Part shown: positions 1-64,000 of the stretch, one piece after another
Numbering within the stretch: the first letter of the stretch is position 1
Layout of the letters: each line of letters opens with the position of its first letter
From: an uncultured Pelagibacteraceae bacterium
Lineage (GTDB): Bacteria > Pseudomonadota > Alphaproteobacteria > Pelagibacterales > Pelagibacteraceae
Length of the DNA: 64,000 bases
Reading direction: 5' to 3'
Assembly (NCBI GenBank): GCA_902610975.1
Contig: CACLXL010000005.1
Location: forward strand, 1-64,000
Notes under the pieces: model-generated
Seen by the model: the letters and a program-made list of their open reading frames with translations, nothing else
The model's database searches: none
What the model was told of the DNA's origin: nothing
Made by a program: the position numbers and the translations under genes

Positions 1-3000
1 ACCAGGCATAAGTCTTCGTTTAACAGCCACAAAAACTTTTACAACTTTCATCACCGTAGGCAAAAGATCATCTCCTTGTTGAATTTTTTTTACTTTATCT
101 TCAAATCTGAGACGAATGTCTTCTGAAGCATTTTCAAATTGATTTTTAAGTTTTTCTAAATCGCTGTTAATTTCAGATTTTTGAAATGAAATTTTCCATA
201 AATCTTTTAAACTAAAATTTTCAAAATCGTTTTTATTTAATGTAGTGCCTGGTTTAAGTTCTTTGAATTGTTTATTGATACTTTGACCATTTAATAAATC
301 AATCGCTCTTAGTTTAATATTTCTATTTAATATTTCTTCTTCAACCTTTTTATCCTCTTGAACTGACTCTATTTCAGCTCTCTCTATAGCTATAGATCTT
401 TCATCTTTATCTATACCATGACGATTAAAAACTCTAACATCTATCACAACTCCCGTACTACCCGAAGGTAATTTAAGTGATGAGTCTCTTACATCTGTTG
501 CTTTTTCACCAAATATAGATCTCAGCAGTTTTTCTTCTGGACTTGAAGAAGTTTCACTTTTAGGAGTAACTTTTCCTACCAAAATATCCCCTGGTTTTAC
601 TTCTGCTCCAACGTAAACAATTCCTGACTCGTCTAAATTTCTTAAACTTTCCTCACTTACATTTGGTATATCTCTAGTAATTTCCTCAGCACCAAGTTTT
701 GTGTCTCTGGCCATAGACTCGTACTCTTCAATATGAACAGATGTAAAAACATCGTCAGTAACGCATCTTTCTGATATTAAAATTGAGTCTTCAAAATTAT
801 AGCCTTGCCAAGGCATAAATGCTACTGTTACATTTTTTCCTAATGCAAGCTCTCCAAGTTTTGTTGCAGGTCCATCAGCAATGATATCACCTTTTTTGAT
901 TTTATCACCCACCTTAACCAATGGTTTTTGATTTATACATGTATTTTGGTTTGATCTTTGAAACTTTGATAAGTTATATATATCAACAGCTGATTGTGAA
1001 AGATCTGTGACATCTGTCACTTTTACAACTATTCTTTTACCATCAATTTTATCTACGACACCGCTTCTCTTTGCAACTATAGTTACTCCTGAGTCCAATG
1101 CAACATCGGACTCTATGCCAGTTCCAACTAGCGGAGACTCAGGTTTAAGTAGAGGAACAGCTTGCCTCATCATATTAGAGCCCATCAATGCTCTATTAGC
1201 GTCGTCGTTTTCTAAAAAAGGTATCAGTGCAGCTGCAACTGAAACTAATTGTTTTGGAGATACGTCTATATAATCAATATTATCCCTGTTAGATAACTCG
1301 AAATTTAAATTTTTTCTACATGCTACTAACTCATCTATAAACGAACCATCTTTATTTAAAGCAGAATTAGCCTGGGCTATAGTAAATTTTTCCTCCTCAA
1401 TCGCTGATAAATATTTTATCTCTGCGGTTACCTTTCCGTTTAAGACTTTTTTATATGGGCTTTCTATATAACCAAATTTATTTACTCTGCAGTAAGTTGC
1501 TAAGCTATTTATTAAACCAATATTCGGTCCTTCAGGAGTCTCAATTGGGCAAATTCTTCCGTAATGCGTTGGGTGAACATCTCTTACTTCAAAGCCTGCT
1601 CTTTCTCTTGTTAATCCGCCAGGTCCCAAAGCTGACACTCTTCTTTTATGAGTAATTTCTGATAATGGATTTGTTTGATCCATAAATTGGGATAGTTGAG
1701 AAGTAGCAAAAAAATCTTTAAGCGATGTTGTAATTGGTTTTGCATTTATCAAATCCTGAGGCATTGCAGACTCTATTTCTAAAAATGTGGACATTTTTTC
1801 TTTCACTGTCCTTTCCATTCTTAATAATCCAATTCTAAATTGATTTTCAACTAATTCCCCTACTGATCTAACTCTTCTGTTACCTAAATGGTCAATATCA
1901 TCAACATCTCCCTTGCCGTCTCTCAAATCAAGCATAAACTTAATTATTGCTACTATATCTGAAGATTCTAATGTAGTTTTTTTTAAACTTGTATTTAAAT
2001 TAAGTTTTGAATTTAGTTTAACCCTACCAACTTCTGAAAGATCATATCTTTCTTTTTTAAAATATAAGTTGTTAAATATTTCCTCAGCTATTTCAATGGA
2101 GGGTGCTTCGCCAGGCCTCAGGACTTTATAAATGTCGTTTAGTGCATCTGTCTTACTTAAATTTTTATCTATTTTTAGTGTTTCCAATATGTAAGGACCT
2201 TTATTAATTGGATCAATATTTACTATCTGTAAAACTTTTTCTTCCTGGGATATAATTTTATTTAATTGTTCCTCGGTCAAATCAAATCCGGAACTGATAA
2301 TTATATTCCCATTTTTATCTTTTATATCTTTAGCAATATACTTTCCAATTAATTGCTCATTTGGAATCAATAATTTTTCTAAACCTTTTTCAGATAATTT
2401 TTTTGCGATTACAATATTAAGTTTTTCACCTTTCGATAAAACTTTCTTGCTTGTTTTTCCATCAATAAGATCATAAGAAAGTTTTATAGGTCTTTTGTAG
2501 TTTTCTGGATTAAAATCTGCTATCCAGCTTTTTTTTTCCAAATTGTAGGTATACTCCTCTGTAGTATAAAAATTCTCGATTATTTTTTCTTTTGTGAAAC
2601 CTAAGGCAAATAAAATAGTCGTGATTGGAAGCTTCTTTTTTCTATCAATCCTAAAATATAGAATATCTTTTGGATCAAATTCAAAATCAAGCCAAGAACC
2701 TCTTCCTGGTATAATTCTACAATTGAAAAGTAATTTGCCACTTGCGTGTGTTTTGCCTTTATCATGATCAAAGAATACTCCTGGGCTTCTATGCATTTGA
2801 TTTACAACAACCCTTTCAACACCATTTGTAATAAAAGTTGCACTAGGTGTCATTAACGGTAAATCACCAATGAAAACTTCTTGCTCTTTTGCTGAGAGAA
2901 TTTGTTTTGTATTATTTTCAGCATCAATATCGTAAACTACCAGTCTTAAGTTTGCTTTTAATGCAGCAGAATACGATAAGCTTCTTTGTTTACACTCTAT

Positions 3001-3264
3001 TACATCAAATTTAGGTTTTTCAAGTTTGTATGAAATATACTCTAAAGTAGATTTATCATTTCCATCCTCGATTGGAAAAATACTTTTGAATACCTTATCA
3101 ATACCTTTTGATAATTCGCTTAATTGTTCATTTAAAGATTTAGACTTAAGAAATTCATTATATGAGTTTTTTTGAACCTCGATTAGGTTTGGAATAGACA
3201 AACCTTCAACAAGTTTACCAAAATTTTTTCTAATATGTTTTTTTTGAGTAAAAGATAATTGCAT
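1..3264 (-). CDS. rpoB: RNA polymerase beta subunit (5' part, cut by window edge)
   Basis: Encodes the beta subunit of RNA polymerase, which forms half of the catalytic cleft. Exactly 1088 codons are visible, from ATG at 3264 (protein begins MQLSFTQKKHIRKNFGK) to the left edge. The last residues seen are KRRLMPG, which in the family come just before the conserved DKMAGRHGNKG segment, so roughly the last fifth is missing. The rifampicin-binding region is visible around 1540-1720 (SQFMDQTNPLS, then SALGPGGLTRERAGFEVRD), with the serine that mutates in resistant strains intact. It is last in the visible tuf-to-rpoB gene run, after a 60-base gap containing a hairpin. No Shine-Dalgarno sequence is seen before the ATG. 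Confidence 0.97.
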   Translation of the reverse strand, partial: MQLSFTQKKHIRKNFGKLVEGLSIPNLIEVQKNSYNEFLKSKSLNEQLSELSKGIDKVFKSIFPIEDGNDKSTLEYISYKLEKPKFDVIECKQRSLSYSAALKANLRLVVYDIDAENNTKQILSAKEQEVFIGDLPLMTPSATFITNGVERVVVNQMHRSPGVFFDHDKGKTHASGKLLFNCRIIPGRGSWLDFEFDPKDILYFRIDRKKKLPITTILFALGFTKEKIIENFYTTEEYTYNLEKKSWIADFNPENYKRPIKLSYDLIDGKTSKKVLSKGEKLNIVIAKKLSEKGLEKLLIPNEQLIGKYIAKDIKDKNGNIIISSGFDLTEEQLNKIISQEEKVLQIVNIDPINKGPYILETLKIDKNLSKTDALNDIYKVLRPGEAPSIEIAEEIFNNLYFKKERYDLSEVGRVKLNSKLNLNTSLKKTTLESSDIVAIIKFMLDLRDGKGDVDDIDHLGNRRVRSVGELVENQFRIGLLRMERTVKEKMSTFLEIESAMPQDLINAKPITTSLKDFFATSQLSQFMDQTNPLSEITHKRRVSALGPGGLTRERAGFEVRDVHPTHYGRICPIETPEGPNIGLINSLATYCRVNKFGYIESPYKKVLNGKVTAEIKYLSAIEEEKFTIAQANSALNKDGSFIDELVACRKNLNFELSNRDNIDYIDVSPKQLVSVAAALIPFLENDDANRALMGSNMMRQAVPLLKPESPLVGTGIESDVALDSGVTIVAKRSGVVDKIDGKRIVVKVTDVTDLSQSAVDIYNLSKFQRSNQNTCINQKPLVKVGDKIKKGDIIADGPATKLGELALGKNVTVAFMPWQGYNFEDSILISERCVTDDVFTSVHIEEYESMARDTKLGAEEITRDIPNVSEESLRNLDESGIVYVGAEVKPGDILVGKVTPKSETSSSPEEKLLRSIFGEKATDVRDSSLKLPSGSTGVVIDVRVFNRHGIDKDERSIAIERAEIESVQEDKKVEEEILNRNIKLRAIDLLNGQSINKQFKELKPGTTLNKNDFENFSLKDLWKISFQKSEINSDLEKLKNQFENASEDIRLRFEDKVKKIQQGDDLLPTVMKVVKVFVAVKRRLMPG

Positions 3265-3269
3265 CAAAT

Positions 3270-3302
3270 AAAAAAACTTTATTGCAAGTATTATCTTACA
3301 AT
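3270..3302 (-). terminator. Weak hairpin plus T-run between rplL and rpoB (possible attenuator)
   Basis: Read on the minus strand, ATTGTAAG and CTTGCAAT (3302-3281) can form an 8-bp stem with one U-G wobble and a six-base loop. It is followed after AAAG by seven Ts (3276-3270), and the rpoB ATG lies only 5 bases further on. The stem is AT-rich and would be weak. In E. coli a partial attenuator sits at the same place and sets the ribosomal protein to RNA polymerase ratio; a similar role here is inferred from position. Confidence 0.4.
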
Positions 3303-3324
3303 AAAATTTTATACTAAATTTTGT

Positions 3325-3696
3325 TTACTTTAATTCTACTTTTGCCCCAGCTGCTTCAAGTTTTTTCTTAAATTCCTCAGCTTCTTTTTTAGCTACTCCA
3401 CCCTTTATTTCTTTAGGTGCTCCTTCAACTAAATCTTTAGCTTCTTTTAAACCTAAACCAGTTATTGCCCTTACTTCTTTAATAACATTAATTTTTTTGT
3501 CTCCAGCTGCTGCTAAGAAAAGTGAAAACTCAGATTTTTCCTCTCCTGCCGGAGCTGCTGCTCCGCCTGCTGGTGCAGCTGCTACTGGTGCTGCTGCTGT
3601 AACACCCCATTTTTCCTCTAATTGTTTAGATAGTTCAGCTGCTTCTACAACTGTTAGAGTTGAAAGTTCATCTATAATTTTATTTAAATCTGCCAT
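3325..3696 (-). CDS. rplL: 50S ribosomal protein L7/L12
   Basis: Forms the flexible ribosomal stalk that recruits and stimulates translation GTPases. The 123-residue product has the usual layout: an N-terminal dimerisation helix ([22 protein letters not shown]), a hinge very rich in Ala, Gly and Pro at about residues 34-52, and a C-terminal domain with [19 protein letters not shown]. Length is normal for the family. It lies 15 bases after rplJ in the L11-L10-rpoB run. A long opposite-strand reading frame over this gene is a shadow of the Ala-rich hinge. Confidence 0.98.
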
Positions 3697-3711
3697 TGTT
3701 GATTCCTTGAA

Positions 3712-4224
3712 TTATTTTTTTAAACCCTTTGCGCGCGCTAAATTAGCAATTTTTGAGCCTGGTGCAAGTAAAATACTTACTAATTTTTGTGCCGGAGTGG
3801 CCAAAATACCTACAATTTTAGCCCTTGCTTCCTCTAATGATGGAAGTGTGGCTATAATAGACACCTCTTTTTCATCCAAAACTTTGCCGTCCATATACCC
3901 AGCGATGATTTTAAGTTTATTATTAGACTTAGAAAATTTTGTAAGTATTTTTGCTGTAGAAATAGGGTCAGATGATAGAGCTGCTGCAGTCGGACCGGTG
4001 AAAAACTTTTCTAGATCTTTTTTTGAAGTATCTTTAATTGCGATTTTAGTAATTCTATTTTTTGTAATTTTAAAAAGTATGCCTTTATCTCTTAATTCTT
4101 TTCTTAAGCTGTCTAACTCATTAACATTCAAACCTTGATATTGAGCTATCATCACTGATTCATTAGCATTAAAATTTTTTTTCATTTCTTCAACGTAAAT
4201 TTTCTTAGCTTCTTTATTCATCAT
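3712..4224 (-). CDS. rplJ: 50S ribosomal protein L10
   Basis: L10 anchors L7/L12 dimers to the large subunit and in many bacteria represses its own operon. The frame is open from 4242, but ATG at 4224 (MMNKEAKKIYVEEM) is preferred: a GGAG sits 12 bases upstream at 4240-4237, and homologues start close to the NKEAKK segment. A further ATG at 4221 is the alternative. The product is about 170 residues, a normal length. The preferred start falls 4 bases after the rplA stop, whereas the longer start would overlap rplA by 14 bases. Confidence 0.95.
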   Translation of the reverse strand: MMNKEAKKIYVEEMKKNFNANESVMIAQYQGLNVNELDSLRKELRDKGILFKITKNRITKIAIKDTSKKDLEKFFTGPTAAALSSDPISTAKILTKFSKSNNKLKIIAGYMDGKVLDEKEVSIIATLPSLEEARAKIVGILATPAQKLVSILLAPGSKIANLARAKGLKK

Positions 4225-4228
4225 AAAA

Positions 4229-4915
4229 TTATTTAGCTCCAACTTTGTAAGAAATGCCCATAGTAGATGTTAATATAACATTTTTTATAAATTCACCTTT
4301 AATTGTATCTGGTTTTTCTTTTTTAACGCTATCAATAAAAAAATTAAAATTTTCTAACAATTTTTCATTCGTAAAACTTTTTCTTCCAATTGTAGATGCA
4401 AGATTTCCATCTTTATCATTTCTTATTTCAACTAAACCAGTTTTAATTTCTTTCACTGCTTTTGTAATATCGCTGGAAACTGTCCCGAGTTTTGGATTTG
4501 GCATCAAACCTTTTGGACCTAAAACTTTACCATGTTTTCCAATTTTCCCCATCATTTGTGGTGTGCAAATTAACTTTGAAAAATTAAATTTTCCTGATGC
4601 AATTTTTTCTATTAAATCATCAGAACCCACGATGTCAGCTCCGCTATTTTTAGCCTCTGAAATTTTATCTGGTTCACACAAGACTGCAATTTTTTCTTTT
4701 TTTCCAGATCCGTTTGGAAGTTTAACGACTGTTCTCAAACTAAAATCTCCACCTTTTGATTGTTTGAGATTAATTCTTAATGATATATCAATAGACTCAT
4801 CAAATTTAGCATTAGCATTTTTTTTAATTAAATCTAAAGCCTCTTTTGCTTGAAGTTTTTTATCTTTAAGCGCTTGTTTAGATAATTCCTTATATCTTTT
4901 AGATATTTTTTTCAT
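4229..4915 (-). CDS. rplA: 50S ribosomal protein L1
   Basis: L1 forms the mobile stalk near the ribosomal E site. The 228-residue product has the signature PKGLMPNPKLGTV and family-typical ends (KRYKELSKQALKDKK at the start, STMGISYKVG at the end). ATG at 4915 lies one base after the rplK stop, implying cotranscription and probably translational coupling. In other bacteria L1 represses the L11 operon through a leader resembling its rRNA site. No free leader exists here, because nusG abuts rplK directly. Confidence 0.98.
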   Translation of the reverse strand: MKKISKRYKELSKQALKDKKLQAKEALDLIKKNANAKFDESIDISLRINLKQSKGGDFSLRTVVKLPNGSGKKEKIAVLCEPDKISEAKNSGADIVGSDDLIEKIASGKFNFSKLICTPQMMGKIGKHGKVLGPKGLMPNPKLGTVSSDITKAVKEIKTGLVEIRNDKDGNLASTIGRKSFTNEKLLENFNFFIDSVKKEKPDTIKGEFIKNVILTSTMGISYKVGAK

Positions 4916-4916
4916 T

Positions 4917-5342
4917 TTAATCTTTAACCTCTATTCCCATTGACCTCGCAGATCCACAAATAATTTTAGTAGCTTCTTTTAAATCAAATGCATTAAGATC
5001 TTGCATTTTTTCTTTAGCTATTGCTTCGGCTTGCTTCATGGTAATTGAACCGGCTACAACTCTGCCTGGCTCGCTAGATCCACTTTTTAACTTAGCCGCC
5101 TCTCTGATAAAATGTGATGCTGGAGGAGACTTTATAATAAAATCAAATTTCTTATCTTTATAAACTGTTATAACTACAGGTACAGGCTTGCCCATAAAAG
5201 CTTTTGTTCTTTCATTAAACGCTTTACAAAATTCCATTATATTGATCCCTCTTTGTCCTAATGCAGGACCAACTGGTGGAGCAGGATTAGCTTGGCCACC
5301 TTTAATCTGTAATTTTACGTAACCTGTAATTTCTTTAGCCAT
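4917..5342 (-). CDS. rplK: 50S ribosomal protein L11
   Basis: L11 binds the GTPase-associated centre of 23S rRNA. The 141-residue product has the conserved N-terminal segment [20 protein letters not shown] and the C-terminal rRNA-binding part ending [10 protein letters not shown]. Length is normal. The ATG at 5342 follows the nusG stop codon with no intervening base. Confidence 0.98.
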
Positions 5343-5867
5343 TTAATTTTTCTCCACTTGGTTAAATTCTAAGTCAACCGGAGTTGCCCTACCAAATATA
5401 GAAACAGAAACCTTAAGTCTAGATTTTTCTTCATCAATTTCCTCAATTAATCCATTAAATGAGGCAAAAGGGCCGTCGCACACTTTCACTTTCTCACCGA
5501 TTTCAAAATTAATACCTGCTTTTTGAGTTACAGCATTTTCAGAGACTTGGCCAAGTATTCGTTTTATTTCCTCGTCAGAAATAGGAGTTGGTTTATCCGC
5601 TGATCCTAAAAAACCACTCACTTTTTGAAGGTTCTTTATTAAATGATATATTTGTTTCGTTAGTTCTATTTTAACCAAAACATAACCTGGAAAAAATTTT
5701 TTTTCTTTTTTTGTTCTTTTTCCTTTTTTAACTTCGGTAACATTGTGCGTCGGAACTAATATTTCTTCAAGATTTTCTGAGAGTTTGTGTTTTTTAAGCT
5801 CATCTTTAATTGAGTCCACAACTTTTTTTTCAAATCCAGAATAAGCTTGTACAATATACCAGTTCAT
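5343..5867 (-). CDS. nusG: Transcription termination/antitermination factor NusG
   Basis: NusG binds RNA polymerase, raises processivity and links it to Rho or the ribosome. The 174-residue protein begins MNWYIVQAYSGFEKKV, typical of the NGN domain. It contains FFPGYVLVKIEL in the RNA polymerase-binding region, and its C-terminal KOW domain has VKVCDGPFASFNG. It lies 4 bases after secE and directly before rplK. Confidence 0.97.
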   Translation of the reverse strand: MNWYIVQAYSGFEKKVVDSIKDELKKHKLSENLEEILVPTHNVTEVKKGKRTKKEKKFFPGYVLVKIELTKQIYHLIKNLQKVSGFLGSADKPTPISDEEIKRILGQVSENAVTQKAGINFEIGEKVKVCDGPFASFNGLIEEIDEEKSRLKVSVSIFGRATPVDLEFNQVEKN

Positions 5868-5871
5868 ATTC

Positions 5872-6063
5872 TTATAAAGATATAGTTAAAATTAAATTTA
5901 ATAAAAATTTTAAAATTTGGTCTAAAATTAAGAAGAATATTGCCGCAATAGAAGCTAGAGCAAATACCATTATCGCTCCCATCATGGTTTCTTTTTTTGT
6001 AGGCCATGTAATTCTGAATGCTTCTTGTTTAACTTCTTGTATAAATTTCAAAGGATTTTTCAT
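5872..6063 (-). CDS. secE: Preprotein translocase subunit SecE
   Basis: Clamps the two halves of SecY in the Sec translocon. The 63-residue product has a short cytoplasmic helix with the family signature EAFRITWPTKKE, then a single membrane segment at about residues 27-55. ATG at 6063 is chosen because the frame's extension to 6108 would read through the tRNA-Trp gene. The single-helix form is the usual one outside the enterobacteria. Confidence 0.95.
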   Translation of the reverse strand: MKNPLKFIQEVKQEAFRITWPTKKETMMGAIMVFALASIAAIFFLILDQILKFLLNLILTISL

Positions 6064-6078
6064 AACCGATATCAAGTT

Positions 6079-6154
6079 TGGCAGGAGCGGAGGGACTCGA
6101 ACCCACAACCTCCGGTTTTGGAGACCGGCGCTCTACCAATTGAACTACGCTCCT
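6079..6154 (-). tRNA. tRNA-Trp (anticodon CCA)
   Basis: On the minus strand the acceptor strand AGGAGCG at the 5' end pairs with CGCTCCT at the 3' end. The anticodon loop reads CTCCAAA, the T loop is GGTTCGAGTCC, and G plus an encoded CCA closes the gene. Length 76 bases. It sits between tuf (7 bases upstream) and secE (15 bases downstream), so it is almost certainly processed from the operon transcript. Confidence 0.97.
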
Positions 6155-6160
6155 AAGCGT

Positions 6161-7360
6161 TTATTTAACTATTTTAGTTACTACACCAGCTCCTACTGTT
6201 TTTCCACCTTCTCTAATCGCAAAATTTAAATTTTCAGCCATAGCAATCGGAGTGATAAGTTTAACTGAAAATTTACCATCATCTCCTGGCATAACCATTT
6301 CAGTTCCTGAAGGTAGTGTTACTTCACCTGTTACATCTGTAGTTCTAAAATAAAACTGAGGTCTGTATTTGGTGAAAAAAGGTGTATGTCTTCCTCCCTC
6401 TTCTTTTTTCAAGATATAAGCTTGGCATTCAAACTCTGTATGAGGAGTTATTGAACCTGGTTTACATAAAACTTGACCTCGCTCTACGTCATCTCTTTCA
6501 ACACCTCTTAAAAGAGCTCCAATATTATCTCCTGCTTCACCACTGTCTAAAAGTTTTCTAAACATTTCGACACCAGTACAGACAGATTTTTTTGTATCTC
6601 TTATTCCTACTATTTCAATTTCTTCACCAACTTTAATAACACCTGACTCGACTCTTCCGGTTACTACTGTACCTCTTCCCGATATTGAGAAGACATCTTC
6701 AACTGGCATTAAGAAAGGTTTATCTTTTGGTCTATCTGGTTGTGGAATAGTTTCGTCAACAGCTTTCATTAATTCCATAATTGCATTTTTACCAGTCGTT
6801 TCATCTTTGCCTTCTACCGCATTTAATGCTGAACCTTTAACTATAGGAATTTTATCTCCTGGAAATTTGTAAGAAGTGAGTAACTCTCTTATTTCTTCTT
6901 CAACGAGGTCAACCAACTCTTTATCTTTTACTGTATCAATCTTATTCAAAAATACTACAATTGCTGGTACACCAACTTGACGAGCTAAAAGAATATGTTC
7001 TCTTGTTTGTGGCATTGGACCGTCAGCAGCATTTACAACTAATATTGCCCCGTCCATTTGAGCTGCGCCTGTGATCATATTTTTTACATAGTCTGCGTGT
7101 CCTGGACAATCTACGTGAGCATAGTGTCTTTTTTCTGTTTCATATTCAACGTGTGCAGTTGAGATTGTTATACCTCTCTCTTTTTCCTCTGGAGCCTTAT
7201 CGATCTGATCATAAGCTACAAAATTTGCAGAACTTGATCCTCCAGCTTCTGACAACACTTTCGTGATAGCAGCTGTTAATGTTGTTTTACCATGATCTAC
7301 GTGCCCAATTGTACCAATATTACAATGTGGTTTATTTCGGTTAAACTTTTCTTTTGACAT
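6161..7360 (-). CDS. tuf: Elongation factor Tu
   Basis: GTPase that delivers aminoacyl-tRNA to the ribosomal A site. The 399-residue protein has the G1 motif GHVDHGKT near residue 20, the switch segment [19 protein letters not shown] near residue 83, NKID near 139 and the C-terminal beta-barrels ending [15 protein letters not shown]. Only one copy is seen here. It follows tRNA-Gly by 35 bases and leads into tRNA-Trp and secE. Confidence 0.99.
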
Positions 7361-7395
7361 CTATTTTTTCCTCACATTATGTTTCAATTTTATTT

Positions 7396-7469
7396 TGGAG
7401 CGGGTAAAGGGAATCGAACCCTTACATCCAGCTTGGAAGGCTAGCGTTCTACCATTGAACTACACCCGC
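7396..7469 (-). tRNA. tRNA-Gly (anticodon TCC)
   Basis: On the minus strand the acceptor strand GCGGGTG pairs with TACCCGC (one G-T pair). The D arm is GTTCAATGGTAGAAC, the anticodon loop CTTCCAA gives TCC, and the T arm is AGGGTTCGATTCCCT. Discriminator T and CCA are encoded. Length 74 bases. It is cotranscribed with tRNA-Tyr upstream and tuf downstream. Confidence 0.97.
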
Positions 7470-7514
7470 AAAATCCAAACTTATTACGCTCATTGTTATC
7501 AAAGTTTTTAAGCT

Positions 7515-7600
7515 TGGTGGAGGGGGAAAGATTCGAACTTTCGAAGACCGAAGTCAACGGGTTTACAGCCCGCCCCATTTGACCGCTTTGGTACCCCTCC
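7515..7600 (-). tRNA. tRNA-Tyr (anticodon GTA)
   Basis: A class II tRNA with a long variable arm (CGTTGACTTCGGTC region). The acceptor strand GGAGGGG pairs with CCCCTCC, the anticodon loop CTGTAAA gives GTA, and the discriminator A and CCA are encoded. Length 86 bases. It is the first gene of the minus-strand run; the promoter must lie in the 138-base gap shared with rlmB. Confidence 0.97.
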
Positions 7601-7738
7601 TTACTACTCATTGTGGGGATACCCACTAACTTAAAAAGCATTTAACAACAAGCGTTTTATAAGCATTTATGGAATAATTGCAATAAATCATTTTGCCTTA
7701 AAATATGCTATTAAATTGGCTAGATAGCCTTGTAAATC

Positions 7739-8482
7739 ATGAAAAAAACAACCTTTTTAATTGTAGGAAAACATGCTGTTTTAGAGGCATTAAAGAACCC
7801 CTCAAGAAAAATTGAGAGGGTATTTGTCACCGAAGATGCACAAAAGAAAATTAATAGAGAAAATCAAAATTTAAACTTATTTAAAAAAATTAATATTTTC
7901 TATAAATCCAGAAAAGAACTAGATAACTTATGTGGAAGAGATGAAACTTCACATCAAGGTTTGATAGCTGAGGTTGAACAATTAGAAGAAATTTCTCTTA
8001 AAGAGTTTGTAATAAATAATAAGAAAAAAAATTTAAACTTAATCGCTCTTGAAGAAGTTACTGATCCAAGAAATGTTGGGTCTATAATTAGAAGCGCAGT
8101 TGCATTTAAAATGGATGGAATTATTGTTAAAGAAAGATCTTTTCCCTCTAAAAGTAAACTACTTTACAAAAGTGCAAGTGGAGGAACAGAGCATATTAAA
8201 ATATTTAAAGTCTCAAATCTTAATACATCTTTAAAATATCTAAAATCTAAAGAATTTTGGGTAAGTGCATTTGATATCTCAGGAACAAAGGATTTTACAA
8301 AAAATAATTGGAAAGGAAAAAATGTGTTAGTCTTTGGATCGGAAGGATACGGTATAAAAGCTAAAACACTTGAAAATTCCGATTTTAAATTCAAGGTCGA
8401 TATGAGTGATAATATTGACAGTCTTAATATCTCAAACACTGTATCAATAGTATGTCACCATATTTCTCAATCAATAAAATAA
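7739..8482 (+). CDS. rlmB: 23S rRNA 2'-O-methyltransferase RlmB-type (SpoU/TrmH family)
   Basis: Member of the trefoil-knot SPOUT methyltransferases, most likely methylating the ribose of a 23S rRNA guanosine. The 247 residues show an N-terminal substrate-binding domain (GKHAVLEALKNPSRKIERVF) followed by the three SpoU motifs: LEEVTDPRNVGSIIRSA, LVFGSEGYGI and SLNISNTVSI near the C terminus. It is divergent from the tRNA-Tyr/tuf run. A small palindrome GGCTA-GA-TAGCC sits at 7718-7729, just before the start. The exact nucleotide target is inferred from the family. Confidence 0.88.
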   Translation: MKKTTFLIVGKHAVLEALKNPSRKIERVFVTEDAQKKINRENQNLNLFKKINIFYKSRKELDNLCGRDETSHQGLIAEVEQLEEISLKEFVINNKKKNLNLIALEEVTDPRNVGSIIRSAVAFKMDGIIVKERSFPSKSKLLYKSASGGTEHIKIFKVSNLNTSLKYLKSKEFWVSAFDISGTKDFTKNNWKGKNVLVFGSEGYGIKAKTLENSDFKFKVDMSDNIDSLNISNTVSIVCHHISQSIK

Positions 8483-8532
8483 GACTTAATTTTTATTGTT
8501 TTTTTGGTTAATATATTCTAAAGAAACTTCAA

Positions 8533-8608
8533 GCCCTCATAGCTCAATTGGTAGAGCAATTGATTTGTAATCAATAGGTTCGCGGTTCGAGTCCGTGTGA
8601 GGGCACCA
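8533..8608 (+). tRNA. tRNA-Thr (anticodon TGT)
   Basis: The acceptor strand GCCCTCA pairs with TGAGGGC, the D arm is GCTCAATTGGTAGAGC, the anticodon stem TTGAT/ATCAA closes loop TTTGTAA, and the T arm is GCGGTTCGAGTCCGT with an encoded ACCA end. Length 76 bases. It faces nadK, whose stop lies 3 bases away. Confidence 0.97.
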
Positions 8609-8610
8609 TT

Positions 8611-9369
8611 TTAGTAAATTTCTTTTCTTAATTGTTCCAACTTAATTTTTTTTTGCAAACTCTTATTTTTATCATAAAGAAGATTAAATTTAATTTTCTT
8701 CTGGACTGTAATAGCAATTTTTTTTGCGTTTCTTATTTCTATATTATCAGCTACAGCACTAACTGGTCTTTTAAATGGACTTAAGTTTGTAATTGTAATT
8801 AATGATTTATCACTGACTATTTTTCCCGACCATCTTCTTGGTCTAAAGGCGCTAATAGGTGCAATAGAAATTTTTTTTGAATTCAAATCTAAAATTGGCC
8901 CATGAACAGACAGATTATAAGCAGTGCTGCCTGCCGGAGTCGAAATTAGTACACCATCTGAAACTAATTTTTTCATAATAAATTTTGAGTTATGTTTGAT
9001 AGACAAATTTGCTGCCTGTCTACTTTGTCTTAAAATTGAAACTTCATTTATTGCTAAGAATTTTCTAGAATTAGTTTTATTTTTTACAATCATTTGAAGA
9101 GGAGAAATACTTATCATTTTAGATTCTTTTATATTGTTGAATAAGTTTTTCTTTGAGAATTTGTTCATAAGGAATCCATAATTTCCTGAATTTATTCCAT
9201 AAAATTTTTTATCTTTATTTTTGTTTTTTTTGAGTGTCTTTAACATAAACCCATCACCTCCAATTACAATTACAGTGTTAATTTTTTTAAGAGGTTTTTT
9301 TTTAAAAATTTTGATAATAGAATTTTTTATCTTTAATGATTTTAAATTTTTATCTGAAATAATTAACAT
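8611..9369 (-). CDS. nadK: NAD kinase
   Basis: Phosphorylates NAD to NADP. The 252-residue protein has the diagnostic GGDGFMLKTL motif at about residues 37-46, the NSGNYGFLMN strand, and the PAGSTAYNLSVHGPIL motif near residue 145 that contacts nucleotide. Length is slightly short for the family. Its ATG lies 17 bases after the end of tRNA-Leu on the same strand, so the two are probably cotranscribed. Confidence 0.93.
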   Translation of the reverse strand: MLIISDKNLKSLKIKNSIIKIFKKKPLKKINTVIVIGGDGFMLKTLKKNKNKDKKFYGINSGNYGFLMNKFSKKNLFNNIKESKMISISPLQMIVKNKTNSRKFLAINEVSILRQSRQAANLSIKHNSKFIMKKLVSDGVLISTPAGSTAYNLSVHGPILDLNSKKISIAPISAFRPRRWSGKIVSDKSLITITNLSPFKRPVSAVADNIEIRNAKKIAITVQKKIKFNLLYDKNKSLQKKIKLEQLRKEIY

Positions 9370-9386
9370 TTTATTTAATATTTAAG

Positions 9387-9472
9387 TGGTGCCCTCGGCC
9401 AGACTCGAACTGGCACTCCCAAAAGGGCAAGGATTTTAAGTCCTTTGTGTCTACCAATTTCACCACGAGGGC
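9387..9472 (-). tRNA. tRNA-Leu (anticodon TAA), island attachment site
   Basis: Class II tRNA. The acceptor strand GCCCTCG pairs with CGAGGGC, the anticodon loop CTTAAAA gives TAA, a long variable arm is present, the T arm is CCAGTTCGAGTCTGG, and ACCA is encoded. Length 86 bases. Its 5' half from the anticodon loop outward (9434-9474) is exactly duplicated at 16919-16959, marking this gene as the target of an integration event. The gene itself is intact. Confidence 0.97.
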
Positions 9473-9474
9473 AC
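9434..9474 (-). repeat. Direct repeat copy 1 (att-like core in tRNA-Leu)
   Basis: This 41-base segment covers the tRNA-Leu 5' end, D arm and 5' half of the anticodon arm. It is identical to 16919-16959 in the same orientation, and identity stops abruptly on both sides. Integrases of the tyrosine recombinase family commonly use tRNA anticodon arms as crossover sites. Confidence 0.85.
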
Positions 9475-9553
9475 GTCGTTGTTTTTGTTGTTATTGTTAA
9501 TATATTAATACACAAGTGTTTTAAATAAGTAAAAATAATTTATTTTACGTCTC

Positions 9554-9600
9554 TATCTTCTAGTTGTCTTCTAGTCTTCCCATATTTTATATGACAATAA
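9554..9600 (+). repeat. 47-base imperfect repeat, copy 1
   Basis: Matches 13046-13092 at 41 of 47 positions by eye, in the same orientation. It contains TCTTCTAG twice with an 11-base period (9556-9563 and 9567-9574), then a shared CATATTTTATA and GACAATAA tail. A shorter related block with the same doubled TCTTCTAG lies at 16774-16792. Confidence 0.7.
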
Positions 9601-9625
9601 ATGAGTTTTTTTCTGTCCGCGGCAA

Positions 9626-9640
9626 CTGGCAACAGAACGC
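9626..9640 (+). repeat. 15-base direct repeat, copy 1 (CTGGCAACAGAACGC)
   Basis: Exact copy of 9898-9912. The two copies bracket the small membrane protein gene at 9678-9893, and weaker similarity extends to both sides (GCAACTGG versus GCACCTGG before, ACC versus TCC after). Function unknown. Confidence 0.7.
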
Positions 9641-9677
9641 ACCTTGCACTACAATTAAGAATGATAAATAATCAAGC

Positions 9678-9893
9678 ATGATTGATTTTAAAAAAAATCC
9701 TAAATTAGCATTATTCACTTATGGAATATTATTATGTTCTGCTCTGATAGAAATAGGTGCAGAACTTGGACTCCATGAATTTGATGATTTTGCTTCACAT
9801 CACGGCTTAGCAATTTTTTCTATCGGAAGTTTAATTGCTAATTGGGAAAAAATTTCTCAAATATTAACTAAAGGTAAAAAAAAGAAATATTAA
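9678..9893 (+). CDS. Small membrane protein of unknown function
   Basis: A 71-residue protein I do not recognise. Two hydrophobic stretches (about residues 10-30 and 42-55) are separated by a short acidic and His-containing loop (HEFDDFASHHG), and it ends in a run of lysines, suggesting a small inner-membrane hairpin with a cytoplasmic basic tail. It is the only plus-strand gene in the island and is bracketed by 15-base direct repeats. Its integrity is supported only by the open frame and the membrane pattern. Confidence 0.55.
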   Translation: MIDFKKNPKLALFTYGILLCSALIEIGAELGLHEFDDFASHHGLAIFSIGSLIANWEKISQILTKGKKKKY

Positions 9894-9897
9894 GCAC

Positions 9898-9912
9898 CTG
9901 GCAACAGAACGC
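9898..9912 (+). repeat. 15-base direct repeat, copy 2 (CTGGCAACAGAACGC)
   Basis: Exact copy of 9626-9640, starting 5 bases after the stop of the small membrane protein gene. The pair could be recombination scars or protein-binding sites. Confidence 0.7.
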
Positions 9913-10145
9913 TCCTACTTAATTTAATATTTAAAAATATAATCCTCTTTAATAAAAGATTAAATATTTTGTAATATAGGCTTAATAATTAGATGTTCTG
10001 ATTACTTATGTTTAAACTAAAAAAAATATTAAAAAAGATTTATTATTTTATCTTCCCTAAGGAGCTTAAATAATGTGGGCATACAACGATAAAGAAAATG
10101 AGTTTATCTCATTGAATTGAACTGTTTTAGAGAATATTATTTTCA
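9913..10145. other. Gene-poor stretch with two tiny overlapping frames
   Basis: No normal gene. On the plus strand a 21-codon frame (10008-10073, product MFKLKKILKKIYYFIFPKEL plus K) overlaps by one base, as TAATG, a 15-codon frame (10073-10120, MWAYNDKENEFISLN). The second has AAGGAG 8 bases upstream. They could be real micro-proteins or the decayed end of a lost gene. Confidence 0.3.
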
Positions 10146-10766
10146 TTATTTTATGATATTTTCAATAATATAATTTGATTTAGCATCATTCATTCTTATA
10201 TTTTTAAATGTGTAAAAATATTTTTTTTTTTTTATTTTTTTTATTTTGGAAATAAATAAAAATTGAGTATGAAAAACAAGGAAATTAATATGATTTTTAT
10301 TTAGTTTTTGGTTAATTTTACCATTTTTTCGATGACTATGTAATATTAAACCAAGTTTAAAATCTTTTGTGATGCCTCTAATCTTGACTAGATTGCTTTC
10401 TTTAAAAGAAATAAAATAAACATTCTTCTTAAAACCATTACATGTTTCAAGCAATCGATTTAAAGTATTTTTCCTAAGCAGAGGCTTAATCTCAACTAAC
10501 ACTTTTGTATTTACAGTTAAAATTTTTAAAAGATCACATAGTTTTGTTATCTTGTATTTTTTTAAATTCTTATCAAGAATTGTTCTAGTTTTTTTTCTGA
10601 TATTGAATAACCTTCTTAAGCTATAATCATGAAAGCAAATGGGTGTATTGTTTTGGGTAAAGTGAATATCAGTCTCAATATTAAACTTTTTTTTTATACA
10701 CTCTTTAAATGAAGTAATATGATTTTCTCTAAAGTTTTTTTCAATTAATCCTCTGTGTATAAACAT
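10146..10766 (-). CDS. Glycerophosphodiester phosphodiesterase family protein
   Basis: Likely hydrolyses glycerophosphodiesters to glycerol-3-phosphate and an alcohol. The family signatures are visible: HRG at residues 4-6, the metal-binding ETDIHFTQNNTPICFHD segment at about 32-48 and an EIKP strand near residue 95. At 206 residues it is shorter than the usual 240-250, with the loss towards the C-terminal end of the barrel. No signal peptide, so probably cytoplasmic. It overlaps the upstream transporter gene by one base (TAATG), implying a shared function such as import and cleavage of a phosphodiester. Substrate not determined. Confidence 0.75.
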   Translation of the reverse strand: MFIHRGLIEKNFRENHITSFKECIKKKFNIETDIHFTQNNTPICFHDYSLRRLFNIRKKTRTILDKNLKKYKITKLCDLLKILTVNTKVLVEIKPLLRKNTLNRLLETCNGFKKNVYFISFKESNLVKIRGITKDFKLGLILHSHRKNGKINQKLNKNHINFLVFHTQFLFISKIKKIKKKKYFYTFKNIRMNDAKSNYIIENIIK

Positions 10767-11980
10767 TATTTTAATCCCTTGGTTCTATGCAATATGATCC
10801 ATCCAAAAAAGAGCAGTAAAAGAACTGAGGCAAAACCTATCCTTTGATTTTCAGTTATGAAAGTAATGGTTCCTACTAAAAATGGGCCAAAAAAAGACGT
10901 TAGCTTTCCAGAAGTAGCAAATAAACCAAAGGCTTTATTCTGATCCTCAATTTTTGTTAATTTAGTTATCATGACCCTACTAGCTGATTGTATTGGTCCT
11001 ATAAATAATCCCAAGAAAAATGAAAAAATAAAAAAACTAATTTTTGACTGTGTAAAAATGATTAAAATGGAGAGGAAAATAAGACATATCAAGGAAAAGG
11101 AAATTGTTTTTTTTGAATTATATTTATCATTGAAATATCCACCAAAACTAGCACCTATTAAAGCAGCAACATTCATTAAAACAGACATCATTAAAAGTTC
11201 ATTTATTGATAGTTTAAATACCCCAACAGCAAAAATACCTCCCATGACAAAAATGGTATTTAAACCATCAGCATAAAGTAGCCGTGCAAACAAAAAACGA
11301 GTTGTGTTAGTTAGACCATTATTCCAAAGAATCTTTTTTAAACTATTTGATTTTTTTTTGTTTGGTTCAACTTTTTTATATTTTGTTTGACTTAATAGTG
11401 GATAGGAAAAAATGAGAAACCAAAGGGCTACAAAAATGGCAGTGGATCTAAAATTAATTTTTTGATCTAAATCGATTAAATAATTTGATTGAATTAATAA
11501 AATAATGGTCAAAATAAGTGTGATAATGCCACCTAAATACCCCAGCGCAAAAGCAAAACCAGACACCTTTCCCACATGTTGTTTATCCGCTGAATGAATT
11601 AATAATGAATTATAGAAAATAGAACTTAGTTCATAAAAATAGTTTGCCAAACAAACTATGATTAAGGTAAATAAAATATATTCAGTAGATGGTTTTGCAA
11701 ACCATAATGCTGCTGTAAAAAATATACATAAATAGGTGCTTGATTTTAAGATAATTGAGTTTAAATTCTTCTTATCAGCTAAATTTCCTAAAAAGGGTCC
11801 GCTTAATGCAATGCATAGTCCTGATACTGAAATGGCCCAACCCCAATATGCCTGGCCATTAACCATATCTTGAACAATTGACTCCGCAAAATAATTTGAG
11901 AAAACAAAAGTTATAATAACTGTTGTAAAGGCAGAATTAGCAAAATCATAAAGAGAATATTTATAAGATTTTAAATTCAT
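10766..11980 (-). CDS. MFS transporter, UMF1/Atg22-like family
   Basis: A 404-residue protein with about 12 hydrophobic segments. It starts with the YDFANSAFTTVI motif typical of the UMF1 (unknown major facilitator 1, Atg22-like) family, followed by GNLADKK in the first cytoplasmic loop and SRVMITKLT in the second half. Substrates of bacterial UMF1 members are mostly unknown. Tight coupling to a glycerophosphodiesterase suggests transport of glycerophosphodiesters or their products; this is inference. The orphan signal-peptide remnant (11995-12033) lies just upstream. Confidence 0.8.
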   Translation of the reverse strand: MNLKSYKYSLYDFANSAFTTVIITFVFSNYFAESIVQDMVNGQAYWGWAISVSGLCIALSGPFLGNLADKKNLNSIILKSSTYLCIFFTAALWFAKPSTEYILFTLIIVCLANYFYELSSIFYNSLLIHSADKQHVGKVSGFAFALGYLGGIITLILTIILLIQSNYLIDLDQKINFRSTAIFVALWFLIFSYPLLSQTKYKKVEPNKKKSNSLKKILWNNGLTNTTRFLFARLLYADGLNTIFVMGGIFAVGVFKLSINELLMMSVLMNVAALIGASFGGYFNDKYNSKKTISFSLICLIFLSILIIFTQSKISFFIFSFFLGLFIGPIQSASRVMITKLTKIEDQNKAFGLFATSGKLTSFFGPFLVGTITFITENQRIGFASVLLLLFFGWIILHRTKGLK

Positions 11981-11994
11981 GCTAATTTAATATC

Positions 11995-12033
11995 TTATAA
12001 ATCCAGAACTACGATCGCTAAAAGTTTTTTCAT
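11995..12033 (-). pseudogene. Orphan signal-peptide fragment (gene remnant)
   Basis: ATG at 12033 begins MKKLLAIVVLDL and stops at 11995. The first ten codons match almost base for base the signal-peptide starts at 14284 and 15123. It begins one base after the stop of the upstream lyase-like gene, exactly where a next operon gene would start. The body of that gene is gone and the transporter gene follows. Best read as the stump of a fourth exported protein removed by a deletion or replaced by the transporter/phosphodiesterase pair. Confidence 0.6.
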
Positions 12034-12034
12034 T

Positions 12035-12997
12035 TTAAAGTTTATTACAATTGTACCCTAAATTTATTAGGTTTAATTTATTACATTGATCTGCAAATCT
12101 TATTTCATCTATGTACAAAATTTGAACTGTTGACGCTTCCTCATACTTCCATTTAGTTTTCACTTTTTTTCCTTTAGCCTTTATTTGATTTGCTCTTGGT
12201 TGATAAATACCAAAATTTGTTGACGAGAGTGATGAGTTTCCTGGCATTTTATTTTGCATATCTACAATTTTTTTGCCGTTAACCCATATGAATAAACTTT
12301 TCTTATTTGGTGTATGTACTATTACATCTATCCACTTTCCTAAGTGATTAGAAAAATGTTTTAAATCAAAAAAAGGTGGATCGTGATATTTTTCGCTTAT
12401 TTTTCTACAAATATTTTTTCCCAGAAGTTTTTTGCTAATTTTCACGCACTCATTGTCGTGAAGAAAACTTCTTAACTGCACATTTACAATTCCTTCAGGT
12501 GAAATACCCATTCTATAATGTGCACCTTTGCCTTTTCTATGTATTTGATTGAATATAAGTCGCGTATTTGAATGAATATAATTTTTAGGGATTAATACGG
12601 AAAATGAAAGCCATTTACTTCCCCAATCCCGATACTTTGTTCCTATAAAAACTCGTCGTGCTCCCTCATAGCAATTGTTCCAGTTATTTATGCTATCATT
12701 TGATTTCTTGTATATCCCACAATCACCTGGATGACTTTCAAATTTAATAGAGATATTATCATCTCTTGAAATTTCATCTGTGATTATCAAACAGTGATCA
12801 GGTCCTTTACCATTTTGCCAGCATGAATCCCAATGGTTCATTCTTAATTTTTTACCTTCAAGAACATTATCAGGTAAATTAATTAAACGACTATTACCAC
12901 TACTTTTGCTTCCAGCTAATTCTTTCCACACTATTGGATCAGCATATGAATTATTTAAAAAGAGAAAAAATAATAAAAATATAGACAAACTTTTCAT
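12035..12997 (-). CDS. Exported polysaccharide-lyase-like protein (heparin lyase I fold)
   Basis: A 320-residue protein with an N-terminal signal peptide (cleavage probably after NNSYA, near residue 19). The mature part resembles the polysaccharide lyase family with a jelly-roll (concanavalin-like) fold: FESHPGDCG, then LSFSVLIPKNYI, RLIFNQIHRKG, GKWIDVIVHTP, LFIWVNGKKIV, NFGIYQPR and a final LYIDEIRFAD strand. It contains several cysteines consistent with periplasmic disulfides. Family assignment is from the order of these motifs; activity and substrate are not established. A distant paralogue lies at 58503-59312. Confidence 0.6.
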   Translation of the reverse strand: MKSLSIFLLFFLFLNNSYADPIVWKELAGSKSSGNSRLINLPDNVLEGKKLRMNHWDSCWQNGKGPDHCLIITDEISRDDNISIKFESHPGDCGIYKKSNDSINNWNNCYEGARRVFIGTKYRDWGSKWLSFSVLIPKNYIHSNTRLIFNQIHRKGKGAHYRMGISPEGIVNVQLRSFLHDNECVKISKKLLGKNICRKISEKYHDPPFFDLKHFSNHLGKWIDVIVHTPNKKSLFIWVNGKKIVDMQNKMPGNSSLSSTNFGIYQPRANQIKAKGKKVKTKWKYEEASTVQILYIDEIRFADQCNKLNLINLGYNCNKL

Positions 12998-13045
12998 AGT
13001 TAAAATTTAAATTATCAGTATTAAATATTTATGAAAAGTAAAAAT

Positions 13046-13092
13046 TATCTTCTAGTTTGCACCTAGTCTTCACATATTTTATAGGACAATAA
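13046..13092 (+). repeat. 47-base imperfect repeat, copy 2
   Basis: Matches 9554-9600 at 41 of 47 positions. It occupies most of the 96-base gap between the serine hydrolase and lyase-like genes and contains TCTTCTAG (13048-13055) and a degenerate second unit (13059-13066). It may mark the seam between two separately acquired parts of the island. Confidence 0.65.
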
Positions 13093-13093
13093 G

Positions 13094-14284
13094 TTAGTTT
13101 TGTTTCCAAACAAGATTTACTAATTCTTGAGGTTTCCAACTAATAGCAAAACCATTCGTCTGAATTATTTTGTCATTTTTCCAATCAATTAAAGATAGTC
13201 TTAAACCGTGTCCTCTCATTTGAACTAAATTTTCTACATTATACCCATTTAACCAAAAGAACATTGCATATTTAGGAGCAAATTTTTTCTTAGTGGGAAC
13301 GGCATTCTTAAAAGCCTCTTGTAACTTTTTTGCCTCACAAGAGTTTTTATCCTTCATTAATTCAATAACGTATATTCCAAACCTTAGCCAATCTTCTCTA
13401 GTAAGCATGATAGATGACGATGATATTGGAACTCCCTTTTTGTCTAATAATATTTTACCCTTTGACTCAAAACCTGCAGTTTCTGAAATATTTTTTTGAA
13501 ACCATTTAGCAAACTTCTTTTTTCCTCCTAATACATTGATCATATCTAATGTTATTAAATCAGTATTAGGATTTGAGTATTTAAATTCTTTTGGTCCTTC
13601 TGTTTCTAATTTTTTAGGGTGCTTATTAAGAATAGTTGTTAAGTCAGATTTCTTTCTGTGCGTTTCCTTTAAAATATTATAATTTATTACAAATTGATCT
13701 CTAGCCAACATATTTAAGGAGTCTTTTAATTTTACATGGCCATAAAATGAGTCTTTAATTTCTGGAGAGTAATCACCATGAGTTTTATCTAAATCTAAAA
13801 TATTTTGACAAGCCATTTTTAAAGCAGCAACACCAACTATTGATTTGCTCCTAGACTCACCATTTATAGGTTTGTTATTAAAAATATAATCTCTTTTCCA
13901 ATCGTGAATTAATTCTCCTTTATCAAATACCATCAAACTAGAGATATCTCTGTAATATACATAATCATAAATTTCTTTTGGAAGAGGTTTTATATTTTTT
14001 TTAATTGGTCTGATTGTTTTTTTTGCTGGTTGTATTATAATTCTTTTTAACCCTCCATTATTTTTGTGATCTCTATTTTTCAAACTTGCTTTTCGATAAT
14101 AGCCATGAGCCCAATAATCGTGTCTTTCTGTGCAAAACTTGCAATCATTAGGAGGGTATTCTGCTTTTGGAAAATCCTTCTTCCATCTTTCTAACGAAGG
14201 AGACCATTTATTTTTTGGTGGTGTTGCAATTAAGGTGGTGCTCCACAACAAACCCAGAACCATGATCGCTAAAAGTTTTTTCAT
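13094..14284 (-). CDS. Exported serine hydrolase, beta-lactamase class C-like fold
   Basis: A 396-residue protein with signal peptide MKKLLAIMVLGLLWSTTLIA. The penicillin-binding/class C beta-lactamase layout is visible: SRSK at about residues 145-148 as the SxxK nucleophile motif, YSNPN near residue 237 as the YxN motif and RGHGLRL near 360 as the KTG-equivalent box. Members act as esterases, D-peptidases or amidases, so antibiotic resistance should not be assumed. A CKFC pair near residue 48 may form a disulfide or bind metal. It overlaps the upstream hydrolase gene by one base (TAATG). Confidence 0.72.
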   Translation of the reverse strand: MKKLLAIMVLGLLWSTTLIATPPKNKWSPSLERWKKDFPKAEYPPNDCKFCTERHDYWAHGYYRKASLKNRDHKNNGGLKRIIIQPAKKTIRPIKKNIKPLPKEIYDYVYYRDISSLMVFDKGELIHDWKRDYIFNNKPINGESRSKSIVGVAALKMACQNILDLDKTHGDYSPEIKDSFYGHVKLKDSLNMLARDQFVINYNILKETHRKKSDLTTILNKHPKKLETEGPKEFKYSNPNTDLITLDMINVLGGKKKFAKWFQKNISETAGFESKGKILLDKKGVPISSSSIMLTREDWLRFGIYVIELMKDKNSCEAKKLQEAFKNAVPTKKKFAPKYAMFFWLNGYNVENLVQMRGHGLRLSLIDWKNDKIIQTNGFAISWKPQELVNLVWKQN

Positions 14285-15123
14285 TAGTTTATATATTCTT
14301 TAATGATAGATCCAATTGTTGCCATAGACCTTAATCCGTGACCTCCATCAATAATATGTAACTTAACTTGTAGTTTTTTCTTTTTAAGTAAATCATAATA
14401 ATATTTTGAAACTCCTGGAGCTGTATTTTTATCATCTTTTCCAACAATTAATATGTTGAGAGATTTTAAATCTATATCTTTATAATTGAAACTTGGTGAG
14501 TTTTTTTTTAATTCTTTCAATTGAGATTTGGTTTCCCATTTTTTACCGTTGCTTAGTTTTTTTCTAGTTTCCCAGTCACACGGGCAAGAGATCAAAATAT
14601 TTATATCAACTAATCCTGGTACTTTTCCATGAATAGTACCTCCCTGATAAGCTCCTCCAGAATGACCAATTAAAATTAGTTTTTTTGGTTTATAATATTT
14701 TTTAAGATTTTGTAATGCAGGTGCTAGTATTTGAAAATTTTTCCAATCATAATTTACCACTGTACTCTTTATAGCGTTACGAGGTCCTGATGAATATCTA
14801 TCCTCTTCACTACTGCCTCTTTCTCTAATAAAGTAACCAGGTCTTGCAAAAAGAAAAATATTGTTATTATCGTTTATTAATTCTTTTGCAAATCTAATTT
14901 GACTTTTTTTGGGTATTCCTGGTCTTGGAGAATTAGGACTACCATCACCATGAAGAAATACTATTAAGTTTTTTTTACCCTTTTCAATCTTTCCTAAATT
15001 TAAAATTGCTATACATTTGTTTTTACCTGCTGATATATATTTTATGAAATCCTCTTTTTCACAAGCATTAGAGTTTCCACTCAACAGCAAACCTAGAACC
15101 ACGATCGCTAAAAGTTTTTTCAT
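14284..15123 (-). CDS. Exported alpha/beta hydrolase
   Basis: ATG at 15123 is preferred over the frame's extension to 15135 because it gives the clean signal peptide MKKLLAIVVLGLLLSGNSNA and forms a TAATG junction with the gene before it. The roughly 279-residue product has the alpha/beta hydrolase pattern: LIVFLHGDG (oxyanion loop), LILIGHSGGAYQ (nucleophile elbow), ILIVGKDDK (acid strand) and IDGGHGLR (catalytic histidine). Likely a periplasmic esterase or lipase-like enzyme; substrate unknown. Its neighbours suggest carbohydrate de-esterification, which is inference. Confidence 0.75.
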   Translation of the reverse strand: MKKLLAIVVLGLLLSGNSNACEKEDFIKYISAGKNKCIAILNLGKIEKGKKNLIVFLHGDGSPNSPRPGIPKKSQIRFAKELINDNNNIFLFARPGYFIRERGSSEEDRYSSGPRNAIKSTVVNYDWKNFQILAPALQNLKKYYKPKKLILIGHSGGAYQGGTIHGKVPGLVDINILISCPCDWETRKKLSNGKKWETKSQLKELKKNSPSFNYKDIDLKSLNILIVGKDDKNTAPGVSKYYYDLLKKKKLQVKLHIIDGGHGLRSMATIGSIIKEYIN

Positions 15124-16391
15124 TAATTCATACACTTTGGTTCAAATCCAAAGTTTCTATCTACAAAATAAACTGATTTTTTTGATTTCCACATTCTATC
15201 ATTTGCAACTATAGTATGATCTCTGTCTGTGTACTTTTTAATTAGCCAGTCTAGAGATATAGCCATCTGGTGTGTGTGATAATTTGCGTGCGCTTGATCT
15301 TTTGTAAAGTTCTGTAACCCCGATGGATCTTTACGTTCTCTGTATTTTTTAACATCAGTAAGTCCCAAGTTCAGTATATCGACAGTTCTATCTATTCTTT
15401 GCTTTAATTCTTTTGGAAACTCCTTATAGCCCCATAGTTCAGCTATTGCATAAAGTCCTAATAAATTATTTACACCCTGAGAATGATACCAGACATCTCT
15501 AACACCTCTGAAACTGTTATTATGAATATATCCATCTTGATATACAACTTTACCGGCTTTACTAATTCCTTTTTTAATCCATTCTGCTACGGAACCTGGT
15601 TCATCTTTCCAAGCCAAATATGATAGGACAGAGATAGTTCCATCAGCCATTTGTATAAAACCTCTTGCATGTTTCTTTGATGTAAGTTCTTTTTCAGCCC
15701 ACGGCTTGATATATTTTTTGTACAAAGTATCAATATACTCATCAATAATTTTATATTGTTCTTTAGTAAAATGATTTTTCATTAAATATGCTTGTTGGAT
15801 ATAGGTAGCTCCATATATTTGAGCTTCATGCGGTCTGTGAGAAATACAAGGTTTGTTACCTTTGGCTTTGGCTCCTCCATAACATAGTCTATCAACTTTA
15901 CCTTCATCTTTTAGTTTACTAATTTCTTTAGAAGTTAAAGTATTTAACATCACACCTGCTTCTGCCCAGGCTAGCATAACTTCAGCAATAATCGGACCAT
16001 GTTCCTTCATTTTGTTATCTACGATTGCTGTTACAATAGCTCCGTGCAGTAATGCTAACCTATTAGAATGTTTTTCGTGATTAACATATATGCTGTTTGA
16101 TCTTTGTTCGTGATCTTTGTTCCAATCATACTTAGTAAGTTTCATTAAATGATCATAGTTGTTTCCTTGTAATTCAGGATTTTTTGACTTACTTACATGT
16201 GTTATTGAAAGATCTAAGTCCCAGCCTGCTTTACCCCAACTGCCATAACCATGTACACCTTTTAGCGAACAATTTTTTTTTGTGAGTTCATTTGCAAAGA
16301 AGTATTTCGGAATAACAATATCATTTTTCTTTGCGTAAGTATTCCCACTGCACAACAAACCAAGAACTATGATCATTAGAAGTTTTTTCAT
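15123..16391 (-). CDS. Exported alginate-lyase-like protein (alpha/alpha toroid)
   Basis: A 422-residue protein with signal peptide MKKLLMIIVLGLLCSGNTYA. The helical mature region has widely spaced His, Asn, Tyr and Trp motifs typical of the alginate lyase (PL5-like) fold, notably VWYHSQGVNNLLGLYAIAEL near residues 310-330 and HANYHTHQMAISLDWLIKKY near 375-395. Such enzymes cleave uronic-acid polysaccharides by beta-elimination. Assignment is by fold-like motif only and could be another (alpha/alpha) enzyme. It starts immediately after the stop of the small cytosolic gene upstream. Confidence 0.55.
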   Translation of the reverse strand: MKKLLMIIVLGLLCSGNTYAKKNDIVIPKYFFANELTKKNCSLKGVHGYGSWGKAGWDLDLSITHVSKSKNPELQGNNYDHLMKLTKYDWNKDHEQRSNSIYVNHEKHSNRLALLHGAIVTAIVDNKMKEHGPIIAEVMLAWAEAGVMLNTLTSKEISKLKDEGKVDRLCYGGAKAKGNKPCISHRPHEAQIYGATYIQQAYLMKNHFTKEQYKIIDEYIDTLYKKYIKPWAEKELTSKKHARGFIQMADGTISVLSYLAWKDEPGSVAEWIKKGISKAGKVVYQDGYIHNNSFRGVRDVWYHSQGVNNLLGLYAIAELWGYKEFPKELKQRIDRTVDILNLGLTDVKKYRERKDPSGLQNFTKDQAHANYHTHQMAISLDWLIKKYTDRDHTIVANDRMWKSKKSVYFVDRNFGFEPKCMN

Positions 16392-16706
16392 TTAATTTTT
16401 AATATATGCATCTGGATAGTTAGCAAGATGCTCATCTGAAATTGGAGTCATTACAGCAGTTTCTAAAACAGCTCCAGCTTCCTTTCTTTTCTCAGCAAGT
16501 TCCTTATCATCCTTAAAAGCTTGGAGTGCTTCCATGTTTGGAAATTGCATTACTGTATGAAGTTTTGTCGGGTCATCTTTTTGTGTGCCTGCAAAAACAA
16601 ATTTTATTCCATGTTCTTTTAATTTTCCATCCTGCGCATAGACCATCTCTTTCCATGTTTTAAATCCTTTAGTAATTGTAATTTCACCTTTGACTAGTAT
16701 TCCCAT
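16392..16706 (-). CDS. Small protein of the dimeric alpha/beta-barrel type
   Basis: A 104-residue protein without signal peptide, preceded by a strong ribosome binding site (AAGGAG, 7 bases before ATG at 16706). The alternating pattern KGEITIT...FKTWKEMVYAQ...GIKFVFAGTQ...LHTVMQFPNMEALQAF resembles the ferredoxin-like dimeric alpha/beta-barrel proteins (antibiotic-biosynthesis-monooxygenase or DUF3764-like). Function unknown. It is the first gene of the island's minus-strand operon and points away from the displaced tRNA fragment. Confidence 0.6.
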   Translation of the reverse strand: MGILVKGEITITKGFKTWKEMVYAQDGKLKEHGIKFVFAGTQKDDPTKLHTVMQFPNMEALQAFKDDKELAEKRKEAGAVLETAVMTPISDEHLANYPDAYIKN

Positions 16707-16773
16707 ATCAAACTCCTTATTTATATTTTAAAAGTTTTTTCAATAAATAATCTTACCAAATTTTCCCTTTCTG

Positions 16774-16792
16774 TCTTCTAGTTATCTTCTAG
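16774..16792 (+). repeat. Doubled TCTTCTAG motif with 11-base period
   Basis: TCTTCTAG occurs at 16774-16781 and 16785-16792, the same spacing as at 9556-9574 near the other island end. It may be a protein-binding site or a recombination relic. Confidence 0.6.
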
Positions 16793-16869
16793 ACTGCACA
16801 AATAAATTTGCCTTGATTTCTAATATTAATTGAAGGGCTAAATAATTAAATGAGGATTGATAATGTTTT

Positions 16870-16899
16870 GAGACTATCTGAGACTGTCTGAGACTCTAA
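16870..16899 (+). repeat. Three tandem 10-base repeats beside the tRNA fragment
   Basis: Three direct units with a 10-base period: GAGACTATCT, GAGACTGTCT, GAGACTCTAA. They end 19 bases before the duplicated tRNA segment. Short direct repeats next to an attachment core are typical of the arm-type sites of tyrosine integrases, so this could be part of an attachment site. Confidence 0.6.
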
Positions 16900-16918
16900 T
16901 CTTGCTCTATCCCTAGGG

Positions 16919-16959
16919 TTTTAAGTCCTTTGTGTCTACCAATTTCACCACGAGGGCAC
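16919..16959 (-). repeat. Direct repeat copy 2: displaced 5' half of tRNA-Leu
   Basis: Identical over 41 bases to 9434-9474. On the minus strand it is the tRNA-Leu 5' end through the anticodon loop, with no 3' half, so it cannot make a tRNA. It is immediately bordered by CCCTAGGG on the island side. Best explained as the original 5' half left behind when the island inserted. Confidence 0.8.
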
Positions 16960-17027
16960 ATTAATTTAAATTTACTATGTATATGATATTTATATTATTA
17001 TTTAAATCTTATAAATTATATTTTTAA

Positions 17028-17981
17028 ATGGAAAGAATCTTAATATACAACTCTGGAGGCGGACTTGGTGACTCAATTCAGCTATTTCCTTTAATAATTA
17101 GTCTAAAAAGCCATTTTAAAAAATCTAAGTTTTATTATTTAGGCGCTCATGCAAATCATTTTAACGGACGATTGAAAGAATATAACATTAAATTAGAAAC
17201 TTTAGACTTAGGGTTAAAATATTTTGGCTTTAGATGGTGGCATGCACTTTTTGTAAAAAAACGTTTTACAAAAGTAACTTTAGGTAAATTTAATTTGATA
17301 ATTGATTTACAAACCAAACTAAGGAATACGATGATATTAAAACAAATACCTCATGATTTTTTTTATTCAAGAACCCTTAATGGACGTTTGTCTTCAAAAA
17401 AAATCAAGTCAATCTCATCAGACCATTTCGAAAATTTAAGTTTATTTTTTGAAGAAGATATTCTGAAGCTTGACTTTAAAGTAAAAAAATTACCCAAAGA
17501 GATTCTATCAGAGGCCAAAAGACTTTTGCCAAATTCAAATTACGTAGGGTTTTCAGTTACACAAGGTAATGAGTATAGGAAAAAAAGTTGGTCAATTTTT
17601 AAATTTACAGCTTTAGCAAATAAAATATTATCAAAAAATAAAATACCTGTTTTTTTCGTTGAAAAGAATAGAGTTGATCTTATTGAGAAAATTAAAAGTC
17701 AAGTTCCAGCAGCAATTTTTCCTGAAATTAATTCCAAATTAGCTTGCCCTGCCCTAGTAACTGCACTAGCTTCTAGATTAGAAACTGCGGTATCTATAGA
17801 TAATGGTGTTATGCATATGATGGCTTTAGCTAACATTCCTATGATAGTTTTATTTGGGCCAACTAATGCTGAGAAATTTGCGCCGAAAAATAAATTTACT
17901 AAAATTTTAGATAGTAAAAAAATCCATAAAAATAAAGATATAAACTCAATTGAAGTTAACGAAGTTCTTACTCTGATTTAA
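17028..17981 (+). CDS. Glycosyltransferase family 9 (heptosyltransferase-like)
   Basis: A 317-residue GT-B glycosyltransferase of the ADP-heptose:LPS heptosyltransferase family, expected to build the LPS core at the inner face of the cytoplasmic membrane. It begins with YNSGGGLGDSIQLFPLI, has DLQTKLRN near residue 90, and the donor-binding SIDNGVMHMMALANIPMIVLFGP segment near residue 260. It is the first gene past the island and ends overlapping the convergent CinA-like gene by 4 bases. A second family member lies at 61455-62387. Confidence 0.85.
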   Translation: MERILIYNSGGGLGDSIQLFPLIISLKSHFKKSKFYYLGAHANHFNGRLKEYNIKLETLDLGLKYFGFRWWHALFVKKRFTKVTLGKFNLIIDLQTKLRNTMILKQIPHDFFYSRTLNGRLSSKKIKSISSDHFENLSLFFEEDILKLDFKVKKLPKEILSEAKRLLPNSNYVGFSVTQGNEYRKKSWSIFKFTALANKILSKNKIPVFFVEKNRVDLIEKIKSQVPAAIFPEINSKLACPALVTALASRLETAVSIDNGVMHMMALANIPMIVLFGPTNAEKFAPKNKFTKILDSKKIHKNKDINSIEVNEVLTLI

Positions 17982-18733
17982 ATTTTTAAAATTTTTATCT
18001 TTTTTAAATTTACAGCTTTAATAAGTTCTTTGTGAACATTTTTAAGTTTTGTTTTTGAAGTTGATCTTGAAACGACAGAAACTCCAATTTTACCCAATCT
18101 AAAAAAAGGATAACTTCCAATATCAACAAATTTATTATATTTTTTTTGAATTAACCCCAATTGTTTTGAAATATTGCTTTCAACTGTAAAGAGATTAATT
18201 GTTTTACTATGAACCTTTGAACCTCTAATTAAATATTTTTTGCAATTTTCTATCATTGAATTTAATATAGAAGGTACACCTGGAAGGGACAAAACATTTT
18301 TAGTTATAAATCCTGGTGCAGCACTTGATGGATTATAAATTAATTTTGATACTAAAGGCATTTTAGCCATTTTTTTTCTACCATCATTAAATTTATTCTT
18401 GCCGTAATAATTTTCTAAAATTTTATAAGCTTCTTTGTGAAATCCGTATTTTACCTTAAAAGCTTTTGCTATCGATTTTGCAGTTATATCATCATGCGTT
18501 GGTCCTATACCGCCTGTAGAGAAAACATAATCAAATTTCTTTGAAAGATCTTTGATATTTTTGATTATGATTTTTTCAACGTCAGGTATTATTCTTACCT
18601 CTGAAACTGTAATTCCACAATTTAGATTGAGCCAATTACTAATAAATGCAACATTTTTATCTTGTGTTCTGCCAGATAAAATTTCATTTCCAATTATTAA
18701 AATTGCAGCATTTACTTTTTTTTTTTTCTTCAT
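17978..18733 (-). CDS. CinA-like / MoCF-domain protein
   Basis: The 251-residue product carries the molybdopterin-binding (MoaB/Mog-like) fold of CinA proteins: IIGNEILSGRTQDKN near residue 12 and FSTGGIGPTHDDITAKSIA near residue 70. Full CinA is about 420 residues with a C-terminal nicotinamide-nucleotide amidase (PncC) domain that is absent here, so it is a single-domain version, possibly an ADP-ribose or FAD pyrophosphatase. Only 16 bases separate its ATG from that of the divergent sfsA. Confidence 0.8.
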   Translation of the reverse strand: MKKKKKVNAAILIIGNEILSGRTQDKNVAFISNWLNLNCGITVSEVRIIPDVEKIIIKNIKDLSKKFDYVFSTGGIGPTHDDITAKSIAKAFKVKYGFHKEAYKILENYYGKNKFNDGRKKMAKMPLVSKLIYNPSSAAPGFITKNVLSLPGVPSILNSMIENCKKYLIRGSKVHSKTINLFTVESNISKQLGLIQKKYNKFVDIGSYPFFRLGKIGVSVVSRSTSKTKLKNVHKELIKAVNLKKIKILKI

Positions 18734-18749
18734 AGATTAATATTTATAC

Positions 18750-19445
18750 ATGAACTTTAATAAAAGATTAATATCAGGTGAATTTATTAAAAGATATAAA
18801 CGTTTTTTTGTTGATGTTAGAATTGGTGATTTAACTGTTACTGCACATTGTCCTAACACAGGCTCAATGATGGGTTTGTTGAAAAGAGGTAATAAAGTAT
18901 GGTTAAGCAAGGCTGATAATCCAAAAAGAAAGTTAAAGTATACATTACAGGTCATTGAAGACCATAATTCTAAGGTAGGGATTAATACTCATTTAACAAA
19001 TAAAATTGTTTTGGACGCCTTAAAGAAAAAAAATATCAAAATTTTTAAAGATTTAATTGAAATACAACAAGAAGTTAAATTTAATGATAATACAAGGTTT
19101 GACTTTCTTTTAATTGAGAAAACAAAAAAAACGTTTATTGAAGTAAAAAATGTGACTTTATCGAGGAAAAAAGGTTTGGCTGAATTTCCTGATGCAATCA
19201 CTTCAAGGGGGCTTAAACACATTAAAGAGTTATTGAACGCAAGGAGAAAAGGATATGAAACATATCTCCTTTATTTAATCCAAAGAGATGATTGCAATAA
19301 ATTTAAATTGGCTAGAGATATTGATCCCGAATACAGTAAATTATTAAAAAAAGCTGTTAAAAAAAAATTAAAAATACTCTGCTATGATTGTAAATTTTCA
19401 TCAAAAGGAATAAAACTAAATCGTATGATACAAGTCTTAATTTAA
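18750..19445 (+). CDS. sfsA: SfsA family DNA-binding/sugar fermentation stimulation protein
   Basis: A 231-residue protein with the SfsA hallmarks: KRYKRFFVDVRIGD near the N terminus, AHCPNTGSMMGLL near residue 32, and the nuclease-like core RFDFLLIEKTKKTFIEVKNV followed by FPDAITSRGLKHIKEL. Its cellular role is unclear; the family is described as nucleic-acid binding with a nuclease-like fold. Its TAA overlaps the map ATG by one base. Confidence 0.92.
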   Translation: MNFNKRLISGEFIKRYKRFFVDVRIGDLTVTAHCPNTGSMMGLLKRGNKVWLSKADNPKRKLKYTLQVIEDHNSKVGINTHLTNKIVLDALKKKNIKIFKDLIEIQQEVKFNDNTRFDFLLIEKTKKTFIEVKNVTLSRKKGLAEFPDAITSRGLKHIKELLNARRKGYETYLLYLIQRDDCNKFKLARDIDPEYSKLLKKAVKKKLKILCYDCKFSSKGIKLNRMIQVLI

Positions 19446-20197
19446 TGAGCGAAAACTATAAAGAAGCATTTTCTAAAACAAGATTAGCAGGGTCTATCGC
19501 TGCAGGCGCCTTAGATGAAGTTGCAAAAATTATAAAACCAGGAATTCGAACAGAAGAAATTGATAAGCTTTGCTATGAATTTATTAATGATCATAAAGCT
19601 TTCTCTGCTCCATTATTTTATAGAGGATTTCCTAAATCTTGTTGTACATCTACCAACCATGTGGTTTGTCATGGAATACCTTCAGAAAAAGAGCTTAAAG
19701 AGGGAGACATTGTTAACGTTGATGTTACCGCGGTCAAAGATGGTTGGCATGGAGATACGAGTAGAACATTTGAAATTGGAGAAGTTTCGATTAAAGCAAA
19801 AAAATTAGTAAAAGTTACATATGAAGCAATGATGAAAGCGATAAAGATTGTAAAAGAGGATATTCATTTGGGTGATATTGGTGCAACAATTCAAAAACAC
19901 GTAGAGGCAGAAGGATTCTCTGTTGTTCAAGACTTTTGTGGACATGGTATTGGAGAAGTTTTTCATAAGGAACCAAATGTTCTTCACTATGGCGAATCAG
20001 GATCAGGTGAAAAAGTAAAGGCAGGTATGATTTTTACTATTGAACCAATGATTAATTTAGGTAAGTATGAAACAAAAACACTTAACGACGGTTGGACTGC
20101 TGTTACAAAAGATAAATCTTTATCTGCACAATTTGAACATACAATTGGTGTAACAAATAATGGCTGTGAAATATTCACTCTACCAAAAAAAAATTAA
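19445..20197 (+). CDS. map: Methionine aminopeptidase, type I
   Basis: Removes the initiator Met from nascent proteins. The 250-residue product has the metal ligands in order: VDVTAVKDGWHGDTSRTF (two Asp), FCGHGIGEVFH (His), FTIEPMINLG (Glu) and the final SAQFEHTIGV (Glu). It is coupled by TAATG junctions to sfsA before it and purB after it. Confidence 0.96.
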   Translation: MSENYKEAFSKTRLAGSIAAGALDEVAKIIKPGIRTEEIDKLCYEFINDHKAFSAPLFYRGFPKSCCTSTNHVVCHGIPSEKELKEGDIVNVDVTAVKDGWHGDTSRTFEIGEVSIKAKKLVKVTYEAMMKAIKIVKEDIHLGDIGATIQKHVEAEGFSVVQDFCGHGIGEVFHKEPNVLHYGESGSGEKVKAGMIFTIEPMINLGKYETKTLNDGWTAVTKDKSLSAQFEHTIGVTNNGCEIFTLPKKN

Positions 20198-21495
20198 TGA
20201 TTGAAAGATACTCAAGAAAAGAAATTAAAAATATTTGGGATGATTATAATAAATATACAATCTGGCTAGAAATAGAATTAGCTGCAGCTGAGGCAATGGA
20301 AAAATTTAAGTTTATTCCCAAAGGAGTTGTAAAAAAAGTAAAATCTAGAGCCAGAATTAATGTTAATAGAATTTTAAAAATAGAGGAAAAAGTAAAACAT
20401 GATGTTATCGCTTTTTTAACTTCTATAACTGAAAAAGCGGGTAAAGAAGCTAGATATCTTCATAAGGGGATGACCTCTTCCGATGTTTTAGATACTTGTT
20501 TTAATCTTCAACTCAAACAGTCTGGTAAGATTTTGTTAGAAGACATTAATCAATTATTATCTTCTATTAAACGTCAGGCTAATAAATATAAGTACACTCT
20601 ATGTATTGGCAGAAGTCATGGTATTCATGCTGAACCTATAACTTTTGGTTTGAAGATGCTAACTTTTTACCAGGAATTTTTAAGAAATAAAAAAAGATTA
20701 GAAAGTTCTATAAATGAAATTTCAACTTGCGCAATTTCTGGAGCTGTAGGAACGTTTGCTAATATAGATCCAAGAGTTGAGAGTTATGTTGCAAAAAAAC
20801 TTAAACTTAATGTGGAACCGATCTCTACACAAATAGTGCCTAGGGACAGACATGCGCAATTTTTTTCAACTCTTGCAATTATTGCTAGTTCAATAGAAAG
20901 ATTTGCAGTGGAGATCAGACATTTGCAAAGAACCGAAGTTCTAGAAGTTGAAGAATTTTTTGGAAAAAAACAAAAAGGTTCTTCAGCAATGCCACATAAA
21001 AAAAATCCTATACTTAGTGAAAATTTAACTGGCCTTGCTAGATTAGTAAGATCAAGCGTCATCCCTGCTCTTGAAAATGTTGCATTGTGGCACGAAAGAG
21101 ATATTTCACATTCTGCAGTCGAAAGAAATATTGGTCCTGATACCACAATTGCATTAGACTTTGCTTTAGTAAGATTAAATAATGTTGTGAAAAATTTAAA
21201 TGTTTACCCAAAAAAAATGCTTAAAAATTTAAATTTAACTAATGGAATTTTTTTTTCCCAAAGAGTTATGCTTGAGCTTACAACAGCTGGCTTTTCAAGA
21301 GAGGAGGCTTATAAATTAGTACAAAATAACGCTTTAAAAGCATGGAAAGAAAATTCGTCTTTTTTAGGCAAAATTCTTTCAGACAAAAAAATAACTGCAA
21401 AAATACCTGTTAATAAACTTAAAAAATTATTTAATTTTAGTTATCATACTAAAAAAATTAATATAATTTTCAAACGTAGTCTTAAAAGAAAGTAA
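20197..21495 (+). CDS. purB: Adenylosuccinate lyase
   Basis: Cleaves SAICAR and adenylosuccinate in purine synthesis. The 432-residue protein shows the fumarase/aspartase superfamily regions: HKGMTSSDVLDTC near residue 88, GRSHGIHAEPITFG near 142 (catalytic His) and the mobile signature loop GSSAMPHKKNPILSE near 262. First of the clustered purine genes. Confidence 0.96.
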   Translation: MIERYSRKEIKNIWDDYNKYTIWLEIELAAAEAMEKFKFIPKGVVKKVKSRARINVNRILKIEEKVKHDVIAFLTSITEKAGKEARYLHKGMTSSDVLDTCFNLQLKQSGKILLEDINQLLSSIKRQANKYKYTLCIGRSHGIHAEPITFGLKMLTFYQEFLRNKKRLESSINEISTCAISGAVGTFANIDPRVESYVAKKLKLNVEPISTQIVPRDRHAQFFSTLAIIASSIERFAVEIRHLQRTEVLEVEEFFGKKQKGSSAMPHKKNPILSENLTGLARLVRSSVIPALENVALWHERDISHSAVERNIGPDTTIALDFALVRLNNVVKNLNVYPKKMLKNLNLTNGIFFSQRVMLELTTAGFSREEAYKLVQNNALKAWKENSSFLGKILSDKKITAKIPVNKLKKLFNFSYHTKKINIIFKRSLKRK

Positions 21496-21499
21496 TCAC

Positions 21500-22291
21500 A
21501 TGAATAAAGGCAATAAACTGTACGAAGGCAAAGCTAAAATAATATACGAAACTAAAGATAAAAATTTGGTAATTCAACATTTTAAAGATGATGCAACCGC
21601 ATTCAATAATTTAAAAAAGGCTAAAGTTGAGGGTAAAGGGGTCCTCAATAATAGAATTTCTGAATATATACTTCATAATTTATCTCAATGTGGGATTAAA
21701 ACTCATTTAGTCAAGAGACTTAACATGAGAGAACAATTAATTAAAAAGGCTGAAATATTTCCTATTGAATTTATTGTAAGAAATATAGCTACCGGCTCAT
21801 TAACTAAAAGACTTGGTATACCCGAAGGCACAGTATTGGACAAACCTCTCTTAGAGTATTGTTACAAAAAAGATGAACTAAATGACCCTTTGATTTCTAA
21901 AGAGCATATTTTTTCTTTTGGATGGGCATCAGAAAAAGAAATAGAAGAAATAGATAAAACAACGCTAAGAATTAATGATATTCTCTCAGGCATTTTTAGA
22001 GCTATAGGTATAAAATTGGTAGATTTTAAAATTGAATACGGAAAAGCATGGAATAAAGATAATGAAACTAGTGAAATTGTTTTAGCAGATGAGATAAGTC
22101 CCGATACTTGTAGATTGTGGGACGCAAAAACTGAAAAAAAACTAGATAAAGATAGATTTAGAAGAGATTTAGGAAATATTATTCAAGCTTATCAAGAAGT
22201 AGCTCGTAGATTAGGGATAATGCCAGAAGAAACTAATATAAGTGAAGTAAATTTTGGAAAGACAATTCCTATAAAATTCAAAAAAAAATAA
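21500..22291 (+). CDS. purC: SAICAR synthetase
   Basis: Joins CAIR with aspartate using ATP, step 8 of IMP synthesis. The 263-residue product has LYEGKAKIIYET at the ATP-binding hairpin, LVKRLNMREQLI, the family-typical PIEFIVRNIATGSL near residue 90 and KLVDFKIEYG with LADEISPDTCRLWD near residues 173-208. It lies 4 bases after purB. Confidence 0.96.
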   Translation: MNKGNKLYEGKAKIIYETKDKNLVIQHFKDDATAFNNLKKAKVEGKGVLNNRISEYILHNLSQCGIKTHLVKRLNMREQLIKKAEIFPIEFIVRNIATGSLTKRLGIPEGTVLDKPLLEYCYKKDELNDPLISKEHIFSFGWASEKEIEEIDKTTLRINDILSGIFRAIGIKLVDFKIEYGKAWNKDNETSEIVLADEISPDTCRLWDAKTEKKLDKDRFRRDLGNIIQAYQEVARRLGIMPEETNISEVNFGKTIPIKFKKK

Positions 22292-22292
22292 A

Positions 22293-22535
22293 TTGAAATT
22301 TTCAGTAACAGTTACACTTAAAAAAGATGTTTTAGATCCTCAAGGTAAAGTTGTTCATAATACATTAACAAACTTAGGGATAGATAATCTTAAAAGTATT
22401 AGACAAGGAAAATTTTTTGAAATTGAAGTTAACGAAACAGATCAAAATAAGGCTGAAGACAAAGTAAAAGAAATGTGTGAAAAGCTTTTAGTTAACCTAA
22501 TAATTGAGGATTTTCAAATCAACAAATTACAATGA
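22293..22535 (+). CDS. purS: FGAM synthase subunit PurS
   Basis: Small bridging subunit of the three-part formylglycinamidine synthase. The 80-residue product begins at TTG (22293) as MKFSVTVTLKKDVLDPQG, a family-typical start; no nearby ATG would keep the first strand, so a TTG start is called. It has the VRQGKFFEIEV-type strand (here IRQGKFFEIEV). It starts one base after the purC stop and overlaps purQ by 4 bases. Confidence 0.93.
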   Translation: MKFSVTVTLKKDVLDPQGKVVHNTLTNLGIDNLKSIRQGKFFEIEVNETDQNKAEDKVKEMCEKLLVNLIIEDFQINKLQ

Positions 22536-23209
22536 GATCATCTGTAATTGTTTTTCCGGGTTCAAATTGCGATCGAGATATTGCAGTAGCTTTGGAAAAA
22601 ATGCAATTTAAAAATCAAATGGTTTGGCACAAAGAAACTAAATTACCTAAAACAGACTTAATTGTAATCCCTGGTGGATTTTCTTATGGCGATTACTTGC
22701 GATCAGGTGCAATAGCAGGAAAATCTTTAATTATTGATGAAGTGATTAAAGCAGCAGCTGCAGGATGTTTAGTATTAGGTATTTGTAACGGTTTTCAAAT
22801 TTTAACAGAAACGGGTTTGCTAAAAGGAACGCTGTTAAGAAATAAAAATCTTAAGTTTATAAATAAAGATGTAAATTTGATAGTTAGAAATAATAAAACT
22901 AAATTCACTTCTAAATATAAGTTAAATCAAATTTTAAGAATTAACATTGCACACAATGAAGGAAATTATTTTACAAATCCTCAACATCTTGAGAAATTGA
23001 AAAAAGAAAATTTAATTGCTTTTAAATATTGTGATGAAAAAGGAGACATAAATAAAGACTCTAACCCAAATGGAGCTATGGAGAATATAGCAGGAATATT
23101 TAACGATAAAAAAAATATATTAGGAATGATGCCTCATCCTGAGAGAATGATTGACAACACTATCTCAAATTCTGACGGAGTTAATCTTTTTTCAAGTCTA
23201 ATCAGCTAA
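22532..23209 (+). CDS. purQ: FGAM synthase glutaminase subunit PurQ
   Basis: Class I glutamine amidotransferase feeding ammonia to PurL. The 225-residue product has VFPGSNCDRD at the start, VIPGGFSYGDYLRSGAIA, the nucleophile elbow LGICNGFQIL (Cys near residue 87) and the His/Glu pair in GMMPHPERM near 207. ATGA overlap with purS. Confidence 0.97.
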   Translation: MRSSVIVFPGSNCDRDIAVALEKMQFKNQMVWHKETKLPKTDLIVIPGGFSYGDYLRSGAIAGKSLIIDEVIKAAAAGCLVLGICNGFQILTETGLLKGTLLRNKNLKFINKDVNLIVRNNKTKFTSKYKLNQILRINIAHNEGNYFTNPQHLEKLKKENLIAFKYCDEKGDINKDSNPNGAMENIAGIFNDKKNILGMMPHPERMIDNTISNSDGVNLFSSLIS

Positions 23210-25390
23210 ATGAAAATTACCGATAAAATTATAAAAAATCATGGTCTCAATCTTGAAGAATATAAAAGAATACAAAAATTACTCAAAAGAAACCCAAATT
23301 TACTTGAACTTGGTATTTTTTCAGCAATGTGGAATGAGCACTGTTCTTACAAATCATCTCGAATTCACTTAAAAAAACTTCCAACAAAAAACAAGCATGT
23401 TATCCAAGGACCAGGTGAAAATGCTGGGGTTATAGATATAGGTGATAATGATGCGATAGTTTTTAAAATTGAGAGTCATAATCATCCATCTTACATCGAG
23501 CCATATCAAGGTGCTGCAACAGGAGTTGGTGGAATACTAAGAGATGTTTTTACAATGGGCGCAAGACCAATTGCACTTTTAAACTCTATACATTTTGGTT
23601 CTCCTGAACATCCAAAAACTAAAAGTTTACTTAATGGTGTAGTAGCAGGGATTGGTGGATATGGAAATTGTATAGGGATACCAACAGTTGCAGGAGAAAC
23701 TAAATTCAATGAAACTTACAATGAAAATATATTAGTTAACGCGATGGCCGTTGGTCATGTAAAAAAAAATAAAATATTCTATTCACAAGCTAAAGGTTTA
23801 AATAAATCTGTTGTATATGTAGGCTCAAAAACTGGTCGAGATGGTATTCACGGGGCGTCGATGGCCTCCGCAGAATTTGATGAAAATTCTGAAGAAAAAA
23901 AACCTACGGTTCAAGTAGGTGATCCATTTACTGAAAAATTACTTTTAGAGGCTTGTTTAGAATTGATGAAAGATGACTCTATAATATCAATTCAAGATAT
24001 GGGCGCTGCAGGACTAACTTCCTCGAGTGTAGAAATGGCCTCGAAAGGATCTTTAGGAATAGAATTAGAATTAGATAAAGTCCCTTGTAGAGAAGAAAAT
24101 ATGACGCCTTATGAAATGATGTTATCTGAGAGCCAAGAAAGAATGCTAATTATTTTAGAGGATAACAAAGAGAAAGAAGCAAGAAAAATTTTTGAAAAAT
24201 GGGATTTAGATTTCGTAATCATAGGAAAAACAAATAATTCAAAAAATCTTACTCTAAAGTTTAATGGCGAAATCAAGGGTGAAATTCCTATTGACGCATT
24301 GGCCTCAGAAGCTCCAGTGTATGATAGAAAATGGATAAAGAAAAAGTTACCAAAAAATAAATTTGATTTAAAAAAACTTAAAAAAATAAAATTAGAAGAT
24401 GCTCTAATTAAGATTTTATCTTCACCAAACCATTCAAATAAAAGTTGGATTACTGATCAATACGACCAGATGGTTATGTGTGATACTGCAAAACGGTCTG
24501 GGGCAGATGCTGCTATAATTCGAATTCATAATAAAGATAAAGCAATAGCGGTTTCAGTAGACTCTTCAGCCAACTACTGTAAATCACATCCTATTACTGG
24601 CGGGAAACAAATTGTGTGTGAAAATTGGAGAAATATTATTTCAGTTGGTGCTAAACCTATTGCGATAACAAACTGTTTGAATTTTGGTAATCCAGAAAAT
24701 AAAGAAGTTATGGGAGAGTTTGCGGAATGTATTGATGGCATTAAAGAGGCATGCGAATTTTTGAACTATCCTATTGTTTCAGGAAATGTATCTTTTTATA
24801 ATGGGACCAACAAAAAGAATATTTTTCCAACGCCTGTTATAGGGGGAGTTGGACTAATAAAAAAATTAACTAAGCCCTTAGACCACAGTTTTAAACAAGA
24901 AAAGAGTGAAATTATTTTAATAGGTAAAACATTCGGACATCTTGGTCAAAGTTGTTTTTTAAAAGAAAATTATTCTTTAGTTGAGGGAACTCCACCAGAA
25001 ATTAATCTTACAAATGAAAAAAATAATGGAGAAATGGTGCTCAAATTAATTAATGAAAATTTAGTTAATTCTGTTCATGACGTATCAAATGGAGGTTTAA
25101 TTATTTCTTTATGTGAAATGTCAATGGTAAATAGAATAGGAGTAAAAGTTGAAAAACCAAAGAACTTAAGAAATTTGTTTGAATATTTTTTTGGTGAAGA
25201 TCAAGGTAGGTATGTATTAGAGATAGATAACCAACAAATTAGTAAAGTAGAAAAAATACTTAAGCTTAATAATATTTATTATGAAAAAATTGGACATACA
25301 CAAAAAAAATATTTTGAAATTGATGGTGAATTGAAGGTAGACATAAATGACCTATTTAAAATCAATAACAATTGGTATAATAGTTATTAA
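23210..25390 (+). CDS. purL: FGAM synthase large subunit PurL (small type)
   Basis: ATP-dependent synthetase of purine step 4. At 726 residues it is the small PurL type that works with separate PurS and PurQ, both encoded just upstream. Motifs: [12 protein letters not shown] near residue 41, [20 protein letters not shown] near 86, [15 protein letters not shown] and a C-terminal [16 protein letters not shown]. It begins directly after the purQ stop. Confidence 0.98.
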
Positions 25391-25620
25391 TGCCTTTATC
25401 TGCACAAGAAATAATTAAACTGATAAAAGAATCGATTCCCGATGCAACTGTTGAAATAAAAGATTTAGCAGGTGATAACAATCACTATTCAGCAACTATC
25501 AAATCAAAAATTTTTGAAAATTTAAACAAAATACAACAACATAAACTTGTATATAAATCCTTAAAAGGTAAAATGGGAGACGAATTGCATGCTTTTTCAA
25601 TTAAAACTGAGAGTAAATAA
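25390..25620 (+). CDS. bolA: BolA family protein
   Basis: A 76-residue BolA-like protein (class II KH-like fold) with VEIKDLAGDNNHYSATI and the conserved HKLVYKSLKGKMGDELHAFSIKT, including the invariant C-terminal His. BolA proteins pair with monothiol glutaredoxins to bind an Fe-S cluster, and the glutaredoxin gene follows directly. It is coupled to purL by TAATG. Confidence 0.93.
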   Translation: MPLSAQEIIKLIKESIPDATVEIKDLAGDNNHYSATIKSKIFENLNKIQQHKLVYKSLKGKMGDELHAFSIKTESK

Positions 25621-25938
25621 ATGGAAGTAAAAGAAAAAATTCAAAAATTAATTAAAGAAAATTCAATTTGTCTATTTATGAAAGGTACACCTAGTCAACC
25701 TCAATGTGGATTTTCAATGACTGTTTCAAATATTCTTAAACATTTAAATGTAAATTTTAAAGGCATAAATGTTTTGGAAGATGAAAGATTAAGGCAAGGA
25801 ATAAAAGATTATAGTGACTGGCCAACTATACCTCAGTTGTATATAAATGAAGATTTTATAGGCGGTTGCGATATTATTAAGGAAATGTTTGAAAAAGGCG
25901 AATTGAAAAAATTATTAGAGCAAAAAAAATTAATTTAA
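25621..25938 (+). CDS. grxD: Monothiol glutaredoxin (Grx4 type)
   Basis: A 105-residue CGFS-type glutaredoxin that carries Fe-S clusters with BolA. Visible motifs: FMKGTPSQPQCGFSMT (active-site Cys near residue 30), WPTIPQLYINEDFIGGCDII near 60-78. It starts directly after the bolA stop and ends overlapping the convergent methyltransferase by 4 bases. Confidence 0.96.
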   Translation: MEVKEKIQKLIKENSICLFMKGTPSQPQCGFSMTVSNILKHLNVNFKGINVLEDERLRQGIKDYSDWPTIPQLYINEDFIGGCDIIKEMFEKGELKKLLEQKKLI

Positions 25939-26678
25939 AATTTTTTTATGAAAGCTATATCAGAGTCTTTCAGATTTCCTTTATAACAATAAATACTTTG
26001 TATATATTTCATTAGGTACATTTGATCTTTTTCAGTAATTATTTTTGATTGAAATAATTTTTTATTTTTTAAGTTTTGTATAAATTTGTCCATCAATATT
26101 TCATTTATATCTCTATTTCTTTGGTAGTAATTTGGATGCAAGTAATCTTCTATAATATAAGTTCCTTTCTTTTTTAAATACTGAAAAAAAAATTTTAAAC
26201 TATGTAACATGTCACTTAAATTATGTGATCCATCGTCTATAATAATATCAAAAGAATTTATATTGTATTTTGAAAAAATATTGCTTAAAACTTTCAGATT
26301 TTCTTTCTTATTTCTAATATCAATTCCAAAAACTTTAATTTTTTTTGAAAAATATTTAAAATTAGAAATATTAATATCTAGGCAAAAAATTTTCGATTTT
26401 GGAAAATATTTTGAAAATGCTGCAGCTGATGCGCCTGCATAGGAGCCAATTTCCAAAACATATATCTCTTTATTTTTAAGGTATTCTAAATGTTGAGAGT
26501 AAAATTTAGAAAAGCCATGACCTTTTGTGTTATTAACTTTAAAAAAATCTGCTTTATCACTTCCATAGAAGTTTAATAATTCATCTAAGGAAGTAATATT
26601 AATTTTATCGTTATCAATTGAGATTTTTTGTTTAAATCTATAAATAAGTTTTCTTTTAAATAAACTAAAGAAATTCAA
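25935..26678 (-). CDS. SAM-dependent methyltransferase, sugar O-methyltransferase-like
   Basis: A 247-residue class I methyltransferase. YGSDKADF near residue 34 followed by KGHGFSKFYSQHLEYL, VLEIGSYAGASAAAFSKYFP (SAM motif I) and IIIDDGSHNLSDMLHSL (acidic motif) recall the macrolide/rhamnosyl O-methyltransferases (MycE/TylF group). It may decorate a surface sugar. It starts one base before the rpsD stop on the same strand but is functionally unrelated to it. Confidence 0.7.
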   Translation of the reverse strand: MNFFSLFKRKLIYRFKQKISIDNDKINITSLDELLNFYGSDKADFFKVNNTKGHGFSKFYSQHLEYLKNKEIYVLEIGSYAGASAAAFSKYFPKSKIFCLDINISNFKYFSKKIKVFGIDIRNKKENLKVLSNIFSKYNINSFDIIIDDGSHNLSDMLHSLKFFFQYLKKKGTYIIEDYLHPNYYQRNRDINEILMDKFIQNLKNKKLFQSKIITEKDQMYLMKYIQSIYCYKGNLKDSDIAFIKKF

Positions 26679-27296
26679 TTATCTCGAGTAATATTCAATT
26701 ACTAGATTAGGTTCCATTATCACTGGATATGGAACTTCTGCAAACTTTGGAACTCTAACTAACTTTGCTGTTTTATTTTTATCGTCTAATTGGATATATT
26801 CTGGAACATCTCTTTCTTTATTTTGCAAAGACCCATCGATAACAGTCAACTTTTTTGATTTCTCTCTTATTTCAATTGTATCTGTAGCCTTTACAACATA
26901 GCTTGAAATGTTAACTCTTTTTTTGTTTACCTTGATGTGTCCATGATTTATCATTTGTCTAGCAGCAAAGACTGTTGGAGCAAATTTAGCTCTATAAATT
27001 ATTGTATCTAGTCTGCTCTCTAATAAAGCTATAAGGTTTTCTGTAGTATCACCTTTTTTGGACAATGCTTTTCTGTAGATGTTTCTAAATTGTCTCTCAT
27101 TTATATTTCCATAATAAGCTTTTAGTTTTTGCTTTGCTTGAAGTTGAACGCCATAATCTGTTGGTTTTCCCTTTTTATTTTGCCCATGTTGTCCAGGAGG
27201 GTATGCCCTTGAATTGAAAGGACTTTTAGGTCTTCCCCAAATATTAGCTTTAAGTCTTCTATCGACTTTATGTTTTGATTTCAGTCTTTTAGTCAT
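26679..27296 (-). CDS. rpsD: 30S ribosomal protein S4
   Basis: Primary 16S rRNA-binding protein. The 205-residue product begins [16 protein letters not shown], has [20 protein letters not shown], and an S4 RNA-binding domain with [24 protein letters not shown] and [19 protein letters not shown]. It stands alone, away from other ribosomal genes, with a 40-base gap from trmJ upstream. Confidence 0.98.
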
Positions 27297-27336
27297 ATTT
27301 CAACGATGAGCTTTTATAAGGTTTTAAAGAAATTTG

Positions 27337-28065
27337 TCAATTATCGTTTATCTTTTTTTTATTCAGTGAGCTTATAATACTGGCTAAAATCCTCAGTTCT
27401 TTATCGTTTGGTTCCAACCTATAAATAAGATTATTGATATTAAGTAACATTGCATGTTTTTTTTCTTTTGGAAGAAAAAAATGATTTTTATCAAGTAGCT
27501 TTATCAAATGATCTGTTAATTCAGAAATTTTAAATTTAGGAGAAATTGATAATTTTTTTCCTTGTTTTTTAAATTTTTTTATACTCAGAAATTTAAAAAT
27601 TTCATAACAAATTACTGTGACCGAATGAGATAAATTTAATGATTTAAAATTTTTTGATGTCGGAATTTGAAGTATATAATTTGAATAAGATAAATCTTTA
27701 TTTGAAAGCCCAGATGACTCTGGACCAAACATTAACCCTATATTTTTGTATGTATTATTTTTTAATAATTTTGAAAAATCTGACATTGTTATATGTTTTT
27801 TATTGATGTCTCTTCTTCGGGCACTTAGAGAGACAACTGTATCAAAAGTTTTTAACGAGTCTACAACTTTATTATAAACTTTTGTTTTTCTAATAATATC
27901 AAAAGCACCAACTGATGTGACTTTAGTTTTATGGTTTGGGAAAGAAAATTTTGGTGAGACTATTCTAAGATTTTTAATACCAAAATTTTTCATTGCACGA
28001 GCACAAGCACCAATATTCTCACCAAGCTGAGGTTTTATTAGAACAATCCCAAATTTAGTTTTCAT
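27337..28065 (-). CDS. trmJ: tRNA (Cm32/Um32) 2'-O-methyltransferase TrmJ-like
   Basis: A 242-residue SPOUT methyltransferase. Motifs: IVLIKPQLGENIGACARAMKNFG (motif 1), GLMFGPESSGLSNKDL (motif 2) and SLNLSHSVTVICYEIF (motif 3), with the C-terminal helical extension typical of TrmJ rather than the N-terminal extension of RlmB. Likely methylates the ribose of tRNA position 32. It overlaps the upstream cimA gene by 11 bases. Confidence 0.85.
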   Translation of the reverse strand: MKTKFGIVLIKPQLGENIGACARAMKNFGIKNLRIVSPKFSFPNHKTKVTSVGAFDIIRKTKVYNKVVDSLKTFDTVVSLSARRRDINKKHITMSDFSKLLKNNTYKNIGLMFGPESSGLSNKDLSYSNYILQIPTSKNFKSLNLSHSVTVICYEIFKFLSIKKFKKQGKKLSISPKFKISELTDHLIKLLDKNHFFLPKEKKHAMLLNINNLIYRLEPNDKELRILASIISSLNKKKINDN

Positions 28066-29659
28066 TAGAGTTACCAGGAGCTTTTTCTTTAAAAAGCTTA
28101 TAATCGAGACTATCTATTAAAGCTTTAAAAGAAGCCTCTATAATATTAGGTGAAACACCCACAGTAAACCAACTTACTCCTGTCTTGTCTGAGCTCTCAA
28201 TTAAAACTCTTGTAGTTGCCTCTGTCCCTGTATTTAAAATTCTAACTTTATAATCAAGTAATTTTAAATCAGCAAAAAAATTATAATATTTTGTAACTTT
28301 TTTGAAATTTGATCTTATCGCATTATCTAAGGCATTTACAGGACCGTTTCCTTCTCCATGACATTCAATTTCCTTGCCATCAATTAAAAAGACTACTTTT
28401 GCTTTAGTTATTATTTCTTTCTCTTTAGAAACATTTACATCGTAACTTTTTACTTTTAAATATTCAGGAACTTTTCCTAATAGTCTATTAGCTAATAATT
28501 CAAATGATGCGTCAGCTCCATCATAGGAATAACCGCTAAACTCTCTGTCTTTTACTTCATCTAATATTTTTTGAACTTTCTCATCTTTAGAGTCGATTTG
28601 TACTCCGTATTTCTCAAGCCTAGATAAAATATTTGATCTACCTGATTGGTTAGAAACTATAATATTTCTATGATTACCAATTATTTTAGGATCTATATGT
28701 TCGTAAGTTTTTGGATCTTTTTTAACAGCCGAAACATGAAGGCCGCCCTTATGTGAGAATGCTGAAGCTCCGACATAAGCCATATTTTTGTTTGGTTTTC
28801 TATTCAATATTTCATCCAATAATCTTGAGCAGTCTGTTAAAGAAGATAATTTATCTTTCTTAATATTTATATCAAACTTATCGCTAAAAGATTTTTTTAA
28901 ACATAAATTGGGTATTATCGACATTAAATTTGCATTTCCACATCTTTCACCTAGTCCATTTATTGTCCCTTGAATTTGTCTAACTCCACATTCTACTGCA
29001 GCCAAAGAATTAGCTACAGCATTTTCAGTATCATTGTGAGCATGAATACCTAAATTTTTCCCAGGAATTACTTTTGAAACTTTTGATACGATTTCTCTTA
29101 TTTCATTTGGTAATGTTCCTCCATTCGTATCACATAGAACTACCCATCTTGCTCCATTATCATAGGCTTGACGTAAACAATTAAGTGCATATTCAGAATT
29201 AGCTTTGAATCCATCAAAAAAGTGTTCTGCATCAAATAAAAACTCTTTTCTATTTTTCACAAAATGTTTTGTAGTTTCTTTAATATTTTCTAAATTTTCT
29301 TGTTCTTTAATGCCTAAAGCAACTTTGACATGGAAATCCCATGATTTTCCAACAACGCATACTGCAGGTGTGTTAGCATTGGTTAATGATGCTAATCCAG
29401 GATCGTTGTCAGCGCTCCTACCAGTTTTTTTTGTCATGCCAAATGCAGTAAATAATGTATCTTTCATTTTAGGAGGTTGTGAAAAAAATTTAGTATCTAC
29501 TGGATTAGCTCCTGGCCAGCCTCCTTCTATATAATCTACGCCAATTTCAGATAAAACTTTTGCAATTTTATTTTTATCTTCAATTGTAAAGTCTACCCCC
29601 TCGGTCTGTGCACCATCTCGTAATGTTGTATCAAAGATATAAATTTTTTCCTTATTCAT
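28055..29659 (-). CDS. cimA: (R)-citramalate synthase
   Basis: Condenses pyruvate and acetyl-CoA to citramalate, entering isoleucine synthesis without threonine. ATG at 29659 is preferred over the open frame to 29671: it has GGAAAG 4 bases upstream and forms an ATGA overlap with the cysS stop. The product is about 534 residues. Motifs: FDTTLRDGAQTEGV (metal Asp), GIHAHNDTENAVANSLAA (HxH), GLGERCGNANL, and a C-terminal regulatory LeuA-dimer domain with LLDYKVRILNTGTEA. Length and the GAQTEGVDF segment favour citramalate over isopropylmalate synthase. Confidence 0.9.
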   Translation of the reverse strand: MNKEKIYIFDTTLRDGAQTEGVDFTIEDKNKIAKVLSEIGVDYIEGGWPGANPVDTKFFSQPPKMKDTLFTAFGMTKKTGRSADNDPGLASLTNANTPAVCVVGKSWDFHVKVALGIKEQENLENIKETTKHFVKNRKEFLFDAEHFFDGFKANSEYALNCLRQAYDNGARWVVLCDTNGGTLPNEIREIVSKVSKVIPGKNLGIHAHNDTENAVANSLAAVECGVRQIQGTINGLGERCGNANLMSIIPNLCLKKSFSDKFDINIKKDKLSSLTDCSRLLDEILNRKPNKNMAYVGASAFSHKGGLHVSAVKKDPKTYEHIDPKIIGNHRNIIVSNQSGRSNILSRLEKYGVQIDSKDEKVQKILDEVKDREFSGYSYDGADASFELLANRLLGKVPEYLKVKSYDVNVSKEKEIITKAKVVFLIDGKEIECHGEGNGPVNALDNAIRSNFKKVTKYYNFFADLKLLDYKVRILNTGTEATTRVLIESSDKTGVSWFTVGVSPNIIEASFKALIDSLDYKLFKEKAPGNSNEN

Positions 29660-31002
29660 TTTACTTTCCAAATTGTTTTACCTTTTTGATCCTCAATAAT
29701 TATACCCTTTGATAATAGTTCCTCTCTTATTTTATCAGCTAAAGCAAAATTTTTATTATTTTTAGCTTTTGCTCTCTCTTTTATTTTATTTATTATATAA
29801 CTCTCGGGTATGCTAATTTTGCTCTTTTTTACATTCTCCCATTCGCTTTTATTTAAATCAAAAAGTCCTATTAATTTGCAAGCTTTATTAAATTTTGATT
29901 TTTTTTCTTCATCACCTTTACTTGCTGCATTATACAAATCATGTAATTTTGCTATGTAACCAGGTGTGTTTATATCATCCAATAATACCTCATCAACCTC
30001 TGAAGTATTTTCCTCTTTTTCAGAATAAATATTGTACCATTTATCAAGAGTGGTTTCCTGACTATTTAAAAGTTTGTCATTCCAATCAAGTGGTTGACTA
30101 TAATGCGCGCTTAAGAGAGCTAGCCTCACTACTTGGCCAGAATATTTATCTACTGCATCTGATATTGTTATTACATTTCCTAAAGATTTTGACATTTTTT
30201 CATTGTTGATTGTAACAAATCCATTATGAACCCAATAATTTGCAAAGCTTTTAGTATTATTATTACTACATGATTGGGCTATTTCATTTTCATGATGAGG
30301 AAAAATTAAATCGAGACCGCCACCATGTATATCAAAATTTTTACCTAAGTATTTTTCACTCATTACTGAACACTCTAAATGCCAACCAGGTCTTCCTCTA
30401 CCCCACGGTGAGTCCCAACCAGGATCCTCATTTTTCGATGGTTTCCATAAAACAAAATCAAAAGGATTTTTTTTTAAATCAGAAATTTCTATTCTGACCC
30501 CTGCCTTTAGTTCATCTAAATTTTTGTTAGATAATTTTCCATAATCTTTAAATGAATTCACTGAGAAATAAACATGTCCTTGATTTTCATAAGCAAATCC
30601 TTTTGAGATTAATGAAGTAGTCATCTCAATCATTCCTTTTATGTGTTCGGTAGCCTTTGGTTCTATTGATGGTTCCAAACAATTTAGACTTTTACAATTT
30701 TCATGAAAAACGTTTGTTACTTTATTAGTAATCTCTTCAATACTCATTTTATTCTTATGAGATGCCTCAATTATTTTGTCGTCCACATCTGTAATGTTTC
30801 TTACATAAGTTACCTTGGATCCGTATAATATTTTCAAAATTCGGTATAATACATCAAATACAACTAGACTGCGGGCATTACCAACGTGAGGGCTTTCATA
30901 AACTGTAGGACCACAAGCATATAAAGAAATTTTTTTTGGGTTTATTGGTTTAAAAATTTCTTTCTTTCTTGTTAATGAATTAGTTAATAGAAGATTATTC
31001 AT
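29656..31002 (-). CDS. cysS: Cysteinyl-tRNA synthetase
   Basis: A 448-residue class I synthetase. GPTVYESPHVGNARSLVVFD contains the HIGH-type motif and zinc Cys region, RNITDVDDKII follows, HGGGLDLIFPHHENEIAQS carries zinc ligands, and KMSKSLGN is the KMSKS loop. Length is normal to slightly short. It overlaps nadE by 8 bases at its start and cimA by 4 bases at its end. Confidence 0.97.
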   Translation of the reverse strand: MNNLLLTNSLTRKKEIFKPINPKKISLYACGPTVYESPHVGNARSLVVFDVLYRILKILYGSKVTYVRNITDVDDKIIEASHKNKMSIEEITNKVTNVFHENCKSLNCLEPSIEPKATEHIKGMIEMTTSLISKGFAYENQGHVYFSVNSFKDYGKLSNKNLDELKAGVRIEISDLKKNPFDFVLWKPSKNEDPGWDSPWGRGRPGWHLECSVMSEKYLGKNFDIHGGGLDLIFPHHENEIAQSCSNNNTKSFANYWVHNGFVTINNEKMSKSLGNVITISDAVDKYSGQVVRLALLSAHYSQPLDWNDKLLNSQETTLDKWYNIYSEKEENTSEVDEVLLDDINTPGYIAKLHDLYNAASKGDEEKKSKFNKACKLIGLFDLNKSEWENVKKSKISIPESYIINKIKERAKAKNNKNFALADKIREELLSKGIIIEDQKGKTIWKVK

Positions 31003-31732
31003 TGAATTTGCAAACTGGTATAGGATTCATTTTGTGTAAATTTTTTTCTCTTATCTCTAAATATTTTTGGTAGTTAGGATCATTCTTGTTTACCATTGCT
31101 TTTTCAAGATCCTCATAGCTCATGCCAAGTTGTTGAACATCGTTTCTTCCATCGTCCCATAAACCGTCTGTTGGAGGGGTATTTATAATTTCCTCTGATA
31201 CTCCAAGATGTTTTCCGAGTTCCCAAACTTGTGTTTTAGTGCAGTCAGCTATTGGTGAAATATCAACTCCACCATCTCCATATTTAGTATAAAAACCAAC
31301 GCCAAAGTCCTCAACCTTATTACCTGTACCAACAACTATTCCACTATTAGCTGCAGCTACTTGGTATAATGATGCCATTCTCAATCTTGCTCTAGAATTT
31401 GCATATCCATGCTCATTATCAAATTTATTTAAAACTTGAGAAAAAGAGGTAAAGATTTTGTCCATTTCTAATAAATGATGCTCGACATTATTATACTTTT
31501 GTTTTAACCACTTTGCATGTGAAAGACTTAAGTCGTGTTGTGACTTAATTTGTTTGATTGGCATTGTTAACACAATAGTTTTTTTACCGGTATTTGCACA
31601 CAAAGTACTAACTACTGAAGAGTCAATTCCTCCTGAAATCCCAACAACTAATGCTTTGGGTTTATACGACGACGAATCGCAATAGTTATTAATCCATTCA
31701 GTTATGATTTTAGCTCTTTTTTTTACATCCAT
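30995..31732 (-). CDS. nadE: NH3-dependent NAD synthetase
   Basis: Converts deamido-NAD to NAD. The 245 residues contain only the synthetase domain: VVGISGGIDSSVVSTLC (PP-loop) near residue 30, RARLRMASLYQVA near 115, VGTGNKVEDFGVGFYTKYGDGGVDISPIADCTKTQVW region, and the metal-site DGLWDDGRND. There is no N-terminal glutaminase domain, so ammonia must come free or from another protein. With nadK (8611) two NAD-pathway genes fall in this window. Confidence 0.94.
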   Translation of the reverse strand: MDVKKRAKIITEWINNYCDSSSYKPKALVVGISGGIDSSVVSTLCANTGKKTIVLTMPIKQIKSQHDLSLSHAKWLKQKYNNVEHHLLEMDKIFTSFSQVLNKFDNEHGYANSRARLRMASLYQVAAANSGIVVGTGNKVEDFGVGFYTKYGDGGVDISPIADCTKTQVWELGKHLGVSEEIINTPPTDGLWDDGRNDVQQLGMSYEDLEKAMVNKNDPNYQKYLEIREKNLHKMNPIPVCKFNE

Positions 31733-31763
31733 AATTAGTACCTTACCTCTCTTTTAAGGTCTG

Positions 31764-31792
31764 GTCTTAATAATTACAATAATTATTAAGAC
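31764..31792. repeat. Perfect 13-bp inverted repeat over the DAHP synthase stop
   Basis: GTCTTAATAATTA (31764-31776) and TAATTATTAAGAC (31780-31792) are exact inverted copies around a 3-base loop; the stop codon of the synthase lies inside. On the minus strand no T-run follows, so it is not a standard terminator. It might stabilise the 3' end of the mRNA. Confidence 0.6.
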
Positions 31793-33162
31793 GCGGCTTG
31801 AATAATTTTGTTTGATATTTTTGAATTTTTCTTGATTTCTTCAGAAATTAGGAAAGCTAATTCTAAAGCTTGGTCTGCGTTTAGTCTAGGGTCACAATGA
31901 GTCCTATATCTATTTGATAAATCGTTTTCAGATATTTTTTGAGCCCCACCAGTACACTCTGTCACATCTTGACCAGTCATTTCAATATGCAAACCCCCTG
32001 CGTAACTTCCTTCTGCTTGACTAACTGCAAAGAAATTTTTAACTTCTTTTAGTACACTTTCAAACGTTCTTGTTTTAAACCCTGTAGCTGCTTTAATTGT
32101 ATTTCCGTGCATTGGATCACATGACCAAACTACTTTTAATCCTTCTTTTTTAATGGCTTTAATTAATTTAGGTAAATATTTTTCTACATTGTCTGCTCCA
32201 AATCTTGATATCAATGTAAGTCTACCTGGTTCGTTATCTGGATTTAATATATTACAAAGATTTACAAGTTCCTCTGGTTTTAGAGTAGGTCCACATTTAA
32301 GACCAATAGGGTTTTTAATTCCTCTACAAAACTCTACATGCGCTCCATCAGGTTGTCTTGTTCTATCTCCTATCCAAACAAAATGTGCTGAGGTGTCGTG
32401 ATATTCACCTGTAGTTGAGTCCACTCTTGTCATAGATTCTTCGAAAGGTAATAGTAAAGCTTCATGAGAAGTATAAAAATTTACAGATCTAAGCCTTCGA
32501 TTATTATCTGAATTAATCCCGCATGCTTCCATAAAAGCAAGAGCATCACTAATCTTGTCTTCAATTTCTTTATACTTACCTTTAGTTTTATCTTTAATAA
32601 ATCCTAAATTCCACAAATGAACTTGTCTTAAATCAGCAAAACCTCCTTGTGAAAAAGCTCTTAATAAATTTAAAGTTGATGCTGACTGAGAGTACGCCCT
32701 AAATAATCTTTTAGCATCAGGTATTCTTGCTTTTTCTGTAAATTCCATTCCGTTAATGTTATCACCTAAATAACTTGGTAATTCTTTACCGTCTTTTTTT
32801 TCAGTAGGTGCACTTCTTGGTTTTGAAAATTGACCAGCAATTCTTCCAACTTTCACAACTGGCATCGAAGCGGATGCCGTAAGGACTAATGACATTTGTA
32901 AAAGAACTTTAAATGTATCTCTTATGTTGTCAGGGTGAAATTCGGCAAAACTTTCAGCACAATCTCCACCTTGTAATAAAAATGCTTTTCCTTCAACCAC
33001 ATCAGCAAGGGCCTTTTTTAGAGACCTAGACTCTCCCGCAAAAACAAGAGGCGGGTACTTTTTGATTTTACTTAAAACCAAATCAAGTTCACCTTTATCT
33101 TGATAAACAGGTAAATGTTTAGCAGGGAATTTGGTCCAACTATTTAAGTTCCATTTTTTCAT
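31786..33162 (-). CDS. Class II 3-deoxy-7-phosphoheptulonate (DAHP) synthase
   Basis: First step of aromatic amino acid synthesis from PEP and erythrose-4-phosphate. ATG at 33162 ([20 protein letters not shown]) is preferred to a TTG at 33168. About 458 residues, typical of the plant-like class II enzymes. Motifs: [14 protein letters not shown] near residue 78, [15 protein letters not shown] near 120, [16 protein letters not shown] near 265, [13 protein letters not shown] and [13 protein letters not shown] near 350, and [13 protein letters not shown]. Confidence 0.95.
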
Positions 33163-33242
33163 ATACAACTGATGGTATATATATATTAAAATGAAAATTT
33201 TCCAAGTAAGAATTTAAAAATTAGTCTAAAAACAGCAATATA

Positions 33243-33656
33243 TCAAAATTTTTCAACTCTTTTATTTAAGGAGGCGAGAATAGTTTCGATCTTTAAATTA
33301 GGATATTTGTTTTTGAATTTATTTTTTATTTTAGTGAAAGAATTTTTATGAATTTTAGTCTCATTAAAACTATCAAATTTTTTTTTTCCATTAACAATTT
33401 TGGCGGCACCACAATCACGATGATTGATAACTATTAATTTCTTAATTTTGTGTAACTTTATTGAAGTTTCAAGATTGTCCCAAAATGTTTTATGCCATTT
33501 TTTAAACTTGAAAGCGGTGACACCAATTGATGAACCTGCAATTGTAAAAGAACTGTACCTTCCTGTTAATTTTCTTTTTTTTAAATAATTAAAAACTATT
33601 GGTTGAAACCTAGGATCTATACACGATAGAACCAAAGCTTGATATTTTTTTTTCAT
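33243..33656 (-). CDS. Short beta-carbonic-anhydrase-like protein
   Basis: A 137-residue protein carrying the zinc-binding pattern of beta-carbonic anhydrases: SCIDPRFQP (Cys, with the Asp-Arg dyad) near residue 12 and VINHRDCGAAKI (His and Cys) near residue 80. The usual enzymes are about 200 residues, so it is a minimal version, lacking the usual N-terminal arm and C-terminal helices. It may hydrate CO2 or act on a related small molecule. Its ATG lies one base after the glmS stop. Confidence 0.65.
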   Translation of the reverse strand: MKKKYQALVLSCIDPRFQPIVFNYLKKRKLTGRYSSFTIAGSSIGVTAFKFKKWHKTFWDNLETSIKLHKIKKLIVINHRDCGAAKIVNGKKKFDSFNETKIHKNSFTKIKNKFKNKYPNLKIETILASLNKRVEKF

Positions 33657-33657
33657 T

Positions 33658-35475
33658 TTACTCTACAGTGACTGACTTTGCTAAATTTCTTGGTTTGTCT
33701 ATATCACAATCTTTTAATAATGCTACGTGGTAAGCCAACAGTTGAAGAGGAATTGTTAGTAATAAAGGTGATAGCAGATTGTCTACGCGAGGGACTCTCA
33801 ATCTAAATCTAATATTTGTACTAAACAATCTTTTTTCGTTGTCGGTAATAAAAAAGATTTTGCCCCCTCTTGCTATGACTTCTTGAGTGTTTGATAAAGT
33901 TTTTTCATAGTATCTATCATTTGGTGCGATTACTATTACAGGTAAGCCCTCTTCGATTAAAGCTAACGGGCCATGTTTCATCTCGCCAGCTGGGTATCCC
34001 TCAGCATGTAAATAAGAAAGCTCTTTTAATTTTAAAGCACCTTCAAGAGCAACAGGAAAGGAATTTCCTCTTCCTAAGAACATTGATCCTTTAGCGTCTA
34101 AAAATTCTTTAGCCATTAATTGGATTTCGCTTTCCAGTTTTAACGTATTATTAATTGCTTCTGGAAGTTTTTCTAAATTTTTTAGATTATTTTCGAAAAT
34201 TTTTTTATCAATATCTTCTCTGTTAAATGCAAGTTTTAAAGTGAGTATATATAAGACTATTAATTGCCCTAAAAAAGCTTTTGTAGAAGCCACTCCAATT
34301 TCTGGGCCAGCATGAATAGGTAAAACCCAATCTGAGTTTCTAGCAATTGTGCTCTCTACAACATTAATAATAGAACATGTTTTTACTTTATTTTTTTTAC
34401 ATATATCTAATGCAGCTGCTGTATCTGCTGTCTCACCAGATTGTGAGACAAAAATATAAAGGTTATTAGAATTAAATTTTAAATTTCTGTATCTAAATTC
34501 TGAAGCTATATCGATTTCAACATCTATGGAGGTTAATTCTTCAAACCAATATTTTGCAACTAGGCATGAATGATATGCTGTTCCACAACCAATTAAAACT
34601 ATTTTATTAATTTTTTTAGGATCAATTGGAAAGTTATAAATATTTATATCTTTTTTTAACCTATCGGTATATTCGCTTATACATTTTTTTATTGTAATAG
34701 ATTGTTCAAAAATTTCTTTGGACATAAAGTTTTTATAATCTCCTTTATCAGAGATATTTTCATCATCTGATAATGTGTGAATTTTTTTGTTAATCTTATT
34801 TTGATTAACGTCATAAAATTCAATATTATCTTTGTTCAACATACATAATTCACCATCATCCAGATAAGAAATTTTATTCGTCATAGATTTCAGGGCGTAG
34901 GAGTCTGAGCCTAGATAGTTTTCATCTTTTGAATAACCAACAGCTAAAGGGCTCCCTCTTCTAGCACCAATTATGATGTCTGGAAAATTTTTAAATATAA
35001 TACCTAATGCAAAACTCCCCTTTAATTTTTTTAATGTTTTAAATACTGAGTCTAGAGGTTTTGAGTTTTGTAAATACTGAGTCACTAATATAGTAATAAC
35101 TTCGGTATCAGTTTGTGATTTAAACTTAAAACCGCAAGCTTCTAAATCTTTTTTTAATTCATCTGAATTTTCAATTATTCCATTATGAACAACTGAAACT
35201 TCTTCTGAGGAGTGAGGATGAGCATTTATAATATTTGGTACTCCATGAGTTGCCCATCTTACATGGCCTATTCCAATATTTCCGTTTGAAGGATTTTTGA
35301 ATAAAATTTTCTCTAGCTCATTAACTCTTCCTGAACATTTTTTTTCATCAATTAAGTTATTGCTTAAAGTCGCCAAGCCTGCAGAGTCATATCCTCTGTA
35401 CTCTAATTTTTTTAAAGAGTTAATTATGTTAATTGAAACTGGTTTATTACTAGCAATACCAATAATTCCACACAT
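33658..35475 (-). CDS. glmS: Glucosamine-6-phosphate synthase (isomerizing)
   Basis: Makes glucosamine-6-phosphate from fructose-6-phosphate and glutamine, the entry to UDP-GlcNAc. 605 residues: N-terminal Cys nucleophile (MCGIIGIAS), YRGYDSAGLATL, HVRWATHG, then two SIS domains with GCGTAYHSCLVAKYW, VSQSGETADTAAAL, and a C-terminal PRNLAKSVTVE. It overlaps the acetyltransferase gene upstream by one base (TAATG), so two steps of UDP-GlcNAc synthesis are coupled. Confidence 0.97.
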   Translation of the reverse strand: MCGIIGIASNKPVSINIINSLKKLEYRGYDSAGLATLSNNLIDEKKCSGRVNELEKILFKNPSNGNIGIGHVRWATHGVPNIINAHPHSSEEVSVVHNGIIENSDELKKDLEACGFKFKSQTDTEVITILVTQYLQNSKPLDSVFKTLKKLKGSFALGIIFKNFPDIIIGARRGSPLAVGYSKDENYLGSDSYALKSMTNKISYLDDGELCMLNKDNIEFYDVNQNKINKKIHTLSDDENISDKGDYKNFMSKEIFEQSITIKKCISEYTDRLKKDINIYNFPIDPKKINKIVLIGCGTAYHSCLVAKYWFEELTSIDVEIDIASEFRYRNLKFNSNNLYIFVSQSGETADTAAALDICKKNKVKTCSIINVVESTIARNSDWVLPIHAGPEIGVASTKAFLGQLIVLYILTLKLAFNREDIDKKIFENNLKNLEKLPEAINNTLKLESEIQLMAKEFLDAKGSMFLGRGNSFPVALEGALKLKELSYLHAEGYPAGEMKHGPLALIEEGLPVIVIAPNDRYYEKTLSNTQEVIARGGKIFFITDNEKRLFSTNIRFRLRVPRVDNLLSPLLLTIPLQLLAYHVALLKDCDIDKPRNLAKSVTVE

Positions 35476-36119
35476 TATTTTTTTTTCCTTTTGTAATTTT
35501 TAATTTCTACTTGCGAAGCTCTTGTAAGTGCTAATGACTTTTTTTTAACATTTTTTGTAATTACCGAGCCAGCTCCAACCACACTATTTTCGTTAATTCT
35601 AACTGGAGCAACTAATGAAGAGTTGGAACCTATAAAAACATTATTTGCTATTTTTGTTTTAGATTTTTTAACACCATCATAATTACAAGTAATTGTACCT
35701 GCACCGATGTTTGAATTCTTTCCAATTGTAGTATCGCCAATATAAGAGAGATGATTCACTTTTGAATTTTGATTTATTGAGGTTTTTTTTGTTTCTACAA
35801 AATTTCCAATCTTACTATTTTTTTTTAATATTGTCCCCTCTCTTAATCTTGCGTAAGGACCTACAATCACATTTTTTTCAATAATGGTTCTTTCAAGATG
35901 GCTGAAAGATTTAATATGAGAGTTATCTCCAATTTTTACACTTGGACCGATTACAACATATGGATCAATAGTTACATTTTTTCCAAATAAAGTATCTTTT
36001 GATAAAAATATTGTTTCCGGTGAAATTAAATTTACACCTTTCTTCAATGCTTTGTTTCTTAATAACTCTTGTGAAAGCCTATATGAATTAGCTTTATTTA
36101 ATTTATTATTTGTATTCAT
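35475..36119 (-). CDS. glmU: GlmU C-terminal half: glucosamine-1-phosphate acetyltransferase
   Basis: A left-handed beta-helix protein matching only the second half of bifunctional GlmU. ATG at 36119 ([15 protein letters not shown]) is preferred; a GTG at 36161 would add 14 residues. The match starts in the linker helix ([24 protein letters not shown]) and continues through hexapeptide repeats with [25 protein letters not shown] (catalytic His), [14 protein letters not shown] and a final [12 protein letters not shown]. The N-terminal pyrophosphorylase domain (about 230 residues) is absent and no remnant is seen upstream, where the divergent phosphatase gene begins. Confidence 0.88.
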
Positions 36120-36189
36120 TAAAAATTTCTTTACATTATTAATGTAACTGAAATAAGTCACAAAATATTTCTTTTTAATACTTTAAAAA

Positions 36190-36852
36190 ATGAATCAAAT
36201 TTACACAATTCTTTTTGATCTAGACGGAACTATAGTGAACACCGCGCCAGATTTAATGGCTGCTCATAATCATGTAATGAGAAAGTTTGGTCAATCTGAA
36301 AAGAAGCTTGAAGATATTAAATCGCTTGCAGGAAAAGGTGCATGGGTAATGATGCAAAGATCTTTTAAAGAGGAAATAAAAGATGAAAAAACAAAAAAAA
36401 AAATGACTAAAGAATTTATAGATTTTTATTCAAGAAATATTGATAAAAATAGTTTTCCAATAAAAGGTACAATTGATTTTTTTAAATGGGCAAAAAGTAA
36501 AAATATTTCAATGGCTGTTTGTACCAATAAACAAGAAAGACTTGCGATAGACTTGTTAAAAAAATTAGATCTTTTTAAATTTTTTGAATATGTAGCTGGC
36601 TCTGATACTTTTGCATTTAACAAACCTGACCCTAGACACCTTACAGATGTTGTCGAAATAATCGGAGGTGATTTAAAAAAAACTATTATGATTGGAGACA
36701 GCGAGGTTGATGCTATGTCTGCACATAATGCTAAATTACCATTTGTTTTAGTTAAAGATGGATATACAGAAAAAACTGAAAAAGAAATAAAACACGATGA
36801 ACTAATTTCTGATTTTATCAATTTTGAAAAAATTATTGAAAAGTATTTATGA
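36190..36852 (+). CDS. gph: HAD hydrolase, phosphoglycolate phosphatase-like
   Basis: A 220-residue HAD phosphatase. Motif I is FDLDGTIVNTAPDL at the N terminus, motif II is AVCTNKQERLA near residue 115, and motif IV is IMIGDSEVDAMSA near 178, with a helical cap between. Closest to phosphoglycolate phosphatases, which clear 2-phosphoglycolate; the exact substrate is inferred. It overlaps the LysE gene by 4 bases. Confidence 0.82.
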   Translation: MNQIYTILFDLDGTIVNTAPDLMAAHNHVMRKFGQSEKKLEDIKSLAGKGAWVMMQRSFKEEIKDEKTKKKMTKEFIDFYSRNIDKNSFPIKGTIDFFKWAKSKNISMAVCTNKQERLAIDLLKKLDLFKFFEYVAGSDTFAFNKPDPRHLTDVVEIIGGDLKKTIMIGDSEVDAMSAHNAKLPFVLVKDGYTEKTEKEIKHDELISDFINFEKIIEKYL

Positions 36853-37448
36853 TTAGTTTTGCTCTATTTTCAGCTTTAGCAACTTTTTATTTTACGATGT
36901 TTTTTACGCCAGGTCCAAATAATGCAATGCTTACAGCATCAGGTATGAAATTTGGATTTGTGAGAACCTTGCCACATTTGATTGGTATTCCTTTAGGACA
37001 CATTTTCCAAATTGGGCTTACTTGTTTTGGTTTAGCAAATTTGTTTTTAATCTATCCTCAAATCCAATTTTACATGAAAATCTTATGTTTTATATATTTG
37101 ATGTATCTAGGGTGGAAAATGATTGGCTCATTTTCTATGGTTCAAAAAGAAACTGGAAGACCATTAAGATTTTACGAGGCATCATTGTTTCAGTTCATAA
37201 ATCCAAAAGCTTGGTCAATTGCAGTCACTGTTGCTTCAGGTTTTTTTCCAACTGAAGAAAACATTTTTATAGGGGTTGCATTTGTAACTATTACTGCAGC
37301 AGTAATCTGTTTTCCTACAATCAGTCTTTGGGCCCTTTTTGGAAGTGGATTAAGAAAGTTCGTAGGAGATATTAAAACAAAAAAAATTATAGAATATGTT
37401 TTGGCGCTTTTGTTAGTATTAACCGGTATCTTTATTCTTATTAAATAA
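36849..37448 (+). CDS. LysE/RhtB family amino-acid exporter
   Basis: A 199-residue inner-membrane protein with about six hydrophobic segments. The family signature TPGPNNAMLTASGMKFGFVRTLP lies in the first loop (near residue 21), and FINPKAWSIAVTVASGF is near residue 112. It likely exports an amino acid or small amine; the substrate cannot be told. Confidence 0.88.
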   Translation: MISFALFSALATFYFTMFFTPGPNNAMLTASGMKFGFVRTLPHLIGIPLGHIFQIGLTCFGLANLFLIYPQIQFYMKILCFIYLMYLGWKMIGSFSMVQKETGRPLRFYEASLFQFINPKAWSIAVTVASGFFPTEENIFIGVAFVTITAAVICFPTISLWALFGSGLRKFVGDIKTKKIIEYVLALLLVLTGIFILIK

Positions 37449-37491
37449 TAGCCTTTGATTTTTATTTCTCTCTTTAATATAAACTTTGCAG

Positions 37492-38388
37492 ATGCATTTT
37501 ACAAAAAAGAACAGTTCTGAAAAAAGATTAGAATTTATAAAAAAATTACAATCAAAAAAACTTCTAAGATTCCCTGGCGCTTATAACCCTTTGTGCGCAA
37601 AACTTATAGCTGAAATCGGATTTGATGGAGTTTACATCTCAGGTGGTGTTATGTCTAATGATCTGGGATTACCAGACATAGGGTTAACAACTTTAGATCA
37701 AGTGAGTTATAGAGCCAACCAAATATCTAGAGTGACTGACCTTCCTACCATAGTGGACGCAGATACAGGGTTTAAAGATTGTGAAAAAACAATCATGACC
37801 TTTGAGGAAAAAGGTTTAGCTGGTTGTCATATAGAAGATCAAATAGCTGAAAAAAGATGTGGTCATTTAGATAACAAAGAACTTATTTCAAAAGATGAAA
37901 TGGTTAAAAAAATTAAAGATTCGGTAAATGCTAGAAAAGATAAAAATTTTTTAATTATAGTAAGGACTGATGCAAATACTGTTGAAGGTATAGATAAAAC
38001 ATTAGAAAGAATTAAATCTTATGAAGATGCTGGTGCTGACATGATTTTTCCAGAAGCAATGAAAGATGAAAAAGAGTTCGAAAAAGTCAGGAAAATATCA
38101 AAAGGCTATTTACTAGCCAACATGACAGAGTTTGGAAAATCTAAACTATTAAATAAGTCTCAATTAGAAAATTTAGGCTATAATTTAGTTATTTATCCTG
38201 TGACAACACAGAGACTCGCCATGCAAAATGTTGAATTAGGTCTTAAATCAATATTTAAAGATGGCCATCAAAATAATATTATTGACAAAATGCAGACTAG
38301 AAAAAGGTTGTACGAGTTAGTAGAATATGAGAAATACAATACGCCTGATAAGAAAATCACAGATTTTTCTACAGAAGGACATGAATAA
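37492..38388 (+). CDS. prpB: 2-methylisocitrate lyase
   Basis: Splits 2-methylisocitrate into pyruvate and succinate at the end of the methylcitrate cycle. ATG at 37492 is preferred; a TTG at 37486 would add two residues. About 298 residues: LLRFPGAYNPLCAKLIAEIG near the start, VDADTGFKD, the catalytic loop KRCGHLDNKELIS near residue 122, IVRTDANTVEGID and ANMTEFGKSKLL. The KRCGH loop separates it from general PEP mutase relatives. It overlaps prpC by one base. Confidence 0.92.
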   Translation: MHFTKKNSSEKRLEFIKKLQSKKLLRFPGAYNPLCAKLIAEIGFDGVYISGGVMSNDLGLPDIGLTTLDQVSYRANQISRVTDLPTIVDADTGFKDCEKTIMTFEEKGLAGCHIEDQIAEKRCGHLDNKELISKDEMVKKIKDSVNARKDKNFLIIVRTDANTVEGIDKTLERIKSYEDAGADMIFPEAMKDEKEFEKVRKISKGYLLANMTEFGKSKLLNKSQLENLGYNLVIYPVTTQRLAMQNVELGLKSIFKDGHQNNIIDKMQTRKRLYELVEYEKYNTPDKKITDFSTEGHE

Positions 38389-39512
38389 TGAGTGAAGAAA
38401 TTAAAAAAGGTTTGTTAGGTATAGTAGTTGATGAAACTACAATTTCACATGTAGTTCCAGAACTCAGTGCCTTAACTTATAGAGGATACACAGTACAAGA
38501 GCTTTGCGATAAATGTGATTTCGAAGAAGTTGCCTATTTGGTACTGAACGGAGAGCTCCCGAACAAAAGTCAGCTGAAAAAATTTATCAAACAAGAAAGA
38601 TCAGAAAGAAAACTTTCTAAACAAATATTAAACGATATTAAAAAAATGCCTCGAAACGCTCATCCTATGGACGTAATTAGAACTTGTGTAAGTTTAATGG
38701 CATTAGAAGATAAGGACACAAAAGACAATTCTCCAAAAGCAAATATGAGAAAAGCAATGAGAATATTTGCTAAAACACCGACAGCTGTTGCTGCTTATTT
38801 CAGAACACGAAAAGGTAAATCAATTATTGCTCCAAGTAAGAAGTTATCTTTTTCAGAAAATTTTTTCAAAATGATGTTTAATAAAGTTCCGGATAAAGAG
38901 ATAGTAAGAGCGTTTGATATTTCATTAATTTTATACGCGGAGCATAGTTTCAACGTTTCAACATTCACAGCAAGAACGATTACGTCAAGTTTATCAGATT
39001 TACATGGTGCAATAACTGGGGCTATAGCCTCTTTAAAAGGTCCATTACATGGTGGAGCTAATGAAGCAGTAATGCATATGATGAAAGAGATTGGAAAACC
39101 TGAAAAAGCAAAAGCTTGGATTGAAAATGCATTAAATAAAAAAAAGGTAGTAATGGGATTTGGGCATAGAGTTTACCGTACGGGAGACTCGAGAGTTCCA
39201 ACAATGAAACATTATATGTTTAAAGTAGCTAAGCTTTTGAAAAAAGAAAAATATACGAGAATGTATGAAATTTTAGAAAAGGTAATGATAGATCGAAAAA
39301 ATATTCACCCCAATGTAGATTTTCCATGCGGTCCAACTTATTACATGATGGGTATTGATATAGATTTTTATACACCAATATTTGTTATGTCACGTATCAC
39401 GGGTTGGTCTGCGCATATAATGGAACAGCATGCTTCCAATAAATTAATTAGGCCTTTATCTAAATATAGAGGAGCAGAAGTAAGAGAAGTTATGCTTTTG
39501 AATCAAAGATAA
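38388..39512 (+). CDS. prpC: 2-methylcitrate synthase
   Basis: Condenses propionyl-CoA with oxaloacetate. The 374-residue protein is a short citrate synthase-type enzyme: GIVVDETTISHV and LTYRGYTVQELC near the N terminus, HGGANEAVMHMMKEIG near residue 223 (catalytic His), VMGFGHRVYRTGDSR near 258 (second His) and DFPCGPTYYMMGID (catalytic Asp region). Coupling to prpB supports methylcitrate rather than citrate synthase. No prpD is seen in the window. Confidence 0.9.
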   Translation: MSEEIKKGLLGIVVDETTISHVVPELSALTYRGYTVQELCDKCDFEEVAYLVLNGELPNKSQLKKFIKQERSERKLSKQILNDIKKMPRNAHPMDVIRTCVSLMALEDKDTKDNSPKANMRKAMRIFAKTPTAVAAYFRTRKGKSIIAPSKKLSFSENFFKMMFNKVPDKEIVRAFDISLILYAEHSFNVSTFTARTITSSLSDLHGAITGAIASLKGPLHGGANEAVMHMMKEIGKPEKAKAWIENALNKKKVVMGFGHRVYRTGDSRVPTMKHYMFKVAKLLKKEKYTRMYEILEKVMIDRKNIHPNVDFPCGPTYYMMGIDIDFYTPIFVMSRITGWSAHIMEQHASNKLIRPLSKYRGAEVREVMLLNQR

Positions 39513-39698
39513 ATGACTTTAACTAATTTATTATTATTTTTAATCTTAGTTACACTGGCTACATATACTTTTATGCCCTGGAAAGGTATTGATAAAGGTT
39601 CATTAGTAAAAGTAGCATCTCAGTGGTTTATGTGGTTTGCTATTTTTGCACTCATTGTTTTAATATCTACTTTTTTTGGAATTGAAGTTTCTGGATAA
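39513..39698 (+). CDS. Small membrane protein between prpC and the methyltransferase
   Basis: A 61-residue protein of unknown function that starts with no gap after prpC and overlaps the next gene. Two hydrophobic helices (about residues 3-22 and 36-56) are joined by a loop containing WKGIDKGSLVKVASQW. It is hardly more than two membrane segments. Its position in a tight operon supports that it is a real gene. Confidence 0.65.
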   Translation: MTLTNLLLFLILVTLATYTFMPWKGIDKGSLVKVASQWFMWFAIFALIVLISTFFGIEVSG

Positions 39699-40584
39699 TA
39701 ATTTTTTTCAACGAACAAGAATTTTAGACGGGGGTATGGGCCAGGAACTCCTTAACCGGGGAGTTAAACCTCACGGAACTCTATGGGGAGCCTCAGCATT
39801 ATATAATCGAAAATATCACAAAACAGTTGTCAAAACGCATTTAGATTTTATAAAAGCTGGAGCAGAAATTATAGTGACTAATAGCTTTGGTAGTAGAAAA
39901 AGAAGGCTCATCGAAAATGCTTTGGTAAAAGAATATAAAAATCTTAACGTTCTAGCTGGAAAATTAGCTAAAAGAGCTGTTACGATGTCCAAGAAAAAAG
40001 TTTTAATTGCTGGAAGTTTGCCTCCTCAAAACTTTACTTATTTTGCTGATCTTGGAAAAGATTTAAAATTTATAAAAGAAAGTTTTAAATCTCAGGCAAA
40101 ATATCTCAATCCATATGTGGATTTCTTTTATCTAGATGTAATGAGTAGTTGGAAAGAATGTTCATTAGGTTTAAATGCAATTAAAAAATACAAGAAAAAA
40201 ATTTTAGTCGGTATCCACATTAGGAGTAAAGGATTGTTACCCTCAGGTGAAAAATTTATAACTGTTGCAAAAAAAGTTCAAAAACATAAACCCATTGGAA
40301 TTATGGCTTCTTGTGTTTCTTTTGAGGATTTAAACGAAGTTATACAAGACGCAAAAAAACTTAAAGTCCCATTTGGATTTAAAATCAATGCTTTTGAGCA
40401 TATTCCGCCAGGTTGGAAACCCGACTCAAATAATCCTAAAGTTCAGCTTGGAAAAAGAAAAGATCTTACTCCCAAAAAGTTCCTTGAAATTTGTAAAAAA
40501 TTAAAGAGCAATGGAGCAAAAATCATTGGAGGATGTTGCGAAATTACTCCAAAACATATCGAAAAATTAAAGTCTTTAGTGTGA
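39676..40584 (+). CDS. Homocysteine S-methyltransferase family protein
   Basis: A 302-residue (betaalpha)8 methyltransferase with a zinc site of three cysteines: MASCVSFED near residue 214 and GGCCEITPKHIEKL near 287-300. The N-terminal RTRILDGGMGQELLNRG is typical. The start is uncertain: no ATG precedes the conserved strand, so TTG at 39676 or 39682, both inside the end of the small membrane protein gene, is the likeliest. The methyl donor (S-methylmethionine, betaine or another) cannot be told. It ends 9 bases into the convergent proW gene. Confidence 0.82.
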   Translation: MELKFLDNNFFQRTRILDGGMGQELLNRGVKPHGTLWGASALYNRKYHKTVVKTHLDFIKAGAEIIVTNSFGSRKRRLIENALVKEYKNLNVLAGKLAKRAVTMSKKKVLIAGSLPPQNFTYFADLGKDLKFIKESFKSQAKYLNPYVDFFYLDVMSSWKECSLGLNAIKKYKKKILVGIHIRSKGLLPSGEKFITVAKKVQKHKPIGIMASCVSFEDLNEVIQDAKKLKVPFGFKINAFEHIPPGWKPDSNNPKVQLGKRKDLTPKKFLEICKKLKSNGAKIIGGCCEITPKHIEKLKSLV

Positions 40585-41427
40585 TTTAATTATTTTTTGT
40601 GTAATTCTATCTAATATAATTGCTAGAATTACAATTCCTGTTCCGCCAATAACTGCAGAACCAACATCGAGCCTTCCCAGAGCAATATATACTGTTAAGC
40701 CTAGTCCTCCTGCACCTATTAAAGCAGCAATAACTACCATAGATAAAGCAAGCATTAGAGTTTGATTAACTCCTGCCATTATAGTTTTTAAAGACAAAGG
40801 AATTTCAATTTTAATTAATATTAAGAATCTTGTAAGTCCTAAACTTGATCCTGCCTCTTTAAATCCTTTACCAACTTGCCTAATACCTAAATTTGTTAAT
40901 CGAATAATTGGTGGTAAAGCAAATATAATTGTAGCAACTACTCCAGGAGTTAAGCCAACTCCAAAAAGCATAACTACAGGTATTAAATATACGAAACTTG
41001 GTATTGTTTGCATTATATCAAGTATAGGACGTAAAATAATTTCAAAAGTGTTACTTCTCGAGGCAATAATGCCAAGAGGAATTCCAATTAACATACAAAA
41101 TAAAACAGCAGTAAAAATCATTGCAAGCGTGGTCATACTTTCTGACCAAAGGTCAACAAGATCAATAAAAACTAAACTTACAAAAGAAAATATTGCAAAT
41201 TTAATTCCATTTGTTCTGTAAGCGAAAATTATAAATATTAAAAGTATGATCGGAAAAGGAATAAAATTAAAAAGAGAGTCTAAACTATTTAATACAGTGT
41301 CTATAGGTGCTGAAATTTTTTTAAAGAGTGGCCTTTGTTCAAACAGCCACTCTTTAATATTTCCTTCTATCCATTCACCTATTGGAATGTATATTTCGTA
41401 ATCTGATGGGGCTAATTTTAAACTCAT
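40576..41427 (-). CDS. proW: Glycine betaine/proline ABC transporter permease
   Basis: A 283-residue inner-membrane protein. The N terminus is a cytoplasmic stretch, followed by about six hydrophobic segments; the ProW-type core has RSNTFEIILRPILDIMQTIP, then the ATPase-docking EAA region GIRQVGKGFKEAGSSLGLT near residue 190, and ALSMVVIAALIGAGGLG. It lies 18 bases after proX on the same strand. No ATPase gene (proV) follows; a convergent gene abuts instead. Confidence 0.92.
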   Translation of the reverse strand: MSLKLAPSDYEIYIPIGEWIEGNIKEWLFEQRPLFKKISAPIDTVLNSLDSLFNFIPFPIILLIFIIFAYRTNGIKFAIFSFVSLVFIDLVDLWSESMTTLAMIFTAVLFCMLIGIPLGIIASRSNTFEIILRPILDIMQTIPSFVYLIPVVMLFGVGLTPGVVATIIFALPPIIRLTNLGIRQVGKGFKEAGSSLGLTRFLILIKIEIPLSLKTIMAGVNQTLMLALSMVVIAALIGAGGLGLTVYIALGRLDVGSAVIGGTGIVILAIILDRITQKIIKSH

Positions 41428-41445
41428 TAAAATTAACCTGAACCT

Positions 41446-42387
41446 TTACTTGATCCAACTATCAAACGTACTTTGATTAGCTTTTATCCATTCAGCTGCG
41501 TGTTTCTTAATAGCTTTTTCGCTTTTCTCACCCTTGTTCATCTTCAAGTTCTGAGCAGCAATATCTCCAAGAGGTATTGAGGCTTTTTTAAGCATTTTTT
41601 CTACCTTTGGATTTGCTTTAAGAAAATCTACGTTAGCTGCTGGTCTAATGTCATCAGCACCAAAACCTAAATTTACTTTAGATTTTGTAGCATTAGCGAT
41701 CTTAGTAGGTTTTGTTTTACTGTATGGAACTTCAATCCAAACTACATCTTTACCAAGTTTTAAAGCACCAACAGTCCAATTAGGCGTCCATGTGTAAAAC
41801 AGAATTGATTTTCCATTTTTATACTTAGACACTGCATCTGCCATTGAAGCCGAGTAGTCTGCTTTTACTGGATTGATAAATTCACCTAATCCAAGTTCAT
41901 CAAAGTGTTTTGTGATTTGTTTTTCACAACCCCAACCCGGAGGGCAAGCAACCATGTCTGCTTTTCCATCTCCATTTGAGTCAAACTCTTTTGCATGTTT
42001 TTTGATATCCATTACGCTTTTGATACCAAATTTATCTGCTGATTTTTTATCGATTAAGTAACCTTGGGCTCCTCCACCTTTCATTACATAACCAACTGGT
42101 TTAACTTTTCCTTTAGATTCTGAAATGTAACCATCATGAGTTCCGAACCAGCCGTTCACCCATAAGTCAACATCACCTGATGTTGCCGCTACATAAAACA
42201 CTTGAGGTTTCATTACAGTTGGGCCTGAAACTTTGTAACCCATTTTCTCAAGAGCTGCCTTATAGATCTCAGCCTGAAAATAACCTGTATCCCAGTCTGC
42301 CTTACCCATTTTGATCTCATTGGCAAATACAGCACTACTAATAGTAAGAGCTGCAATTATTGATACTAAATGTTTAAAATATCTCAT
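41446..42387 (-). CDS. proX: Glycine betaine/choline-type periplasmic binding protein ProX, copy 1
   Basis: A 313-residue exported binding protein with signal peptide ending TISSAVFA near residue 22. It has GKADWDTGYFQAEIYKAAL, LWVNGWFGTHD, and FYTWTPNWTVGAL with the several Trp residues that form the aromatic betaine-binding cage, plus a DSNGDGKAD loop like a calcium-binding EF hand. A strong AGGAGG sits 6 bases before the ATG. It is immediately upstream of proW and downstream of a closely related second copy. Confidence 0.93.
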   Translation of the reverse strand: MRYFKHLVSIIAALTISSAVFANEIKMGKADWDTGYFQAEIYKAALEKMGYKVSGPTVMKPQVFYVAATSGDVDLWVNGWFGTHDGYISESKGKVKPVGYVMKGGGAQGYLIDKKSADKFGIKSVMDIKKHAKEFDSNGDGKADMVACPPGWGCEKQITKHFDELGLGEFINPVKADYSASMADAVSKYKNGKSILFYTWTPNWTVGALKLGKDVVWIEVPYSKTKPTKIANATKSKVNLGFGADDIRPAANVDFLKANPKVEKMLKKASIPLGDIAAQNLKMNKGEKSEKAIKKHAAEWIKANQSTFDSWIK

Positions 42388-42469
42388 CTTCCCTCCTAAA
42401 TTTATAAAATTTTAACATGTATAAATTTTGAATGTAACCGTAATACAACTAAAAAGTGAGATATGTCTT

Positions 42470-42493
42470 ATATGCGCACTATCGTGCGCATAT
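42470..42493. repeat. GC-rich 10-bp hairpin between the two proX genes
   Basis: ATATGCGCAC (42470-42479) and GTGCGCATAT (42484-42493) are exact inverted copies around a TATC loop, conspicuous in this AT-rich DNA. On the minus strand no direct T-run follows (a T5 lies about 10 bases beyond), so it is either a partial terminator or an RNA-stabilising stem at the end of the upstream proX message. Confidence 0.7.
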
Positions 42494-42515
42494 ATTCTTA
42501 TTTGCTAATTTATTT

Positions 42516-43457
42516 TTAGTTTATCCAACTATTAAAAGTTTTTTGATTTGATTTAATCCACTCTTCAGCATGTTTCTTTATTGCTTTTTCACTTTTCTCA
42601 CCCTTATTCATTTTTAAGTTCTGAGCAGCAATATCAGCTAAAGGAATAGATGCTTTTTTTAAAAACTTTTCTACTTTTGGATTAGCTTTTAAAAAATCAA
42701 CATTTGCAGCCGGTCTAATGTCGTTCACACCAAATCCCATATTAAGTTTTGACTTTGTTGCATTTGGTACGCTAACAACTTTTGTTTCACTAAAAGGAGC
42801 TTCGATCCAAACTACATCTTCACCTAATTTTAAAGTGCCGACTGTCCAATTCGGAGTCCAAGTATAAAATAAAACAGATTTACCATTTTTATATCTTGAA
42901 ATTATATCTGCCATAGCAGCTGAGTAATCTGCTTTTATTGGATTAATAAATTCACCCAGACCAAGTTCCTCAAAATGTCTTGATATAATTTTTTCGCAAC
43001 CCCATCCTGGATGGCAAGCAACCATATCTGCCTTACCATCGCCATTTGAGTCAAACTCTTTAGCATGATTTTTTATATCCATTACAGATTTAATATTAAA
43101 TTTATCTGCAGTTTTTTTGTCAATTAAGTAACCTTGCAAGCCACCACTTTTTGCAACGAAACCAACAGGTTTAACCTTACCCATTGCCTCTTTGACATAA
43201 GAATCATGATTTCCAAACCATCCGTTAACCCAAAGATCCATATCTCCTGCAGCTGCCGCAACATAAAATACCTGTGGTTTCATAACAGTCGGGCCTGTAA
43301 CTTTATAACCCATTTTTTCTAGTGCTTTTTTATAAACTTCTGCTTGAAAATAACCTGTGTCCCAATCAGCTTTACCCATTTTTATTTCTTTTGCATTTAT
43401 TGATAAACTTAATGTTGAAACAAAAACTATTGTTATTAATATTTTTAATAATTTCAT
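42516..43457 (-). CDS. proX: Glycine betaine/choline-type periplasmic binding protein ProX, copy 2
   Basis: A 313-residue protein, collinear with copy 1 along its whole length and very similar, with signal peptide ending LSLSINA near residue 22. It shares GKADWDTGYFQAEVYKKAL, LWVNGWFGNHD, FYTWTPNWTVGTL and DSNGDGKAD. Differences include HPGWGCEK for PPGWGCEK and AKSGGLQGY for MKGGGAQGY. A tandem duplication: the two copies may bind different ligands or serve one permease under separate expression control. Confidence 0.93.
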   Translation of the reverse strand: MKLLKILITIVFVSTLSLSINAKEIKMGKADWDTGYFQAEVYKKALEKMGYKVTGPTVMKPQVFYVAAAAGDMDLWVNGWFGNHDSYVKEAMGKVKPVGFVAKSGGLQGYLIDKKTADKFNIKSVMDIKNHAKEFDSNGDGKADMVACHPGWGCEKIISRHFEELGLGEFINPIKADYSAAMADIISRYKNGKSVLFYTWTPNWTVGTLKLGEDVVWIEAPFSETKVVSVPNATKSKLNMGFGVNDIRPAANVDFLKANPKVEKFLKKASIPLADIAAQNLKMNKGEKSEKAIKKHAEEWIKSNQKTFNSWIN

Positions 43458-43541
43458 AATTATCCTTCTGTTGATATTATATTAATTTATAAAGAATTTT
43501 AATGAAAAGAGAGTATTGTCGCAGAAATATTTAAAGTTGAT

Positions 43542-43940
43542 TTAATCTTTTTTACACTTTTTACAGATACCAAAAAATTCTAAGTTAAATCTTTTAAATT
43601 TCATTCCTTTTTTATGATTAAAACCTGATAAATATTTTGAAAGTTTGGTATCGCTGATCTCATCAACCATTTCGCAACTTTCACAAATTGAAAATGCTGT
43701 TGCTTTTGAAATTTCACAATCTGAGCTTCTGCATGCAACAAAAGCATTTTTACTTTCTATTTTATGAATTTTTCCCATTCCAATCAACTTATCCAATGCT
43801 CGATAAATTTGTTGAGGGGCTTTAATTCCTTTTTTTTGTACATTAAATAATATGGAATAAGCTTTTAAAGGACCTTTTGCCTTCTCAATAATATCTAAAA
43901 CTATTTGTTGGTTTCTAGAAAGTGTTTGTGCTCTTGCCAT
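43542..43940 (-). CDS. zur: Fur family zinc-responsive regulator (Zur)
   Basis: A 132-residue Fur-family repressor. The N-terminal winged helix (SRNQQIVLDIIEKAKGPLKAYSIL ... QIYRALDKLIGMGKIHKIES) precedes a C-terminal part with two CxxC pairs (FSICESCEMV and GICKKCKK) that hold the structural zinc, plus CRSSDCE. Location just after znuB, 23 bases away on the same strand, and zinc-box palindromes at the znu promoter argue for Zur rather than Fur. Confidence 0.88.
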   Translation of the reverse strand: MARAQTLSRNQQIVLDIIEKAKGPLKAYSILFNVQKKGIKAPQQIYRALDKLIGMGKIHKIESKNAFVACRSSDCEISKATAFSICESCEMVDEISDTKLSKYLSGFNHKKGMKFKRFNLEFFGICKKCKKD

Positions 43941-43963
43941 AAATATAATTTACTAATTAATTA

Positions 43964-44767
43964 TCATTTTTTCAATTCGGAATATTTTTTAAACTTTAAA
44001 AGTGAAAAACAAAAAAGTATTAAAGCTGCGGTTATTATTGATGGACCTGATGCGGTATTAAATTCTAAAGAAGAAAATAATCCTATTAAAATAGATAATA
44101 GTCCTCCAATTGTCGATAAAATAACCATCTGTAATGGATTGTTAGATATATTTCTTGCAAGAGCTGCGGGAATTATTAGCATTCCAGTTATTAAAAGAAG
44201 TCCGACTATTTTAATTGAAATAGCAATTATTGCTGCCATCAAAATTGTGAATATTGCATTATACCTATCAGGGTTCATCCCTTCTGCTTTAGCTAAATCA
44301 TAATTTATTGTGGAAGCAAACAAAGGTTTCCAAATAATCTTTAAAATTATTAAAATAAATACGCCACCACCCCAAATTAATAACAAATCACTTTGACTTA
44401 CAGCTAATATATCGCCAAATAACAAACCCATAACATCAAATCTAATAGTTGTTAAAAATCCAATAATTACAAGTCCTATTGCTAGCGATGAGTGGGCTAA
44501 TAAACCTAACAAAGCATCGTTAGGAAGATTTGTTTTAGTTTGTAATTGAAGGAGAAAAATTGCTAAAACTGCTGATATTAAAAAAACTGAAAAAGCAATA
44601 TTAAGTTCAAATACCAAAGCCATAGTTACACCTAATAAAGCTGAATGCGCAAGTGTACCTGCAAAAAAAGACAATCTTCTCCAAATTACAAAGCATCCTA
44701 TTGGACCTGTTATTAAAGCTATTCCAATTCCTGCAAGTAAAGCTCTTATAAAAAAATCATTAAGCAT
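43964..44767 (-). CDS. znuB: Zinc ABC transporter permease
   Basis: A 267-residue ABC-3 family permease with about eight hydrophobic segments. Typical features: FVIWRRLSFFAGTLAHSALLGV near residue 28, GLLFGDILAVS near 115 and LLLITGMLIIPAALARNIS near 190. It lies one base after znuC and before zur. Confidence 0.94.
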   Translation of the reverse strand: MLNDFFIRALLAGIGIALITGPIGCFVIWRRLSFFAGTLAHSALLGVTMALVFELNIAFSVFLISAVLAIFLLQLQTKTNLPNDALLGLLAHSSLAIGLVIIGFLTTIRFDVMGLLFGDILAVSQSDLLLIWGGGVFILIILKIIWKPLFASTINYDLAKAEGMNPDRYNAIFTILMAAIIAISIKIVGLLLITGMLIIPAALARNISNNPLQMVILSTIGGLLSILIGLFSSLEFNTASGPSIITAALILFCFSLLKFKKYSELKK

Positions 44768-44768
44768 A

Positions 44769-45515
44769 TTATTTTTGATCTATTGTTCCATCTTGAGAGT
44801 GAGTATGATCATGTTTATGCTCATATAAAGATAAGATATTGGAAGCTCTATCTCCGAACAATTCCTTATATTTACTGTCTTTAACGACTTTATGAGGTGC
44901 TCCAGAACAACATACATGTCCATTTAAACATAATACAAAATCAGTTGCAGACATTACTACATGTAGATCATGTGAAATTAAAAGAATTCCACATTTCATT
45001 TTTTCTGAAATTTGTTTGATTAATTCATATAGAGCAATTTCACCTTTAAAATCAACACCTTGTACTGGCTCATCAAGAACTAATAATTCTGGTTTTTTAG
45101 AAATAGCTCTTGCTATCAAAACTCTTTGGAACTCTCCTCCAGATAAATTACTTAAACTTTTATTTTTTAGGTGTTCAACACCAGTTAAATTTAAAGCAAT
45201 ATTAATTTGATCTTGAGTTAATTCTTCTGTCAAAGTCATAAAATCCAATACTCTTATTGGCAAGGTCCAATCTATTGAAATTTTTTGAGGCACGTATCCA
45301 ATTTTGTCAGTATATTTTTTAACTTTGCCATCTATCTTTTTATAAATTCCTAAAGCAATTTTTGCTGTTGTTGATTTCCCAGAGCCATTTGGACCTATCA
45401 AAGTGACTATCTCACCTTGTTTAATCTCAAATGAAACTCCTTTAACTAAAGATTTGTCGTTTATAGAAACGCCAGCATTTTCAACCTTTAGTAGAACTTT
45501 ATTTTTATTTTCCAT
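44769..45515 (-). CDS. znuC: Zinc ABC transporter ATPase
   Basis: A 248-residue ABC ATPase: Walker A GPNGSGKST near residue 40, signature LSGGEFQRVLIARAI near 125, Walker B LLVLDEPVQGVD near 147 and switch His in LLISHDLHVV. The C-terminal tail is His-rich (YEHKHDHTHSQDG), fitting a zinc role. First gene of znuC-znuB-zur, divergent from znuA. Confidence 0.95.
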   Translation of the reverse strand: MENKNKVLLKVENAGVSINDKSLVKGVSFEIKQGEIVTLIGPNGSGKSTTAKIALGIYKKIDGKVKKYTDKIGYVPQKISIDWTLPIRVLDFMTLTEELTQDQINIALNLTGVEHLKNKSLSNLSGGEFQRVLIARAISKKPELLVLDEPVQGVDFKGEIALYELIKQISEKMKCGILLISHDLHVVMSATDFVLCLNGHVCCSGAPHKVVKDSKYKELFGDRASNILSLYEHKHDHTHSQDGTIDQK

Positions 45516-45539
45516 ATTAAAAACCTTGACCTCAAATAT

Positions 45540-45569
45540 GTTATATTATAACAAACGTTATATTATAAC
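45540..45569. promoter_or_regulatory. Two tandem Zur-box-like palindromes
   Basis: GTTATATTATAAC occurs twice, at 45540-45552 and 45557-45569, each a perfect odd palindrome (GTTATA-T-TATAAC), 17 bases apart centre to centre. It resembles the alphaproteobacterial Zur operator (GTTATAATATAAC). The second ends 3 bases before the znuA ATG, and the first is 24 bases from the znuC ATG, so binding would block both divergent genes. Confidence 0.8.
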
Positions 45570-45572
45570 ACT

Positions 45573-46607
45573 ATGATAAACAAATTTATTAAGCTTACAA
45601 TTACTTTATTTTTTACATTAACTCTAAGTTTTTCTGCCAATGCAGAGATTAAAGTTGTGGCTTCTATTAAACCAATACATTCACTAGCTAGTTATTTGAT
45701 GGATGGAGTGGGTAAACCAGATTTAATTGTTGATGGATATAATTCTCCACATGGATTTGCATTAAAACCATCACACGCTAAAATGTTGCAAAATGCTGAC
45801 TTAATATTTTGGGTTGGCGAAGACTTAGAAACTTTTTTAGAAAAACCATTAAAATCAATAGCAAAAAAAGCTGAAAAAATAGAATTAATGGAAATCAAGG
45901 GTGTAAAAAAATTAGAATTCAGAGAAAGAAACATATTCGAAGGGCATGATGATCACGGACACGATGATCATAAAGAACATGGTCATAAAGAGGATAAACA
46001 TGATGATCATAAAGAACATGGTCATAAAGAGGATAAACATGATGATCATAAAGAACATGGTCATAAAGAGGATAAACATGATGATCATCACGAGCATGCT
46101 CACGGCGAACACGATCCGCATATTTGGCTTGATCCAATAAACGCAAAAGCAATCTTAAGTGAGATGGCAGAGCATTTAATTGAAAAAGATCCAAACAATG
46201 CATCTGCTTATAAAGCTAATTTAAAGAAGGCTCATAAAGCTTTAGACAATCTTACAAAAAAAGTTAAATCTGAGCTAAAAGGAGATTTTAAATCTATTGT
46301 ATTCCATGATGCCTACCAGTATTTTGAAAAAAGATTTAATGTAAATGTTTTGGGAGCTTTTACAGTTAATACAGATGTATTACCAGGAGCTGAGCAATTG
46401 GCTGAAATCAGAGAAATAATTGAACATGAAAAAGTAACTTGTGTATTTTCAGAACCTCAATTTAATCCAGATATTATAAAAGCAGTTGCAAAAGATACCA
46501 ATATTAAGACTGGAGTTATAGATCCATTAGGAGCAACTCTTGATCCAGGAAAAGATTTATACTTTGATTTAATAAGAAATATGTATGCTTCTTTTAAGAG
46601 TTGTTAA
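45573..46607 (+). CDS. znuA: Periplasmic zinc-binding protein ZnuA with expanded His loop
   Basis: A 344-residue cluster A-I binding protein with a signal peptide ending LSFSANA near residue 24. Zinc ligands are visible: SPHGFALKPSHA (first His), HDPHIWLDPINA (second His), FHDAYQYFEKRF (third His) and a late Asp/Glu site. Between the first two lies a charged loop of about 60 residues made of three 13-residue repeats (HDDHKEHGHKEDK) plus flanking His-Asp runs, typical of ZnuA but here visibly a recent tandem expansion. Confidence 0.95.
   Translation: MINKFIKLTITLFFTLTLSFSANAEIKVVASIKPIHSLASYLMDGVGKPDLIVDGYNSPHGFALKPSHAKMLQNADLIFWVGEDLETFLEKPLKSIAKKAEKIELMEIKGVKKLEFRERNIFEGHDDHGHDDHKEHGHKEDKHDDHKEHGHKEDKHDDHKEHGHKEDKHDDHHEHAHGEHDPHIWLDPINAKAILSEMAEHLIEKDPNNASAYKANLKKAHKALDNLTKKVKSELKGDFKSIVFHDAYQYFEKRFNVNVLGAFTVNTDVLPGAEQLAEIREIIEHEKVTCVFSEPQFNPDIIKAVAKDTNIKTGVIDPLGATLDPGKDLYFDLIRNMYASFKSC
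45960..46076 (+). repeat. Three tandem 39-bp repeats in znuA
   Basis: Three consecutive 39-base units (45960-45998, 45999-46037, 46038-46076) encode the His/Asp loop. They are identical except that unit 1 starts CAC rather than CAT; part of a fourth unit follows. Such near-identity points to recent slippage or recombination, and copy number probably varies between strains. Confidence 0.9.
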
Positions 46608-46612
46608 ATAAT

Positions 46613-48055
46613 TTATCTTTCAATAACCATAGTATCTTTAGAGCCACCACCTTGAGAACTGTTTACAATAGTGCTTCCTTTTTTAAGAGCTACTCTAGTT
46701 AATCCACCTGTTGTAACCCAGGTTTTTTTACCGGTTAATACAAATGGTCTAAGGTCTAAATGTCTTGGCTCAATTCCCTCTTCAGCAATTGTAGGGTTAG
46801 TGGATAAAATTTCTAATGGTTGAGCAATATAATCACAAGGATTAGCTTTTATCTTGTTAATCATATTTTCTCTCTCATCCTTTGAGGCCATCGGACCAAT
46901 TAATATTCCATTACCACCTGATCCATTGGTAGGTTTTACAACTAATTTAGAGATATTTTCGATAACATGATCTTTATGGATTTTTTTTCTACATAAAAAT
47001 GTTTTTACTTGTTTTAGTTTTGGTTCTTCGTTTAAATAAAACTTAATCATCTTATCAACGTAAGAATAGATAGCTTTATCATCTGCTATTCCTGTCCCAG
47101 GTGCATTTACAATACCAACATTACCTTTACGCCAACATTTAAATAAACCGGGTACTCCAAGCAAAGAATGTTTATAAAAAACTTTTGGATCTAAGAAGTT
47201 GTCGTCTATTCTTCTATAAATACAATCAACTTTCATAGGGCCTGTTACAGTTTTCATATAAACAAAATCTTTTTCAACGAATAAATCTTTCCCTTCTACA
47301 AGCGCGATACCCATTTGTTCAGCTAAAAATCTATGTTCGAAATAAGCTGAGTTATATCTTCCTGGAGTTAACACACACATGTGTGGGTTTCTTGTTTTTC
47401 TAGGGACACATTCAAGCATGCAGTGATATAATTTATTTGGATATTGATGAACTGAAGAAACTTTGTATTTTGTAAATAATTCAGGAAAGACATCTCTCAT
47501 CACCATTCGATTTTCAAGCATGTAAGAAACTCCTGATGGAACACGCAAGTTATCTTCTAGAACCATGAACTCACCATTGATATTTCTTATTAAATCAATT
47601 CCTGAAATGTTAGACCAAGCTTTATATTTTGGTGAAAAACCATAGCACTCTCTTAAATAAAATGGAGAATTAAAAACTAAATCTTCAGGAATAATATTGT
47701 CTTTAAAAATTTTTCTGTCGTTGTAAACATCGTCTATAAAAAGATTAAGGGCCTTTACTCTTTGAAGTAGTCCTTTTGAAACCTTAGCCCAATCTTTTTT
47801 TAGAATAATTCTAGGAATAATATCTAAAGGCCACTTTTTTTCTTGGAGTTTTTTTCCTGATGAATAAACTCGAAAATTAATTCCCCTAGCATTTATTGTA
47901 CTTGCGCAGTTCTTTTCAATTTCATTTAACTTCTTGATACCATGTCTCTCTAAAATGTGAGAGATAATAACAGCTTGCCTACGCAACTTATGGTCAGAGT
48001 TTAAGTACTCGTCATAAGTTTTTTTAGAATCGTATTTTTTCCACAAATTAACCAT
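46613..48055 (-). CDS. Circularly permuted ATP-grasp protein (COG2308 type)
   Basis: A 480-residue protein of the DUF404/DUF407 circularly permuted ATP-grasp family, predicted to ligate an amino or carboxyl group using ATP. Visible: RGINFRVYSSGKKLQEKKWPLDIIPR near residue 55, EDNLRVPSGVSYMLENR near 168, GKDLFVEKDFVYMKT, NAPGTGIADDKA near 315, VVKPTNGSGGNGILIGP near 370 and the family C-terminal VALKKGSTIVNSSQGGGSKDT. In other bacteria it is encoded with an alpha-E protein, a transglutaminase-like protease and Anbu; only Anbu is here, divergent 105 bases away. Confidence 0.87.
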   Translation of the reverse strand: MVNLWKKYDSKKTYDEYLNSDHKLRRQAVIISHILERHGIKKLNEIEKNCASTINARGINFRVYSSGKKLQEKKWPLDIIPRIILKKDWAKVSKGLLQRVKALNLFIDDVYNDRKIFKDNIIPEDLVFNSPFYLRECYGFSPKYKAWSNISGIDLIRNINGEFMVLEDNLRVPSGVSYMLENRMVMRDVFPELFTKYKVSSVHQYPNKLYHCMLECVPRKTRNPHMCVLTPGRYNSAYFEHRFLAEQMGIALVEGKDLFVEKDFVYMKTVTGPMKVDCIYRRIDDNFLDPKVFYKHSLLGVPGLFKCWRKGNVGIVNAPGTGIADDKAIYSYVDKMIKFYLNEEPKLKQVKTFLCRKKIHKDHVIENISKLVVKPTNGSGGNGILIGPMASKDERENMINKIKANPCDYIAQPLEILSTNPTIAEEGIEPRHLDLRPFVLTGKKTWVTTGGLTRVALKKGSTIVNSSQGGGSKDTMVIER

Positions 48056-48160
48056 CTTATAATTCTTAATAGTTTGATGCCTTTATCAAATGCACAAATT
48101 CGATAATAGCTATGATAATTAAGAATTGAATATTTACTGTTTTTTAAATAAGAATTCACC
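48056..48160. promoter_or_regulatory. Divergent promoter region with nested inverted repeats
   Basis: The 105 bases between the ATP-grasp and Anbu genes contain AATTCTTAAT (48061-48070) and its exact inverse ATTAAGAATT (48118-48127). Between them lies a small hairpin TTTGAT-GCCTTT-ATCAAA (48073-48090). A dimeric regulator binding here could control both genes; no regulator gene is adjacent. Confidence 0.45.
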
Positions 48161-48883
48161 ATGACATATTGTATAGGTATTAAGACTAATGAAGGCGTTG
48201 TGTTAGCTTCTGACTCTAGAACAAACGCTGGTTTAGATAATGTAAACATTTATTCTAAAATGCTTACTTACGACGTAGGTGACAGAACAGTTGTTATAGT
48301 AACTTCAGGAAACTTGGCAACATCGCAAGCAGTTTTTAAGTCTATTGAGAAAGACATAAAAGAAAATTCATCGAACAATCTCAATAAATGTAAAGATTTT
48401 GAGCAAATAGCTTCATATGTTGGCAAACTTACGATTAAACATTCATCTCCGGACGGGGTGAACACAGACAGCCTTGTCTTAGGAGCTACATTTATTATTG
48501 GAGGGCAAATAAGAGGTCAAGATTTAGAATTATACCTCGTTTATCCTCAGGGAAATTATATTAGACCAGCTGATAGTAAACCTTACTTGGTAATTGGTGA
48601 AGTAAAGTATGGTAAGCCCATACTCGATAGAGTTATAACTCCTAATGTTTCAATAGGAGATGCATCTAGATGTGCTTTAATATCTATGGACTCCACACTC
48701 AAAAGTGATTTAACAGTGGGCCCGCCAATTGATATTGCTGTCTATAAAAAAGATCAAAAAAAATTATCTTACCTTAAATGTTTAAATACATCTGATGAAG
48801 ATTACAAAAAAATTTGCAACCAATGGTCTGATAAAGTTCTTCAGGTATTTGATACTTTCCCAAAATTTGATTGGGAAAAATAA
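48161..48883 (+). CDS. Anbu-type proteasome-related peptidase
   Basis: A 240-residue Ntn-hydrolase of the Anbu (ancestral beta subunit) family. After Met removal Thr2 would be the catalytic N-terminal nucleophile (MTYCIGIKTNEGVVLASDSRTNAGLDN-type start, with the Asp and conserved Ser-Asp-Ser-Arg). DVGDRTVVIVTSGNLATSQA near residue 42 and YPQGNYIRPADSKPYLVIGEVKYGKPILDR near 130 match the family. Known Anbu proteins form open rings, and a natural substrate is not known to me. Expressed divergently from the ATP-grasp gene, its usual operon partner. Confidence 0.9.
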   Translation: MTYCIGIKTNEGVVLASDSRTNAGLDNVNIYSKMLTYDVGDRTVVIVTSGNLATSQAVFKSIEKDIKENSSNNLNKCKDFEQIASYVGKLTIKHSSPDGVNTDSLVLGATFIIGGQIRGQDLELYLVYPQGNYIRPADSKPYLVIGEVKYGKPILDRVITPNVSIGDASRCALISMDSTLKSDLTVGPPIDIAVYKKDQKKLSYLKCLNTSDEDYKKICNQWSDKVLQVFDTFPKFDWEK

Positions 48884-48886
48884 TCT

Positions 48887-49894
48887 TTAAGCAAAAACCT
48901 CGCCCCATGTACCTTTAGTAGAAGCTTTAGAATATTCTGTAGCTCTACCTTCAAAAAAGTTCATGTGCTCTACTCCATTAAGCATTGTATCCAACCATGT
49001 TAATGGATTTTTCTTAACATCGTAAATAGGATTTAAACCTAATTGCTCTAATCTTCTATTGCCAATAAATCTAATGTACTGTTTAACTTCATCAGCCGTT
49101 AAACCTTGCATTGGACCCATTTGAAAAGCAAGATCAATAAATGCATCTTCATGATGAACTATTGTTTTGCATGCCTCGTAAATTTCATTTTTTAATTTAT
49201 CATTCCAAATTTGTGGTTCTTCTTTAATGAAATCTCTAAAGAGTCTAATCATAGAATTACAGTGCAAAGTTTCATCTCTAACTGACCACGTTACTATTTG
49301 GCCCATCCCTTTCATTTTATTAAATCTTGGGAAATTTAATAAAATTGCGAAACTTGCAAATAATTGTAAACCTTCTGTGAAAGCTGAAAATACAGCCATC
49401 GTCATTGCTATATTGTGTTTTGATTTAACATCAAAGCCTTGCATGTAGTCATATTTATCTTTCATTTCTTTATATTGTAAAAATGCTGAATATTCTGTCT
49501 CTGGCATACCAATAGTATCTAACAGATGAGAGTAAGCAGCAATGTGAACGGTTTCCATCGCAGCAAACGCCGTCATCATCATTAAAACCTCTGTTGGTTT
49601 AAATACAGTTGTGTAGTGTCTCAAGTAACAGTTATTTACTTCAACATCTGCTTGAGTAAAAAATCTAAAGATGTGAGTTAAAAGATTTTTTTCTTCAACT
49701 GATAAATTTTTTTGCCAATCTCTTACATCATCTCCTAGTGGCACTTCTTCCGGTAGCCAATGAATTCTCTGTTGAGTTAACCAGGCATCGTAACACCATG
49801 GATATCTAAAGGGTTTGTAAACTGGGTTTTCTACTAATAAGCCCATTTTATTAGGCTGGATTATTGTTGGTTTAGTTTTTTCTGCTACTGACAT
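48887..49894 (-). CDS. nrdB: Ribonucleotide reductase beta subunit, class I
   Basis: Diiron-tyrosyl radical subunit. ATG at 49894 is chosen: GAGGAG lies 8 bases upstream and the frame's extension uses GTG. About 335 residues. METVHIAAYSHL near residue 120 aligns with the E-T-I-H-S-R-S-Y segment of E. coli, retaining metal Glu and His and the radical Tyr; WSVRDETLHCNSM near 210 and HHEDAFIDLAFQ supply further metal ligands. It overlaps the end of nrdA by 10 bases. Confidence 0.95.
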   Translation of the reverse strand: MSVAEKTKPTIIQPNKMGLLVENPVYKPFRYPWCYDAWLTQQRIHWLPEEVPLGDDVRDWQKNLSVEEKNLLTHIFRFFTQADVEVNNCYLRHYTTVFKPTEVLMMMTAFAAMETVHIAAYSHLLDTIGMPETEYSAFLQYKEMKDKYDYMQGFDVKSKHNIAMTMAVFSAFTEGLQLFASFAILLNFPRFNKMKGMGQIVTWSVRDETLHCNSMIRLFRDFIKEEPQIWNDKLKNEIYEACKTIVHHEDAFIDLAFQMGPMQGLTADEVKQYIRFIGNRRLEQLGLNPIYDVKKNPLTWLDTMLNGVEHMNFFEGRATEYSKASTKGTWGEVFA

Positions 49895-51834
49895 GATAAA
49901 CACTCCTCATAGTTATTGCTTTCATTATTTGATTCTTGTTTTCCAGAGTAAACATTTTTTGTCACATCTGTTGAAGATCCATTGTTTACATTTTCAGCTC
50001 TCTGGATTGATTTGGATCTACAGTAATAAAGGCTTTTCAGACCTTTTTTCCATGCTTGAAAATGAATATCGTGAAGTTCTTTTTTATGAATATCTGCTGG
50101 AACAAAGATATTTACTGACTGTGCTTGTGAGATATGCGGAGTTCTATCAGCACCAAGTTCAACAATCCATCTTTGATCTATTTCAAAAGCAGTTTTGAAT
50201 GTATCTTTTTCATTTGCAGTTAAAAAATTTAGATGTGATACAGACCCTTGATTAGTTGTTATTGTTGACCAAACTTCATCTGTATCTTTATTATATTTTT
50301 GAAGTATCTTCTTTAAGTATTTATTTCTAACATTAAATGAACCTGAAAGTGTTTTATGAGTGTAGCTGTTAGCAGCAATAGGTTCTATTCCTGGAGAAGA
50401 TCCTCCACAAATGATTGATATAGAAGCTGTTGGAGCTATTGCAGTCTTGTTTGAAAATCTCTCCTTCATTCCGTATTCAGCTGCGTCAGGGCATGATCCT
50501 CTTTCGTCAGCTAACGTCTTTGATGCTTCATCAACTTTTTCTTGAATGTTTTGGAATATTTTTTTGTTCCACACTTTGCTCATTACTGATCCAAAAGGAA
50601 TATTTTTTTGCTGGAAGTATGAATGTAATCCCATAACTCCAAGACCTACACTTCTTTCTCTCATTGCTGAGTATTTCGCATGAGCAAATTCATCTGGAGC
50701 TCTATTGATAAAATCAGTCATCACATTATCTAAAAATCTCATTACATCCTCAACAAACTGCGGATCATCTTTCCACTGATCGTAAGTGTCTAAGTTTAAT
50801 GATGATAAACAACAAACAGCTGTTCTTTGGTTTCCTTCGTTGTCTATGCCAGTTGGTAAGGTAATTTCACTACAAAGGTTAGAAGTTTTAACCTTTAAGC
50901 CTGCAAGCTTATGGTGCTGTGGGATCTGTCTATTAACAGTATCTATGTAAACGATGTAAGGCTCACCTGTTTCAATTCTTGCTGTCAATAATCTTATCCA
51001 TAAATTTCTTGCTGGAATAGTTTGTTGAACAGATCCATCATAAGGACTTCTTAGTGCCCATTGACCATCTGTTTCTACTGCTCTCATAAATTCATCAGTT
51101 ACTAAAACTCCATGATGTAAGTTTAATGATCTTCTATTAACATCTCCACCAGTTGGTCTTCGCATCTCGATAAACTCTTCAATTTCAGGATGATCAATTT
51201 GTAAATAACAAGCAGCCGAACCTCTTCTTAAAGAACCTTGGCTTATTGCTAAAGTTAAAGAATCCATTACTTTGATGAATGGAATTATTCCAGAAGTTTT
51301 TCCAACTTTACCTATCTTTTCTCCAATAGATCTTAAGTTCCCCCAATAACTTCCAATACCGCCGCCTCTGGCTGCAAGCCAAACATTTTCTTCCCAAAGA
51401 TTTGTAATACCTTCCAAGCTATCGCTAGCTTCGTTTAAGAAACATGAAATTGGCAGTCCTCTTTCTGTACCGCCATTAGATAAAACGGGTGTAGCAGGCA
51501 TAAACCATAAATTGCTTATGTAATTGTAAATTCTTTGTGCATGTAAATTATCATCAGCGTAAACACTTGCAACTCTAGCAAATAAATCTTGAAAACTTTC
51601 ACTCTGACCCAAATACCTATCTGTTAGTGTAGCTTTTCCAAAATCAGTTAAATTTTCATCTCTAGATCTATCAATCTTGATAGTGATGCCCTTCTCGTTT
51701 TGAAATAATTCAGTCTCTCCAGATAAAGAAAACAAATCAGGCTTTTTAGGTCCGTTGTTCTTTGGTTCGTTTTGGTTTTTTTGGCTTATTGAGCCGACAG
51801 CTTTCTCTATTGCCAATGATACGTTTTTATTCAT
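49885..51834 (-). CDS. nrdA: Ribonucleotide reductase alpha subunit, class I
   Basis: Catalytic subunit that reduces ribonucleotides. 649 residues, shorter than E. coli NrdA (761). SNGGTERGLPISCFLNEASDSLEG carries the first active-site Cys, TSNLCSEITLPTG the second radical Cys region, MRERSVGLGVMGLHSYFQ follows, PTASISIICGGSSPGIEP is near residue 475, and the C-terminal ECLSCQ is the shuttle Cys pair. The first 40 residues show no obvious ATP-cone (VxKRDG) motif, so overall-activity control by dATP may be missing. Confidence 0.95.
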   Translation of the reverse strand: MNKNVSLAIEKAVGSISQKNQNEPKNNGPKKPDLFSLSGETELFQNEKGITIKIDRSRDENLTDFGKATLTDRYLGQSESFQDLFARVASVYADDNLHAQRIYNYISNLWFMPATPVLSNGGTERGLPISCFLNEASDSLEGITNLWEENVWLAARGGGIGSYWGNLRSIGEKIGKVGKTSGIIPFIKVMDSLTLAISQGSLRRGSAACYLQIDHPEIEEFIEMRRPTGGDVNRRSLNLHHGVLVTDEFMRAVETDGQWALRSPYDGSVQQTIPARNLWIRLLTARIETGEPYIVYIDTVNRQIPQHHKLAGLKVKTSNLCSEITLPTGIDNEGNQRTAVCCLSSLNLDTYDQWKDDPQFVEDVMRFLDNVMTDFINRAPDEFAHAKYSAMRERSVGLGVMGLHSYFQQKNIPFGSVMSKVWNKKIFQNIQEKVDEASKTLADERGSCPDAAEYGMKERFSNKTAIAPTASISIICGGSSPGIEPIAANSYTHKTLSGSFNVRNKYLKKILQKYNKDTDEVWSTITTNQGSVSHLNFLTANEKDTFKTAFEIDQRWIVELGADRTPHISQAQSVNIFVPADIHKKELHDIHFQAWKKGLKSLYYCRSKSIQRAENVNNGSSTDVTKNVYSGKQESNNESNNYEECLSCQ

Positions 51835-51868
51835 ATTTTCCTTGTTTTTAGTCGATTTGATAACAAAA

Positions 51869-51915
51869 CAACTACATGTTGTGTTACAGATATGTTAATA
51901 TACTATATAACACTG
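51869..51915. promoter_or_regulatory. Possible pair of NrdR boxes upstream of nrdA
   Basis: Two imperfect palindromes lie 20-70 bases upstream of the nrdA ATG: CAACTACATGTTGTG (about 51869-51883) and ATACTATATAACACT (about 51899-51914), centred roughly 31 bases or three helical turns apart. Spacing and AT-rich cores resemble the paired NrdR operators found before RNR genes in many bacteria, but neither matches the consensus closely. Confidence 0.4.
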
Positions 51916-52020
51916 AAATCAATAGAACATTATAAGAACATTTAATTAATTTTGCAAGTGGAAAGTTTTGTTAATAAACATTTAATAACAAATGCCTATA
52001 TTCTCTAGTATCTATAACAA

Positions 52021-53460
52021 ATGAAAATCAATCCAAATGGTTTTAGAGAGTATGACGCTAGATGGGTCTTTGAAAAAGATATCGATATTGAAGGAATCAC
52101 AAATTTAGGTAAAGGCTTTGGAACTCAAATCATTCAAAGTACTAAAATAAGCAATCCAAGAGTTATTGTTGGCCATGATTATAGATCTTATAGTGAAAAA
52201 ATTAAAAAAGCTTTAACTAAAGGTTTGGTTTCAACAGGATGTAATGTTGAGGATGTAGGGTTATCTCTTTCCCCAATGGTTTATTTTGCACAATTTAATT
52301 TAAACTCAGATGCCATTGCTATGGTAACTGCTAGTCATAATGAAAATGGTTGGACAGGAGTAAAAATGGGTATTCAAAAAGGTTTAACACATGCGCCAGA
52401 GGAGATGGCAAACTTAAAAGATATAACTTTAAATAATAAATTTTCAAATGGAGAAGGATCATTAAAAAAAATTGATGATTTTAAAAAAGTTTATATTCAA
52501 GATTTAATTAAAAATAAGTTAAATAAAAAGATAAAAGTTGTAGTTGCATGCGGGAATGGGACAGCAGGAATATTTGCTCCAGAAATTTTAAAAGGCATTG
52601 GATGCGAAATCATAGAACTTGATTGTAATTTAGATTGGTCCTTTCCTAAATATAACCCAAATCCTGAAGATCTTGAAATGCTCCATGCTATAGCTAAAGC
52701 TGTAAAAAATAATAAAGCCGATGTTGGATTTGGTTTTGATGGAGATGGCGATAGATGTGGAGTAATAGATGAACAAGGAAATGAAATATTCTCAGATAAA
52801 ATCGGGTTACTAATTGCAAGAAATCTTTCAAGTAAACATAAAGAATCGAAATTTATTGTCGACGTAAAATCAACTGGACTATTTAAAAATGACAAAATCT
52901 TGAAAGAGAACGGTTGTGAAACTATATATTGGAAAACCGGACATTCTCACATCAAAAGAAAAGTTAATCAGGAAAAAGCATTAGCAGGTTTTGAAAAGAG
53001 TGGGCATTTTTTCTTTAATCAACCTTTGGGCTATGGTTACGATGATGGGATTAACTCAGCAATACAAGTTTGTCATCTTATTGTAAATCAAAACAAAAAA
53101 ATGAGTGAAATTTTTAAATCATTACCCGTAACTTATCAAACCCCAACGATGGCTCCTTATTGTAAAGATGAAGAGAAATATAAAGTAGTTGATGAAATGA
53201 CAAAAGAGGTAAAAAAATTAAAAGATGAAGGTATTAAGATTGATAATCAAAATATTACTGAAGTGCTAACTGTTAATGGTGTGAGATTTTCTCTTGAGGA
53301 TGGATCATGGGGCTTAATAAGAGCGTCTTCTAACAAACCCTCTTTAGTAATTGTGACTGAAAGCACCAAATCAGATGAAAGTAAGAAAAAAATTTTTGAA
53401 TTTATAGATAATCTTTTACAAAAAACTGGAAAGATTGGGGATTATGATCAAAAAATTTAA
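52021..53460 (+). CDS. Phosphomannomutase/phosphoglucomutase
   Basis: A 479-residue alpha-D-phosphohexomutase. MVTASHNENGWTG near residue 102 holds the catalytic phosphoserine, FGFDGDGDRCGVIDEQG near 240 the Mg2+-binding Asp loop, GFEKSGHFFFNQPLGYGYDDG near 325 the sugar-binding loop and RASSNKPSLVI near 440 the phosphate-binding loop. It likely provides hexose-1-phosphates for LPS or exopolysaccharide. Whether it prefers mannose or glucose cannot be told. Confidence 0.88.
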   Translation: MKINPNGFREYDARWVFEKDIDIEGITNLGKGFGTQIIQSTKISNPRVIVGHDYRSYSEKIKKALTKGLVSTGCNVEDVGLSLSPMVYFAQFNLNSDAIAMVTASHNENGWTGVKMGIQKGLTHAPEEMANLKDITLNNKFSNGEGSLKKIDDFKKVYIQDLIKNKLNKKIKVVVACGNGTAGIFAPEILKGIGCEIIELDCNLDWSFPKYNPNPEDLEMLHAIAKAVKNNKADVGFGFDGDGDRCGVIDEQGNEIFSDKIGLLIARNLSSKHKESKFIVDVKSTGLFKNDKILKENGCETIYWKTGHSHIKRKVNQEKALAGFEKSGHFFFNQPLGYGYDDGINSAIQVCHLIVNQNKKMSEIFKSLPVTYQTPTMAPYCKDEEKYKVVDEMTKEVKKLKDEGIKIDNQNITEVLTVNGVRFSLEDGSWGLIRASSNKPSLVIVTESTKSDESKKKIFEFIDNLLQKTGKIGDYDQKI

Positions 53461-54287
53461 ACTTTAAAATATTCATATAAAAATCTAGTTCCAATAATTA
53501 TTAGAAATAATCCAAAATATTTAGTCATTCTCATTTTATCAATTCTATGGCTAGCTTTAGCTCCAAGTCTTGCCATGAATGCAGTAATAGGAAAGAAAAC
53601 TAAAAAGGCTGGAATATTTAAAAACCCAATGCTCAAAGGTAGATTAGTTCCCAAGTATGAGCCCGAAATTAAAAAACCCAATGCACCAAATAAAGCGATA
53701 ATAAACCCAATCGCAGCCGCGCTACCAATAGCCTTATTTATTGGATAACCAAAAAATTTTAAAATTGGAACATTCATCACGGCTCCACCAATGCCCATCG
53801 GTGCAGAAATAAAGCCGCTTACAATTCCTGAAATTGCTTTCGAAAATAATCCTATTTTGATTTCTATATTTGTTTCTTTTTCTTTTAAGAACAATAGGTA
53901 AAACGCAAGAATATAAACAACAATTGTAAAAAATAATATCAAAGGTTTTGTTTCTAGACTCGCAGCAAAAATTGTTCCTAGAATTACTCCAGTAGCAACA
54001 AAAAAACCAAAACCTTTAACAATGCTAAAATCTACAGCTTTATGTTGATGATGAGTAAGTACAGAAACTGTAGACGTCGGTATGATAATTCCAAATGAAG
54101 TTCCTACTGCTAAGTGCATAACATAAGCTGTTTCTATCCCTGCAAAGCTAAATATGTAAAATAAAATAGGAACTGTTACTAACCCTCCTCCAATACCAAA
54201 TAATCCAGCAGCAAATCCTGCTGGTATTGCTGTAGCAATCATAATTAAAACTAAATAAATTATTTCTGATTGAGAAAGAATATCCAA
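53457..54287 (-). CDS. TauE/SafE family permease
   Basis: A 276-residue inner-membrane protein with about eight hydrophobic segments in two related halves: PAGFAAGLFGIGGGLVTVPIL near residue 22 and SGFISAPMGIGGAVMNVPIL near 155. The family exports sulfite, sulfoacetate or other organosulfur anions; no sulfonate-breakdown genes are next to it. It lies 2 bases after dusA. Confidence 0.85.
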   Translation of the reverse strand: MDILSQSEIIYLVLIMIATAIPAGFAAGLFGIGGGLVTVPILFYIFSFAGIETAYVMHLAVGTSFGIIIPTSTVSVLTHHQHKAVDFSIVKGFGFFVATGVILGTIFAASLETKPLILFFTIVVYILAFYLLFLKEKETNIEIKIGLFSKAISGIVSGFISAPMGIGGAVMNVPILKFFGYPINKAIGSAAAIGFIIALFGALGFLISGSYLGTNLPLSIGFLNIPAFLVFFPITAFMARLGAKASHRIDKMRMTKYFGLFLIIIGTRFLYEYFKV

Positions 54288-54289
54288 AA

Positions 54290-55273
54290 CTATCTCTCTA
54301 AAGAAACAGGACTAGTTTTTCTTACTTGATCCATTATATGATTTACTTTTTGTAAGTCCGCATCTCTTATACACATATTTTTAGATAGATATTGTTTCCA
54401 GGTTTTTGAACCATTTTGTCCATGGAACAACCCTATTGTATGTCTCATTATATGATTTAACTGTACGCCTTTTGATGTTTGCTCTTGAATATAAGGAATT
54501 AGATTTTCCATAACTTCTGTTCTTGTTGGTACATTATCATTATTAAAAATTTCTCTTTCAATATCTGCCAAAAAATAAGGTGATTGATAAATAGCCCTGC
54601 CAATCATCACACCATCTACTTTTGTTAAATGATTTTGTATTTCCTCTGTTGTTTTTACTCCCCCATTAATTATTATTTCATCGTTTTTAAAATACTCTTT
54701 CAATTTATAAACAAAATCGTACTTTAGTGGTGGAATATTTAAATTTTCTTTTGGAGTTAATTTTTTAAGTAAAGCTTTTCTTGCGTGAATTATAAATTTT
54801 TTTGAACCTGCATCTTTAGTGGTTTGAATAAAAGATTTTAAAAATTCAAAATTTTCAACATCGTTGTAACCAATTCTTGTTTTGATTGTTACAGGTAATT
54901 TAGTTGCTTTAGTCATTGCTTCAATACATTTAGCTACAAGGTCTGGTTCTTGCATGAGACATGCGCCAAATTTATTTTTTTGAACTTTTTTACTTGGGCA
55001 GCCTAAATTTAAATTTATTTCCTTATATCCGTAGTCTTCAGAAATCTTACATGCTTCAGCAAGCTCGTTTGGACTCGACCCACCAACTTGAAGTGTAACT
55101 GGATTATTTATTTTTTTAAAGGAAAGTAGTTTAGATCTGTCACCTCTTACAATTGCATTAGCAACAATCATCTCAGTGTATAAATGTGTGTTTTTGCTTA
55201 TCAGACTTAAAAAATATATTTCGTGCTTATCAGTGCAATCCATCATAGGTGCGACTGAAACAGTTTTCTTCAT
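54290..55273 (-). CDS. dusA: tRNA-dihydrouridine synthase A
   Basis: FMN enzyme reducing uridines in the tRNA D loop. 327 residues: SVAPMMDCTDKHEIYFLSLIS at the start, EINLNLGCPSKKVQKNKFGACLM near residue 92 (catalytic Cys), VTIKTRIGYND, FIIHARKALLKKL and INGGVKTTEEIQNHL with VDGVMIGRAIYQSP. The FIIHARKA segment and length fit DusA. It lies 3 bases after rpoZ. Confidence 0.92.
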   Translation of the reverse strand: MKKTVSVAPMMDCTDKHEIYFLSLISKNTHLYTEMIVANAIVRGDRSKLLSFKKINNPVTLQVGGSSPNELAEACKISEDYGYKEINLNLGCPSKKVQKNKFGACLMQEPDLVAKCIEAMTKATKLPVTIKTRIGYNDVENFEFLKSFIQTTKDAGSKKFIIHARKALLKKLTPKENLNIPPLKYDFVYKLKEYFKNDEIIINGGVKTTEEIQNHLTKVDGVMIGRAIYQSPYFLADIEREIFNNDNVPTRTEVMENLIPYIQEQTSKGVQLNHIMRHTIGLFHGQNGSKTWKQYLSKNMCIRDADLQKVNHIMDQVRKTSPVSLER

Positions 55274-55276
55274 AAT

Positions 55277-55777
55277 CTACTCTGATTTGTTTTCTTCTTC
55301 TAATGGAACTTCTTCACTTAGTTCAAGAGGAGCTTCCTCTGTGTCTAGGTTTTCCTCTTTAATCTCTGGTTGTTCTGCTTTGAGTTCTGAAAGTGCTTCG
55401 TCAGCTAAGCTAGGTTTTTTAACTTCTGGAACTCTTCGTGTTCTTTTTGAAGGCAATATAGCTACACCACTTTTGGAAACTTGACCTTTATACAAATTTT
55501 CAAATTCATCATTAGTTTCCTCTTCGATCTCTTCTTGCTCTTCAGCCTCATCAGGCTCTTTTCTTAATCTTTTAATCGCGCTAGCTTCAACTTCCTTAAC
55601 ATCTATTTTTCCATCTCCAATTTCTCTTAATGATATAATTGTTCTTTTGTCATTATCTTCTTCAACTAACATTGGAGCCCCGGCATTTAATTGAACTGTT
55701 CTTTCTTTGGCTAACAAAACTAGATCATATTGATTATCAACTTTTTCTAAACAGTCTTCTACGGTAATTCTTGCCAT
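55277..55777 (-). CDS. rpoZ: RNA polymerase omega subunit with long acidic tail
   Basis: The first 70 or so residues (MARITVEDCLEKVDNQYDLV, LAKERTVQLNAGA, TIISLREIGDGKI) are typical omega, which helps fold and hold beta prime. The rest, to residue 166, is an acidic, low-complexity extension rich in Glu with short conserved-looking islands (ENLYKGQVSKSGVAILPSKR). Alphaproteobacterial omegas are often somewhat longer than in E. coli (91), but this tail is long. Confidence 0.92.
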   Translation of the reverse strand: MARITVEDCLEKVDNQYDLVLLAKERTVQLNAGAPMLVEEDNDKRTIISLREIGDGKIDVKEVEASAIKRLRKEPDEAEEQEEIEEETNDEFENLYKGQVSKSGVAILPSKRTRRVPEVKKPSLADEALSELKAEQPEIKEENLDTEEAPLELSEEVPLEEENKSE

Positions 55778-55815
55778 GATGCAGAGTATATATTCAAATA
55801 ATCTTAAGAAATCAA

Positions 55816-57030
55816 TTATTTTCTAAGCTTAATAGGTTCAAGCTTATTTCTTATTAATATTAAAAGAAATAACGAAATAACTATGTATATGCCTGATACA
55901 AAAGCGATATTTTCAATTGAAAAACCATTGTCTATCATCAAACCAAATACTGCTGTTCCAAAAGCAGTTGAAAACACCATAAAAGCTGTGGTCAAAGCTT
56001 TGATAGATCCAATAAATTTTACCCCGTATATTTCAGCCCAAGTAGATGACCCAAGCACGTTGGCTAATCCATTTGAAATACCTACTAAACCTAAAAAAAC
56101 AAATGCTGATATTTCATGTTTGTAATAAAATAGTACAAACATTGATATTAATAGAGGTATATTCATAATTGGAATTAATTTTCTACTAGTAAATTTATCG
56201 ACTAAAAAACCTGAGAAAAATAAAGTTATAATTGAAGCTAACGAATAAACCATAAATGCTTTTGGTATTGTGTAAATGTTCCACATTTTTGAGTCTGAAA
56301 TAAATGACTGATATACAAATACTCCAGTGGCTATCCAAGGCATCGCAAGCATATTAAGCGAGACAATATAAAACCTATAATCTTTAATTACTTCTCTCCT
56401 TTTCCAGCTTTTAATTTTAAAATTTTTTTTAGGATCTAAATCTTTTTCTCTAGAATCTAATTTAATTTTTTTAATTGTATTTAAAACTACAAAAGGCAAA
56501 AATATGATGATGATAATTGCTATTCCTTGCCAAACTGATCTCCAAGAATAAATTACAAACAGATAAGTTATTAATACAGGTAAAATAAATTCTGCAGACG
56601 ATAATCCAAACCAAATTGTGCTTAGAGCTTTACCTCTAGACTTTTCAAAAAACCTTGAGATTGTAGTCGTAGAAGTATGGCTCATCAACCCTTGGCCAGA
56701 AAATCTCATTAAAAATATACCGATTGATAAAAAAATAATGCTATTGACGAAAGAGAAAAATAAAGAAGAAAAAAACAATAATAGAATTACAAAAAATGAG
56801 TAATAGATTATTTGATATTCATCGATTTTCTTTCCTACCCATATAAGTAAAAGGCTAGAAAAAATTGTTGCTGTTGCATAAATATTTCCAAATTGTCCGT
56901 GCGAAATACCTAGTTCATTTCTTATTGGTGCGTTAAACAATCCCAAAAAAAAGCTCTGTCCAAAGCTTGAAAAAAATGTAAATATAAACCCAAATATTAT
57001 TACTTTTTTATTTATTGATAGGTTAATCAT
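55816..57030 (-). CDS. MFS transporter
   Basis: A 404-residue 12-helix major facilitator. The first helix is FGFIFTFFSSFGQSFFLGLF, followed by FGNIYATATIFSSLLLIWVGKKIDEYQ (loop 2-3) and FSGFLVDKFTSRKLIP in the second half. The layout resembles oxalate/formate or monocarboxylate-type permeases, but the substrate is unknown. Its ATG lies only 2 bases from the ATG of the divergent dehydrogenase, which may act on its substrate. Confidence 0.8.
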   Translation of the reverse strand: MINLSINKKVIIFGFIFTFFSSFGQSFFLGLFNAPIRNELGISHGQFGNIYATATIFSSLLLIWVGKKIDEYQIIYYSFFVILLLFFSSLFFSFVNSIIFLSIGIFLMRFSGQGLMSHTSTTTISRFFEKSRGKALSTIWFGLSSAEFILPVLITYLFVIYSWRSVWQGIAIIIIIFLPFVVLNTIKKIKLDSREKDLDPKKNFKIKSWKRREVIKDYRFYIVSLNMLAMPWIATGVFVYQSFISDSKMWNIYTIPKAFMVYSLASIITLFFSGFLVDKFTSRKLIPIMNIPLLISMFVLFYYKHEISAFVFLGLVGISNGLANVLGSSTWAEIYGVKFIGSIKALTTAFMVFSTAFGTAVFGLMIDNGFSIENIAFVSGIYIVISLFLLILIRNKLEPIKLRK

Positions 57031-57032
57031 TT

Positions 57033-57902
57033 ATGAGTTGTAAAGTTGCTTTCATAGGTTTGGGTGTTATGGGTTACCCTATGGCAGGTTATATATCAAA
57101 AGCTGGTCACGATGTAACTGTTTATAATCGAACTAAAGCTAAAGCAGAAAAATGGATCAAGGAATACAAAGGCAAAACAGCAGATACTCCAATGGATGCT
57201 GCAAAAGACTGCGATTTTATTTTTACATGTGTTGGAAACGATAATGATTTAAGAGAGGTGACTTTAGGTGACAAAGGTTTATTTAAAACTGCAAAAAAAG
57301 GTGCGATCTACGTAGATAATACTACTGCATCTGCAAATATTGCTAGAGAACTTTACAAAGAAGCAAAATCAAAAGGTTTTGATTTCTTGGATGCACCTAT
57401 TTCAGGCGGACAAGCTGGAGCTGAAGGTGGAATTTTAACTGTCATGGTTGGAGGAGATGAAGGTCCGTATAAAAAGGCTGAACCAGTTATTGATTGCTAT
57501 AGTAAAAAGATAAAACTTCTTGGTCCATCGGGCAGCGGTCAGTTAACGAAGATGGTAAATCAAATTTGTATTGCAGGCTTAGTACAAGGTTTATCTGAAG
57601 CAATAAATTTTGGGATGAATGCAGGATTAAATATGCATGATGTAATTGAAGTAATTTCAAAAGGTGCGGCACAATCTTGGCAAATGGAAAATAGACATAA
57701 AACAATGATTGAAGATAAATTTGACTATGGTTTCGCAGTTGATTGGATGAGAAAAGATTTAAAAATAGCGATGGATGAAGCTAAGAAAAATAACTCACCT
57801 TTACCTATCACAAAAATAATTGATGAATATTATGCAGAAGTCCAAAAAATGGGTGGTCAAAGATGGGATACTTCTAGTTTAATTAAAAGATTTAGAAAAT
57901 AA
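57033..57902 (+). CDS. Beta-hydroxyacid dehydrogenase (3-hydroxyisobutyrate / tartronate semialdehyde type)
   Basis: A 289-residue NAD(P)-dependent dehydrogenase: FIGLGVMGYPMAGYISKAGH is the Rossmann motif at the N terminus, DAPISGGQAGAEGGILTVMVGG near residue 117 binds substrate, GSGQLTKMVNQIC near 165 has the catalytic Lys, and WMRKDLKIAMDEAK near 233 is typical. It may reduce tartronate semialdehyde or oxidise 3-hydroxyisobutyrate. The start cannot be moved inward because the Rossmann strand begins at residue 4. Confidence 0.85.
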   Translation: MSCKVAFIGLGVMGYPMAGYISKAGHDVTVYNRTKAKAEKWIKEYKGKTADTPMDAAKDCDFIFTCVGNDNDLREVTLGDKGLFKTAKKGAIYVDNTTASANIARELYKEAKSKGFDFLDAPISGGQAGAEGGILTVMVGGDEGPYKKAEPVIDCYSKKIKLLGPSGSGQLTKMVNQICIAGLVQGLSEAINFGMNAGLNMHDVIEVISKGAAQSWQMENRHKTMIEDKFDYGFAVDWMRKDLKIAMDEAKKNNSPLPITKIIDEYYAEVQKMGGQRWDTSSLIKRFRK

Positions 57903-57905
57903 ATC

Positions 57906-58514
57906 GTGTCAGAAACAGTCAGTTACTACGAAGATTCAAAAGAGATTGAAAAAAAAATCTGGGATTTATTATCAAAAGCTGTCAAAGATAGATCTTCTGA
58001 ATTCAGAACTCCAGTTTTTATTTGTGGAAATGATAATGATCTTGATGGAAGAGTCGTTGTTCTCAGGAAGGCAGATCAACAAAATAATTTTATTCAGTAC
58101 CATAGCGATATTAGATCTTCAAAAATTGAGAAAATAAAAAAAAATCCTAAGTGCTCAATTCTATTTTATGGTAAAGAGGAAAAAATACAGCTTAGAGTAA
58201 AGGCTGAGTGCGAAGTAAATTACAATAATGATGTTACAAAAGAGTCTTGGGAAAAAACTGGCCATATTAGTAGGAAATGTTACTTAGTTACTAATGGACC
58301 TGGAACAGAATCTGTAAAACCGACCTCAGGGTTAGATAATAAGTTTGATAATTTTGATTTTACTAAAGAGGAAAGCGAAGCCGGTTATAAAAACTTTTGC
58401 GTCATTAGATGTAAAATTCAAAGTATTGAGTGGCTTTATTTAGCAGCTAAAGGTCACCGAAGAGCTTTAATTGATTTGAATGGTTTGAAAAAATTTACTT
58501 GGTTAGTTCCCTAA
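57906..58514 (+). CDS. Pyridoxamine 5'-phosphate oxidase-like flavoprotein
   Basis: A 202-residue split-barrel FMN-binding-fold protein starting at GTG (57906), 3 bases after the dehydrogenase. GRVVVLRKADQQNNFIQYHSDIRSSKI near residue 50 and ILFYGKEEKIQLRVKAECEV near 85 resemble the pyridoxamine phosphate oxidase family. True PdxH ends with a conserved RL-rich segment not seen here (it ends IEWLYLAAKGHRRALIDL), so it may be a general flavin reductase-like protein. Confidence 0.75.
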   Translation: MSETVSYYEDSKEIEKKIWDLLSKAVKDRSSEFRTPVFICGNDNDLDGRVVVLRKADQQNNFIQYHSDIRSSKIEKIKKNPKCSILFYGKEEKIQLRVKAECEVNYNNDVTKESWEKTGHISRKCYLVTNGPGTESVKPTSGLDNKFDNFDFTKEESEAGYKNFCVIRCKIQSIEWLYLAAKGHRRALIDLNGLKKFTWLVP

Positions 58515-59312
58515 ATTTTTTGTAACTTTATCTTTGGAAGTTCCTAAATTTACTTCATCAAAGTAAACAGTCATATTTGGATAAGGTTTATCACCATGCT
58601 CTCTTTTCCAACCACTGACAAAAGTTTGGTATATTCCGAAGTCTAATCCTACTCCTCTTTTAGTATATGGAGTTAAGTTCTTGATATTCTCAGCATTTAA
58701 AATTAATTTATTATTTACCCAAACTTTCATAAAACCATCATCTTCCCTTGAGAATCGACCGCTAATTAATATGTCTGTCCATTTACCTTTCATATCATTT
58801 ATCTTTAATGCTTTTTTCATCTCAACATACTCACCGCTCCACATTCTTCCAATTTCTAACCATTCTCCAGTTCTATCCGTTACCATGAAAATAGGTTTCC
58901 AACCTCTCTCATAAAGTTGAACAAAAGTTGTTCTTACTGGTGCAACTGATTGATAATCATTAGGTAAATAGATTGACGCTGAATACCAATAATCTTTTTT
59001 ATCCTTTTGATGTTTTTTGAATTGCAACTCAGTTCTTTGTCTATCTTTTTTGCAATCATCATGTCCGCTATCTTTACCGCAATCACCTAATCTTACTTCA
59101 AATCTGTAAGATTTTTTTCCAGATCTTACAGGATGACCGTCTTTACTACTTACTAATTTTAAAGAATATTTTTTCTTGTGTGAGATAGTTTTCTTTTTCA
59201 CCTCAGTATTAGAAACATCTTTACTGTTTTTGGCCTCCAGATTTGAAAAACCTGATAATAAAATGGCAAATAAGAAAAAACTATCTCTTATATTTTTTAA
59301 TATTCTCAACAT
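58503..59312 (-). CDS. Exported polysaccharide-lyase-like protein, second copy
   Basis: About 269 residues from ATG at 59312 (a further ATG at 59324 is open). The N terminus is a signal peptide (FFLFAILLSGFSNLEA). The mature part has the order of motifs of the polysaccharide lyase jelly-roll family: FEVRLGDCGKD, RQRTELQF, WYSASIYLPNDYQ, TTFVQLYERGWKPIFMV, GKWTDILISGRFS, MKVWVNNKLI, GLDFGIYQTF and VYFDEVNLG. It is a distant relative of the island protein at 12035-12997 but lies outside the island. It starts 32 bases inside the gamma-carbonic anhydrase gene. Confidence 0.62.
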   Translation of the reverse strand: MLRILKNIRDSFFLFAILLSGFSNLEAKNSKDVSNTEVKKKTISHKKKYSLKLVSSKDGHPVRSGKKSYRFEVRLGDCGKDSGHDDCKKDRQRTELQFKKHQKDKKDYWYSASIYLPNDYQSVAPVRTTFVQLYERGWKPIFMVTDRTGEWLEIGRMWSGEYVEMKKALKINDMKGKWTDILISGRFSREDDGFMKVWVNNKLILNAENIKNLTPYTKRGVGLDFGIYQTFVSGWKREHGDKPYPNMTVYFDEVNLGTSKDKVTKNLGN

Positions 59313-59784
59313 AATCTCTGGCATTTTCTTTAATGTGCTCTATTTCTTCATCAGTAACTTGCCTTACTACTTTACCGGGGCTTCCTAGAACAAGTGATCT
59401 ATCTGGAATAACTTTATTTTCTGTTACTAGTGAATTAGCTCCGATGATACAATTTTTTCCAATCTTAGCTTTGTTTAAAATAGTTGAACCTATTCCTATG
59501 ATACAATCATCTGAAATTTCACATCCATGAAGCATTACCATATGGCCAACTGTAACTCCTTTACCTACAATAGTTGGGCACCCTGGATCTGTGTGTATTA
59601 CGCTACCATCTTGAATATTCGAACCTTCGCCAATAATAATTGGTTCTAAATCACCTCTTAAAGTTGCATTGAACCAAATATTTGAATTCTTTTTTAATTC
59701 AACTCTTCCAATGATAACTGCATTAGAAGCTACCCAACTATTTGGATCGATTTTAGGAGTGTGACCGTTAACATCGTAAATCAT
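59281..59784 (-). CDS. Gamma-carbonic anhydrase family protein
   Basis: A 167-residue left-handed beta-helix protein. The three zinc His residues appear in VIHTDPG and VTVGHMVMLHGCEI, with IWFNATLRGDLEPIIIG and GSNIQDGSVIH hexapeptide repeats. Members may hydrate CO2 or be inactive or have acyl-transfer roles (PaaY/YrdA-like). Divergent from the thioredoxin-fold gene by 41 bases. Confidence 0.87.
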   Translation of the reverse strand: MIYDVNGHTPKIDPNSWVASNAVIIGRVELKKNSNIWFNATLRGDLEPIIIGEGSNIQDGSVIHTDPGCPTIVGKGVTVGHMVMLHGCEISDDCIIGIGSTILNKAKIGKNCIIGANSLVTENKVIPDRSLVLGSPGKVVRQVTDEEIEHIKENARDYVENIKKYKR

Positions 59785-59825
59785 AAATTTGCTGTAATGT
59801 ATTATTAAATATCTTATAATATATT

Positions 59826-60383
59826 ATGGCTTTAACAAAGACACCAGTTTGCGATTTTGGAAAAAAAGCTGAGGATTTCAAACTAAAATCGATAGAAAAT
59901 AAACTTATTTCTTTAAATGATGTAAAAGGTGAAAAGGCAACATTGATAATGTTCATTTGTAATCATTGTCCTTATGTGAAAGCAATTATTCGTGATTTAA
60001 CAAAAGATTGTAATGAATTGAAAAAAGATGGAGTCAACTCTGTTGCAATCATGTCTAATGATACTAAAAATTATCCTGAAGACTCGTTCGATAACATGAT
60101 TAAATTTGCAAAAACAAATAATTTTGGTGAGATAAATTATTTAATAGATGAAACACAAGAGATTGCAAAAAAGTATGGTGCAGTTTGTACCCCTGATTTC
60201 TTTGGATATAATAAGGAATTAAAGCTTGAGTATCGAGGAAGGTTTAGGGAGCTTAAAGATTTGAAACCTGTTTTAGGTGGAGATAGTGATTTAAAAGTAG
60301 CGATGAAAATGATTTCTGAAACGCAAGCCGGTCCAAAGAATCAAACTCCTAGTATGGGATGTAATATAAAATGGTTTAGTTGA
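59826..60383 (+). CDS. Thioredoxin-fold / peroxiredoxin-like protein
   Basis: A 185-residue AhpC/TSA-type protein: FGKKAEDFKLKSIENKLISL at the start, then LIMFICNHCPYVKAII near residue 42 with a CNHC redox pair, and KKYGAVCTPDFFGYNKELKL near 120 with the cis-Pro region. No signal peptide is evident. It likely acts as a thiol reductase or peroxidase. It overlaps the following glycosyltransferase by 4 bases. Confidence 0.8.
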   Translation: MALTKTPVCDFGKKAEDFKLKSIENKLISLNDVKGEKATLIMFICNHCPYVKAIIRDLTKDCNELKKDGVNSVAIMSNDTKNYPEDSFDNMIKFAKTNNFGEINYLIDETQEIAKKYGAVCTPDFFGYNKELKLEYRGRFRELKDLKPVLGGDSDLKVAMKMISETQAGPKNQTPSMGCNIKWFS

Positions 60384-61468
60384 TGTTTTTAGTTTCTACA
60401 AGAAATTTTCCTCCTGAGCTTGGTGGTATGCAAAACCTTATGGAAGGTTTGTCTAATGCTCTGACAATTCATGGTCCAGTAAAAGTTTTTGCAGATAATC
60501 ATCAAGACGCAAGTAATTATGATCAAAATTCTAAATTAAATATAGAGAGAATTTCAGGTTTTAAAATATTTAGAAAGTATAGAAAAGCTAATTTAGTTAA
60601 AGATTTTATTAAACAAAATCAAATAAGAGCATGTTTCTTTGATCATTGGAAAAGTATTGAAAATATTGAATTAGAGACCCTTAAGAAAACAAGATCTTTC
60701 TGCTTAATTCACTCAAAGGAAATAAATCATCCTGTTGGTTCTTCATTGAATAAAAGAGTTTTAAAATCATTAGGAAAAGCAGATTTTATAATTGCGAATT
60801 CTAAATTTACAAAGGAATTAGGTTTAAAACTTGGATTAAAAGATATTCATGTCATTAATCCTGGTTGTAACTATCCTATAACTGTTAGTGAATCAGCTAG
60901 AGAGTTTTCCAAAAATATTTTTGGCAACGGGTCGCCTAAATTAATTACTGTTTCGAGGTTAGATGGTCGTAAAAGCCATCAAAATATTTTAATGTCAATT
61001 AAAAATCTTTTACCAAAATTTCCGAATTTAAAATATGTATCAATTGGTGATGGGGATGAAAGAAAAAATCTAGAGAAATTAAGAAAAGAGTTAGGTTTAG
61101 AAAAAAATGTCGAATTAATTTTTAGCTCTACAGAACAAGAAAAAGTTGGTTTACTTGAACAATCAGATGTTTTCGTAATGCCTTCGGTTGTTTACAAAAA
61201 ATCGGTTGAGGGATTTGGTATTACTTATATTGAAGCTGCATCCTACGGGAAGCCGTCAATTGGAGGAATATATGGTGGTGAAGGAGATGCAATAAAATCT
61301 GGTGTAACAGGATATCTTTGTAATGGTAACGACTTAAATGCTATTTACGATACACTTTTAAAAGTCTTATCAAACGAAAAATATAAAGAACTAGGTGCTA
61401 ATGCTTTTGAATTTTCCAAAGGCTTTGCTTGGGATAAAATTATTAAGAATTATATTAATTTAATTTAG
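60380..61468 (+). CDS. Glycosyltransferase family 4
   Basis: A 362-residue GT-B enzyme. RNFPPELGGMQNLMEGLSNAL at the N terminus is the acceptor-side Gly-rich loop; PKLITVSRLDGRKSHQNILMSI near residue 190 and GFGITYIEAASYGKPSIGG near 275 (the ExxxxxxE donor motif region) are typical. It probably adds a sugar to LPS or another surface glycan. Confidence 0.88.
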   Translation: MMFLVSTRNFPPELGGMQNLMEGLSNALTIHGPVKVFADNHQDASNYDQNSKLNIERISGFKIFRKYRKANLVKDFIKQNQIRACFFDHWKSIENIELETLKKTRSFCLIHSKEINHPVGSSLNKRVLKSLGKADFIIANSKFTKELGLKLGLKDIHVINPGCNYPITVSESAREFSKNIFGNGSPKLITVSRLDGRKSHQNILMSIKNLLPKFPNLKYVSIGDGDERKNLEKLRKELGLEKNVELIFSSTEQEKVGLLEQSDVFVMPSVVYKKSVEGFGITYIEAASYGKPSIGGIYGGEGDAIKSGVTGYLCNGNDLNAIYDTLLKVLSNEKYKELGANAFEFSKGFAWDKIIKNYINLI

Positions 61469-62387
61469 ATTTTACTTTTTCTATGACGGTTTCGACCGTT
61501 AAATCATTTAGATTTTCAACACTGATTGCTTTAAAATTATAATTTTCCATACTTACTTTCTTAGCAGTTGTGTGACTTCCAAAAAGTACGACGCCATTTT
61601 TGTCTAGATGTGAAGCTATATGTGCGGGTCCAGTATCATTGGCAATAATAAATTTAGCATTACTTACTAAAGATATTAATGTTTTAATATTAATTGGCTT
61701 ACTATTGTCTAAGACTACTTTAGCATTCAGCTCATTAGCTTCATCTATTTCATCCGGCCCTGGCGCAAGCAAAATTGGATATTTATTTTTATAATCTTGT
61801 TTTAATCTTGAAATTAAATTTTTAAAGAAAGGCCATTTTTTTTGAGGAAGTTTTTTTGAACAAAAGGGAAATAACAAAATATAATCATTATTGGCATATT
61901 GTTTTTTTAACCTGGAGATATCTGATACAGCCCAATCTAAATCAATATTTTTTACAAATTCAGTTTGTATACCGCTTTTTTTTAATTGAATTTCCATTCT
62001 ATCAAGTACAGGGTCTTTATCGAAATCACTCTTTTTTTGCCCCGGCTCTAATGAAGTTTCCGAAGAAGACCATTCTACATTTTTTAAAATAAATCTTCTA
62101 TAAAACTTTGTTCGACTTGAATTTTGCAAATCATAAACTTTCGTAAAATTATATTTGGCTAGATTGTTTTTTAGATTTTTTAAATAAAATAAATTCCATC
62201 TAGGTAATCTCTTATCAATTATGACACCATCTAAATAAGGGCACTCTGACATAAAAATTGCATATGGCTGAGCTGTAAGTAAAAATACTTTTCTATTTCT
62301 ATAAAATTTTTTTATATCTTTTATGGCTCCATTTGCCTGAATTAAATCACCTAAAGAACCATGTTTTATTATTAATATATTTGACAT
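61455..62387 (-). CDS. Glycosyltransferase family 9 (heptosyltransferase-like), second copy
   Basis: A 310-residue GT-B enzyme: IKHGSLGDLIQANGAIKDIKKF at the start, KVYDLQNSSRTKFY near residue 80 and FIIANDTGPAHIASHLDKNGVVLFGSHT near 250, the heptose-donor signature. Expected to act on LPS core. It converges on the GT4 gene with a 14-base overlap, suggesting a local glycan cluster. Confidence 0.88.
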   Translation of the reverse strand: MSNILIIKHGSLGDLIQANGAIKDIKKFYRNRKVFLLTAQPYAIFMSECPYLDGVIIDKRLPRWNLFYLKNLKNNLAKYNFTKVYDLQNSSRTKFYRRFILKNVEWSSSETSLEPGQKKSDFDKDPVLDRMEIQLKKSGIQTEFVKNIDLDWAVSDISRLKKQYANNDYILLFPFCSKKLPQKKWPFFKNLISRLKQDYKNKYPILLAPGPDEIDEANELNAKVVLDNSKPINIKTLISLVSNAKFIIANDTGPAHIASHLDKNGVVLFGSHTTAKKVSMENYNFKAISVENLNDLTVETVIEKVKSKLN

Positions 62388-62433
62388 TATTATTTCGAAG
62401 TATATTTAATGATTAATATAGTCAAATATTAAT

Positions 62434-62829
62434 ATGAACAAGAAAATGGACAAAATATTGGCAGAAATATCAGCTGGTGAATTAATAGATAAAATTACCA
62501 TTTTAGAAATCAAAAAAGAAAAAATAAGTAATAAAGAAAAATTGAAAGAGGTGAATAAAGAATTAATTTCATTAAATGAAACTTTAAAAAAATCGATTGA
62601 TAACGAAAGTAAAATTTCGAGTTTTAAGAATGATTTAAAAAATATAAATTTAAAACTTTGGGATATTGAAGATGGAAAAAGATCTGCTGAAAAAAATAAT
62701 AAATTTGATGAAAAATTTATCGAACTTGCCAGAAGCGTTTACAAATTTAATGATGAGAGAGCAAAAATCAAATTAGCAATTAACAATGCTCTTGGATCAA
62801 ATATAAAAGAAGTAAAATCCTACGAATAG
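62434..62829 (+). CDS. DUF6165-like helical protein
   Basis: A 131-residue, highly charged helical protein. The N-terminal ILAEISAGELIDKITILEIK and NLKLWDIEDGKRSAEKN near residue 73, followed by FIELARSVYKFNDERAKIK, are conserved-looking. I recall the pattern from a family labelled DUF6165, often near LPS and glycosyltransferase genes, but this is from memory. Probably a coiled-coil-rich cytosolic protein; function unknown. Confidence 0.7.
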   Translation: MNKKMDKILAEISAGELIDKITILEIKKEKISNKEKLKEVNKELISLNETLKKSIDNESKISSFKNDLKNINLKLWDIEDGKRSAEKNNKFDEKFIELARSVYKFNDERAKIKLAINNALGSNIKEVKSYE

Positions 62830-63627
62830 TTAGTCGCCCGTTAAACTAGGTATTCTTAACCTAAGATTTTTTGATAGTTTGGGATTTACGGAAGCTGTGA
62901 TCACGCCTTCTGACTTTTTTAATTCTTTCAATATTTGTCCATCCGGAGAAATTATTAATGTATGTCCAAAAGTTTTTCTTCCGTTATAATGTGTCCCACC
63001 CTGCGCAGGGGCGAAAACATAACAAAAATTTTCTATAGCTCTAGCTTTTAATAAAGAATGCCAATGTTTCTTGCCTGTAGTCTCAGTGAAGGCAGATGGA
63101 ACAGTTAAAAATAATGATCCCGCCTTAGACAGTTTTCTATATAAAATTGGAAATCTTAGGTCATAGCAAATGGTTAAGCCGATCTTTCCCCAGGGTAAGT
63201 TAAAAGTCTTTACTTTGTTTCCTGGATAAAAACTCTTTGACTCAAAATATTTCTCTTTTTTACTTAAAACAACATCGTACATATGAATTTTATCATAGAA
63301 GGTTCTTATTCTTCCCTTCTTATCAATTAAGACAGATCTATTAACTAATTTGTTTTTTGAAATCTTAATTATTAAAGATCCTATCAAAATCCATTTCTTA
63401 TATTTTTTTGCAAGTTTTTTTATTCCATTAAGATAAATATCATTTTTCATTGACGTACAAACTTTTAGCAATTCTTTTTTATTTAAAGAGAAATGCGACG
63501 AAACTTCTGGAGTAATGATGAAATCAGTTTTTTGCTTTACTGCTTTAATTATAAGTTTCGATGTTTTATCTAAATTACTATGAATATTGTTATTTGATCT
63601 TAATTGAATACAAGAAACACGAAACAT
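62830..63627 (-). CDS. Nitrilase-family carbon-nitrogen hydrolase
   Basis: About 265 residues from ATG at 63627 (MFRVSCIQLRSNNNIHSNL), which forms a TAATG junction with the gene before it; the open frame to 63657 is not used. The Glu-Lys-Cys triad is visible: FIITPEVSSHF near residue 43, YDKIHMYDVVLSK near 113 and GLTICYDLRFPILYR near 148. It is most like the Nit1/Nit2 group (omega-amidase or deaminated-glutathione amidase). Substrate unknown. Confidence 0.85.
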   Translation of the reverse strand: MFRVSCIQLRSNNNIHSNLDKTSKLIIKAVKQKTDFIITPEVSSHFSLNKKELLKVCTSMKNDIYLNGIKKLAKKYKKWILIGSLIIKISKNKLVNRSVLIDKKGRIRTFYDKIHMYDVVLSKKEKYFESKSFYPGNKVKTFNLPWGKIGLTICYDLRFPILYRKLSKAGSLFLTVPSAFTETTGKKHWHSLLKARAIENFCYVFAPAQGGTHYNGRKTFGHTLIISPDGQILKELKKSEGVITASVNPKLSKNLRLRIPSLTGD

Positions 63628-64000
63628 TACTTCATTATAGATGAAGCAAAATTCCATTTACAGTCAAAACTAGGAATATAAGCCCCGGATAATTTAACGT
63701 TTCCAAAGCTTTTTCCTAAAACCTTACACCAATTATCAACTTGTTTAGGTTTTTTATCCTGGCTTCCGACTTGAGCAGTAATAACACCACCTTTTTTTAG
63801 AATTCTTTTTAAACCTTTCATATTTTTTTTTGCTAAATCAATGCAATATTGATCATCATTTAAATCTACAAAAATTTTATCATATTTTGAGTCTTCTATT
63901 TCTTTTATACTTTTAAATGCATCTCCCCAAAACGTTTTAATTTTATTGCTTTTTTTTACTTTTGAGCAAACTTTTGGTAAGTGACGATAACAAACATCTA
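63627..64000 (-). CDS. Spermidine-synthase-like methyltransferase fold (3' part, cut by window edge)
   Basis: Only the last 124 or so codons are visible; the gene continues beyond the right edge with no start in view. The segment reads CYRHLPKVCSKVKKSNKIKTFWGDAFKSI, then KYDKIFVDLNDDQYCIDLAKKNMKGLKRILKKGGVITAQVGS in effect, matching the post-motif I and motif II region of spermine/spermidine synthases and their relatives. Whether it makes a polyamine or is another aminopropyl- or methyltransferase cannot be told from this part. Confidence 0.72.
   Translation of the reverse strand, partial: DVCYRHLPKVCSKVKKSNKIKTFWGDAFKSIKEIEDSKYDKIFVDLNDDQYCIDLAKKNMKGLKRILKKGGVITAQVGSQDKKPKQVDNWCKVLGKSFGNVKLSGAYIPSFDCKWNFASSIMK

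Follow-up and report, generated by a model that had tools for sequence, protein, structure and literature searches.

A repeat array beside a displaced tRNA-Leu fragment marks one end of an integrase-less and probably trans-mobilized cassette in SAR11 bacteria

The window, a 64,000-bp stretch of DNA (30.6% GC) from an uncultured Pelagibacteraceae bacterium (genome G000), contains an exact 41-bp duplication of the 5' half of tRNA-Leu. The proximal copy of this core (9434-9474, minus strand) lies within the intact tRNA-Leu (UAA) gene located by ARAGORN (9387-9472, minus strand), and the distal copy (16919-16959, minus strand) is a displaced, exactly matching fragment. The initial annotation had described three repeat units with exact 10-base spacing next to this fragment, followed by a palindrome that touches it, and both observations were confirmed. 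On the plus strand the units GAGACTATCT, GAGACTGTCT and GAGACTCTAA begin at 16870, 16880 and 16890, the third having only its first six bases in common with the others; TRF reports a tandem repeat of period 10 at 16869-16895, and three of the ten copies of TGAGACT on both strands of the 64 kb fall within the array at 16870-16895. Read in the sense of the tRNA (minus strand), this end consists of the core, 23 bp and AGTCTC-N4-AGTCTC-N4-AGTCTC, a triple that we refer to as DN1 (16870-16895; AGTCTC corresponds to the GAGACT repeats of the plus strand). The palindrome CCCTAGGG occupies 16911-16918, directly abutting the duplicated segment. Its proposed role as a defining part of the site did not survive comparison, as CCCTAGGG starts only six of the 63 distinct cassette ends described below and no substitute palindromic 8-mer takes its place in that set. 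The idea of a conserved operator, or of a palindrome that forms the core, was therefore rejected; the sequence is present but incidental, an element-side sequence beside the crossover that varies between cassettes. A second type of site, absent from the initial annotation, consists of ACTAGAAGA-type words that are paired at 11-bp spacing and occur at both ends of the interval between the cores (9556-9575 and 16774-16793).

The interval enclosed by the two core copies (9475-16918; 7,446 bp counted between 39-bp cores) has the anatomy of a cassette. It begins beside the tRNA gene with the tRNA-proximal part of an UP arm (9496-9535, minus strand), which replaces the native upstream region of the gene and may act as its promoter; a sigma-70-type promoter scan of the UP arm returned one site as compared to 0.7 expected. 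The UP pair, ACTAGAAGA / ACTAGAAGA (9556-9575, minus strand), is followed by seven cargo genes on the minus strand: G, a GDPD-family protein of 206 aa (10146-10766, PF03009); F, an MFS/ATG22-type transporter of 404 aa (10766-11980); E, a polysaccharide-lyase-like protein of 320 aa (12035-12997, PF14099); D, 396 aa without a Pfam family (13094-14284); C, an S9-peptidase-like protein (14284-15135, PF00326); B, 422 aa without a Pfam family (15123-16391); and A, a DUF3764 protein of 104 aa (16392-16706, PF12594). The distal end carries the DN2 pair, TCTAGAAGA / ACTAGAAGA (16774-16793, minus strand), which has the same 11-bp spacing and agrees with the UP pair. In general terms, a cassette reads as core, 23 bp, the AGTCTC array of three 10-bp units, an 11-bp-spaced pair ~123 bp from the core, cargo, and a second matching pair ~80 bp before the next core. 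Pfam searches found no recombinase among the seven cargo proteins of the window, and PF00589 has no match near the island in G000. The single PF00589 match in this genome (76% complete) is a 325-aa ORF on another contig, which we take from its size to be Xer-like. The island differs from an integron cassette array in that no integrase gene is adjacent, the only PF00589 match lying on that other contig. The missing enzyme and the Xer-sized sole match are what would be expected of a dead remnant, that is, of an island that lost its own integrase and whose attachment end merely survives, as the initial annotation had proposed.

Relatives that lack the interval indicate how it was acquired. In six loci that contain only the tRNA (L255-L260), an intact tRNA-Leu is flanked by a GT9 gene on its upstream side and by NAD kinase on its downstream side; the GT9 gene is only partly on the contig in L260, and NAD kinase adjoins the tRNA in five of the six loci and lies ~1.2 kb away in L255. 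The window preserves this order on the far side of the interval, where the native upstream flank of tRNA-Leu (16960-17027) now sits beside the displaced fragment and is followed by the GT9 gene, which begins at 17028. Judged from these sequence comparisons, the interval is a cassette inserted exactly into tRNA-Leu, the 5' part of the gene now being provided by the cassette junction. A cassette that inserts into the 5' half of a tRNA gene has to bring an upstream region for that gene as well. The seventh tRNA-only locus that was fetched, L273, has a tRNA-Leu with a tRNA-proximal remnant of the UP arm but no displaced distal fragment, as though the upstream region brought by a cassette could not be given up again; a scar of this kind is also compatible with the window's site being a dead remnant.

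The layout of the distal end recurs across the family. The arrangement GGACTTAAAA, 23 bp, AGTCTC-N4-AGTCTC-N4-AGTCTC, searched with up to 2 mismatches, is present in 57/397 family genomes and in 3 of the 14 genera, as compared to 0/397 for a reversed control, and the triple therefore occurs far beyond chance. Each of the 24 Pelagibacteraceae loci that carry an exact triple has the core at precisely this 23-bp distance (0-1 mismatches). Among the matches listed, those in 40 of 169 genus genomes extend into the arms. The AGTCTC hexamers are more conserved than their spacers. The bare AGTCTC triple is also found in many other organisms as part of tandem repeats that are unrelated, and of 29 viral contigs that contain it, three (L033, L048 and L054) have the core and 26 do not. 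A first extraction yielded 40 cassettes from 41 loci, and later additions brought the number of closed cassettes, counting the integrase-bearing element L312, to 81; these represent 63 distinct end pairs, several contigs having been retrieved twice, once from each of two collections. Cassettes commonly stand in arrays of two or three, and their lengths range from 236 bp to 9.1 kb. The shortest (L174:6904) consists of arms alone with a single pair site and amounts to an empty cassette. L325:5608 represents a third arm type, with CTAGTGTAGT pairs at both ends, no AGTCTC array and a single 411-aa ORF without a Pfam family as cargo, and in the IMG/VR contig L036 the tRNA-Leu core joins a cassette-type end to phage-like DNA.

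The pair sites are diverse between cassettes but matched within them. The 59 distinct arm sets compared, which omit two cassettes without an AGTCTC array (L324:839 and L325:5608) and those shorter than 300 bp (L174:6904), contain 28 different UP site-2 words. The UP and DN words of the same cassette differ on average by 1.05 mismatches in 9 positions, as compared to 2.96 +/- 0.13 when the ends are shuffled, with 0/10,000 shuffles as low as 1.05, and the two ends match exactly (9/9) in 42 of the 59 sets, where 3.9 are expected and the shuffled maximum is 15. An earlier run, in which 45 sets were stratified by the type of arm, yielded 0.96 versus 2.08 +/- 0.13 mismatches (0/10,000). As the shuffles ignore relatedness, the safer control is the comparison within multi-cassette arrays, in which words differ by 0.82 mismatches within cassettes (22 comparisons) and by 2.64 between cassettes (28). 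Eight sets have at least 3 mismatches, among them L056:2695, a mild case, and L315:12075 and L323, which on inspection by eye are likely register slips of the site finder; in five cassettes (L062, L271, L272, L145:2193 and L175:4604) the pair sites are, by eye, truly mismatched or missing. Arm sites that persist, with their two ends in agreement, through changes of spacers and cargo fit a non-autonomous element better than the end of a dead prophage. The arms are intact in many cassettes, equivalent ends enclose different cargo, and L312 and L316, considered below, retain the sites but not the spacers, all of which weighs against the dead remnant. It is also doubtful that an enzyme gene was lost from this particular island, as integrase-less cassettes are the rule at tRNA-Leu: the layout occurs in 57 of the 397 family genomes, and the integrase family described below in 4. 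We consider a dead remnant unlikely.

Among the cargo of the cassettes are restriction-modification systems (type IIG and type III-like), defence candidates of the helicase type, proteases, cytochrome c and a polysaccharide lyase, and some of it consists of secreted enzymes. This survey comprised 40 proteins, the seven cargo proteins of the window and six more (one an integrase); it covered part of the 57 representatives of the clusters formed by the first 40 cassettes, with short ORFs the least represented. Cargo matching that of the window was found in 13 cassettes at 98.4-99.4% identity, in genomes whose host flanks, as far as they can be compared, show 68-83% similarity (G128, at ~94.6%, is an exception). 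A cargo identity of ~99% across species, together with intact and end-matched arms, points to recent transfer, which is again difficult to reconcile with a dead remnant. The order A-B-C-D-E-F-G of the window is replaced elsewhere by A-B-D-E-F-G, A-D-E-F-G, E-F-G, A-D, C-D or E-C-D. A vestigial pair site at the seam between D and E (13046-13068, minus strand) is the scar left where two cassettes fused, and the window's cargo would be a composite of A-B-C-D and E-F-G. In addition, genes B, C and D have ~40-50 bp in common at their signal-peptide-coding starts (within 13046-14284 and 15123-16391 in the window), a feature also seen in L062, L065, L066 and L263, and these shared starts apparently mark points at which cargo modules are exchanged between species.

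Such seams would also be expected if cargo were swapped by homologous recombination through the tRNA core and the ~200-bp arms, the arms being conserved only because they recombine. SAR11 bacteria recombine heavily, so recombination of this kind could move some cargo; the arms are 75-100% alike, and hybrid cassettes exist. As a full account it is nevertheless quite unlikely, since insertion relative to the empty site stops exactly at the tRNA core, the conserved sites sit among unlike spacers, and neighbours within an array keep different, self-matched variants of the pair sites.

A candidate source of the missing enzyme is provided by satellite-like elements of 7.7-9 kb, circular or integrated, that share the cassette layout and encode a tyrosine integrase of ~545 aa. 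The IMG/VR contigs L033, L048 and L052 (7.8-9.0 kb) have terminal repeats of 99-123 bp, and therefore represent circles; next to the integrase gene, each has the core, matched pairs and an array of the AGTCTC type, which is degenerate in L052, and L033 also encodes a primase/DUF5906-type protein. An integrated counterpart, L312 (genome G338), measures 7,737 bp, lies between a core fragment and tRNA-Leu and contains integrase and primase-like genes; of 9 proteins of L033 that were compared, 8 find a match in it (31-57% identity). The first 48/48 bp of L312 are identical to those of the integrase-less cassette L316:2762, and the two have the same pair word, ACTAGAAAC, at both ends, with unlike DNA between the sites. 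L033 encodes a 97-aa protein (2367-2660) that by eye resembles an AlpA/Xis-type directionality factor; it is 46% identical in L312 and has no Pfam match. In L313 (genome G305) a cassette lies immediately beside a divergent element whose integrase belongs to this family, and this neighbour is possibly a helper within the same array. More distant integrases of the family are found at the 5' half of tRNA-Cys in L282 and L286 (tRNA identity assigned by eye). L283-L285 and L076 encode integrases of the same family beside a CACACTACCT-type triple and a core that may lie at the start of a protein-coding gene. In all of these distant elements (L282-L286 and L076), the pairs match at both ends wherever both sides are readable. 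Searches for the window's arm strings in viral contigs gave 0 matches. The ACTAGAAGA pair variant of the window was found in none of the integrase elements, and integrase-less cassettes were not seen as circles or excision products.

The integrase encoded by L312 was modeled with a mean pLDDT of 78.7 and a whole-model pTM of 0.42. In a fold search, residues 29-144 align with the arm-binding domains of HPI/HAI7/P4-like integrases (3jtz: Z 8.8, 2.1 Å, 77 residues aligned; 3ju0: Z 9.4, 2.7 Å, 88 aligned), and residues 337-533 align with the lambda catalytic core (1ae9: Z 13.9, 3.0 Å, 150 aligned). The proposed helper integrase is predicted to be a heterobivalent enzyme of the P4/HPI type, with an N-terminal arm-binding domain and a lambda-like catalytic domain. 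A sequence search of solved structures with the integrase profile returned one irrelevant match (E 0.039), and the integrase has no match in the phage collection. The initial annotation had suggested a comparison with phages that use tRNA-Leu, and the temperate pelagiphage HTVC105P and uvMED S35-C6 do carry the core (39/39) beside an integrase gene. It is, however, very improbable that the window holds an attachment remnant of such a phage, and this origin was rejected, as the arms are unrelated to those of tRNA-Leu pelagiphages: near the core of HTVC105P, HTVC109P or S35-C6 there is no AGTCTC array, and there are no paired sites. The expected resemblance to a recombinase attachment site with core and arm repeats was instead borne out by the satellite-like elements, and by the empty site in relatives.

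Taken together, the site is probably the distal end of an integrative cassette that is non-autonomous and moved in trans by integrases of satellite elements. That the cassettes move at all, and that another element's recombinase mobilizes them, we infer, the latter from the shared sites. The long tyrosine integrase would be supplied by the 7.7-9 kb elements, its N-terminal domain binding the pair sites and its core-binding and catalytic domains binding the tRNA core. Strand exchange in the anticodon loop would then insert or excise a circle, and the UP arm would provide the upstream region of the tRNA gene. The 10-bp array would most likely serve as the site of a directionality-factor filament or as a third integrase arm. 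Repeated insertion could build tandem arrays, and loss of internal junctions could give rise to composites such as A-B-C-D + E-F-G in the window.

Several known systems resemble the cassette in part. Tycheposons and VEIMEs, like the SAR11 cassettes, combine marine streamlined hosts, tRNA targets, satellite-sized elements and cargo islands, and a tyrosine recombinase module is a defining part of the tycheposon. The window cassette is likewise integrated at a tRNA gene with cargo, but it differs in having no tyrosine recombinase, in its insertion into the tRNA 5' half and in arms that vary per cassette. Both groups are mentioned in the accessible portions of PMC11389934 and PMC10872708. The additive island of Methylophilaceae is similarly bounded by repeated tRNA fragments in streamlined aquatic bacteria, but involves the last 20 bp of tRNA-Lys, and the portion of its description available contains no arm analysis (PMC10872708). 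ICEMlSymR7A, as described in part of PMC11963761, has a 283-bp attP with five arm sites, requires only attP and integrase for integration, and has a directionality factor, RdfS, that binds at about one molecule per 10 bp. The cassette ends share with this element, and with P4/HPI-type integrases as named in PDB titles, a few-hundred-bp region of core and about five repeated arm sites read by an integrase N-domain, whereas in SAR11 the attP travels without an integrase gene and the arm word differs between cassettes. Charybdis elements (PMC12324425) were rejected as the satellites, as the text available describes them as ~4.6 kb in size, with archaeal hosts where known and no reported replication hallmark. 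A further parallel is with cis-mobilizable elements (CIMEs): the cassette has attL/attR-like ends with core copies and arms at both borders, has no integrase or transfer genes of its own (by Pfam for the window cargo, with 0 PF00589 matches near the island), and shows accretion, in tandem arrays among relatives and in the fusion scar of the window. Fifteen Dehalococcoides ssrA islands without an integration module were suggested to be CIMEs in the accessible part of PMC3146451; they too are arranged in tandem at one RNA gene with displaced gene fragments and variable cargo, but they use a serine recombinase and the 3' end of ssrA, and that part mentions no matched pairs of arms specific to a cassette. 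Tandem islands without an integrase at an RNA gene are of an already known kind; the literature searched, which excludes most subscription journals, contains no description of the SAR11 cassettes or their matched arm words.

SAR11 bacteria are among the most abundant bacterial groups, and as their genomes are streamlined and poor in recognizable mobile elements, how they gain genes is a standing question. We tentatively propose that their tRNA-Leu gene may host an economy of small integrase-less cassettes, in which the paired arm word could serve as a per-cassette address, identical at both ends and read by diversified satellite integrases, so that satellites might spread host genes for defence and secreted enzymes between species. 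If true, a fixed landing site and an enzyme-free cassette format that at least three genera have in common, with restriction systems and secreted enzymes as contents, would constitute a concrete and searchable route of gene gain, and the matched arm words would offer a natural data set for covariation between integrases and arm sites.

Follow-up and report, generated by a model that had tools for sequence, protein, structure and literature searches.

The question raised by this locus is whether a tRNA promoter, separated from its gene by a genomic island, now drives the genes of that island. The window, that is, the whole stretch of 64,000 nucleotides analysed here, has a GC content of 30.6%, appears SAR11-like in its composition and its gene order, and contains a single copy of tRNA-Leu(UAA), located by ARAGORN at 9387-9472 on the minus strand. 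The only other match to this gene in the 892-kb assembly lies at the opposite end of the island, where the minus-strand sequence 16959-16915 is identical to the intact tRNA from 16959 to 16919, with one mismatch beyond (E = 3.7e-16, far above chance). This stump (16919-16959) comprises the 5' half of tRNA-Leu, now displaced, and the two bases upstream of it, and its limits had been placed correctly in the first-pass annotation. It represents an attR-type junction. The intact gene represents the attL-type junction, its 5' half being derived from the inserted cassette and its 3' half from the chromosome.

That annotation had also proposed that the island cut tRNA-Leu off from its original upstream DNA, which would now lie at about 16960-17027 on the minus strand, facing the island. 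The stump and the comparison with relatives agree with both points. A search of 150 relatives for the neighbouring GT9 gene (17028-17981) was followed by a comparison of the DNA upstream of it. Twelve empty sites were found, with an intact tRNA-Leu ~62-74 bp from the same GT9 gene, and the interval between them has a consensus of about ATATACTTTATAAGATTTAAATAATAATATAAATGTCATATA, corresponding to 16958-17027 in the window. Since upstream sequence and spacing match at these 12 sites, 16958-17027 (minus strand) is taken as the displaced ancestral upstream region of tRNA-Leu (type A, region A). Judged by this comparison of sequences, it is the original upstream region that faces the island.

In eight occupied relatives region A also precedes the stump, and where the intact tRNA was recovered as well, a different conserved sequence is found upstream of it. 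In the window, this is the type B1 replacement tRNA promoter brought by the cassette (9473-9533, minus strand), with TTTACTTATTTAAAA at 9533-9519 and CTTGTGTATTAATATATTAA at 9516-9497. B1 is missing at empty sites and is conserved upstream of the intact tRNA and of internal stumps in occupied relatives. Five other relatives present B1 and the intact tRNA adjoining GT9, region A having been lost near the repeat, probably by deletion.

The island belongs to a wider family of cassettes. The breakpoint of the stump follows a pattern (AAAA, four variable bases, ARGGA), and scanning 169 genomes of the genus revealed 42 such sites in 34 of them, six genomes carrying tandem stumps, two or three per contig. 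Read in the direction of the tRNA, the previous promoter and the tRNA 5' half are followed by a right end of ~110 bp containing GTCTC repeats, a paired repeat of the ACTAG type, the cargo, a second paired repeat and a replacement promoter, after which comes the next tRNA 5' half. The replacement promoters are of two types, B1 (TTTACTT...CTTGTGTATTAATATA) and B2 (TTTACTT...AATTATAAATATTAGC). Cassettes measure ~1-8 kb and consist of attP and cargo, without an integrase; compact ones, with one to a few genes between ends of fixed length, recur with different cargo. Cargo ORFs of 90 aa or more number 77 in a set of 30 distinct cassettes, and every one of them, the 30 first genes included, is oriented in the tRNA direction. 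From the point where the copies diverge, the crossover would be located in the anticodon loop of tRNA-Leu. The four bases after the crossover vary (16911-16918 and equivalents in 30 cassettes) and the sequences on both sides of them, AAAA and ARGGA, are conserved.

In the window, the conserved right end of the cassette (16870-16918, minus strand) presents CCCTAGGGA next to the crossover, together with GTCTC repeats. The paired repeats are CTAGAAGACAACTAGAAGAT on the left (9555-9574) and CTAGAAGATAACTAGAAGACAG on the right (16771-16792), both on the minus strand. Repeats of this ACTAGAAGA type, with an 11-bp period, flank each cargo in pairs, as also seen at five other loci. Within a cassette, the variable part of the repeat at one end changes in concert with that at the other (permutation p = 1e-4). 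Arm-type sites recognised by a cognate integrase would be expected to behave in this way, and the repeats could have this role. Concerning the cargo of other cassettes, those at L039 (3058-7884) and L088 (6098-10696) have a single gene each; the products are a type IIG restriction enzyme-methyltransferase and a large protein similar to models of defence helicases, so that anti-phage functions may also be among the cargo of the arrays.

The cargo of the island itself (10146-16706) consists of seven co-directional ORFs on the minus strand, annotated by Pfam as enzymes, a transporter and unknowns. Starting from the stump, these encode a DUF3764 protein (16392-16706), a 422-aa product (15123-16391), a Peptidase_S9-like protein (14284-15135), a 396-aa product (13094-14284), a polysaccharide lyase (12035-12997), an MFS/ATG22 transporter (10766-11980) and a GDPD protein (10146-10766). 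In relatives, DUF3764 cassettes are located behind an A or a B2 promoter (L035 and L086). Among these seven ORFs, Pfam annotation showed no integrase or tyrosine recombinase, and the idea of an integrase hidden in the island was rejected on this basis; phage structural or replication genes were also absent from the island ORFs. The first-pass view that all the island genes share one strand holds for the ORFs from 16706 leftward, with one small conserved ORF of 71 aa lying on the plus strand (9678-9893). The conservation of this counter-oriented ORF is seen in one type of cassette, and in the window a 23-nt direct repeat (9622-9644 and 9894-9916, 91% alike) flanks it.

An internal copy of the paired repeat (repeat D5, 13046-13104, minus strand) looks like the junction of two cassettes fused at their repeats. 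The leader of the polysaccharide lyase is the same sequence that starts the cassette after the stump in L039, L085 and L093, which points to a fusion at the repeat; the possibility that the 13046 junction is a decayed B1 promoter was rejected for the same reason. Given this apparent fusion, the seven-gene island is probably made of at least two former cassettes.

Whether the displaced region is used towards the cargo is a separate matter. Region A contains a conserved -10 candidate, TATAAAT, at 16994-16988 (minus strand), from which an RNA start near 16981 is predicted, ~25 nt upstream of 16957, the tRNA 5' end. Intrinsic terminators were found neither in 30 cassette leaders nor in 23 trailers, and a right-end terminator insulating the cargo was rejected given its absence from those leaders. 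At two loci with a decayed stump, the changes amount to 19 of 78 positions in the stump versus 4 of 91 in the promoter, where the count was made by hand. Moreover, B1 lies before an ORF, with the stump gone, in L082, in L141 and in L157 at 484 and at 1704, and in the last of these fusions the ATG is ~20 nt from the -10. Such natural fusions are few, and in some the -10 is nearer. The conservation of region A was rejected as proof of leftward use, since this region is shared with the divergent GT9 gene starting at 17028 and the argument is thus confounded. Regarding these data, some read-through from region A is likely and the displaced promoter is a plausible driver of the island operon, as originally suggested, but its being the main driver is the less probable outcome.

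The first-pass annotation had further expected a transcript beginning with the tRNA half, at 16957. This 5' end is probably wrong even if the displaced promoter is used. With the start that TATAAAT predicts, the RNA would contain the tRNA half rather than begin with it, and trimming to 16957 is not expected, since stump and right-end sequences fold no better than shuffles (four sequences). A tRNA-like RNA trimmable by RNase P was rejected on the same grounds.

The strongest alternative, which we regard as possible although somewhat doubtful, is that the right end of the cassette holds a promoter from which the cargo is expressed, the displaced tRNA promoter being no more than a scar without activity. 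A candidate read from sequence only, AAGACA-16-TGGTAAGAT, lies at 16750-16777 on the minus strand (AAGACA at 16777-16772, TGGTAAGAT ending at 16750), nearer to the 16706 gene than region A, and AAGGAG at 16718-16713 precedes the 16706 start, so this reading would give a short leader. For most of the other cassettes the distance between the -10 and the ATG is 4-16 nt, which would imply nearly leaderless mRNAs. A -10-like box near the ATG is present in 19 of 26 cassette first genes, versus 42% of other genes in a control set that is redundant and 34% of shuffles. Only 3 of 26 have a Shine-Dalgarno site, versus 30%; the frequency of the former and the rarity of the latter favour an own promoter. 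Furthermore, leader length is nearly fixed among cassettes, so such a promoter would travel with the cassette. Nevertheless, matches to a consensus count for little in AT-rich DNA, a consensus scan found no minus-strand promoter in 16707-16915, and no obstacle to transcription from region A was found.

The explanation that we consider the best, and on balance probable, combines both sources of transcription. An integrase-less cassette, consisting of attP and cargo, would enter the anticodon loop of tRNA-Leu(UAA) by site-specific recombination. As the comparison of occupied and empty sites indicates, the cassette brings both a promoter and, downstream of it, a tRNA 5' half. The tRNA thus stays intact, now with promoter B1, and the ancestral promoter and 5' half are left at the opposite end of the cassette, directed towards the cargo. 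From a start near 16981, RNA polymerase would then read through the stump into the cargo, adding to transcription from the cassette-borne promoter near 16777-16750. Each insertion would take over the previous tRNA promoter and donate a new one, and the integrases of small circular satellite-like elements would mobilise the cassettes in trans.

It is improbable that the stump was instead left by an ordinary phage or by a satellite prophage that later lost its phage genes and integrase: the viral contigs L180, L183, L185 and L189 share the tRNA 5' half, and a 46-bp tRNA-Leu match has been reported in an HTVC019P-like pelagiphage genome (PMC3861242), but the sequence downstream differs in those contigs, whereas the right end seen here (ARGGA, GTCTC repeats, paired repeat) is common to the cassettes, and compact cassettes with fixed ends recur with different cargo. 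The same 5' half with unrelated flanks occurs in many viral contigs, these four together with L186 and L195 among them, so there may be competition between phages and cassettes for a single attachment site.

Regarding the mobility proposed in the preferred explanation, most genomes of the genus encode a single tyrosine recombinase of ~310-325 aa, which by its size is probably XerC/D. Two viral contigs, L108 (9.0 kb) and L179 (7.8 kb), look circular by their terminal overlaps and present an attP layout similar to that of the cassettes, with a tyrosine integrase gene starting ~100 nt past the crossover (tRNA-Leu 5' half/attP and integrase at contig positions 8855 and 84-1733 in L108, and at 13-41, 143-1780 and 7713-7741 in L179). 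L108 also encodes a DUF5906 protein. Among the genus genomes, a relative of this type of integrase was found only in G199. Elements of this type are possible autonomous helpers of the cassettes, and the shared anatomy suggests that they could mobilise them in trans.

More tentatively, these observations could be generalised as a promoter relay in SAR11, a scheme that may well prove wrong. Each cassette would adopt the current tRNA promoter for its expression and supply the tRNA with a replacement, so that tandem arrays would be alternating units of promoter and cassette, with the cargo expressed without integron machinery and satellite-type integrases mobilising the cassettes in trans. SAR11 bacteria count among the ocean's most abundant cell types; to our knowledge, few mobile elements are known in them. 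Through integrase-less stackable cassettes at one tRNA, carrying metabolic and anti-phage genes, this group would have a concrete way of gaining genes. If the displaced tRNA promoter expresses the cassettes, integration itself would secure expression, and the element must bring a working tRNA promoter to spare the host. Natural empty and occupied sites let the fate of the displaced promoter be tested directly.

A limited literature search found no published account of SAR11 cassette arrays that, like these, lack an integrase, and the nearest known systems differ in several features. T7-like cyanophages have their attachment site in the first half of tRNA-Leu (PMC8776855). These and the pelagiphages are phages with an integrase beside attP, whereas phage genes and an integrase are both absent from the cassette, and no phage structural or replication genes of a pelagiphage-type prophage appear in the Pfam annotation of the island. 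Elements that target the 5' end of dusA or prfC (IMEVchUSA3, SXT) separate the gene from its promoter and provide another in its place; the accessible part of that report (PMC8409611) gives no description of the displaced promoter being used. The likeness lies in a target severed from its promoter and a replacement supplied by the element; here, at the level of sequence, B1 or B2 stands in place of A before the intact tRNA. However, those elements target protein genes and have their own integrase, whereas the cassette targets a tRNA and has none of its own.

Tycheposons are described as tRNA-bounded cargo elements of 4-200 kb with a tyrosine recombinase (PMC10872708). Both are tRNA-bounded cargo in streamlined marine bacteria, and the island has an intact tRNA-Leu at one end and its 5' half at the other. 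However, it has no tyrosine recombinase, and the cassettes are smaller (~1-8 kb). Since no integrase was found among the seven cargo ORFs, the island is not classified as a tycheposon.

Integron gene cassettes are stackable cargo inserted beside a fixed strong promoter. The anatomy argues against membership in an integron cassette array (attC, IntI). No integron integrase appears in the Pfam annotation of the island ORFs, and each cassette brings a new promoter and a tRNA attachment site. The likeness, stackable cargo beside a strong promoter, would hold only if the relay is true.
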